Shown one piece after another: positions 1-29,358 of a DNA stretch of 29,358 nucleotides (position 1 is the first letter of the stretch; each line of letters begins with the position of its first letter). The DNA comes from a virus, in IMG/VR virus record IMGVR_UViG_3300022707_004226, positions 1 to 29,358 of that record. One strand, 5' to 3'. The translations under genes were made by a program, and so were the position numbers. The notes beneath the pieces were generated by a model. It was given only the letters and a program-made list of their open reading frames with translations. It had not been told where the DNA came from and did not search any database.

Positions 1-1
1 T

Positions 2-3000
2 ACGAGTAATTTTTGTGATTTGGATCAGTGTGGTGAGGCTGATGGTGTTGGGGAGGGTAATATTAGTATGACTGCTTCTTTTACTACGCTCGATGGTAAT
101 GAGACTACTTTAAGTTTTGTTTATAGTTTGGTTAATCTTATTGGCAGTGATGAGTTTACTGTCGATGTAGATAACGGTAGTGGTCCTGTAGAAATATTTT
201 CTGATTCAGGTACTGATGATAAAATCAGTCAATCAATTAGTTTAGGTGTTGATTTTAATAATATTTCTAATGCTAACGTGACGTTTACTTGTACTGCTAG
301 TAAGGGTGGTCGTCGTTGTTTTGTGGATACAGTTAAGATCAATACTACGGCCACGACGAGTACTAGTGCTAACCAGTCAGATTTTGATAGTGAGATCTGC
401 GGTGCTGATGGTAGTCGTGGTGTGGATGGTAATTGTAATATTGGTATACGTTGGGATGCTGAGACTCAACAATGGATTTTCTCAGGAAACATTAATGCTA
501 GTGGTACAATTACTGGTGGGTTAAGTGGTACGGGTACTACGAATAATATTCCTAAGTGGTCAGGAACGACTACGTTAACTAATAGTATTGCTAGTGATGA
601 CGGAACCAACTTCACGATAGCAGGAAACTTACAAGTGAATGATACCATGTTTGTGGATACGAGCACAGAAAGGGTAGGTATTGGCACAACAAGCCCTACT
701 GCTAAACTCCATATTCTTAAAGCCCTAGCTGACGGTAGTTCCTCGGCAGAAATAGGAACTACAAACTTGTTTACTTTAGCAGGTTCTACTAGTCAGTCAG
801 GAATCATCACTGGACTGGCAAATACAATAGTAAATAATAATGCGGGAACAATAACCCAGATGAGGGCTCAATCCAACATCGCTAATGATGCTTCAGGAGA
901 TAATTCTGGAAACGTCAATAAAATCATAGGGTTGTTCAATAGTGTTGAGGCAGGAAACAGCGTTACAGGAACCCAAATCAGTACGGGTATAGCAAATGAT
1001 AATCTTATACGAACAGTCAATAGTAAAGGAAGAATGAACACTGCAAAAGTGGTGAATGTTAAGTTAAGTTCTGGTGCTGGTGGAATAATAAGTAATGGAT
1101 TCGGAATCTTTATTGAAACGCCAGTGGCTACAGGAACGTTCACTAACAACGTTGGTTTACTTATTGAAGATCAAGCAGGTCCAGCTAACACTCAAGCTAT
1201 TGTTGTTGAAGGTGGTGAGAGCGAGTTTAATGCGGGAGCATCGACTGTTATTCCTATGATTATCAAAGGTGCTGCTAGTCAGAGTGCTAACTTGCAGGAG
1301 TGGCAGAACAGTAGTGGAGGAGTGCTTGCTAAGATCAATAGTGCAGGTGAACTTAATCTTCCTTTAGTGAATGATGCTGCTACACCAACATTATCTTTTG
1401 GTGGAGGAACTGATGGCATATATACTAGTCAAGCTACAGTACTGGATTTTTCTTTGGGTGGTTCAAGCACTTTTCAGATGGGTGCTACAGAATTTCGTAC
1501 AACATTAAGCACTGGACCAGGAATGTTCTCGACAACACCCTCTGCTACTTTCGCCACTGTATATCCTGATCGGAGCGATATTAATACTGGCTTAGGACAC
1601 GCAGCAGCAGATGTTCTTTCATTGATTGCTGGTGGAGTCAATGGACTTAATATTAATGAGACTGGTGGCGTTGCCAGAGTTGGTATCGGGACAACAAGCC
1701 CCTTAGCAAAAGTCCATATACAATCTGCTTCGGTAGGAACAATATCTCCAGTTGCCGCAGCAGATGAGTTAGTGGTTGAGGGTTCAGGAGATTCAGGCAT
1801 CACGCTCTATTCTAATAATTCCAATAGTGGATTTATTGTTTTTGCAGATCAAGATGCTAATTTTGATAACTACATTGAAATGGATCACGGTTCAAACCAG
1901 TTTAAGTTTAATGTTGGTGGTACTGAAGTTATGCGTTTCACAACAGCAAATACTAATATAGTAGCTGGAGATTTCAGAGTGTTCGCGGGAAATATGCAGA
2001 TACTAGTTGATAATGAACACATGGCTTGGGGAGTCGATCAAGACGCAACAATACTTTATGACGGGACTGATATGGTGTTTGATTCTCAAAACGTCGGATC
2101 AGGTGACTTCATATTTAATAATGGTCGTGTTGGTATTGGCACGACAACCCCTGATACGACTCTTCACGTAGGTGATGATTCCCTCACCGCATCAGGTAAC
2201 CTAGGAACTCCAAGTGTGTTCATAGAAAATAGTGGCATCAGTAATTCTTTTTCCGCTTTAAACGTACAAAACAGTTTCTTTGTTCAAAATTCTGGTAATG
2301 TCGGTATTGGCACGACAAGCCCAAACACCTTATTGCATGTTGCAGGAACCGATACTGACGGCTCACTCACTCTGGAAAGAGTAGACGCATCTATTCTGAA
2401 CGACCAAGACATAGGCACTATTGCTTTCCGAGGAGGAGAATCAATCATTGGCAATGTAGCCAGGATAACCGCTGAAGCACAAGGTAACTGGGCGGGGGGG
2501 GATTCACCAACGAAACTTACGTTCTTCACGACTCCCGATGGCTCAACAGCTTCCGTGGCCAATATGGTGCTTGATAAAGATGGTAATGTCGGTATTGGCA
2601 CGACGAATCCTCAAGATCGTTTACACTTATTAAGTGCTGGTTTCTCTGCGGTGATTCTTGAAGATAGTAGTGCATCAGTCAATGAGAAGGTGTGGGAGTT
2701 CGGTGGAGAATCAGGAATTTTTACTATAAGACGAATGACGGATATTTTTATTTCACAAAATCCTGCATTTATTATACAGGCAGATGATGACATAATAATG
2801 CAAGAGGGTAATGTTGGTATAGGAACGACGAATCCAAGTCAATTACTCCATATTAATCATGCATCTTCACCAAGAATGAGGTTTAGTGTTGCAGATAGTT
2901 CTACTGATTTTTCAGAAATATATTTAAATACTGCTACTGGTCCTTTTCGTATAGAGTACACCACACCTAATACATCTAACATTGATTTTAACCCTCTTCC

Positions 3001-4801
3001 TCAAGATGGTACGAGTAAAGCACGTTTCCGTCTATTCCGCCTAACAAATACAACGGGTGCTACTGATTTTGAAGTGCATGTAGGAGATGGAACAAATAAT
3101 GTAAATACATTATTCAGTGGGAATGGCGATTCTTATTTTAATGCTGTTAGTGGTAATGTTGGTATTGGAACGACAAGCCCGAGTGAGAAACTAAGCCTTA
3201 CTGATGGGACTTTTCAAATAAATTCTACATTCCCTTTTATTCTTCTTGTTGATTCTGACGCAGCAGCAGAGACAGATATAGGGGGAGAAATCAGTTTCCG
3301 ACGAGGAGACGGCACAGGTGGAACTGAGGGCGGAAGTTTTTTCATGCAAGCAGGAAACTTTGTTGTTCGGACACAACACAGTGCTGGACAAGTAATTTTT
3401 CGTACTGGAGACAATGTTGAAGGAATGCGTATTGACTCCTCGGGTAACGTCGGCATAGGAACGACAACTCCTGATGGACCACTCCATGTTCAGTCTGGCA
3501 CTGCAGGGAGTGTTGTCGCAAATGTTAACGCAGATGAACTCGTTGTTGAAGGCAGTGGAAATACAGGAATTTCTATAAACGTACCGGACGCAAGCGTCGG
3601 AGGAATACGTTGGAACAGTCCATCAACAGACGCTTTTGCTATTTTTCAATCACAAGAATCTACTGGTCTGATAGAAATTGCTAGTAACATCGCCGGAGGA
3701 GAGATCGCTCTCAAAACCGCTATTAATGTTGAAGCGGTCCGTATAGATGCATCAGGAAACGTCGGGATAGGAACGTCGAATCCCGGTGCACTGTTACATG
3801 TTAACCAGACAGGACAAATAGAAAAGATTGCTATTTTTGAAGGAGTAAATAATGGAGGAACACAAGTCGTCATTGATGCCAACAATGCAGATGCTAGTTT
3901 GCTTTTTCAGAATGCCGGAGTTTCCGAATGGGTTTTGGGTTTTGACGATAGCGATAGCGACAAGTTCAAAATAAACACCGGAAGTAGCTTGAACACGAAC
4001 AATAAGTTCACTATACAAGACGATGGTAACGTCGGCATAGGAACGACAAGCCCAGATACAAAACTCCAAGTTCAACAAACCTTATCGATAGATAGAGATG
4101 GTAACCAAAGAATATTACTTGACAGCAGTACAGCAACAGGGAATTTTATTCAGAGCAAAAGTAGGGAAAATAACAAGAAAGTTTTCAGAATAGATGCCCT
4201 GCACGATGAATCAGGGAGTGCTTCAGGAGTTCTCAGAATAGATTTTCGGGTAGGTGGCGTGTCCAGTCCAACAACAGTTATGAGCATTCATGAAGATGGG
4301 GAGGTGGGTATTGGCACGACAAACCCAGGTGTTGCTCTTGATGTTGTAGGAACAATACAATCAAGCAACCAAATATTTTATGCTTTTGAAGCTACAGGAG
4401 GACAAACAATACCTACTACTTTCGTGAACATCACATGGGATACAGAAATACGGGAAGATGCTTTGTTTACTCACGCAGCTAATGGTCATGAGATACAAGT
4501 TAATGAAGATGGTTTTTATGAATGGATAGTTCAATGTAGTGCGGATACTTCAGGCAGTTCTCGTGACACGAGTAATTGGCAATTAGTAACTAATTCTTCT
4601 GGCTCTTTCGTTGTTGTTCCTGGAACCCAAAGATTCACTTATCACAGAATCGCTCCTAATGATGGTAAGGGAAGCTTGAGTATCAATAGTCTTATTGACT
4701 TGAATGCTGGTGACGTAGTTATTCTTCAAGGGTTGAGTGATCAAGCTACGGCAGTAACTACTGTTGCTGATGGTTGTAGTATTCGGGCGGTGAGGATATG
4801 A
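2..4801 (+). CDS. Tail fibre / receptor-binding protein with GIGTT repeats (5' partial)
   Basis: The reading frame is open to the left edge, so the N-terminus lies outside the window; at least 1,599 residues are present. The motif V-G-I-G-T-[TS]-[STN]-P, usually followed by L-H-V/I three residues later, occurs eleven times, starting at bases 674, 1679, 2129, 2300, 2588, 2813, 3158, 3449, 3761, 4031 and 4304. Between copies are beta-rich segments of 50-330 residues. The last ~140 residues (Q-T-I-P-T-T-F ... G-D-V-V-I-L ... S-I-R-A-V) resemble a C1q/TNF-like jelly-roll head. Such repeats and heads are known from trimeric fibres of tailed viruses; no peptidase S74 autochaperone is visible. It probably forms the host-recognition fibre. 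Its stop overlaps the next start (ATGA). A run of eight G at 2494-2501 lies in the frame. Family assignment is firm; the exact virion position is inferred. Confidence 0.85.
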   Translation, partial: TSNFCDLDQCGEADGVGEGNISMTASFTTLDGNETTLSFVYSLVNLIGSDEFTVDVDNGSGPVEIFSDSGTDDKISQSISLGVDFNNISNANVTFTCTASKGGRRCFVDTVKINTTATTSTSANQSDFDSEICGADGSRGVDGNCNIGIRWDAETQQWIFSGNINASGTITGGLSGTGTTNNIPKWSGTTTLTNSIASDDGTNFTIAGNLQVNDTMFVDTSTERVGIGTTSPTAKLHILKALADGSSSAEIGTTNLFTLAGSTSQSGIITGLANTIVNNNAGTITQMRAQSNIANDASGDNSGNVNKIIGLFNSVEAGNSVTGTQISTGIANDNLIRTVNSKGRMNTAKVVNVKLSSGAGGIISNGFGIFIETPVATGTFTNNVGLLIEDQAGPANTQAIVVEGGESEFNAGASTVIPMIIKGAASQSANLQEWQNSSGGVLAKINSAGELNLPLVNDAATPTLSFGGGTDGIYTSQATVLDFSLGGSSTFQMGATEFRTTLSTGPGMFSTTPSATFATVYPDRSDINTGLGHAAADVLSLIAGGVNGLNINETGGVARVGIGTTSPLAKVHIQSASVGTISPVAAADELVVEGSGDSGITLYSNNSNSGFIVFADQDANFDNYIEMDHGSNQFKFNVGGTEVMRFTTANTNIVAGDFRVFAGNMQILVDNEHMAWGVDQDATILYDGTDMVFDSQNVGSGDFIFNNGRVGIGTTTPDTTLHVGDDSLTASGNLGTPSVFIENSGISNSFSALNVQNSFFVQNSGNVGIGTTSPNTLLHVAGTDTDGSLTLERVDASILNDQDIGTIAFRGGESIIGNVARITAEAQGNWAGGDSPTKLTFFTTPDGSTASVANMVLDKDGNVGIGTTNPQDRLHLLSAGFSAVILEDSSASVNEKVWEFGGESGIFTIRRMTDIFISQNPAFIIQADDDIIMQEGNVGIGTTNPSQLLHINHASSPRMRFSVADSSTDFSEIYLNTATGPFRIEYTTPNTSNIDFNPLPQDGTSKARFRLFRLTNTTGATDFEVHVGDGTNNVNTLFSGNGDSYFNAVSGNVGIGTTSPSEKLSLTDGTFQINSTFPFILLVDSDAAAETDIGGEISFRRGDGTGGTEGGSFFMQAGNFVVRTQHSAGQVIFRTGDNVEGMRIDSSGNVGIGTTTPDGPLHVQSGTAGSVVANVNADELVVEGSGNTGISINVPDASVGGIRWNSPSTDAFAIFQSQESTGLIEIASNIAGGEIALKTAINVEAVRIDASGNVGIGTSNPGALLHVNQTGQIEKIAIFEGVNNGGTQVVIDANNADASLLFQNAGVSEWVLGFDDSDSDKFKINTGSSLNTNNKFTIQDDGNVGIGTTSPDTKLQVQQTLSIDRDGNQRILLDSSTATGNFIQSKSRENNKKVFRIDALHDESGSASGVLRIDFRVGGVSSPTTVMSIHEDGEVGIGTTNPGVALDVVGTIQSSNQIFYAFEATGGQTIPTTFVNITWDTEIREDALFTHAANGHEIQVNEDGFYEWIVQCSADTSGSSRDTSNWQLVTNSSGSFVVVPGTQRFTYHRIAPNDGKGSLSINSLIDLNAGDVVILQGLSDQATAVTTVADGCSIRAVRI

Positions 4802-5211
4802 AACGAACAATAATTTATACACTACTATTTTTATTAATTATAGTTCCAGTAATCGCAGTATCTCATAGTAGTTTGACACTTGAAGAGAAACAAGCTTACC
4901 GTGAATATTTTAATCGTACTGACTTGAATGAATCAGAAGATACTTTTATTGACAGAGTGCGTTCTCAGATTAAGCATGAGTCTTATGATGAAACACTTTG
5001 TGGTTTTGAACGTTTCAGAAACACTACTTTAATAAATGTTAGTGATGATCTTGGTAATTGGACCTTAAGGAATAATACGGGAACGTATAACATCATGGTT
5101 TGTACAAGAAATAATGAATCACAAGAGGATTATGCTGTTCGTGTGCGTCAGGAAGAAGTTGTTAATGTCGTTCGTGCATGGAAAGACGATAATGAGAGGA
5201 TGATAAGATGA
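4798..5211 (+). CDS. Small exported protein of unknown function
   Basis: The gene encodes 137 residues. Residues 1-21 (Lys-Arg, then a run of Leu/Ile, ending V-I-A-V) form a signal peptide or N-terminal anchor. The remainder is polar, rich in Glu, Asn and Arg, with two cysteines. The start overlaps the fibre stop as ATGA and its own stop overlaps the next start the same way, so it is translationally coupled to the fibre. I recognise no family. A fibre-associated or cell-envelope role is likely from context only. Confidence 0.75.
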   Translation: MKRTIIYTLLFLLIIVPVIAVSHSSLTLEEKQAYREYFNRTDLNESEDTFIDRVRSQIKHESYDETLCGFERFRNTTLINVSDDLGNWTLRNNTGTYNIMVCTRNNESQEDYAVRVRQEEVVNVVRAWKDDNERMIR

Positions 5212-5564
5212 AAAAAATAATATTATTAGGTTTGTTCGCGGTATTACTCGCGACAAGTACACTGGCAGTTACTTACACCGACAATGGTGATAGTACAGGG
5301 AATTATTGTTGGAATAACGTTCCAGACGCGAAAGCTGAAAGGATGTTAGATGCTATTGTCTCAATCTATGCTGACAGGTATTTTCAGTTTAACGAAACGT
5401 TTACTATAAACAATCTTACTAATGGTCAGAAGCTTAATGGTGTGTTTGATCCGGTAACGAGAGGTTTCTGGAACGAAAAGACTTACGCAGAAGAAAAGGA
5501 TGAGACTTTGCGATTGGCTAAGATAGCTTTTGATCAGAGTTATTTACCCCCTTTCGGAGAGTAG
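5208..5564 (+). CDS. Small exported protein of unknown function
   Basis: The gene encodes 118 residues. Residues 1-20 (M-K-K-I-I-L-L-G ... S-T-L-A) are a canonical signal peptide with an A-x-A-like cleavage site. The mature part starts V-T-Y-T-D-N-G-D and has a single cysteine. Its F-N-E-T-F and N-N-L-T-N stretches would suit archaeal N-glycosylation (N-x-S/T). It is coupled to the preceding gene through ATGA. Function is unknown; surface or envelope exposure is inferred. Confidence 0.7.
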   Translation: MKKIILLGLFAVLLATSTLAVTYTDNGDSTGNYCWNNVPDAKAERMLDAIVSIYADRYFQFNETFTINNLTNGQKLNGVFDPVTRGFWNEKTYAEEKDETLRLAKIAFDQSYLPPFGE

Positions 5565-5565
5565 A

Positions 5566-5874
5566 ATGGTTGAAAGAAAAACACTAGCAGGATATGGTGG
5601 CGTAATTACTATAGCGTTATTGATCAGTCTTGGTGTGAACGTGCTTCCTTCGGACACCCATTATTGTCCTGAGAAGAATTTAAGTATGGAGTGTGCAAGA
5701 ATCAGCAGTACGGGCGTTACTTGTTGGCCTAATGAACAGGATAATAAAGGTTATAAACGTTGCTCTGCAGGGTGGATACCTATAGCTACACAAGTAGATA
5801 ATATTACTCGTGAACCTGGTGTTGGTTGTGCTGAATCAGAACATTTAAGAGTGTGTATTACTACAAAAAATTAA
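5566..5874 (+). CDS. Membrane-anchored cysteine-rich protein
   Basis: The gene encodes 102 residues. The start at 5566 is preferred because GGAGA lies 6 bases upstream; the longer frame would begin inside the previous gene. Residues 9-26 are a hydrophobic segment, followed by an external-looking domain with six cysteines (H-Y-C, M-E-C, V-T-C, K-R-C, G-V-G-C, R-V-C), enough for three disulfides. It probably sits in the host membrane or envelope facing outward. It lies between the fibre operon and the holin-like gene. No family recognised. Confidence 0.7.
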   Translation: MVERKTLAGYGGVITIALLISLGVNVLPSDTHYCPEKNLSMECARISSTGVTCWPNEQDNKGYKRCSAGWIPIATQVDNITREPGVGCAESEHLRVCITTKN

Positions 5875-5892
5875 TAAAAGGAGGTGAAAGGT

Positions 5893-6057
5893 ATGGAAAA
5901 AGTATGGTATAAAAGCAAAACCCTGTGGGGTATTATTGCTTTCTTAATCGTTGAGACGCTAAAAATATACTCCCCAGAAGTTCCAGAGTTCTTGAGAATA
6001 GCTGAAATATTAACTATTGCGTTTACTGTTTTCGGTTTACGAATGGCGAAGAAATAA
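5893..6057 (+). CDS. Holin-like small membrane protein
   Basis: The gene encodes 54 residues: M-E-K-V-W-Y-K-S-K-T-L-W-G-I-I-A-F, a first hydrophobic helix, a short polar turn (Y-S-P-E-V-P-E), a second hydrophobic helix and a basic end (L-R-M-A-K-K). The K-S-K-T-x-W-G opening plus two helices and a short basic tail is the pattern of small phage holin-like proteins. A near-perfect GGAGGTGA lies at 5880-5887, five bases before the ATG. It is last in the fibre operon, just before T-rich termination sequence, a usual place for a lysis gene. Holins are poorly documented in archaeal viruses, so pore formation is an inference. Confidence 0.6.
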   Translation: MEKVWYKSKTLWGIIAFLIVETLKIYSPEVPEFLRIAEILTIAFTVFGLRMAKK

Positions 6058-6157
6058 CTCTTTTTTTTTGTGTTCCTTTGCGGGAAGGGTTTAGGAAGGT
6101 TTTTTTATCTATCACTCCCCCTTTATGTAGTTTTTAGTCTTTCTTGCCCTTCCCGCA
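6058..6157 (+). terminator. T-rich termination region with an 11-bp inverted repeat
   Basis: A run of nine or more T directly follows the holin-like stop (6061-6069), and a second T7 run lies at 6101-6107. Oligo-T tracts are the usual archaeal transcription stop. The perfect 11-base inverted repeat TGCGGGAAGGG (6079-6089) and CCCTTCCCGCA (6147-6157) encloses the second T run. It is the GC-richest stretch of the gap and could fold in the RNA. Confidence 0.55.
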
Positions 6158-6166
6158 CGGGCTTAA

Positions 6167-6334
6167 AGTTCTTTTTCCGAAAGTTTTATTAATATCTTAG
6201 AACGTCACCATGCAGATTATGATTTTCCTTTGAATGTTATCGTTTTATGTCGTGTTTGTCATCAGAATTTACATTCTTCAAAGGTCAAGAAAGACTATAA
6301 AGGGCAAGAATGGCCTTTTGAAGGTCCAGTATAG
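6167..6334 (+). pseudogene. HNH endonuclease remnant lacking its N-terminus
   Basis: One open frame from the stop at 6164 to the stop at 6332 reads ...L-E-R-H-H-A-D-Y-D-F-P-L-N-V-I-V-L-C-R-V-C-H, then Q-N-L-H. This is the second half of an HNH/zinc-finger nuclease: the H-H pair, the L-C-x-x-C-H motif and the final L-H. There is no ATG, GTG or TTG start and no upstream C-x-x-C half in this frame. The intact relative is the HNH protein at 23696-23917. It is best read as a decayed homing-type gene. Start by a rare ATT codon (6188) cannot be excluded. Confidence 0.6.
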
Positions 6335-6361
6335 TTTTTAGTATATTAAAAATAACAACAC

Positions 6362-6388
6362 TTAAATACTAGCTTGTTTTATAAAGGG
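6362..6388 (+). promoter_or_regulatory. Candidate archaeal promoter for the small-gene block
   Basis: Two TATA-like elements sit here: TTAAATA at 6362-6368 and TTTTATAAA at 6377-6385. The sequence GCTTGTTTTATAAAGGG (6372-6388) recurs with two changes at 15871-15887. Counting about 25 bases from either element puts transcription start at about 6390-6410, just ahead of the first small gene (6433). Confidence 0.5.
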
Positions 6389-6432
6389 TTTATGAGCGGT
6401 GAGTAATACTCGTCGTTTATGGATGTGTAAAT

Positions 6433-6567
6433 ATGAATACGAATATGAATAGTCCGGTAACGGGCAAACACACACCACAAAGTATTGCTGGTGTTTTCTT
6501 TGAGCAAGTTAAACAACGACATAAGCCGAAAGGTTCTTCTGATAGTCTTCTGGGGTGTTTACGATGA
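6433..6567 (+). CDS. Short protein of unknown function (44 residues)
   Basis: The frame starts M-N-T-N-M-N-S-P-V-T-G-K and ends L-L-G-C-L-R. It is polar and basic in the middle (E-Q-V-K-Q-R-H-K-P-K). The stop overlaps the next ATG (ATGA), which supports it as a real gene. No clear ribosome site precedes it, which would fit a short-leader transcript from the adjacent promoter. Function unknown. Confidence 0.5.
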   Translation: MNTNMNSPVTGKHTPQSIAGVFFEQVKQRHKPKGSSDSLLGCLR

Positions 6568-6701
6568 CTGGTGGTGATGATATTCTTGTTTTTGAAGAGG
6601 ATAATTGGTATGCTCTTGTAACTACTTTTTTGGATGCTCATAAGACTGAGTGGTCTGAGCACATAGAAAGAGAGTATCAGTTTGATACGTTGGAGGAATA
6701 A
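6564..6701 (+). CDS. Short acidic protein of unknown function (45 residues)
   Basis: The product begins M-T-G-G-D-D-I-L-V-F-E-E-D-N-W-Y and ends D-T-L-E-E. It is strongly acidic with an aromatic core. It is coupled to the upstream gene by ATGA, and the TRAM gene starts four bases after its stop. Small acidic viral proteins sometimes mimic DNA; that is speculation here. Confidence 0.5.
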   Translation: MTGGDDILVFEEDNWYALVTTFLDAHKTEWSEHIEREYQFDTLEE

Positions 6702-6704
6702 AGA

Positions 6705-6896
6705 ATGGATGATTTAGAAGAAAGAAGTGTGTTTACAGGCGTTTGTGAGAGTATTGGCGTTCAAGGTGATGGTATTTTTAAGGTTGGGAGTTCTGGTTTT
6801 GTGATTATGGTTCCTAATACTGTTCTTGGTGAGGAGTATACTGTTGAGATTACTCGTTTGTTTGAGCGTTATGGTTTTGGTACTGTGGTGTCATAA
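6705..6896 (+). CDS. TRAM-domain RNA-binding protein
   Basis: This 63-residue protein is essentially one TRAM domain. The signature G-V-C-E-S-I-G-V-Q-G-D-G-I-F-K-V, then F-V-I-M-V-P-N-T-V-L-G-E-E-Y-T-V-E-I-T and the closing F-G-T-V-V follow the family pattern (G-x-G-D-G-x-A/F ... V-F-V-P-x-x-x-x-G-E). Free-standing TRAM proteins are characteristic of archaea, where they act as RNA chaperones comparable to bacterial cold-shock proteins. In a virus it may remodel viral or host RNA. GGAGGA upstream (6692-6697) serves as ribosome site. The stop overlaps the next start (TAATG). Confidence 0.8.
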   Translation: MDDLEERSVFTGVCESIGVQGDGIFKVGSSGFVIMVPNTVLGEEYTVEITRLFERYGFGTVVS

Positions 6897-6991
6897 TGGT
6901 CGCTGATAAGGTTTGTGTTGTTTGTTCAATGAAAGTACGTGTGCTCGATTGTAAGGGGTTATGTACTGATTGTTTAGTGAAGGAGGAATGA
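6896..6991 (+). CDS. Mini zinc-finger protein (31 residues)
   Basis: The product has C-V-V-C followed by C-K-G-L-C-T-D-C, five cysteines in 21 residues and enough to bind one zinc ion. It starts on the last base of the TRAM stop and its stop overlaps the region of the next gene's ribosome site, so it is embedded in the operon. A protein-interaction or nucleic-acid-binding role is inferred. Confidence 0.55.
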   Translation: MVADKVCVVCSMKVRVLDCKGLCTDCLVKEE

Positions 6992-6993
6992 AG

Positions 6994-7191
6994 ATGGATA
7001 AAAAAAAGATTAGAATAACTGATAGAGTTGTCGTAACGCAAGGTCAATACGAGGGAAAACATGGTTATGTTAAGGATGAATATGTTAATCTTGGTCAGTA
7101 TGCTGTTGTTTTTGATGTGACGTGGTTTAAGAATATTTTTCTTGGATGGTCAGTGGTATTTATACCTAAAGAGTATGTGAGGAAAGAATGA
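6994..7191 (+). CDS. KOW-like small protein
   Basis: The gene encodes 66 residues. The start at 6994 is chosen because AGGAGG (6981-6986) is seven bases upstream; an in-frame ATG at 6988 is too close. The segment I-T-D-R-V-V-V-T-Q-G-Q-Y-E-G-K-H-G-Y-V-K resembles the KOW motif of ribosomal L24 and NusG/Spt5 (G-D-x-V-x-V ... G-x-x-K/H-G-x-V). Small KOW proteins bind RNA or the transcription/translation machinery. Two genes after the TRAM protein, it suggests an RNA-handling pair. It ends in an ATGA overlap. Confidence 0.5.
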   Translation: MDKKKIRITDRVVVTQGQYEGKHGYVKDEYVNLGQYAVVFDVTWFKNIFLGWSVVFIPKEYVRKE

Positions 7192-7340
7192 ATATCCGTA
7201 ATAATACATCTAAAACTTTATTGTTATCATTAGGTTTTCCTTATGCGGAGGAGCCTAGTGTTGTCGGTACTCTCAGACCGGGCAAAGAGGATGATTTTCC
7301 TGATTGTTTAACAGTTGTTATTGGTGAGGTGAAAGGGTGA
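7188..7340 (+). CDS. Short protein of unknown function (50 residues)
   Basis: The product begins M-N-I-R-N-N-T-S-K-T-L-L-L-S-L-G and ends V-V-I-G-E-V-K-G. It overlaps the KOW-like gene by ATGA and the next gene by GTGA. No motif is recognised. Confidence 0.5.
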   Translation: MNIRNNTSKTLLLSLGFPYAEEPSVVGTLRPGKEDDFPDCLTVVIGEVKG

Positions 7341-7504
7341 AGTTGGAAGACATACCTAAAATAATAAGGGATAGGATGATGATTGATGAACTGATCTTCG
7401 GAAACGCTTTCTGCCTAAAAAATGAGGATGGTACTTTTGAGCGGATAGATCCTATGACAGTAGTTTTGAATCCAGAAACAAAAACTTTTGAGGTGAGAAA
7501 GTGA
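7337..7504 (+). CDS. Short protein with a portal-like stretch
   Basis: The gene encodes 55 residues with a GTG start overlapping the previous stop (GTGA). The stretch D-E-L-I-F-G-N-A-F-C-L-K-N-E-D-G-T-F-E-R, then I-D-P-M-T-V, resembles the conserved 'G-N-A-[FY] ... D-G ... L-x-P-x-x-V' region of phage portal proteins. The real portal is at 23950. This may be a detached domain or chance likeness. Confidence 0.5.
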   Translation: MKLEDIPKIIRDRMMIDELIFGNAFCLKNEDGTFERIDPMTVVLNPETKTFEVRK

Positions 7505-7707
7505 TTATTGGTGAGAACATTAACGATTTAATAAGTAATGTTAGGGAGTGGGAAGGTGCTGAAGAAGAGACTGGCGAGAAGTTGTATATCGCGGAGAATA
7601 TTAGAGGGAGCACGATAAGTATATTGCCTAGTCTTTATGAGCGTACTGGTTGGTATGATAAGAATAATAACGAGTATTATCGACTAAAAAAAGAGGTAAA
7701 ACAATGA
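7501..7707 (+). CDS. Small protein of unknown function
   Basis: The gene encodes 68 residues with a GTG start in a GTGA overlap and an ATGA overlap at its end. It is acidic at the N-terminal half (R-E-W-E-G-A-E-E-E-T-G-E) and Tyr/Asn-rich at the end (W-Y-D-K-N-N-N-E-Y-Y). No family recognised. Confidence 0.6.
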   Translation: MIIGENINDLISNVREWEGAEEETGEKLYIAENIRGSTISILPSLYERTGWYDKNNNEYYRLKKEVKQ

Positions 7708-7937
7708 GTTTCGAAGAAGAACCTATGGTAGAATTTCAGACTGATATTCCTAGTAGTGTCAATCAAGATGTGATTTTGGTTAATGGTGAGGAGTTTGTGA
7801 GAAAGAGTCTGTGTCTTGATAAGGAACGAACAAAAAAAGCCAAAGAAGATTTCATAAAAAAAGTAAGTGAAGGTTATTATGATGGGTCACAATTAAGTGA
7901 TGCTTTAGAAGATTTTGGGAAGGAGCTGAATTTATGA
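7704..7937 (+). CDS. Small acidic protein of unknown function
   Basis: The gene encodes 77 residues. It has an acidic N-terminus (M-S-F-E-E-E-P-M-V-E-F), a central strand-like V-I-L-V-N-G-E-E-F-V-R-K, and a charged helical C-terminal half (E-R-T-K-K-A-K-E-D-F-I-K-K-V). It is coupled at both ends by ATGA. Function unknown. Confidence 0.6.
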   Translation: MSFEEEPMVEFQTDIPSSVNQDVILVNGEEFVRKSLCLDKERTKKAKEDFIKKVSEGYYDGSQLSDALEDFGKELNL

Positions 7938-8383
7938 GTGATCATTTACAACTACTAGCCCTGGAAGCTAAGGATTGTACTGAGTGGACTCAACACTGCG
8001 GAGCATCTTGCTGCAAAGAACTAACCCTGCATCTTCCTAAGAGTGATCCACGTAAATGGTTCCGAGGAGGGGTCATTAGGCTGTCTCTGGCCGACTTTTC
8101 TGATGATCAGGTAGTTTACCTTAGCTTACACAACGGAATAGTCACAGGGGACGAAATAAGGTTTTATATCGCTGAACACAATAAAAGAGGACATACCATT
8201 ACCTTATTCAACAAATGCGCGGCCTTAAAAAAAGACTTATCATGCGGTATTTACTCAGGAAGACCAAAGATTTGTCGTCGGGTGAATGATGAAGACGTGA
8301 AGAATAACGATTTTGGGGATGCTTATTTAGTTAAAGATTGCTTGTACAAATACAAGCTGGAGGCACAACATGGTAAAGGATAG
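7934..8383 (+). CDS. YkgJ/CxxCxxCC-family metal-binding protein
   Basis: The gene encodes 149 residues. A cysteine cluster near the N-terminus (C-T-E-W-T-Q-H-C-G-A-S-C-C) and a second one (K-C-A-A-L ... S-C-G-I-Y-S-G-R-P-K-I-C-R-R) match the zinc- or iron-chelating YkgJ-like family, whose hallmark is the cysteine cluster followed by 'C-x-I-Y-x-x-R-P-x-x-C-R'. The family's biochemistry is largely undefined; some members are linked to protein or rRNA modification. The start overlaps the preceding stop (ATGA) and the end overlaps the SWIM gene by 14 bases. Confidence 0.75.
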   Translation: MSDHLQLLALEAKDCTEWTQHCGASCCKELTLHLPKSDPRKWFRGGVIRLSLADFSDDQVVYLSLHNGIVTGDEIRFYIAEHNKRGHTITLFNKCAALKKDLSCGIYSGRPKICRRVNDEDVKNNDFGDAYLVKDCLYKYKLEAQHGKG

Positions 8384-8618
8384 GAAAGTTCTGGCAGAAC
8401 AAAAAGCCGAGAATGACAATACTGCTTGGTTAGCTACAGTCAAGATTTTAAAGAAAGAGTTTCGTATTGAGGCTTTAGTTAATAGTAGCTCTCATGAAGG
8501 AGCTGGTTATTATGTTGAAGCACACGATGGTAGTTGGACGTGTAGTTGTCCTGATTATTCTTATCGTGAGCGTGAGTGCAAACACATAAAAGCAGTCAAA
8601 GAAGAGGTACAAGGATGA
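8370..8618 (+). CDS. SWIM zinc-finger protein
   Basis: The gene encodes 82 residues. W-T-C-S-C-P-D-Y-S-Y-R-E-R-E-C-K-H-I is a full SWIM motif (C-x-C-x(n)-C-x-H), preceded by the usual beta strands (G-Y-Y-V-E-A-H-D-G-S). SWIM domains bind DNA or proteins and occur in transposases, helicases and archaeal stand-alone proteins. It overlaps the YkgJ-like gene by 14 bases and the next gene by ATGA. A second, divergent SWIM protein is at 15605. Confidence 0.75.
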   Translation: MVKDRKVLAEQKAENDNTAWLATVKILKKEFRIEALVNSSSHEGAGYYVEAHDGSWTCSCPDYSYRERECKHIKAVKEEVQG

Positions 8619-8719
8619 TGCCAAGAGAACCACGTACCAAGAAAGAAGAAAAAGAAATGCAAACAGCACTAAAAGATTTAGACGTTACTAAGCCTGCGTG
8701 GTGGGAAAAATGGGCGTAA
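8615..8719 (+). CDS. Very short basic protein (34 residues)
   Basis: The product begins M-M-P-R-E-P-R-T-K-K-E-E-K-E and ends P-A-W-W-E-K-W-A. It starts in an ATGA overlap with the SWIM gene, and the next gene follows after 10 bases carrying a strong ribosome site. The tryptophan-rich tail is the only striking feature. Function unknown. Confidence 0.45.
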   Translation: MMPREPRTKKEEKEMQTALKDLDVTKPAWWEKWA

Positions 8720-8729
8720 GGAGGAGACG

Positions 8730-9278
8730 ATGAAAATATTAAAATGTATACCATGCAACAAACAACAAAAAGAAGGATTATTTTGTTTAACTTGTGGTCA
8801 ACCATTAAAAGAAGTGATTACTTCGACTGTCGAGTTCAAGAAAATAGACACTGCAAGAAGTACAGACACTCTGAAGAGAGATATTCGTCGATGGCTTACC
8901 AGAATAGGTTGTCAACAACCAGAAATACTTATTGCTAACACAGGTGGGACTTATGGTTCTGCAGAAGTAGAATATATTCTTGGAGGAAAAACCTACACTT
9001 TTAGTAGTACTTTACAAATAGATTATCGTAATAACCTCGCTGCTGTAGAACAATTCTTACATCATAGAGTACTTGGTATAGAGCGAGGAATAGAATCTAC
9101 AAATCAAGCTTTTGCAGGTTATGAAGCTTTGCCTGATCCTAATACTTATTTGCAAGCAATGAGTGATCAAGAAATTAGGAAAGAACTTAAACAAGTTCAT
9201 CCTGATACGGGAACCGGGAATAAGGATCGTTGGGATTTGTTGATGGCTGAGAAGAATAGGCGGAAGATGAAATTATGA
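8730..9278 (+). CDS. Zinc-ribbon protein with C-terminal J-domain-like segment
   Basis: The gene encodes 182 residues. A zinc ribbon occupies residues 6-22 (C-I-P-C ... C-L-T-C-G). The middle is mixed alpha/beta. At the C-terminus, D-Q-E-I-R-K-E-L-K-Q-V-H-P-D-T-G-T-G-N-K-D-R-W-D-L-L carries the His-Pro-Asp tripeptide (157-159) between two helices, as in helices II-III of DnaJ J-domains, which stimulate Hsp70 ATPase. A virus-encoded J-like protein could redirect the host Hsp70. The strong site AGGAGGA lies just upstream. The zinc ribbon is clear; the J-domain call is moderate because helix I is not obvious. Confidence 0.6.
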   Translation: MKILKCIPCNKQQKEGLFCLTCGQPLKEVITSTVEFKKIDTARSTDTLKRDIRRWLTRIGCQQPEILIANTGGTYGSAEVEYILGGKTYTFSSTLQIDYRNNLAAVEQFLHHRVLGIERGIESTNQAFAGYEALPDPNTYLQAMSDQEIRKELKQVHPDTGTGNKDRWDLLMAEKNRRKMKL

Positions 9279-9376
9279 GCGAAGCAACGAATACGGTGTT
9301 ATTAGTAGGAAAAAACTTGTTTTTTGCATTATTAATAATTTATACGTGCCACAAAACACTAGAATATTTTTTATAA
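9275..9376 (+). CDS. Single-span membrane mini-protein (33 residues)
   Basis: The product is M-S-E-A-T-N-T, then a hydrophobic stretch (V-L-L-V-G ... F-F-A-L-L-I-I-Y), then a short polar tail ending E-Y-F-L. One transmembrane helix is likely. It overlaps the J-like gene by ATGA. No family recognised. Confidence 0.45.
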   Translation: MSEATNTVLLVGKNLFFALLIIYTCHKTLEYFL

Positions 9377-9394
9377 TATTTGGAGATGAAGACA

Positions 9395-10027
9395 ATGAAT
9401 AAAACATTATGTGCATTAACACTAGCATTATTACCAGTCACAACGAACGCGATCACTTGGCAAGAAATACAAGAGAAGATGGTTAACGTAGACCATTACG
9501 GAACCGTAGTTGACCCGTTAGGACATCCAGTACAACGAGGACCGCAAGGAACCCTTTATGAGATTGATGATGATGGTAATCGAGTGAATCATTATCCTGT
9601 GGTCATGCACCGCCGAGGAGACCAAGCGGGCTTGCCTTGTGATACTCATTATCAAGGACAACAATTTCTTAAAGACTACGAACAATTCAGTGACGAACAA
9701 AAGGAGTATATGCGTTTGACCGGACAAAACATTAAAAAAGACGATTTTAATGGTGATGGAATAGAAGACATTCTTACGCTTACCGTAACCCACAGTACAA
9801 AGTCTTGTCATGCAAAAAGAATCTTACCATGGAAAGAGATCCAGGTGAGAATTGATTTGGGAGGACAACCTGAGAGTCAGTATAAGCATTGGGAACTCAC
9901 TGCAGGTGTGCCTGAGTTGTATCGTATAAACCGTGTAGATTACACTATTTCTGTTGAAGGTTATGATTTTTATGGTGATCGTTGGAAACAAGTGATTGAT
10001 TACTCGGGGATAAAAGATGACTTCTAA
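9395..10027 (+). CDS. Exported protein with a calcium-loop-like motif
   Basis: The gene encodes 210 residues from the ATG at 9395, five bases after GGAGATGA (9382-9389); an upstream in-frame ATG abuts that site. Residues 1-19 (M-N-K-T-L-C-A-L-T-L ... T-N-A) are a signal peptide. The mature protein contains D-F-N-G-D-G-I-E-D-I-L-T-L, a D-x-N-x-D-G-x-x-D calcium loop as in FG-GAP/VCBS and dockerin repeats, and two well-spaced cysteines. It overlaps the TM2 gene by 11 bases, and a serine protease follows, so all three may act at the envelope. Family unknown. Confidence 0.7.
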   Translation: MNKTLCALTLALLPVTTNAITWQEIQEKMVNVDHYGTVVDPLGHPVQRGPQGTLYEIDDDGNRVNHYPVVMHRRGDQAGLPCDTHYQGQQFLKDYEQFSDEQKEYMRLTGQNIKKDDFNGDGIEDILTLTVTHSTKSCHAKRILPWKEIQVRIDLGGQPESQYKHWELTAGVPELYRINRVDYTISVEGYDFYGDRWKQVIDYSGIKDDF

Positions 10028-10271
10028 AAAAGAAAGGATTTACGAAATCAAGAAGAAGAGCCCAGGAAAAGCGGCTGTGTTCAGTTTCTTTGTAGCAGGT
10101 ATAGGACATTTGTACTTGGGTCAGTTGGCTAAAGCAGCAATATACTTTGTTCTAATGGTTATTTTATGGAGTATTTGGTTAGGTTGGATCATGTGGTTCA
10201 TCATGCCATTCATAGCTTACAAAGACGCAAAAGAGCAGAATGAGTTGTTAAGACTGGAGATGAAACTATGA
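10017..10271 (+). CDS. TM2-domain membrane protein
   Basis: The gene encodes 84 residues. K-S-P-G-K-A-A-V-F-S-F-F-V-A-G-I-G-H-L-Y-L-G-Q, then K-A-A-I-Y-F and W-I-M-W-F-I-M-P-F-I-A-Y-K-D-A, fits the TM2 domain: two membrane helices, the G-x-G-H-x-Y-L-G turn and a C-terminal D-A. TM2 proteins are widespread membrane proteins of ill-defined role. It overlaps the exported protein by 11 bases and the protease by ATGA. Confidence 0.8.
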   Translation: MTSKKERIYEIKKKSPGKAAVFSFFVAGIGHLYLGQLAKAAIYFVLMVILWSIWLGWIMWFIMPFIAYKDAKEQNELLRLEMKL

Positions 10272-11197
10272 GAGAATTATTAAAGAAAATTAATGTAATA
10301 GGCTACACGAAAGGATCAAACCCTGAAGTGTTCGTAACAAAAAAATATAGTACAACAACAGCCGACAGACTGATCAACAACAAAAGAGTAGGTTTTAGTA
10401 AAGAAGACCTAGTTCCAAGATACCGTCGTACATGGTACGGACTAAAGAGACGATTAAAGGTCGTTGAAGTAGGTCATGTAAAAGCACAAATGACCCCAGA
10501 CAGGCAAGCTTACAGGCCTCTTAAAGGTGGTTGTGAAATAGGAATAGACGGGGACAGATACGTAGGTACTGGTGGAGGAGTAGTTTATCGTCACAGTTAC
10601 CGAGGACTCAAGCTCTTTGGTAAATGGGAGTTCTTCCTTAAACTACTTATCAAGCACAAAATATTTTATTCTACACAAAAATACTTGTTAACGAACACCC
10701 ACGTAGCATTGAAGAACGTGTTTAAAGACGAGCAGTTTACTTATAATCAGCCTTTAGGAGGAAACACAATATCTTGGAAGAATCAAGCTGTAGTATTAAA
10801 AGAGAAAGGGGATAACTACTTAGACGCAGCAATAATCGAGTTGCCTCCTTGGATCAAGATAAGACCTAGCCTAGTGGACGGTACTAAAATCAAAGGAATG
10901 ACCGCCCGAGTGTCTGCTAAGAATACTTTGTTCAAATACGGACGCACTACACGAGGAACTATAGGAACCTTAATCAACAAAGAAGTTACTATAATAGTCT
11001 CTTACCGATCAGGAAACGCATTATTCAAAGGAGTATACCAAGTGAGCGACATGAGCGCAGGAGGAGACAGCGGAAGTTTCGTACTGAACGAACACAACCA
11101 AGTCATCGGTCTCATATTCGCTGGAGCAAAGTACTCATACGTGATCCCTATTATGCCTATAATCAAGCATTTTAAGTTATCAACAACATATTTATAA
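10268..11197 (+). CDS. Trypsin-like (chymotrypsin-fold) serine protease
   Basis: The gene encodes 309 residues. The catalytic triad is visible in family order: His145 in L-L-T-N-T-H-V-A, Asp186 in N-Y-L-D-A-A-I-I-E-L, and Ser268 in S-A-G-G-D-S-G-S-F-V. The last is followed by the usual V-I-G-L-I-F-A-G and a Y-V-I-P-I end strand. The N-terminal ~80 residues are a basic extension without a signal peptide. It is separate from the prohead protease at 27320, so capsid maturation is an unlikely job. It is coupled to the TM2 gene by ATGA. Candidate roles are virion-associated entry protease, self-processing, or cleavage of host proteins. Fold confidence is high; the target is unknown. Confidence 0.85.
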   Translation: MRELLKKINVIGYTKGSNPEVFVTKKYSTTTADRLINNKRVGFSKEDLVPRYRRTWYGLKRRLKVVEVGHVKAQMTPDRQAYRPLKGGCEIGIDGDRYVGTGGGVVYRHSYRGLKLFGKWEFFLKLLIKHKIFYSTQKYLLTNTHVALKNVFKDEQFTYNQPLGGNTISWKNQAVVLKEKGDNYLDAAIIELPPWIKIRPSLVDGTKIKGMTARVSAKNTLFKYGRTTRGTIGTLINKEVTIIVSYRSGNALFKGVYQVSDMSAGGDSGSFVLNEHNQVIGLIFAGAKYSYVIPIMPIIKHFKLSTTYL

Positions 11198-11200
11198 ATA
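11191..11200 (+). promoter_or_regulatory. Possible TATA box
   Basis: TTTATAAATA lies across the protease stop codon, about 23 bases before the next ATG (11223). If used, it would give an almost leaderless transcript, though a GGAGATGA ribosome site is also present. Confidence 0.3.
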
Positions 11201-11222
11201 ATAAAGTCAGGAGATGATAAAA

Positions 11223-11396
11223 ATGGGAGAAAAAGACAAAGTCGTAGAACCAATGTTGAAACAAGGAGATAAAGTAATTCTCCTCTTTTGTGAAGAATGT
11301 GGTCAGCACATGACTGGAAAGAATGGAGAGAAGTGTTATTGTGGAAACTGGCTCTATTACCACTTAATGTTAAAGAAGAATGCTACAGTAGATTAA
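11223..11396 (+). CDS. Small zinc-ribbon protein
   Basis: The gene encodes 57 residues. The ATG at 11223 is chosen because GGAGATGA (11210-11217) lies five bases upstream. C-E-E-C-G ... C-Y-C-G forms a four-cysteine zinc ribbon (two knuckles, 13 residues between). It is the first of three small metal-binding genes in the next kilobase. Function unknown. Confidence 0.65.
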   Translation: MGEKDKVVEPMLKQGDKVILLFCEECGQHMTGKNGEKCYCGNWLYYHLMLKKNATVD

Positions 11397-11408
11397 TGAG
11401 GAGTTGTT

Positions 11409-11564
11409 ATGACGGGAACGAGTAATTCATTCAAAGGAATAGCAGAATTAACCGTTTGTAATGGTTGTGGTTGCCTGACTAAAACAGTAGGATTACTTAA
11501 GCCCACGCTTGATAAGGCTGAAAGGAATAATCTTGTTTGTGGGAAGTGTGGACACAAAAGATAA
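11409..11564 (+). CDS. Small zinc-ribbon protein (51 residues)
   Basis: The product has C-N-G-C-G-C at its centre and C-G-K-C-G-H-K-R at its end, 24-26 residues apart, a typical short zinc ribbon. A GAGGAG site precedes the ATG by 6 bases. It ends directly before a 13-base repeat (11566-11578). Confidence 0.6.
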   Translation: MTGTSNSFKGIAELTVCNGCGCLTKTVGLLKPTLDKAERNNLVCGKCGHKR

Positions 11565-11565
11565 G

Positions 11566-11768
11566 GAGCAGTACTTTACTGTGGAGGAAAAACACATGGT
11601 TGAATTAACAGAAGAAATTATTGATGTTATGAGTAAAATGCGAGACGCAATTAATAAAACAGATTTTAAAATTAACGCTTTTCGTGTTGGAACAACAGGT
11701 ACAGGTGAAGCAATGATTGAGTTTGATATTCGTAGACATAAAAAAAAAGAGTAATGAGCAGTACTTTA
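11566..11768 (+). repeat. 13-base direct repeat flanking one small gene
   Basis: GAGCAGTACTTTA occurs at 11566-11578 and again at 11756-11768, each directly after a TAA stop codon and on either side of the gene at 11596-11754. It could be the trace of a duplication or insertion of that gene cassette. Confidence 0.5.
11596..11754 (+). CDS. Small protein of unknown function (52 residues)
   Basis: The ATG at 11596 is eight bases after GGAGG (11583-11587); a longer frame would overlap the zinc-ribbon gene. The product begins with a helix (E-E-I-I-D-V-M-S-K-M-R-D-A-I-N-K) and continues with strands (F-R-V-G-T-T-G-T-G-E-A-M-I-E-F-D-I), ending in a basic R-R-H-K-K-K. No family recognised. Confidence 0.6.
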   Translation: MVELTEEIIDVMSKMRDAINKTDFKINAFRVGTTGTGEAMIEFDIRRHKKKE

Positions 11769-11832
11769 GAAAGGGTTTAGGAACCCTAAAAAATAAGATT
11801 AGGGACCCTTATCAAAGGAGGAGTCGTTATTT

Positions 11833-12189
11833 ATGCGAAGGAAACAAGACAACCACAAAAAAGATCAAGAAAGACATAACAACCTATGCAAAATAATAGC
11901 GTCATACATGAAAAGATACGACAAAGTAAAGATCAACCAACCATTTAGTATAGACGAACTAACCGGCGATCATGACGTGATAGGAACCAACTACGACCAA
12001 GGACTTCCTGTTGAGTTTGTCGTTTATCAAGTGAAAGGAAGACACACGACAACTGGAGAAGACAAAGCGTTTTATCAATGCATAAAATCACACGAAGCAC
12101 TGCATAGACAATACCCGGAAGCGAAGATCAAAGTATTAACGGTTTGTCAGGGTTACGTAAAAAGACACTACATAACAAAAAAAACTTAG
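11833..12189 (+). CDS. PD-(D/E)XK-fold nuclease-like protein with a Q-x-K motif
   Basis: The gene encodes 118 residues. Asp48 lies in D-H-D-V-I-G, and Q66-V-K68 lies in the strand V-V-Y-Q-V-K-G-R-H, spaced as in restriction-endonuclease-like folds of the Mrr type, where the usual Glu is often Gln (Q-x-K). An N-terminal helix (residues 11-28) and a C-terminal strand V-L-T-V complete the outline. The site AAGGAGGAG lies about 10 bases upstream. It may cut or bind DNA; the fold call is moderate and activity is inferred. Confidence 0.5.
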   Translation: MRRKQDNHKKDQERHNNLCKIIASYMKRYDKVKINQPFSIDELTGDHDVIGTNYDQGLPVEFVVYQVKGRHTTTGEDKAFYQCIKSHEALHRQYPEAKIKVLTVCQGYVKRHYITKKT

Positions 12190-12201
12190 GAGATGAAAGA
12201 A

Positions 12202-12318
12202 ATGAATTGTGTTACTTGTGAAATTGAGGAAAATAAGAGAATTGATGCAACATACATATATGCTGGTGACAGTTTGTGTCTGAAGCATTTCAGAGAGATC
12301 AGAGGAGATGAATCATGA
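12202..12318 (+). CDS. Mini zinc-finger protein (38 residues)
   Basis: The product has M-N-C-V-T-C near the start and L-C-L-K-H later: two Cys, then Cys and His, a C2-CH zinc site. GGAGATGA (12189-12196) sits five bases before the ATG. The stop overlaps the next ATG. Function unknown. Confidence 0.55.
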   Translation: MNCVTCEIEENKRIDATYIYAGDSLCLKHFREIRGDES

Positions 12319-12506
12319 AAAAAACACTAGCAAAAATAAGAATAAGAGACGAGTTCAACTGCGACTGCGGAACACCAATGAGAGTATACGGAATACAAGA
12401 AAAACAAGAAGAGATACTAACATGGAAAACAATCCATAAATGTGGCTTACCAGAAGGTTACTCAGGACCGCCTGAAAGCAAACCATTTGGAAGAAGACTA
12501 CCATAA
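12315..12506 (+). CDS. Small cysteine-containing basic protein
   Basis: The gene encodes 63 residues. Its cysteines (F-N-C-D-C-G and H-K-C-G) could bind a metal. The rest is basic with a Gly/Pro-rich tail (P-E-G-Y-S-G-P-P-E-S-K). GGAGATGA lies three bases upstream. It is the last gene before the 12507-12750 promoter gap. Confidence 0.6.
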   Translation: MKKTLAKIRIRDEFNCDCGTPMRVYGIQEKQEEILTWKTIHKCGLPEGYSGPPESKPFGRRLP

Positions 12507-12592
12507 AAAACCAATGGGAACATTTAAATAAGATTCAAAGAATTAACATAATAAAATAAAAACATAACACATAAAAGAAAAAGAATAAAGGC

Positions 12593-12621
12593 ACTCACAA
12601 CTCGAACAAAGTTCTGTGGGT
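12593..12621 (+). promoter_or_regulatory. Hairpin upstream of the regulator promoter
   Basis: ACTCACA at 12593-12599 pairs with TGTGGGT at 12615-12621 (one G-T wobble). Inside it, GAAC-AAA-GTTC forms a tight inner loop, with an unpaired ACTC bulge. It ends nine bases before the TATA box. It may end upstream transcription or serve as an operator. Confidence 0.4.
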
Positions 12622-12629
12622 ATGAATCC

Positions 12630-12660
12630 TTTATATACTTATCGTTTAAGCGTATAAATA
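12630..12660 (+). promoter_or_regulatory. Archaeal promoter of the RHH-regulator operon
   Basis: TTTATATA at 12630-12637 is the archaeal TATA consensus, and a second box, TATAAATA, follows at 12653-12660. Predicted starts are near 12662 or 12685, giving a leader of 65-90 bases to the regulator at 12751. The rest of the 12507-12750 gap is very AT-rich; TTTAAATA at 12523-12530 is a weaker box. Confidence 0.6.
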
Positions 12661-12750
12661 GACTATTATATTTTTGTTAATAGTTTTGTTTAATACGTCC
12701 CTGTCGACGAGGTTTTCATGTGTTATAATTTTGTTAGGAATGGTGAAATT

Positions 12751-13029
12751 ATGAGACGAAGAGATAGAGAAGCAGAAATGCACCCTACAAAAATATATAC
12801 TAAAGCAGCTAAGACGATAAGTTTTACTAAAATAGTACTTATTAAATTAGAACAAAGAGCGAAGACGGAGAATCGTTCAGTGAGTGATTTAGTAGATATG
12901 ATTTGTCGAAGGGTTGTAATGACTGATCCAGATTTTTTTAGGGAAATGGCTAAACACCATTTGTTAGAATTTAATCGTTATCAGTATATGAAGCAAGAAG
13001 CTTTGGAAATACTTGAAATAAAAAATTAA
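12751..13029 (+). CDS. Ribbon-helix-helix DNA-binding regulator
   Basis: The gene encodes 92 residues from the ATG at 12751, five bases after GGTGA; an in-frame ATG at 12718 lacks a ribosome site. I-S-F-T-K-I-V-L-I-K-L-E-Q-R-A-K-T-E-N-R (residues 23-42), followed by S-V-S-D-L-V-D-M-I-C-R-R-V-V, fits the CopG/Arc ribbon-helix-helix fold: a short strand, helix A, the N-R-S-V-S-D turn and helix B. Such proteins dimerise and repress promoters. First behind a strong promoter, it may regulate itself through the nearby inverted repeats. The C-terminal third is of unknown role. Confidence 0.65.
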   Translation: MRRRDREAEMHPTKIYTKAAKTISFTKIVLIKLEQRAKTENRSVSDLVDMICRRVVMTDPDFFREMAKHHLLEFNRYQYMKQEALEILEIKN

Positions 13030-13045
13030 ATTAGCAGGTGAATTG

Positions 13046-13453
13046 ATGGAAAATGATAAAGTAAACGAAGAATTAGAAGAGTCAGATGAATGTATTAGTG
13101 TTGGAGAAACAGAAATAAGACTTACGCGTGATGAATGGAAGAAAAGAAGGCACAGACGTTATGAGTACAGAAAGTTTTATGAAAAAGTGATGGGAAAGTC
13201 TTTGAATCAATCTAATTTGAAAAAGAACTCTGAATTTCTTAAACTCTTAGGTTATAGTGTTGGTGCTGGTCTACCTGATTATTATATTATTACTGAAGAT
13301 CATCAAGTATCTTTTTTAAAGGTTAAAGCACCGTCAGCTAATTTTTCTAAATCTGAAGAATCTTGGCATAAAAAACATCCTTCAGCAAATATATGTTATG
13401 AGTTTGTGACTCTCAGTGTATTTATTGAGGGTTATGGTTTAATAAAAAAGTAA
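13046..13453 (+). CDS. VRR-NUC-like protein with altered active site
   Basis: The gene encodes 135 residues, with the ATG four bases after AGGTGA. Residues 68-96 (L-G-Y-S-V-G-A-G-L-P-D-Y-Y ... V-S-F-L-K-V-K-A-P) match the VRR-NUC core 'G-x-P-D ... F-I-E-V-K-A-P'. Asp78 and Lys94 are kept, but the catalytic Glu is replaced by Lys92. The following S-E-E-S-W-H matches the family's 'x-x-Q-x-x-W'. The N-terminal 50 residues are charged. The protein is probably a catalytically weak or inactive DNA-binding relative of phage resolvase-type nucleases. Confidence 0.5.
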   Translation: MENDKVNEELEESDECISVGETEIRLTRDEWKKRRHRRYEYRKFYEKVMGKSLNQSNLKKNSEFLKLLGYSVGAGLPDYYIITEDHQVSFLKVKAPSANFSKSEESWHKKHPSANICYEFVTLSVFIEGYGLIKK

Positions 13454-13467
13454 ATGAGGTTTTGACT

Positions 13468-13956
13468 ATGGAAAAAGATAAAGTAAATAAAGAAGAAGCA
13501 ATAACAGACAGAAAACGTACTCAAGGAGAAAGACCTGTGGTAATGGATGGTACTATTAATTATGAAGCGGTCACGCTGAAACTAGCGGTATTATCAGACA
13601 CTTATGAGTCTGAACTTTATCGTCGAGCAAGTATCAAAACCCTCATTATCGAGAAAGATGGTGCGGTCAAACTGATAGAGAATTTTACTATGGGCGTGGT
13701 ATCTTCGGTTTATAACGCTGAGACTCATAAGCCTGTTTATTCTAATCTTGATAAGCGTAATGCTGAAACTGCTCGTAGATTAGGTAAAAATAAAGAATAT
13801 TCTTCTTTGTTTAAGTCTTTGTATGATTTACGTCGTATCTTATCTGAATATGAGGCTAATCTGGAATCTTTACAAATGAGATGCAGAAACTACCGGATGA
13901 TACTATCTACTCGTCCTACGCCTGAAGAAGAAGCATTAAGGAAGGCGCTACGATGA
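13468..13956 (+). CDS. Coiled-coil protein of unknown function
   Basis: The gene encodes 162 residues; GAGG lies eight bases before the ATG. The first residues (M-E-K-D-K-V-N) match those of the upstream gene (M-E-N-D-K-V-N) in protein and DNA. A beta-rich middle (K-T-L-I-I-E-K-D-G-A-V-K-L-I-E-N-F) is followed by a long helix, probably coiled coil, at residues 100-145. The end overlaps the next gene by ATGA. No family recognised. Confidence 0.65.
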   Translation: MEKDKVNKEEAITDRKRTQGERPVVMDGTINYEAVTLKLAVLSDTYESELYRRASIKTLIIEKDGAVKLIENFTMGVVSSVYNAETHKPVYSNLDKRNAETARRLGKNKEYSSLFKSLYDLRRILSEYEANLESLQMRCRNYRMILSTRPTPEEEALRKALR

Positions 13957-14180
13957 CTTTCGAAGAAGAATTTCCAGGACTAAAAATAGTTTATTTGCCT
14001 CTAGTAATTCCTGAAGCACCAATGAATAAAAAAGTTGTTCCTTATGTTCAAGCCAATAAAGTGCAAAAACATTGTTTTAGTAAGGAACGTGTTAGAAAGT
14101 ATTTTCATTTGGATAAATGCGAGTGTTTTGAAGGGTTAGAATGTAAATATTGTCGTATTAAAAGGGAGTTGGTACTATGA
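13953..14180 (+). CDS. Small cysteine-cluster protein
   Basis: The gene encodes 75 residues. The C-terminus carries C-E-C-F-E-G-L-E-C-K-Y-C plus an earlier H-C, a likely zinc site. The N-terminal half has V-Y-L-P-L-V-I-P-E-A-P. It is coupled by ATGA on both sides. Unknown function. Confidence 0.6.
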   Translation: MTFEEEFPGLKIVYLPLVIPEAPMNKKVVPYVQANKVQKHCFSKERVRKYFHLDKCECFEGLECKYCRIKRELVL

Positions 14181-14530
14181 CTTTCTTTAGTAAAATAGTA
14201 GGCGTCACATTTAGACCAATAAAAGCATTCATAAACCTGCAAGAAGGCCAAGAACTACAGTTAGTGCCTGAGCCTAGTAATGAGTTTGATGAGTACGCAG
14301 TAGCAGTTTATCGGACTGACACTAACGAGAAACTAGGTTATTTAGGCGCTTCACACGGGTTTGCTCGGCAAGTGTTTGATTCAATGAAAAAAAACCTTTT
14401 TTTTACTACAACGATAGCTAGTCTGTCCGGTGATTGGGTGCCTGTAGCTAAGGAGGGTTTTTGTTTTTATACTCCTAGTGGTAATCATTGGGGTATTAAT
14501 ATTAGCATAAAAAAAAGAGAAGTTATTTAA
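14177..14530 (+). CDS. HIRAN-domain protein
   Basis: The gene encodes 117 residues. I-V-G-V-T-F-R-P ... E-G-Q-E-L-Q-L-V-P-E-P-S-N-E-F-D, then E-Y-A-V-A-V-Y ... K-L-G-Y-L-G, is the HIRAN signature (G-V-x ... L-x-R/P-E-P-x-N-x-x-D-x-x-A-I-x-V ... G-Y-[IL]). The domain, known from HLTF/Rad5 and from phage stand-alone proteins, binds DNA 3' ends and damaged or stalled DNA. Here it is the last gene of the RHH operon and could guard or remodel viral DNA ends. The stop codon is part of a TTATTTAAATAA stretch. Confidence 0.8.
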   Translation: MTFFSKIVGVTFRPIKAFINLQEGQELQLVPEPSNEFDEYAVAVYRTDTNEKLGYLGASHGFARQVFDSMKKNLFFTTTIASLSGDWVPVAKEGFCFYTPSGNHWGINISIKKREVI

Positions 14531-14550
14531 ATAAAGACTTCTAATAGCGT

Positions 14551-14585
14551 ACCACGGAGAGATTAAAAAATTATTGTTACGTGGT
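14551..14585 (+). repeat. Inverted repeat ahead of the tRNA-like element
   Basis: ACCACG at 14551-14556 and CGTGGT at 14580-14585 are perfect complements enclosing an AT-rich loop of 23 bases. It sits 13 bases before the tRNA-like element and may belong to the same structured transcript. Confidence 0.35.
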
Positions 14586-14598
14586 TGAGTATCGATGA

Positions 14599-14675
14599 GT
14601 GGTCGTGCAGACTGTTGAGAAGCTGCGCTTGATATACTCTAGGCAAGCAATCCGGTTCGATTCCGGACAATCACA
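14599..14675 (+). tRNA. tRNA-like element with an irregular anticodon arm
   Basis: The T arm is textbook: TCCGG (14651-14655), loop TTCGATT, then CCGGA. The acceptor strands GTGGTCG (14599-14605) and CAATCAC (14668-14674) pair at 6 of 7 positions with one G-T. The D stem is GCAG/CTGC. The anticodon arm is not canonical: GCTTG pairs perfectly with CAAGC, leaving a 12-base loop and only two variable-loop bases. An alternative stem, GCTTG/TAGGC, leaves an 8-base loop. CTCTA in the loop would read as a CUA anticodon in the right sequence context, but without a proper stem. No CCA is encoded. It may be a degenerate or unusual viral tRNA, or a tRNA mimic; identity is not assigned. Confidence 0.5.
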
Positions 14676-14707
14676 GGAGGAGTTGTCAGTCCCTAACAAG
14701 CTTAAGA

Positions 14708-14725
14708 GTTGATTGTACAATCAAC
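14708..14725 (+). repeat. 18-base perfect palindrome
   Basis: GTTGATTGTACAATCAAC is fully self-complementary. A wider pair, TTGTCAG (14684-14690) and CTGACAA (14728-14734), encloses it. ACAATCA within the palindrome also occurs at the 3' end of the tRNA-like element just upstream. It could be an operator for a dimeric regulator or an RNA hairpin. Confidence 0.6.
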
Positions 14726-14740
14726 AACTGACAATTCACA

Positions 14741-14776
14741 CTCAAAAAACAGTTAAAAAACTGTAATCCTTTTGAG
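14741..14776 (+). promoter_or_regulatory. Nested hairpin touching the ribosome site
   Basis: CTCAAAA (14741-14747) pairs with TTTTGAG (14770-14776), and inside it ACAGTT (14749-14754) pairs with AACTGT (14759-14764). The outer right arm runs into GAGGGAG, the ribosome site of the gene at 14788, so folding could limit its translation. Confidence 0.45.
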
Positions 14777-14787
14777 GGAGAAACAAA

Positions 14788-15222
14788 ATGAAAAAAGAAA
14801 GCATACCTTCCGAACCAGTGCCAACAGAGCAGACGGTTAATGAAGAGATAGATTGGGAAAAAGCAAGTGGGCGAGACAAGTATTTCAAACCCCAGAACAA
14901 CAAAGATCATGACATAGTAGCTCGTAACTGGAAGCCATATGAACAAAGCGGTAACTCAGGAATAGTAATGGAAGTTATTAAAGTAGACGGTGTAGAGTAC
15001 GCTGATCCTATTAAGTTGTGGACTACGACGAGCAAGCGTACAATAAGAGAATTAGAACCTATAATCAAAGCGGCTACGAACCAGAAGAAAGATTTTATTC
15101 ATGTTTTGTTTCGTAAAAGCCTTGGTAAGGGACAAAAAGACACTGATGCAGTATTTACAGCAAAGAATTTAGATGTTGACATTGATCATCTTGTACCTGA
15201 TGACCAAAAGAGTGACCGATAA
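14788..15222 (+). CDS. Hypothetical protein, possible DNA-metabolism role
   Basis: The gene encodes 144 residues with the ribosome site GAGGGAG seven bases upstream. The N-terminal 25 residues are acidic and disordered. The core reads Y-F-K-P-Q-N ... V-D-G-V-E-Y-A-D-P-I-K-L-W-T-T-T-S-K-R-T-I-R-E-L-E-P-I-I-K-A. The layout recalls phage single-strand-binding-type proteins, in which a 'K-x-L-x-x-T-S-K-x-x-x-x-x-L' segment follows a beta barrel, but the likeness is too weak for a call. It is first in the operon after the structured gap, which suggests high or regulated expression. Confidence 0.65.
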   Translation: MKKESIPSEPVPTEQTVNEEIDWEKASGRDKYFKPQNNKDHDIVARNWKPYEQSGNSGIVMEVIKVDGVEYADPIKLWTTTSKRTIRELEPIIKAATNQKKDFIHVLFRKSLGKGQKDTDAVFTAKNLDVDIDHLVPDDQKSDR

Positions 15223-15240
15223 ACCCTGGAGGGGATTGAT

Positions 15241-15615
15241 ATGGAAAAAAATAAGCAGTTAGATAGTTATTTCACCGAAGAAAAAATTAGTTTTAGTTGG
15301 TTCGAGTACAGCACAGACTTTCATAATTTACGTGTGAAAGACTTGACCAGAGAGAATTTCTTAGCGAAGATAGGTCGTGTAGATAAAGAAGGTGGAGAAG
15401 TTAATTCTACCGAGGCTCAGCATCTTATGATGTGCGAGTGGTTACAAATCCATGCTAAGCCTAAACTGCCTAAGATGAGTGGTGTTGAGTGGGAGGCTAG
15501 TATGAATAGTTTGATGCTAGAGGTTTTTAAGGAAGAGTGGGATCGTTTTGATCGAGGAGACGTACCTAATGCAGCTGATAACGAAGGACCAATCGCTGAT
15601 CCTGTTGAAGGATAG
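15241..15615 (+). CDS. Hypothetical acidic protein
   Basis: The gene encodes 124 residues. GGAGG precedes the ATG by about eight bases. It is mainly helical and acidic, with an aromatic N-terminal part (F-S-W-F-E-Y-S-T-D-F) and a low-complexity acidic tail. It follows the previous gene by 18 bases. No family recognised. Confidence 0.65.
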   Translation: MEKNKQLDSYFTEEKISFSWFEYSTDFHNLRVKDLTRENFLAKIGRVDKEGGEVNSTEAQHLMMCEWLQIHAKPKLPKMSGVEWEASMNSLMLEVFKEEWDRFDRGDVPNAADNEGPIADPVEG

Positions 15616-15865
15616 GCGTGTTAAAGACTTACTTGATAGGAGTGCGGTGATTTGTACTAGCGTGGGTCCTCACTCCTATTTTTTTGTTGTAATAAACCGT
15701 TATTATCAGCGTTTCGAGGTTAAGATTGATAAGGAGGGTAGTAAGGTGTTGTGCTCTTGTGCTCATGGTTGTTTTTATGGTTTGAGTCAGAAGAACTTGG
15801 GTGTTTATTGTTATCATGTTAATGCTTGTTTTGTTTGGTTGTTTTATAAAACCAAAGTTATTTAA
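15605..15865 (+). CDS. Divergent SWIM-like zinc-finger protein
   Basis: The TTG at 15605 is the most plausible start (86 residues, 11-base overlap with the upstream gene); a GTG at 15647 behind GGAG is the alternative. K-V-L-C-S-C-A-H-G-C ... V-Y-C-Y-H-V-N-A gives the C-x-C-x(n)-C-x-H pattern, with strands before it (S-Y-F-F-V-V-I-N-R-Y-Y) as in SWIM domains. An extra cysteine lies in the loop. It is a distant companion of the SWIM protein at 8370. Start uncertain; family moderately sure. Confidence 0.55.
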   Translation: MKDRRVKDLLDRSAVICTSVGPHSYFFVVINRYYQRFEVKIDKEGSKVLCSCAHGCFYGLSQKNLGVYCYHVNACFVWLFYKTKVI

Positions 15866-15887
15866 ACAGTGCTTGTTTTAAAAAGGA
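15861..15887 (+). promoter_or_regulatory. Candidate promoter resembling the one at 6362-6388
   Basis: TTTAAA (15861-15866) is followed by GCTTGTTTTAAAAAGGA (15871-15887), which matches 15 of 17 bases of the element at 6372. The predicted transcript would start close to the next ATG. Confidence 0.4.
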
Positions 15888-15900
15888 AATGGTGGAGAGA

Positions 15901-16104
15901 ATGAGAATAATACTTTTGATTGCGTGTTTATTTTTACTTGTAGCTTGTAACAGTAGTTTTGATGATTGTACGCATTATTGTGCAGAAATGAACGATTGCG
16001 GAATATCTATTCTTGATGGGAGCGTATGGTGTACCGATGATATGGAGAAAACAGAAATTGTGAAAGAAAAATGTTTTGTTTCTTGCTTGGAGGGAAAAAC
16101 GTGA
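15901..16104 (+). CDS. Small cysteine-rich lipoprotein
   Basis: The gene encodes 67 residues from the ATG at 15901, three bases after GGAGA; the ATG at 15889 would add four residues. The signal M-R-I-I-L-L-I-A-C-L-F-L-L-V-A-C ends in the lipobox L-V-A-C, so Cys16 is probably lipid-modified. The mature part has at least six more cysteines in C-x(3)-C and C-x(5)-C spacings (C-T-H-Y-C, D-C-G, W-C, K-C-F-V-S-C). It is a plausible cell-surface protein made by the infected host, perhaps blocking superinfection; that role is inference. Confidence 0.65.
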   Translation: MRIILLIACLFLLVACNSSFDDCTHYCAEMNDCGISILDGSVWCTDDMEKTEIVKEKCFVSCLEGKT

Positions 16105-16256
16105 TTGAGAATAGTTGGTTGTGTATGGTGTGTTACGAAGAAGCTCGTATTCATGATCAGATGGGCACTTGGTGCGAACGTTGTCACAAGAAATTTACTG
16201 AAGATCCGGTAATATCATTGCGTGCATTACGTACTGAGGTGTTGAATGAAGATTAG
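16101..16256 (+). CDS. Small zinc-ribbon protein (51 residues)
   Basis: The GTG start overlaps the lipoprotein stop (GTGA), and GGAGG lies seven bases upstream. C-M-V-C and C-E-R-C are separated by 16 residues (Y-E-E-A-R-I-H-D ... G-T-W), a regular zinc ribbon; the rest is a short helix. It overlaps the next gene by 11 bases. Confidence 0.6.
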   Translation: MIENSWLCMVCYEEARIHDQMGTWCERCHKKFTEDPVISLRALRTEVLNED

Positions 16257-16653
16257 TAGTGAGGATCAGTCAGAAATTAATGATTTCGTAAGACAATACG
16301 TAGACACAGCACGTCTTCCGGGTAGAAAAGTCTTGTGGGGTTATAAAAGTTTTGAAGGAAAAAACGGTTTAGCACACGAAGAAGCAGTACACAGAGTCTG
16401 CAAAGCCTTAAGTCTAAGAAAAATTCCTTTCGCTACTGAAGTCCCTCTTAAATGCGGTAATGTCTTGGACGTTTGTTGTCCTACTCATATAAAAAAGATT
16501 ATTGAAGTGATGCACAGTGAGTCTGATGATTATATGACTAAGAAGATTTTGCGTTTGCCTAATTCTTTGCAAGGTGAAGTGATGATTTTGCGTGCTTGTG
16601 AGGTTCTAGATCTTCCTCAGAAAGATGTTCTTGAAGGAGTGTTCATACTATGA
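16246..16653 (+). CDS. Nuclease-fold-like protein, probably inactive
   Basis: The gene encodes 135 residues. A-H-E-E-A-V-H-R-V-C-K-A-L ... P-F-A-T-E-V-P-L, then G-N-V-L-D-V-C-C and K-K-I-I-E-V-M-H-S-E-S, follow the order of a restriction-endonuclease-like fold: helix with Glu, strand, Asp75, strand with E87-x-x. The third catalytic residue, normally Lys, is Met89. Archaea have related small proteins with a 'D-V ... E-V-x-x-S-E' signature. A structural or inhibitory role is possible. It is coupled to the zinc-ribbon gene upstream and by ATGA downstream. Confidence 0.45.
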   Translation: MKISSEDQSEINDFVRQYVDTARLPGRKVLWGYKSFEGKNGLAHEEAVHRVCKALSLRKIPFATEVPLKCGNVLDVCCPTHIKKIIEVMHSESDDYMTKKILRLPNSLQGEVMILRACEVLDLPQKDVLEGVFIL

Positions 16654-16862
16654 GATTTGGAAAAGAACCATCATTTGGCTCAAGAGATCCTTGGAATCCA
16701 GAAAAAGATGATTTTACACATAAGAATTGTCTTGATAAGGGGCTAGTAAGAGAGTTAGAGATGAAATTATTATTACTTATTGTGTCAATGAAAGACGGAA
16801 AGCTTACTCTTGAAGGGTTGATTGATGCGATGAAGAAACTATTTGAGGAGTTGGGACTATGA
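16650..16862 (+). CDS. Small helical protein of unknown function
   Basis: The gene encodes 70 residues. A polar N-terminus (F-G-S-R-D-P-W-N-P-E-K-D-D-F) precedes two amphipathic helices (L-E-M-K-L-L-L-L-I-V-S-M and L-I-D-A-M-K-K-L-F-E-E-L). It is coupled on both sides by ATGA. No family recognised. Confidence 0.6.
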   Translation: MRFGKEPSFGSRDPWNPEKDDFTHKNCLDKGLVRELEMKLLLLIVSMKDGKLTLEGLIDAMKKLFEELGL

Positions 16863-17008
16863 ATTTAGAAGATAAATATTATGTTGTTGGACAGGTGGCA
16901 ATCGTTGGAGCAATTATTGCGCACGATGTTTTTCCAAAAATTCTTTTGGTAATATTTGCAGGAGTTAATTTCTACGGTTGGTATAAAGTAAAGAGGTTAG
17001 GACTATGA
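16859..17008 (+). CDS. Two-helix membrane mini-protein (49 residues)
   Basis: Two hydrophobic stretches, V-V-G-Q-V-A-I-V-G-A-I-I-A and I-L-L-V-I-F-A-G-V, are joined by H-D-V-F-P-K and end in a basic tail (W-Y-K-V-K-R). A hairpin membrane protein of holin-like size. ATGA overlaps at both ends. Confidence 0.5.
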   Translation: MNLEDKYYVVGQVAIVGAIIAHDVFPKILLVIFAGVNFYGWYKVKRLGL

Positions 17009-17178
17009 AGGAAGAAGACGTTACCTCAAACCAACTACCATATATCTCTCAGCGTAATAGTAAGTTTAATCCTGTGACTCAAGTAACTGAGGAGAGTGTG
17101 TTGACTGTACAGGGTCAGACTCTTGGTGAGTGTAAGAAGGTACGTGATGCTATTATTAAAGAGGAGGGTTCGTCATGA
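17005..17178 (+). CDS. Short protein of unknown function (57 residues)
   Basis: The product begins M-K-E-E-D-V-T-S-N-Q-L-P-Y and contains V-L-T-V-Q-G-Q-T-L-G-E-C-K-K-V. It is coupled by ATGA upstream and downstream. No motif recognised. Confidence 0.5.
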   Translation: MKEEDVTSNQLPYISQRNSKFNPVTQVTEESVLTVQGQTLGECKKVRDAIIKEEGSS

Positions 17179-17435
17179 TAAATATGTTAGGGATATTCAT
17201 TAGTTTTTTTTCTGGAGTATTAATGGGGTTCGTAGATCGTCTATGGCCTAAAGTGTTTATTATTCTATTGTTATCAATTATAGTTTTATGGCTTATTTCA
17301 TCCTTTTTGTTACCGGTAAGTGCTATTGATTTCAACAATTATTATCTTCGTTGGGGTGTGTTGCTAGAGATTGGTGGAATGATTCTTGGTTTGTTTGCTG
17401 GAAGAGCTATGGCTAAAGTTTATGAGGGTAATTGA
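17175..17435 (+). CDS. Multi-span membrane protein
   Basis: The gene encodes 86 residues with three hydrophobic segments: residues 4-20 (G-I-F-I-S-F-F-S-G-V-L-M), 26-52 (V-F-I-I-L-L-L-S-I-I-V-L-W-L) and 60-80 (W-G-V-L-L-E-I-G-G-M-I-L-G-L-F-A-G). It lies among three small membrane proteins between 16859 and 17981. Function unknown. Confidence 0.6.
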   Translation: MINMLGIFISFFSGVLMGFVDRLWPKVFIILLLSIIVLWLISSFLLPVSAIDFNNYYLRWGVLLEIGGMILGLFAGRAMAKVYEGN

Positions 17436-17674
17436 TGGGTCAGGCTGATGTTTTTGAAGTGCTCAAAGAGAACCGAGGTAGTTGGATGTGTGTAAAAGAA
17501 GTAATGATCGCTCTTGCTAAGAAGCAAGCTGGTGTCTTGCCTAGTCGTGGGCCGGTATACATTGCTCTTAAGAAGTTGTGTGCTGATGATGATGTTGAGA
17601 ATAATCTTGGTTATAGTAAAGAGTTTGGTAATCAAGAAGTACTATTTTTTCGTTACACAGGAGGGAAATCATGA
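17435..17674 (+). CDS. Winged-helix-like DNA-binding protein
   Basis: The gene encodes 79 residues from the ATG sharing one base with the previous stop (TGATG). V-F-E-V-L-K-E-N-R-G-S-W-M-C-V-K-E-V-M-I-A-L, then P-V-Y-I-A-L-K-K-L-C-A-D-D-D-V-E-N-N and L-F-F-R-Y, fits a winged helix: helices 1-3 followed by a wing. It is probably a small transcription regulator; the match is by pattern only. Confidence 0.5.
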   Translation: MGQADVFEVLKENRGSWMCVKEVMIALAKKQAGVLPSRGPVYIALKKLCADDDVENNLGYSKEFGNQEVLFFRYTGGKS

Positions 17675-17853
17675 AATGGAAAAAATACAGAATCGTAAAA
17701 GATACTTATTGCGGGTTTGAAGTTCAAGTAAAATATTGTTTTTTGCCCTTTTGGCTTCAATGTTCGTCTACTAATTCACACGTATCATTGATGTGTGCGA
17801 AAGAATTTATTGCAATACGTAAAAAAACTATTGTTTTGTGGGTGGAAGAATGA
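17671..17853 (+). CDS. Small basic protein with cysteines
   Basis: The gene encodes 60 residues, coupled by ATGA on both sides. It has four cysteines (T-Y-C-G, K-Y-C-F, L-Q-C-S, M-C-A-K) and an aromatic core (F-L-P-F-W-L). No family recognised. Confidence 0.55.
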   Translation: MKWKKYRIVKDTYCGFEVQVKYCFLPFWLQCSSTNSHVSLMCAKEFIAIRKKTIVLWVEE

Positions 17854-17981
17854 TTGGTGGTACTACTCCTAAGAACTTGTATTTTCAGACTTACCGAAGA
17901 GTAAGACGATTAGAGGCTATGTTAGCGGTTAACGTGTTGTTTTTGATTATTTTAAGCATTTTTATGTGGAGGCTGATATAG
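17850..17981 (+). CDS. Single-span membrane mini-protein (43 residues)
   Basis: A basic N-terminal half (Y-R-R-V-R-R-L-E) precedes one transmembrane helix (A-V-N-V-L-F-L-I-I-L-S-I-F) near the C-terminus. Start and stop overlap its neighbours. Function unknown. Confidence 0.5.
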   Translation: MIGGTTPKNLYFQTYRRVRRLEAMLAVNVLFLIILSIFMWRLI

Positions 17982-18268
17982 TGTTTGTGACAAAAAAGAA
18001 GTACAATAAATTATTTATTAAATGCAAAGAATTAATAATAATTAATAACGCGTTGAATACTGCCTTGGTAAAGAAATTAGAACCAGGTTATGTGTGTGTC
18101 ATTAAGATAAATGAAATAATTAATAATTTTCAGACAGAACTAATATATAATCAAATTAATGCGTTGTCAGAAAAATATTATGGTGGTGAACGGGTTGGTT
18201 TATTGTTTATTGCTAGTAATGGTGCTGAACAGAAGATTTTAAGTAAAAGAAAGATAAATGAGGATTGA
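17981..18268 (+). CDS. Small protein of unknown function
   Basis: The GTG at 17981 is preferred because GGAGG (17968-17972) lies eight bases upstream, giving 95 residues; a GTG at 17966 is further inside the previous gene. It is Asn/Ile/Lys-rich, with a predicted helix (K-C-K-E-L-I-I-I-N-N-A-L-N) and a strand V-G-L-L-F-I-A-S-N-G. Its codons are more AT-rich than its neighbours. No family recognised. Confidence 0.55.
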   Translation: MFVTKKKYNKLFIKCKELIIINNALNTALVKKLEPGYVCVIKINEIINNFQTELIYNQINALSEKYYGGERVGLLFIASNGAEQKILSKRKINED

Positions 18269-18273
18269 TATAT

Positions 18274-18744
18274 ATGGAACAGATTGAATTAACAAGAACA
18301 GTAGAGTCAGTAACAGACGATAAAATAGTTTTTTGTACTCGGAATGTAGTGTCATATACTATGGATGAGTGTGTTAAGATTTTGCCTCAGCATGAGGCTA
18401 AACTCATTACTAGTCTTCAGGAGAAGGAAAACCTAGCAAAGTTGATTGGTAACAAGTTTTGGGAGAAAGAAGCAGAAGATATTGATAATAATATTAGTAA
18501 GGCTGAAGAACTTGTTAAACTCTTTACAGATGCTCTGAAGCCTTATTTTGAGGTTTTGATTAAGAAGGGTCGTTTGTTTATTGGTGTTGAGAAGAAGAAG
18601 CAGCATTATGATCGTATGACGAAAGGTGAGGCTAAGGTTGTTTTACAGGTTAAGATACGTAACGAGTGCCGTGCTCATCTCGGTCTTGATGATATTCTTC
18701 ATCCTGTGATGCTGACATTAAGAGAAGAATTTGAAAAACTATAG
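18274..18744 (+). CDS. Helical protein of unknown function
   Basis: The gene encodes 156 residues from the ATG at 18274. It has beta strands at the N-terminus (V-E-S-V-T-D-D-K-I-V-F-C-T-R-N), a long charged helical centre (Q-E-K-E-N-L-A-K-L-I-G-N-K-F-W-E-K-E), and a conserved-looking end (R-N-E-C-R-A-H-L-G-L-D-D-I-L-H-P). No family recognised. It precedes two genes that end in the 19467-19689 structured gap. Confidence 0.65.
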   Translation: MEQIELTRTVESVTDDKIVFCTRNVVSYTMDECVKILPQHEAKLITSLQEKENLAKLIGNKFWEKEAEDIDNNISKAEELVKLFTDALKPYFEVLIKKGRLFIGVEKKKQHYDRMTKGEAKVVLQVKIRNECRAHLGLDDILHPVMLTLREEFEKL

Positions 18745-18754
18745 AGGTGACTTT

Positions 18755-18922
18755 ATGAAAACACAAGAAGAAATAGAAAAACGTTTACGAGCAATAAGGG
18801 CAGATTTACCTGCAGATTCAGCTGTACCTAGTGATATAATGTTTGCACGGGTAGGAACGTTATTATGGGTTTTAGAAAGAGAAGATGAATCTCTACAAGG
18901 GAAGGTGAAGGAAGATGCTTAG
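18755..18922 (+). CDS. Small helical protein (55 residues)
   Basis: GAGGTGA (18744-18750) sits four bases before the ATG. The product is M-K-T-Q-E-E-I-E-K-R-L-R-A-I-R-A-D-L with a second helix V-G-T-L-L-W-V-L-E-R-E. It overlaps the next gene by 8 bases. Unknown function. Confidence 0.6.
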   Translation: MKTQEEIEKRLRAIRADLPADSAVPSDIMFARVGTLLWVLEREDESLQGKVKEDA

Positions 18923-19466
18923 AGGTAGTGATAATTTAACTCAGCCACTCGCGCAAAGAATGCATGCAAGGATAGAAGAATTACGAGAGATCGGTTACAA
19001 TAATTTTCAGAAGGGAGAAGACGGTGAGCACCACCTCATTCCTGCTGAGATGCCTATTGCGGGAAGAGTATTTTTCCGAGATAATGTGAAGGTTATTGAT
19101 AAGGATCATTTTGAACTTAAGTATAATTTGTTCAAAACAGAAACTGTAGACGGGATTATACGTCCTGTTCGTGGTTTGATGGATCCTGATAAAGGAGCTA
19201 AGGGTGGTACTATGGTTAAGACTGTTGATCGTCAGGTTGTCGAGACTTTTAAGAAAGCCAGACCTTTTACTAGGAAAGTGACTGTTCTTGAAACTGGTGG
19301 TATAGCGCCTATGTATAAAAACAAGGCTTTCCGTGCTGAGAGAAGGAAGTTGACTGGTATGGATGCTCCTGAGACCGAGCCTGAACCTAAGGATGAGGAA
19401 TCAGAGGAAGTAAAGAAACCCTCTGATCCTCGTCCTAAGGGCTTTAGTACCGGTAGCGCCGTCTAA
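18915..19466 (+). CDS. Hypothetical protein with acidic tail
   Basis: The gene encodes 183 residues. The N-terminal part is helical (Q-P-L-A-Q-R-M-H-A-R-I-E-E-L), followed by a beta-rich core (M-P-I-A-G-R-V-F-F-R-D-N-V-K-V-I-D). A disordered Glu/Pro/Lys tail begins at about residue 148. It starts inside the previous gene and is the last gene before the second tRNA-like element. No family recognised. Confidence 0.65.
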   Translation: MLRGSDNLTQPLAQRMHARIEELREIGYNNFQKGEDGEHHLIPAEMPIAGRVFFRDNVKVIDKDHFELKYNLFKTETVDGIIRPVRGLMDPDKGAKGGTMVKTVDRQVVETFKKARPFTRKVTVLETGGIAPMYKNKAFRAERRKLTGMDAPETEPEPKDEESEEVKKPSDPRPKGFSTGSAV

Positions 19467-19478
19467 TAACTCTTTTTT

Positions 19479-19552
19479 GTTGGTGGTCGGCAGTCTACTC
19501 AAGCCAGTGGGGGTTGTGGATTGCTCTTCTGGTTTGATTCCAGCCACCAACG
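19479..19552 (+). tRNA. Second tRNA-like element
   Basis: The acceptor stem is perfect: GTTGGTG (19479-19485) with CACCAAC (19545-19551). The T arm, TCTGG-TTTGATT-CCAGC, has four of five pairs. A D-arm-like GGC ... GCC follows the acceptor. The middle (G-rich GTGGGGGTTGTGGATTGC) gives no canonical 5-bp anticodon stem; a 7-base loop with GUG at the anticodon position is possible only with mostly G-T pairs and a mismatch. The start, GGTGGTCGGCAGTCT, parallels GAGTGGTCGTGCAGACT of the element at 14599, suggesting common origin. It is preceded by a T6 run. It may be a viral tRNA that has lost decoding ability, or a tRNA mimic. Confidence 0.5.
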
Positions 19553-19572
19553 TTTATAATTAGTTCCCTATA

Positions 19573-19665
19573 CGTGAATGGCACCGCAAAATACTGTTGG
19601 TGTTTCCCGACGAAGTTACTCTTTTCTTTGTTGTCCTGCCAGCGACCTCCGCAACGCCATTCACG
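19573..19665 (+). ncRNA. Candidate structured RNA closed by a 10-bp stem
   Basis: CGTGAATGGC (19573-19582) and GCCATTCACG (19656-19665) are perfect complements separated by 73 bases. The enclosed sequence is GC-richer than its surroundings, has no supported coding frame, and contains GTTGGTG again, the same 7 bases as the acceptor of the adjacent tRNA-like element. It ends 10 bases before a GGAGATGA ribosome site, so it could be the leader of the next operon. Confidence 0.45.
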
Positions 19666-19689
19666 GGGGAAAACAAGGAGATGATAATA

Positions 19690-19836
19690 ATGATTAAGCA
19701 TTTAACATCAAGAAAAAAAAAGGTTGCTCGTTGTGGTATGGATGTTTACGGAATGAGAATCCGGGGTGATGTATTAGTTACTGGTTGGGCTTATGTTACT
19801 TGTAAAGATTGTTTAAAAAAGAAGTTATGGAGATGA
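19690..19836 (+). CDS. Small phage-type zinc-binding protein (48 residues)
   Basis: The ATG at 19690 lies after GGAGATGA. K-H-L-T-S ... R-C-G-M-D ... V-T-C-K-D-C-L-K fits a recurrent small phage protein pattern (H-L-T ... C-G ... V-T-C-x-x-C-L), likely binding one zinc through His/Cys. Role unknown. First gene after the structured gap. Confidence 0.6.
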   Translation: MIKHLTSRKKKVARCGMDVYGMRIRGDVLVTGWAYVTCKDCLKKKLWR

Positions 19837-19842
19837 AAAGAA

Positions 19843-20508
19843 ATGGCTAAATTGTCACCAATGGAAAGAAAAGGATTTACAGACATCATGGAAGAAGATA
19901 TGATCGCTATCCATATGAAAATGTCTTCTCAAATAAAAGATTTCTGGGCTAAAGCCAGAGAAGAAGTCTTAAAAAAAAGAGGTTGGGATGATCTCATCAA
20001 AGAAAAAGATACTTTACAAAAAGGAATGAATGAGAGTCGAGACCGCATTCATAAAATAGAAGAAACCATGAGGGAAGAGGGACTCAATCCTGAACAGGTT
20101 ATGGAACTTGGAGGGAGAAAAACTGATTTTGGTCATTTCAAAGGAGCTAACTTTCACGGTGTGCCTGTTGAGTGTCAGTTCGACTATGATATTGTTGAGT
20201 TCATAAGACACCATATCAATCTTGATGTACCAGCAAAATTCATTCACGACCTAGGACGAGCAGCTTTAAGAGCTTTGACTATGAGCGGGACTTTTGAGGA
20301 AGCCAGAAAAACTTATGATGATTTTTATAGTCTTGATTTCAGAGAATACGGGGTAGATATTCCTCCTCGTCTTGCTCAAGTAAGAGAAAATCTTGATGAA
20401 CTTGCAGTTACTAGGGGTACTTTGTCTTTGCCTGTTGATAAACAAGGAGATTTGGAAGCTATTGAGAATAAAGATAAGGATAAGAAAGAATTAAACTATT
20501 TTGGTTAA
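19843..20508 (+). CDS. Hypothetical helical protein, pre-packaging operon
   Basis: The gene encodes 221 residues with GGAGATGA (19829-19836) six bases upstream. The first 85 residues are helical with coiled-coil character (R-I-H-K-I-E-E-T-M-R-E-E). The middle holds F-D-Y-D-I-V-E-F-I-R-H-H-I-N-L-D-V-P. The C-terminus is charged. No family recognised. It shares its operon with the packaging genes. Confidence 0.7.
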   Translation: MAKLSPMERKGFTDIMEEDMIAIHMKMSSQIKDFWAKAREEVLKKRGWDDLIKEKDTLQKGMNESRDRIHKIEETMREEGLNPEQVMELGGRKTDFGHFKGANFHGVPVECQFDYDIVEFIRHHINLDVPAKFIHDLGRAALRALTMSGTFEEARKTYDDFYSLDFREYGVDIPPRLAQVRENLDELAVTRGTLSLPVDKQGDLEAIENKDKDKKELNYFG

Positions 20509-20525
20509 TTAAAGGAGATGAAATG

Positions 20526-21044
20526 ATGGAAATAACATTTGAGATGGAAGACAATAAACATATTAATATCAGGTGTGGAGAACGATTAATAGGACATATC
20601 TTCACACCAGGAGGCACAGGAGAAGCATATAATAACGTTATTCAAGTTTGTGGGTTTGAAGAAGCGTTCGATTATTGGGGGTGTGGAGTGTTTGGAACTG
20701 AACAAATAAAGATAATTCCTCCATCACCTGACAAAATTAAAAGACTTGCTAAATTAGGTATAACTAATAATCTTGAAGATTATGAGATTCATGAAGTAAC
20801 ATATAAACATAAGCGAGACATACAACTTATATTCTCTGACTACGAACGAGCAAACCCTCAAAAAGTAGCTGGTCATGCTGGTGACTTCCAAACAGATGGT
20901 AAAGGTTCTGATGGTAGATGCTTCAATAATCGATGTAATTGTCATAACCCAGGGAAAAGAGGAAGAGGAAAATCCCCTTTTGTAGTCAAACACTTTAAAG
21001 ATATGACTGATAAGCTTGAGAAAGTAGAGGTTAAAGAAGAGTGA
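20526..21044 (+). CDS. Hypothetical protein with Cys/His-rich patch
   Basis: The gene encodes 172 residues. The ATG at 20526 is four bases after GGAGATGA (20514-20521); the ATG at 20523 is too close. The N-terminal 60 residues are beta-rich (I-T-F-E-M-E-D ... G-H-I-F-T-P-G-G-T). G-R-C-F-N-N-R-C-N-C-H-N-P-G-K-R-G-R-G-K near residue 140 is a likely metal- or nucleic-acid-binding patch. It overlaps the terminase small subunit candidate by GTGA. Confidence 0.65.
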   Translation: MEITFEMEDNKHINIRCGERLIGHIFTPGGTGEAYNNVIQVCGFEEAFDYWGCGVFGTEQIKIIPPSPDKIKRLAKLGITNNLEDYEIHEVTYKHKRDIQLIFSDYERANPQKVAGHAGDFQTDGKGSDGRCFNNRCNCHNPGKRGRGKSPFVVKHFKDMTDKLEKVEVKEE

Positions 21045-21538
21045 CTTCTGCAACATTGAAAAAGGTTACCCTAAAAAACAGAGCAAACGCTCATCGTAGG
21101 AGGGAGAAGATTAAAGAGTTCATTGAAGAATGCGGTTTTTCTAGTGTTAATCCTAAAGTGCTTGCTAAAAAGTACAGTGTTTGTAAGATGACTATCTATA
21201 ATGATATGAAGGTTATTATTCGTGAGTGGCCTTTGCAGAGTCTTAAGCCTGTTCAGATTACTATAGGTATTGCTCTGAATAAAGCTTTAGGTCAGAGTAT
21301 GAAGGATTTGCGTCATGATGATTTCGCGGCTCGTGGTAAAGCGGCTAGTAACATTGCTCGTTTGTCCCAGGGTATTACTAATTATGCCGAAGCATGGTTA
21401 GGAAAAGAAAAAGCTCCTGACCGGGTGATTGTTGATGATCGTCGTGACGTAGCGGCTGAAGTTGTTGATGCAGTGTTCTCTCGTCATCTTGAGGATTTAA
21501 GAAAGGCTGAAGTTGTGGAGGAAAAAGACGATAAATAA
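21041..21538 (+). CDS. terS: Probable terminase small subunit
   Basis: The gene encodes 165 residues with a GTG start in a GTGA overlap. Residues ~22-62 (K-I-K-E-F-I-E-E-C-G ... K-V-L-A-K-K-Y-S-V-C-K-M-T-I-Y-N-D-M-K-V) form a helix-turn-helix. A helical oligomerisation region and an acidic tail follow. A short HTH protein just upstream of the large terminase is the normal place and shape for the subunit that recognises viral DNA and feeds it to the motor. The call rests on both sequence pattern and position. Confidence 0.7.
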   Translation: MTSATLKKVTLKNRANAHRRREKIKEFIEECGFSSVNPKVLAKKYSVCKMTIYNDMKVIIREWPLQSLKPVQITIGIALNKALGQSMKDLRHDDFAARGKAASNIARLSQGITNYAEAWLGKEKAPDRVIVDDRRDVAAEVVDAVFSRHLEDLRKAEVVEEKDDK

Positions 21539-21755
21539 AGAATTTATACTAATAAATAGTTATGCAAGAAAAGAAACAGGTTCAGATGAAGTAGATACTC
21601 CGTTCAAAGTTTGGGTTAGAAAAGATGCTATTGTTTGTATTGAAGAGAGTTGTTTAACACTTAATGGGAAGGATGTATTGTCAGTTATTACTTTGAGTCA
21701 CAAAGAAGAAACTTTTTGTACTGATACAGATGTTTTACGGGTGTTGATGAAATGA
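21513..21755 (+). CDS. Small protein, FlbD-like pattern
   Basis: The frame is 80 residues from a TTG at 21513 inside the end of terS; the true start is unclear because no ATG or ribosome site is evident. F-I-L-I-N-S-Y ... F-K-V-W-V-R-K-D-A-I-V-C-I-E-E ... V-L-S-V-I-T-L ... V-L-R-V-L-M recalls short FlbD-like proteins common in phages ('x-V-x-x-D-x-I-x-x-I-E-E'). Function unknown. It ends in an ATGA overlap. Confidence 0.5.
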   Translation: MWRKKTINKEFILINSYARKETGSDEVDTPFKVWVRKDAIVCIEESCLTLNGKDVLSVITLSHKEETFCTDTDVLRVLMK

Positions 21756-22102
21756 AAAATAAGATATATCTAAACAAGTATTACGTGAGTTTTATGTTAT
21801 GGTTATGGGATAAAAGAGAGAAAATAAACGTTTTTTTACATTGCAACAGAGGACATCACCGAGTAATTAGTGAGAGTATGAGCATTAAGAACCACAAAGG
21901 GTTTCATGTTCGTAGTTCCTGGATCAGATGCCTTAATTGTAATTATAAATTCTTTCCAAGCCCTCATTATCGTCGTAATTACAAGCGGTTGATGGATCAT
22001 AAAAATAGTGTTAATGAATCTGTACTTGCTGAAATGAAAAAATATATGAAACTAAGGAGCAAACCTAAGAGTGTGTTGGTTAATGTCGATACAGAAGATT
22101 GA
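21752..22102 (+). CDS. Small basic zinc-binding protein
   Basis: The gene encodes 116 residues. H-C-N-R-G-H-H and, 30 residues on, R-C-L-N-C-N-Y-K-F-F make a likely zinc ribbon of C/H type. The rest is basic and Tyr/Lys-rich. It overlaps the large terminase by 20 bases. A nucleic-acid-binding role in packaging is suggested by position only. Confidence 0.6.
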   Translation: MKNKIYLNKYYVSFMLWLWDKREKINVFLHCNRGHHRVISESMSIKNHKGFHVRSSWIRCLNCNYKFFPSPHYRRNYKRLMDHKNSVNESVLAEMKKYMKLRSKPKSVLVNVDTED

Positions 22103-23699
22103 GCTCACTGAAGAACTCCTAAAAAAAATCTACTTGATGAGGGATCACTTCATCAAACGATACGACGAAAAAACCTTGTACGGTTATCAAAGAGACTACA
22201 GTGACGCACTAATCAAAGCTAGTCTGGCTTTCTTAGGAGAGGTTTATTACGTAGAGATCAGCAGACAAGCAGGGAAAACAGTGGGAGTCAGTTTGACTAT
22301 TTGTTTTTTGCTTATTTATATTAATCGTATTCTTGAATGGTTAGGTGTTCCTTTGAATGGTCCTTTTAAGATATTCTTAGGGGCTCCACAGCAAGAGCAG
22401 GCTAAGACCGATTTTGATAATGTAAAAGATTTCTTTAAGAAGATCAAGATGGATTATGATGTATCGTATGATGAGGCCAACGGTACTACTCTTAAGCTCG
22501 CTGACACTGGTAATACCGTGTTTTGTATGCCTGTTAATGTAACGTCTAAAATAGAATCTAAAACTGCTCACTTGATTATTATGGAAGAGATGCAAGACGT
22601 TTCTGATGTTGAGTATGAGAAGAAAGTAATGCCAATGGGGACAGCTACTAACGCTAATACTATTATGATAGGTACTGCAGGATATAAAATATGTAATTTC
22701 TACAAGGGTGTGGAGTCTGGTAGGAAGGGTTACGTGTTCAAGTACGATTGTTATGAGGTGATACGTCAGAAGATAGCTCGTTACAAAGAAGACGGTAATC
22801 CTTTTCATCTTAATTACGTTAAGTACGTTCAGGCTAAGATCGCTAAATTAGGTTTGGATAATCCTCAGATTCAGACCCAGTATTTGCTTAAGTGGCAGTT
22901 AGAAACAGGGATGTGGATTACTGAAGAAAAATTTAATGCTATGGTTGCTGATGGTAAGGATGGACGGCCTCATTACCCTATTGTTCGTGAAGATCTTAAG
23001 AGTGATTGTTATTCTAGTTTGGATGTTGCTAAGGAGTCTGATGTTAGTTTTGATACTATGATGCGTTGTGAAGGGTACAAGGATGTTAAGCGTAAGGTTC
23101 CTGCTCTTGATGAGTCGAAGAATCAGATTGAAAAAACTATTGTTGTTAAGGCTCCTGTTTGGCGTGTGCTTAACTGGTTTATGATTAATGGTGCTTTGTA
23201 TCAGGATCAATGGGACGCTATAGACGTATTCCTTGCTCGTTATAAGGTTTTTCGTCATGACGTTGACAGTACTGGTGTTGGTGATGCGACAGGAGATTAT
23301 TACTTAAAAAAGTACAATAAATGGAGTTGGGATGTGCTTAAAAGATATGAGAGACTTGGTTTGCGTGGTGTTGCTCGTCCTGTTAAGTTTACTCTTCAGT
23401 CTAAGCACGCTATGTATTTGAATTGGTGGGTGGCTATTAAAGAAGGTCGTTATTGGATTCCTGACCCTGCTAGTATGAATGAGGTTGAGCTTAAGTGTTT
23501 TAAGCGTTTTAAGAACGAGAGTCTCAATGCTGTTCGTGAGTGGAAAGGAAGTCTTCTTAACGTTCGTCACGTAGACAAAAGTAAAGGAGAGAGTGGTGAT
23601 GTAGAAACTGATGACAGCTTGGACAGTGCGGCATTGCCTTTTCACGATATTGACGCAGTACCTCACAAAGTAGTTGTTCGTACTCTAAAAAGAAAATGA
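22083..23699 (+). CDS. terL: Terminase large subunit (ATPase and nuclease)
   Basis: The gene encodes 538 residues from the ATG at 22083. The Walker A-type loop is S-R-Q-A-G-K-T (60-66) and Walker B is H-L-I-I-M-E-E (163-169), with the catalytic Glu. The C-terminal RNase H-like nuclease shows its acidic residues in Y-S-S-L-D-V-A-K-E-S-D, F-R-H-D-V-D-S-T-G-V-G-D and V-E-T-D-D-S-L-D-S-A-A. The protein drives DNA into the prohead through the portal and cuts the concatemer. Length is normal for the family. It overlaps the zinc-binding gene upstream by 20 bases and the HNH gene downstream by ATGA. Confidence 0.93.
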   Translation: MSIQKIELTEELLKKIYLMRDHFIKRYDEKTLYGYQRDYSDALIKASLAFLGEVYYVEISRQAGKTVGVSLTICFLLIYINRILEWLGVPLNGPFKIFLGAPQQEQAKTDFDNVKDFFKKIKMDYDVSYDEANGTTLKLADTGNTVFCMPVNVTSKIESKTAHLIIMEEMQDVSDVEYEKKVMPMGTATNANTIMIGTAGYKICNFYKGVESGRKGYVFKYDCYEVIRQKIARYKEDGNPFHLNYVKYVQAKIAKLGLDNPQIQTQYLLKWQLETGMWITEEKFNAMVADGKDGRPHYPIVREDLKSDCYSSLDVAKESDVSFDTMMRCEGYKDVKRKVPALDESKNQIEKTIVVKAPVWRVLNWFMINGALYQDQWDAIDVFLARYKVFRHDVDSTGVGDATGDYYLKKYNKWSWDVLKRYERLGLRGVARPVKFTLQSKHAMYLNWWVAIKEGRYWIPDPASMNEVELKCFKRFKNESLNAVREWKGSLLNVRHVDKSKGESGDVETDDSLDSAALPFHDIDAVPHKVVVRTLKRK

Positions 23700-23917
23700 A
23701 AGATAGACAATTTGAATCAGAATCAAATAAATGTGCTTTGTGTGAACAAACCTTACCTAAAAAAGGTTTTTCTAAACATCATGTTTACGGAAAGGGTGAA
23801 TCTAACGTTGTTGTTAGATGTCATGCTGTTTGTCACAGAAATTTTCATATTTTAGCTTTGAGATTAAGAAAATATTCTGAAAGAAAGAATGTTAAGAATA
23901 AAAAAGTAGTATTTTAA
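23696..23917 (+). CDS. HNH endonuclease-like protein
   Basis: The gene encodes 73 residues. C-A-L-C-E ... F-S-K-H-H-V-Y-G ... V-V-V-R-C-H-A-V-C-H-R-N-F-H contains the H-H pair, the two zinc-binding C-x-x-C pairs and the terminal His of an HNH fold. HNH proteins beside terminase genes are common in HK97-type viruses and assist terminase cleavage during packaging. It overlaps the terL stop by ATGA. Confidence 0.75.
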   Translation: MKDRQFESESNKCALCEQTLPKKGFSKHHVYGKGESNVVVRCHAVCHRNFHILALRLRKYSERKNVKNKKVVF

Positions 23918-23923
23918 ATTTAT

Positions 23924-23940
23924 AGGTTGTTTTATATATT
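23924..23940 (+). promoter_or_regulatory. Promoter motif copy 1, before the portal
   Basis: AGGTTGTTTTATATATT is repeated base for base at 27196-27212. It contains TTTTATATA, an archaeal TATA box. Transcription about 25 bases downstream would start near 23960, which is after the first possible portal ATG (23950) and before the next one (23980). Confidence 0.6.
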
Positions 23941-23949
23941 GAAGAAGTA

Positions 23950-26298
23950 ATGAAGGGGTTGTACTCACCAATCACTTTCATGAATGTGCTTGATAAATTA
24001 AGGAAATACTGGAGCGTTCCAGAACCACACGAAGTAGTAGCGAAAGGCTTTACTCCAGATAATCGTTCTAGACTAACGACTAGTAACTTACCTACTTATC
24101 CTATCTGGTTTTACAGCCCATTAAGGGGTATTCCTCGTACAGGAAACAATATAGAAACCAGACAGTTCGCTCGATCTAGTTGGGTGCAGATGGTTCATTT
24201 TGCTATTAAGAAGGCTGTTACTCAGACTCCTTGGGATATAGTTGTTGACAGTTCTGATCCTGAGATTAATGAGGATGATTTTAAAGAAGATATTTTGTTT
24301 GCTCGTACTTTCTTAGAAAACCCTAATCGTGAGTTACGACAGAATTTTGATGATCTTATTTGGCCTATGCTGACTGATCTTCTTGAGATTAATACTGCTG
24401 TGTGGTATCTTAATGGTAATGTTAAGGATCGCTTGCTTGAAATAATCTCTTACGATGGTAGTACTTTTTTGATCGAGCAGGAAGAGTCAGGCTTCTTAGA
24501 GAAGTACTGGCAGTTCACTTACAAAAACCCTATACTCGCTCCTCGGCCTTTCGAGCCAGAACACATTGTTTTCTTTCAGATGAACAAACAAACGTACGAC
24601 CCATACGGAATATCTCCTTTACATGTTGTTGAGACTATTGTTGAATTGCTGGATCAGTCTACTCGTTTTAACAAAGACTTTTTTCTTAATGATGCTATAC
24701 CTGCTATTATCTTGAACGCTATCGGTGCTGGTGTGGAAGGTTTGCAGGCTATTGAGGATAGTTGGAATGAACAATTAAGAGGGGAGAACGCTCGTATTAT
24801 TACTATTGATGCTCCTGATCTTAAGGTTGAGAAGATTCAGATGTCGAATCGTGATATGGAATGGTTAGACGGAAATAAGTTGTATATGCACGTAGTCTTT
24901 GCAGCTCATGGTCTAAGTCCTACTGAGGTTGGCTTTACTGATACTACTGGTTCTAAGAATGTTCAGGAGGGTCAGCAACAAATTACTATTAAGAACGCTC
25001 ATAAACCTTATCTTCATCTTATTGAGAAAGAGATTAATAACATGGTTTTGCCTTGGATATTGGGTGAGATGGACGTTCTTCCTCATGAACGTAAACCATT
25101 GAAATTCAAGTATTTCATTCAGGATCCTGCTATGGAATCTGCTGAGCAAGAGGGTCAGCGTAAAGACGTAGATACTAAGATACTCAGTATTAATGAGGTT
25201 CGTAAAGAGCGAGGAATGGAACCTTTCCCTAGCCCTGCAGCTAACGATCCTTTTTTTATAGATCCGGCATTACAAGCTGGTCTTGAAGCTGCAAGCAACC
25301 CAGGAGATGATAATGATGGAAATGTTCAAGAAGATGATAGTAAGAGAAAGCGTTACGGAGCTACCCGCAAGCCAAAAAAAGAAAAAGAAGAAGACGAAGA
25401 AACTGATAAGAACGCCTTAACGACTGAAGATATTGACGTTGATCGAAGACACCTACTAATCAGTGAGCCTTTAACTACTCGTAAACCAGGTGATAAGAAC
25501 TGGTTATTACTTACAGAACAGATCAAGGCCGCTACTCCCGTTCCTATCGAGGCGGGTCAGGATTACGCTACTTTCATGGACAAGATGCTGAGTGAGTGGG
25601 AGCGTCAGGTGATTAAAGGTATTAATTCTCGTTTGTTTAAGAACATAGAAAAAGAAGCTTTTATGAAGGGTTTTAATGATTTTATGAGCGTGGTCGTTGG
25701 TCGTGTTACGACGACTCCTTTCCTTAATGTGCTAAAGACTGTTGTGCGTAATACTATGGGTTTGGGTGTTGATGAGGCTGAGGAAGAGTTGGATATGAAT
25801 GTGGCTATGGGTTTGTCTTTTCGTGCGAAAGTAGATGCTGAGACTAATAAACAGTTTGACGGTTATACTTTAGTGGATGGTTCTCGTTGGATTGGTCTTA
25901 AGGGAGTTTCTCAGCAGTTGCAGAATAAGATTTTGATGACAGTAGATAAAGGATTGACTGAAGGGAAGTTTGCTGGTGAGATAGTACAGGATGTTCAGGA
26001 CGTGTTTGAGGGTGTTAAGAAGTCTCGTGCTCAGGCTATTGTGCGTACTGAGTCTACTCGTATAGTTAATGAAGGAAAATTACTAACTTATCTTGAGTCT
26101 GGTGTTCCGGGAAGAAAGCAGTGGATTGCTTTTAATGATGCTCGTACTAGTGATACTTGTGAGTTCATGGATAATCAGGTTGTTTTATTAAGTGAGAAGT
26201 TTGTTGATGATGAAGGTAAGGAGTTTCAAACACCGCCCTCTCACGTCAATTGTAGGAGTACTATAAGGTTTCTTCCTGGTTTGGATGGTGGTTCTTAA
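23950..26298 (+). CDS. Portal protein fused to MuF-type minor head protein
   Basis: The gene encodes 782 residues. Residues ~50-430 are the portal: W-V-Q-M-V-H-F-A-I-K, L-T-D-L-L-E-I-N-T-A-V-W-Y, D-P-Y-G-I-S-P-L, and the helix before W-I-L-G-E-M. Residues ~440-500 are a highly charged linker. The C-terminal ~110 residues are a phage Mu gpF-like domain: R-A-Q-A-I-V-R-T-E-S-T-R ... R-K-Q-W-I-A-F-N-D-A-R-T-S-D-T-C-E ... P-P-S-H-V-N-C-R-S-T-I-R. The portal forms the twelve-fold ring for DNA passage; MuF domains are injected or head-associated. Usually these are two genes. If the promoter motif just upstream is used, the start is ATG 23980 instead of 23950. Confidence 0.85.
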   Translation: MKGLYSPITFMNVLDKLRKYWSVPEPHEVVAKGFTPDNRSRLTTSNLPTYPIWFYSPLRGIPRTGNNIETRQFARSSWVQMVHFAIKKAVTQTPWDIVVDSSDPEINEDDFKEDILFARTFLENPNRELRQNFDDLIWPMLTDLLEINTAVWYLNGNVKDRLLEIISYDGSTFLIEQEESGFLEKYWQFTYKNPILAPRPFEPEHIVFFQMNKQTYDPYGISPLHVVETIVELLDQSTRFNKDFFLNDAIPAIILNAIGAGVEGLQAIEDSWNEQLRGENARIITIDAPDLKVEKIQMSNRDMEWLDGNKLYMHVVFAAHGLSPTEVGFTDTTGSKNVQEGQQQITIKNAHKPYLHLIEKEINNMVLPWILGEMDVLPHERKPLKFKYFIQDPAMESAEQEGQRKDVDTKILSINEVRKERGMEPFPSPAANDPFFIDPALQAGLEAASNPGDDNDGNVQEDDSKRKRYGATRKPKKEKEEDEETDKNALTTEDIDVDRRHLLISEPLTTRKPGDKNWLLLTEQIKAATPVPIEAGQDYATFMDKMLSEWERQVIKGINSRLFKNIEKEAFMKGFNDFMSVVVGRVTTTPFLNVLKTVVRNTMGLGVDEAEEELDMNVAMGLSFRAKVDAETNKQFDGYTLVDGSRWIGLKGVSQQLQNKILMTVDKGLTEGKFAGEIVQDVQDVFEGVKKSRAQAIVRTESTRIVNEGKLLTYLESGVPGRKQWIAFNDARTSDTCEFMDNQVVLLSEKFVDDEGKEFQTPPSHVNCRSTIRFLPGLDGGS

Positions 26299-26331
26299 TG
26301 TTTATTTATAAAATAGAAGGAGGTGATTGTT

Positions 26332-26493
26332 ATGGCAGCAGGTGATGTTACGCACTTAGGTCCTTTCACTGTTAGTGACAAGGCAGGTATAAAGGCAGCT
26401 CTTGAAACAGCTAATGTATTGTCTACGTGGAGTATTACCGTCGTGAAAGAAGGTAATCAACAAGTGTATTATACTGTTATTGAGGCAGCATAG
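26332..26493 (+). CDS. Small putative structural protein (53 residues)
   Basis: The product begins M-A-A-G-D-V-T-H-L-G-P-F-T-V-S-D and ends Y-Y-T-V-I-E-A-A. Upstream is the full ribosome site GGAGGTGAT (26319-26327), four bases before the ATG, the best in this window, so the protein is probably made in quantity. It lies between portal and prohead protease. A head decoration or connector role is plausible, but no family is recognised. Confidence 0.6.
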   Translation: MAAGDVTHLGPFTVSDKAGIKAALETANVLSTWSITVVKEGNQQVYYTVIEAA

Positions 26494-26504
26494 AGGTTTT
26501 TGGT

Positions 26505-26804
26505 ATGACTATAAAAGTGCATAGTGAAGATGATATTCGTCTTAAGTATATCGGTACTCTTAAGGCGTTCAGTGTTTATCGTAGTGAGAACAATACTAGT
26601 ACATTGATTGATTTTGTTGCTTATATTACTCCTAAGGGTGAATGGTTTGCTTTGGAGAGAGTGTATACTATTATTAATCCGAGGACAAATTTTCTTCAGT
26701 GGGCTAGTGTGATCAACAATCCTACCGTTACTACTCCGGCCGCTGCTTATGCTGCTAGGACATCATTAGTTTACGAGGATTATGATAAGGTGTTTACTAC
26801 ATGA
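26505..26804 (+). CDS. Hypothetical head-module protein
   Basis: The gene encodes 99 residues. It is beta-rich: I-R-L-K-Y-I-G-T-L-K-A-F-S-V-Y, F-V-A-Y-I-T-P-K-G-E-W-F-A-L-E-R-V. An Ala-rich turn (T-T-P-A-A-A-Y-A-A-R-T) is near the end. It follows the small structural gene by 11 bases and overlaps the next by ATGA. Unknown function. Confidence 0.65.
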   Translation: MTIKVHSEDDIRLKYIGTLKAFSVYRSENNTSTLIDFVAYITPKGEWFALERVYTIINPRTNFLQWASVINNPTVTTPAAAYAARTSLVYEDYDKVFTT

Positions 26805-27175
26805 GTGCTTACGAAATATACTTGGTAGAATTTGATCAGTTCAAACGTCGGTATGACGAGTTCAAAGCGAAGGATATAGATAATCCTATTCGTTACTTTG
26901 TTGATAGCGAATCGTATATCTTGTATTGGACTGATGTGGATAATCGTACCTTATGTACTGAGCGTTCTAAGAGTGGTTTTTCTAGTCGTCGTGAGCGTGA
27001 TCAGTTCGAGTTTGATTTTATTAAGAAAAGTACTCGTTTATTAGCTCCTTTGCAAACGGTGGGTGGTGAGCGTCTCGTCGATACCGTAGAGTTAGATCTT
27101 AGCATGGATTTTTCTGACATTGAACCTATTGAATTTGATACGAGTAAGGATTTTTCTGACATAGAAATAATCTGA
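26801..27175 (+). CDS. Hypothetical head-module protein with acidic repeat tail
   Basis: The gene encodes 124 residues. The N-terminus reads Y-E-I-Y-L-V-E-F-D-Q-F-K-R-R-Y-D. The C-terminus has a short tandem repeat, D-F-S-D-I-E-P-I and D-F-S-D-I-E-I-I, encoded by the repeated GGATTTTTCTGACAT. It is the last gene before the second promoter motif. Function unknown. Confidence 0.65.
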   Translation: MSAYEIYLVEFDQFKRRYDEFKAKDIDNPIRYFVDSESYILYWTDVDNRTLCTERSKSGFSSRRERDQFEFDFIKKSTRLLAPLQTVGGERLVDTVELDLSMDFSDIEPIEFDTSKDFSDIEII

Positions 27176-27195
27176 TTCAGTAAGTATTATTTTTG

Positions 27196-27212
27196 AGGTT
27201 GTTTTATATATT
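27196..27212 (+). promoter_or_regulatory. Promoter motif copy 2, before the prohead protease
   Basis: AGGTTGTTTTATATATT is identical to 23924-23940. A transcript starting about 25 bases downstream (around 27235) would carry an 85-base leader to the protease gene. Confidence 0.65.
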
Positions 27213-27240
27213 TCAACATCTATAAGCTTTCTTGAGATGA

Positions 27241-27298
27241 GTCTAAAGAATCTCTCCAGCCTTCTTTTAGACGATTCTCCAGACCCCTTGATCGGGGT
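27241..27298 (+). promoter_or_regulatory. Two hairpins in the capsid-operon leader
   Basis: GTCTAAAGAA (27241-27250) pairs with TTCTTTTAGAC (27262-27272) with one bulged base. ACCCC (27283-27287) pairs with GGGGT (27294-27298). They lie between the promoter motif and the start codon and could protect the messenger 5' end or control its translation. Confidence 0.5.
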
Positions 27299-27319
27299 TT
27301 GAATGGTTATTTGTCGACG

Positions 27320-28360
27320 ATGGGAAACATAAAGAAAGTTTCAGGAATTAAGAAAACCTTTTATGCAAGTGTTTTCAAACAAAAAAAAACCGGTGAAGTA
27401 GTTGCTGTACTCTCTGATACTAGTCTTGATCGTGACGAAGAGTTCATTGGTAAAAAGTTCTTGCAACGCGCGGCAAAAAGTGATTTTCTTCCTGGTCTTA
27501 TGGATCATGAGAACAAAGCCCTCAATCTTATTAACGAATGGGTTGATAAACGCGTCGAAAAAAGAATGATTGATGGTGAGACGCATAATGCTCTTCTTGC
27601 TAAACCAAAGTTTTTTCTTTCTAATCCTAACGCACAAATCATTAGCAATATGCTTGATGAAGGTGCTAAACTAGCAATAAGTATTACTGCTATTCCTAAT
27701 TCTAAGCGAGAAGTCGAACGTAACGGTAAAAGTTTTACTGAATGGACTGATGGCGAGATGTTAAGTGCTGACTGGGTGGGTATTCCTGCTAATAAGCATG
27801 CGATGGCTCAGATTGTTGCTAAAAGTTATGATCTAGCAAAGAATTTTTTGGATAAAGATAACGAGGTGAACCCTATGGGTAACGAAGAATTTGATTCTGA
27901 AGAGTTTAAGAAGTCTTTATTGGCAGACGTTAAGTCTACTGTTGAGACTGCTCTTGAGAAAAGTAAGTCGGGTCGTGTTGACGACCTTGAGAAACAAGTT
28001 AAAGAAATTGGTGAGTCTGTTAAGACTCTTAGTAAAAGTCTTCATGCTGACGATGATGATGATGATCCTGATCGTAAGAAAAATCCTTCCGGGAAGAAAG
28101 ATAAGGACAAAGATAAAGCTGTTGACGAAGCGGCTATTCTTAAGAAGAAGGAAGCTCGTGTTGAAGAGCTTAATAAGAATCTTGAGGAAAGGGATGCTTT
28201 ATTGAAGGATCTTCGTAAGACTCCTGCTGATGCTGGTAAGTCACAAGACAAACACACGCAAGACGATAATACGGATGGTGTTGGTAAGTCTGTTGATATT
28301 AGTCATAGTGGTTTTATAAAAGCTTTTAATATTAACAAGAAAGTACAGAGAGGTGAATGA
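27320..28360 (+). CDS. Prohead protease with C-terminal scaffold domain
   Basis: The gene encodes 346 residues from the ATG at 27320; a TTG at 27299 directly after a hairpin is the other option. T-F-Y-A-S-V-F ... V-V-A-V-L-S-D-T-S-L-D-R-D-E-E (11-41), L-M-D-H-E-N with His63, and K-L-A-I-S-I-T-A-I-P with Ser121 match the HK97 U35-type assembly protease, which cuts scaffold and capsid N-termini during maturation. Residues ~180-346 are charged and coiled-coil, with a run of six Asp, like an internal scaffold (delta-domain) fused to the protease. It precedes the capsid gene, as expected. No clear ribosome site is visible. Confidence 0.85.
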   Translation: MGNIKKVSGIKKTFYASVFKQKKTGEVVAVLSDTSLDRDEEFIGKKFLQRAAKSDFLPGLMDHENKALNLINEWVDKRVEKRMIDGETHNALLAKPKFFLSNPNAQIISNMLDEGAKLAISITAIPNSKREVERNGKSFTEWTDGEMLSADWVGIPANKHAMAQIVAKSYDLAKNFLDKDNEVNPMGNEEFDSEEFKKSLLADVKSTVETALEKSKSGRVDDLEKQVKEIGESVKTLSKSLHADDDDDDPDRKKNPSGKKDKDKDKAVDEAAILKKKEARVEELNKNLEERDALLKDLRKTPADAGKSQDKHTQDDNTDGVGKSVDISHSGFIKAFNINKKVQRGE

Positions 28361-28362
28361 TT

Positions 28363-29358
28363 ATGTCTGGTACAATTACAAAATATGATTCTTCAATGGA
28401 TGAACTTGATCCTATGAAAAACTGGGAAGCAGCTGATATTTTTAAGGTTGCTTACCCTGATAATACGCAACACAAGCAAACAACTTATGATCCACGACTC
28501 GCTAAAAGAGCGATAGTTAGTGGTTTAACAAAAGCTTATGATCAGCGTACAGAAGTTGTTATGGGAAAGAAACTCATGAAACGTCTTCAGAAACACATGT
28601 CTTTACAAAAGGCAGGTACTAGTATTGACGCGGGATTAACGGGCGGTATAGGTACTGGTGGAGCAGGAACAGCAGGTAGTGCATTGATTCCTGTATGGGT
28701 TGATACTGAAATAGTTGATCGTACTGCTTTTGAGACTCCGTTACGTAATATGATCCGTCGTATTGCAGTAAGAGGTAAAACGTATGATTTCAACGCATTA
28801 ACCGCTAAAGGTGGTGCAAGTTGGAAAGCTGAAGAAAGTGTTTTACCTGAAGATATTGATACGTATGATCGTGAAAGTATCGCTATTAAGTTCGGTTACA
28901 GTATTGGTAAGATCACTAATCCTGCAATCGCGGCTATGGAAGGATATGTAGATCCTAACGCACTAGATCTGAGCGCTAAGACGGCTGCTTTGTTCGAGCT
29001 AGAGGAAGATACCATCATTAATGGTGATGCTACTACGTTCCCTACAGAGTTTGACGGTTTAATTCAGACGATAACTACTAACACTACTGACTTAAGCGGG
29101 ACTAGTCCTAGCTTGGCTGACCTTCGCGGTGAGACAGCAACGACTTATCAAGCTAAAGGACGTACAGACTTAGTAGTGACTGATGTTAACACGCACAACT
29201 TCGTTAAAGGTTTACTTCAGGATTTCCAGCGACAACCAGCGCCTCCGGCAGATGGTTTAGCATTCGGTATCCCGGGAGCTTACAGTTTTGATGGTGTAAA
29301 CTACATGCGTAGTCAATTCATGCCACAAAGCAGTAGTAGTCGAAGAATGTTATTTCTT
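28363..29358 (+). CDS. Major capsid protein, HK97 fold (3' partial)
   Basis: The frame starts three bases after the protease gene, with AGGTGA six bases before the ATG, and runs off the right edge (332 residues seen). A helical N-terminal part (to about residue 85) could be the cleaved delta region. Then come A-L-I-P-V-W-V-D-T-E-I-V-D, P-L-R-N-M-I-R-R-I-A-V-R-G-K-T-Y-D-F, and the E-loop/P-domain-like W-K-A-E-E ... K-F-G-Y-S-I-G-K-I-T-N ... F-D-G-L-I-Q-T-I. This pattern and its position after the protease identify the HK97-type capsid protein that forms the shell. The cleavage site is not assigned. Confidence 0.87.
   Translation, partial: MSGTITKYDSSMDELDPMKNWEAADIFKVAYPDNTQHKQTTYDPRLAKRAIVSGLTKAYDQRTEVVMGKKLMKRLQKHMSLQKAGTSIDAGLTGGIGTGGAGTAGSALIPVWVDTEIVDRTAFETPLRNMIRRIAVRGKTYDFNALTAKGGASWKAEESVLPEDIDTYDRESIAIKFGYSIGKITNPAIAAMEGYVDPNALDLSAKTAALFELEEDTIINGDATTFPTEFDGLIQTITTNTTDLSGTSPSLADLRGETATTYQAKGRTDLVVTDVNTHNFVKGLLQDFQRQPAPPADGLAFGIPGAYSFDGVNYMRSQFMPQSSSSRRMLFL

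Follow-up and report, generated by a model that had tools for sequence, protein, structure and literature searches.

At the joint of two gene blocks that share one strand, three strong hairpins (H1, E2 and H3) follow each other in a row from 19385 to 19672 of the window, i.e., the entire stretch of 29,358 nucleotides analysed here, which comes from an uncultured tailed virus that probably infects archaea (Table 1). The middle one, E2, had been described in an earlier note as a tRNA-like element. It starts 12 nt past the stop codon of the upstream gene, lies on the same strand as the genes and is followed by the ribosome-binding site and start codon (ATG 19690) of the next one.

Table 1. Features of the gene joint, together with the first tRNA-like element of the window
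Feature	Position	Strand	Description
E1 (first element)	14581..14675	+	Better acceptor (GTGGTTG/CAATCAC), perfect T arm; suggestive of a class II tRNA
Upstream gene, 183 aa	18915..19466	+	Conserved in the relative G001 to about residue 128
H1	19385..19441	+	Nearly perfect hairpin of 20 bp (three runs) within the 3' end of gene 18915-19466
E2 (the element)	19479..19552	+	Closed by a stem of 8 bp; T arm resembling that of a tRNA in the 3' part; best fold one long hairpin
H3	19565..19672	+	Long imperfect hairpin directly 5' of the ribosome-binding site of ATG 19690

H1, which is located in the coding sequence about 25 nt ahead of the stop codon, is the strongest local fold of the window with both strands considered (–32.4 kcal/mol, z –5.1), and H1 and E2 are the top two folds of the + strand. 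Without constraints, E2 folds into a single long hairpin of –34.3 kcal/mol (z –4.0 to –4.5), a value equalled by none of 200 shuffles, while H3 reaches –38.6 kcal/mol (–37.8 kcal/mol and z –4.3 for 19565-19670). On the opposite strand, the E2 fold is far weaker (–21.0), and the RNA of the coding strand is consequently the relevant form. Intrinsic terminators were found at about the expected frequency between 4700 and 24000 (11 as opposed to 9.0 expected), none of them at E2.

The tRNA-like half of E2

A tRNA-like top half, consisting of acceptor and T arm but no anticodon, is present at 19479-19552. The outer stem GTTGGTG/CACCAAC (19479-19485/19545-19551) forms all seven pairs with a pairing probability of 1.0, and the perfect 7-bp acceptor stem claimed in the earlier note in fact extends to 8 bp (GTTGGTGG/CCACCAAC). 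The distance from the acceptor start to the T-loop start, 54 nt, is that of a normal tRNA. The T arm, called good in the same note, is indeed there, but its stem TCTGG/CCAGC has only four of five pairs, with one U.C mismatch, and its loop TTTGATT places a U at the nearly invariant C56. As claimed, a proper anticodon stem is missing, since no central 7-nt anticodon loop exists (closing probability 0.01), and the D loop lacks GG.

In the preferred long hairpin the T arm is broken, as its bases pair with CAAGCCAG; because they pair better in this way, the T stem has a probability of just 0.02 in the unconstrained ensemble. This value is not decisive by itself, considering that, among 11 genuine tRNAs from related viruses, two likewise show 0.08 or less. 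Imposing acceptor and T stem leaves the centre as a single long arm and gives a total of –32.0 kcal/mol, i.e., a cost of only about 2 kcal/mol. Folded alone, the centre gives z –2.3 (p 0.02). The folding z-scores of the 11 viral tRNAs range from –1.0 to –3.4, every one of them weaker than that of E2.

The small cost of the constrained fold bears on the idea that E2 is a working tRNA mimic, at which RNase P of the host, possibly along with tRNase Z, would cut at a 12-bp acceptor/T-like stack and thereby separate messages. Such a stack is what RNase P measures (PMC4919913), and the enzyme processes tRNA-like and other RNAs, some of them from phages (PMC11143913), which makes a processing reading of E2 feasible. 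In E2, the stack (8 + 4 bp) is possible at –32.0 as compared with –34.3 kcal/mol for the preferred hairpin, and comes with G1-C72, a U at position –1 and a single-stranded U run upstream. It would be embedded in a longer transcript, as in the mimics known to be cut by RNase P, including mascRNA, plant-virus tRNA-like ends and phage RNAs (PMC11693755, PMC11143913). In contrast to these, however, E2 is a putative site known from sequence, its T arm is not part of the favoured fold and occurs in just 2% of the predicted ensemble, and the element is not conserved in the nearest relative, G001. We consider this role improbable, and even more so the wider notion that an archaeal virus might use tRNA mimics without an anticodon, excised by RNase P (and tRNase Z), as punctuation of its polycistronic transcripts, so that host tRNA-processing enzymes would set the operon boundaries. 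If E2 were such a signal, archaeal viruses would divide their messages via the tRNA-processing enzymes of the host.

E2 is not a usable tRNA gene. With default settings, ARAGORN reported neither tRNA nor tmRNA in the whole window, and the Rfam tRNA model RF00005 gave no match to E2 at E <= 10; together with the absent anticodon arm, a canonical tRNA gene was rejected. The best and only Rfam match of E2 is to tRNA-Sec (RF01852; 21.4 bits, E 0.05), and this identity was dismissed as well, the score being far under the gathering score of 47. E2 shares with tRNA-Sec the long acceptor and a 4-bp T stem, but has no D and anticodon arms and measures 74 nt as opposed to about 91 nt. Archaeal tRNA genes may also be interrupted or split (PMC4090602). 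A hidden intron was addressed by feeding every contiguous deletion (up to 40 nt for E1, up to 10 nt for E2) to ARAGORN: E2 yielded no default call, and removal of 3–6 nt from E1 led to a Ser(UGA) call. The latter is no evidence for a tRNA, as 139 of 400 shuffled centres also received a call with at most 4 nt removed; single contiguous inserts thus give nothing beyond shuffled controls, and a cloverleaf drawing that tolerates deletions requires such controls. Likewise, a tRNA-His reading of E2 was no better under ARAGORN than that of shuffled centres, and stop codons are in normal use (24 TGA, 11 TAA, 6 TAG), on which ground a non-standard genetic code involving a suppressor tRNA was discarded.

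Chance expectation, the first element and related viruses

How often tRNA-like ends arise was estimated with a descriptor demanding a G-TTYRANY-C T loop, a 5-bp T stem and a 7-bp acceptor 48–90 nt upstream, on which E2 scores 20 and E1 23. Among 3000 dinucleotide shuffles of the window, the best place scored at least 20 in 39 (about 1.3%) and at least 23 in 4, and none contained two places of at least 20, as the real window does. Across 1.29 Mb of DNA from related viruses, all 11 places scoring 21–24 are tRNAs, and the top non-tRNA place scores 19. The tRNA-like ends are therefore uncommon, those of E1 more so than those of E2. That E2 is a chance resemblance, in a sequence without RNA function, is nevertheless conceivable in so far as some shuffled windows hold an equally tRNA-like place, the whole window had been inspected and the nearest relative lacks the element; against this stand the fold of E2 (z about –4) and the two strong adjoining hairpins, and we judge mere coincidence to be improbable.

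E1 is a better, albeit still putative, tRNA candidate than E2, its likeness to class II tRNAs being a suggestion. GTGGTTG at 14581 forms 7/7 pairs (6 of them Watson-Crick) with CAATCAC and dominates the E1 ensemble, whereas the acceptor that the earlier note probably had in mind, GTGGTCG at 14599, includes a mismatch as well as a wobble pair. The 7-nt loop GTTGAGA, with UGA at the anticodon positions, is closed at a probability of 0.81 by a 6-bp arm, GCAG(A)CT/AGCTGC. The E1 centre as such is not beyond chance, since shuffled centres often equal it under ARAGORN. Upstream, E1 is directly preceded by a gene for a HIRAN-domain protein (14177-14530); on its 3' side, and 5' of ATG 14788, a nested palindrome GTTGTCAGT...GTTGATTGTACAATCAAC...ACTGACAATT spans 14679-14740.

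The two elements had been proposed to be related on the basis of a shared 5' part. The local match GTGGTCG-GCAG.CT has a p of about 0.03 relative to shuffles, and the global similarity with the T arm excluded a p of 0.1. As the better acceptor of E1 starts at 14581, the shared string occupies non-equivalent positions, namely the acceptor of E2 and an inner arm of E1. Apart from the T arm, the sequence comparison hence reveals no convincing likeness of E1 and E2 and gives no support for a single family, and we found none either for a common function as a decoy family or as recombination sites.

Searches with the neighbouring gene or the terminase alone retrieved no relatives; when alignments were used in searches for portal, capsid and terminase, about 100 related loci were obtained. 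G001, at 39.9 kb the nearest long relative (terminase about 50% identical), keeps counterparts of the genes at 17432, 18265, 18915 and 21041 as well as the terminase, in order. The interval from the 18915 to the 21041 counterpart holds two other small ORFs and no E2-like element, and the related viral DNA, the viral contigs and the phage and plasmid records searched yielded no relative with E2 either. The earlier note had counted missing conservation of the pairing in related genomes, or matches of each locus to unrelated sequences, against its proposal; in part this is what we see, with G001 retaining the flanking genes without E2 and the likeness of E1 and E2 being as weak as described above. 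The idea that both elements bracket accessory genes was not borne out either: the two genes that end the block (18265-18744 and 18915-19466) show synteny to the G001 terminase region, and E2 consequently closes no separate cargo island. G001 further carries, on its reverse strand at 31410-33182 (L041), a phosphoesterase-like gene into which, judged from the translation, an intein- or Hint-like segment is apparently inserted.

E2 sits at the upstream end of a slot filled with different genes in the window virus and in G001. This position would suit an attachment site (attP), with the 3' part of E2 copying a host tRNA gene used for integration, and tRNA genes are frequent integration targets of archaeal viruses (PMC8651126, PMC4090602). 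Still, no integrase occurs among the approximately 30 ORFs scanned (of a record that is possibly incomplete), an attP would not be expected to be a self-complementary unit of 74 nt, and phage and plasmid records contained no relevant match to E2, the one 30-nt match lying outside of it. We therefore rate integration as the least probable of the explanations. The exact 23-nt pattern of the T arm and acceptor had no match in viral contigs, and a provirus search for the host in bacterial and archaeal genomes returned none.

Several relatives carry tRNAs. L056 (capsid 51% identical) encodes a short-arm tRNA-Tyr of the C1-G72 type and L101 (terminase 30% identical) intron-containing tRNAs, which, by established tRNA identity rules, point to archaeal hosts. 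On the – strand of L101, 12 tRNAs are predicted at about 9950-11450, including two intron-containing calls (Ile, Arg). In comparison with the tRNA genes carried by tailed viruses of archaea (PMC8651126; here those of L056, L101 and L049), E2 shares a 7-8-bp acceptor-like stem, a T-arm-like hairpin, the spacing and the strand of the genes, but differs in lacking an anticodon arm and a D-loop GG, in U56, the T-stem mismatch and the long-hairpin fold, and in its rejection by ARAGORN and RF00005.

Such tRNAs in related viruses, the score of E2 above all non-tRNA places in the related DNA, its tRNA spacing and the second, better element in the same window would all be consistent with a virus-borne tRNA gene that has decayed or strongly diverged, its D and anticodon arms having been lost to degeneration and its acceptor and T arm retained. 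Faint hints of such an origin come from the loop TTGTGGA, which is His(GUG)-like, and from an eighth pair resembling G-1:C73, although, as noted, the His reading is no better than that of shuffled centres. Neither the exceptionally stable hairpin, which decay does not predict, nor U56, the D loop without GG and the U.C pair fit easily. On balance, we regard decay as unlikely, yet as the strongest of the alternatives.

A putative mRNA boundary

Considering the hairpin strength, the strand preference and the position relative to the stop codon and the ribosome-binding site, we tentatively favour E2 as an RNA-level mRNA boundary structure at the joint of the two gene blocks and not a working tRNA gene, although this falls somewhat short of an even chance. 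A transcript of 19385-19672 would fold into three stable hairpins: H1 at the gene end, E2 in the gap and H3 before the next ribosome-binding site. E2 would close by its 8-bp stem, with the preferred fold running on as one long hairpin. The cluster may mark an mRNA boundary, where it could protect or define the upstream 3' end and separate two messages. The acceptor/T-like half would then be either a relic of an ancestral tRNA sequence or a coincidence.

RNase III sites of T7-type phages are an example of intergenic hairpins for mRNA processing or stability. Like E2, such structures are stable imperfect hairpins between co-oriented genes; E2 differs in its tRNA-like ends, and its role in processing is putative. 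Three points argue against an mRNA boundary. A plain hairpin leaves the T-arm motif at tRNA spacing inside the closing stem unexplained (39/3000 shuffles), there is no terminator signature, and E2 is absent from G001, which gives no support for a conserved role.

Overall, an mRNA boundary ranks first, followed by a decayed tRNA, a tRNA-mimic processing site, chance and an attachment site. E2 is thus probably either a decayed tRNA or a structured gene boundary of an ordinary kind, and is best read as an RNA-structure element at the operon joint that is possibly tRNA-derived. By its ends alone, a stable hairpin between genes can look like a tRNA, and so can a tRNA that has decayed.

Elsewhere in the window, a tail-fibre-like gene with about ten copies of an 'NVGIGTTSP' repeat occupies 1-4801, and a trypsin-like protease is encoded at 10268-11197. 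A AGGAGATGATAATRATG-like translation start sequence occurs in three copies, at 11204-11225, 19671-19692 and 25297-25318.
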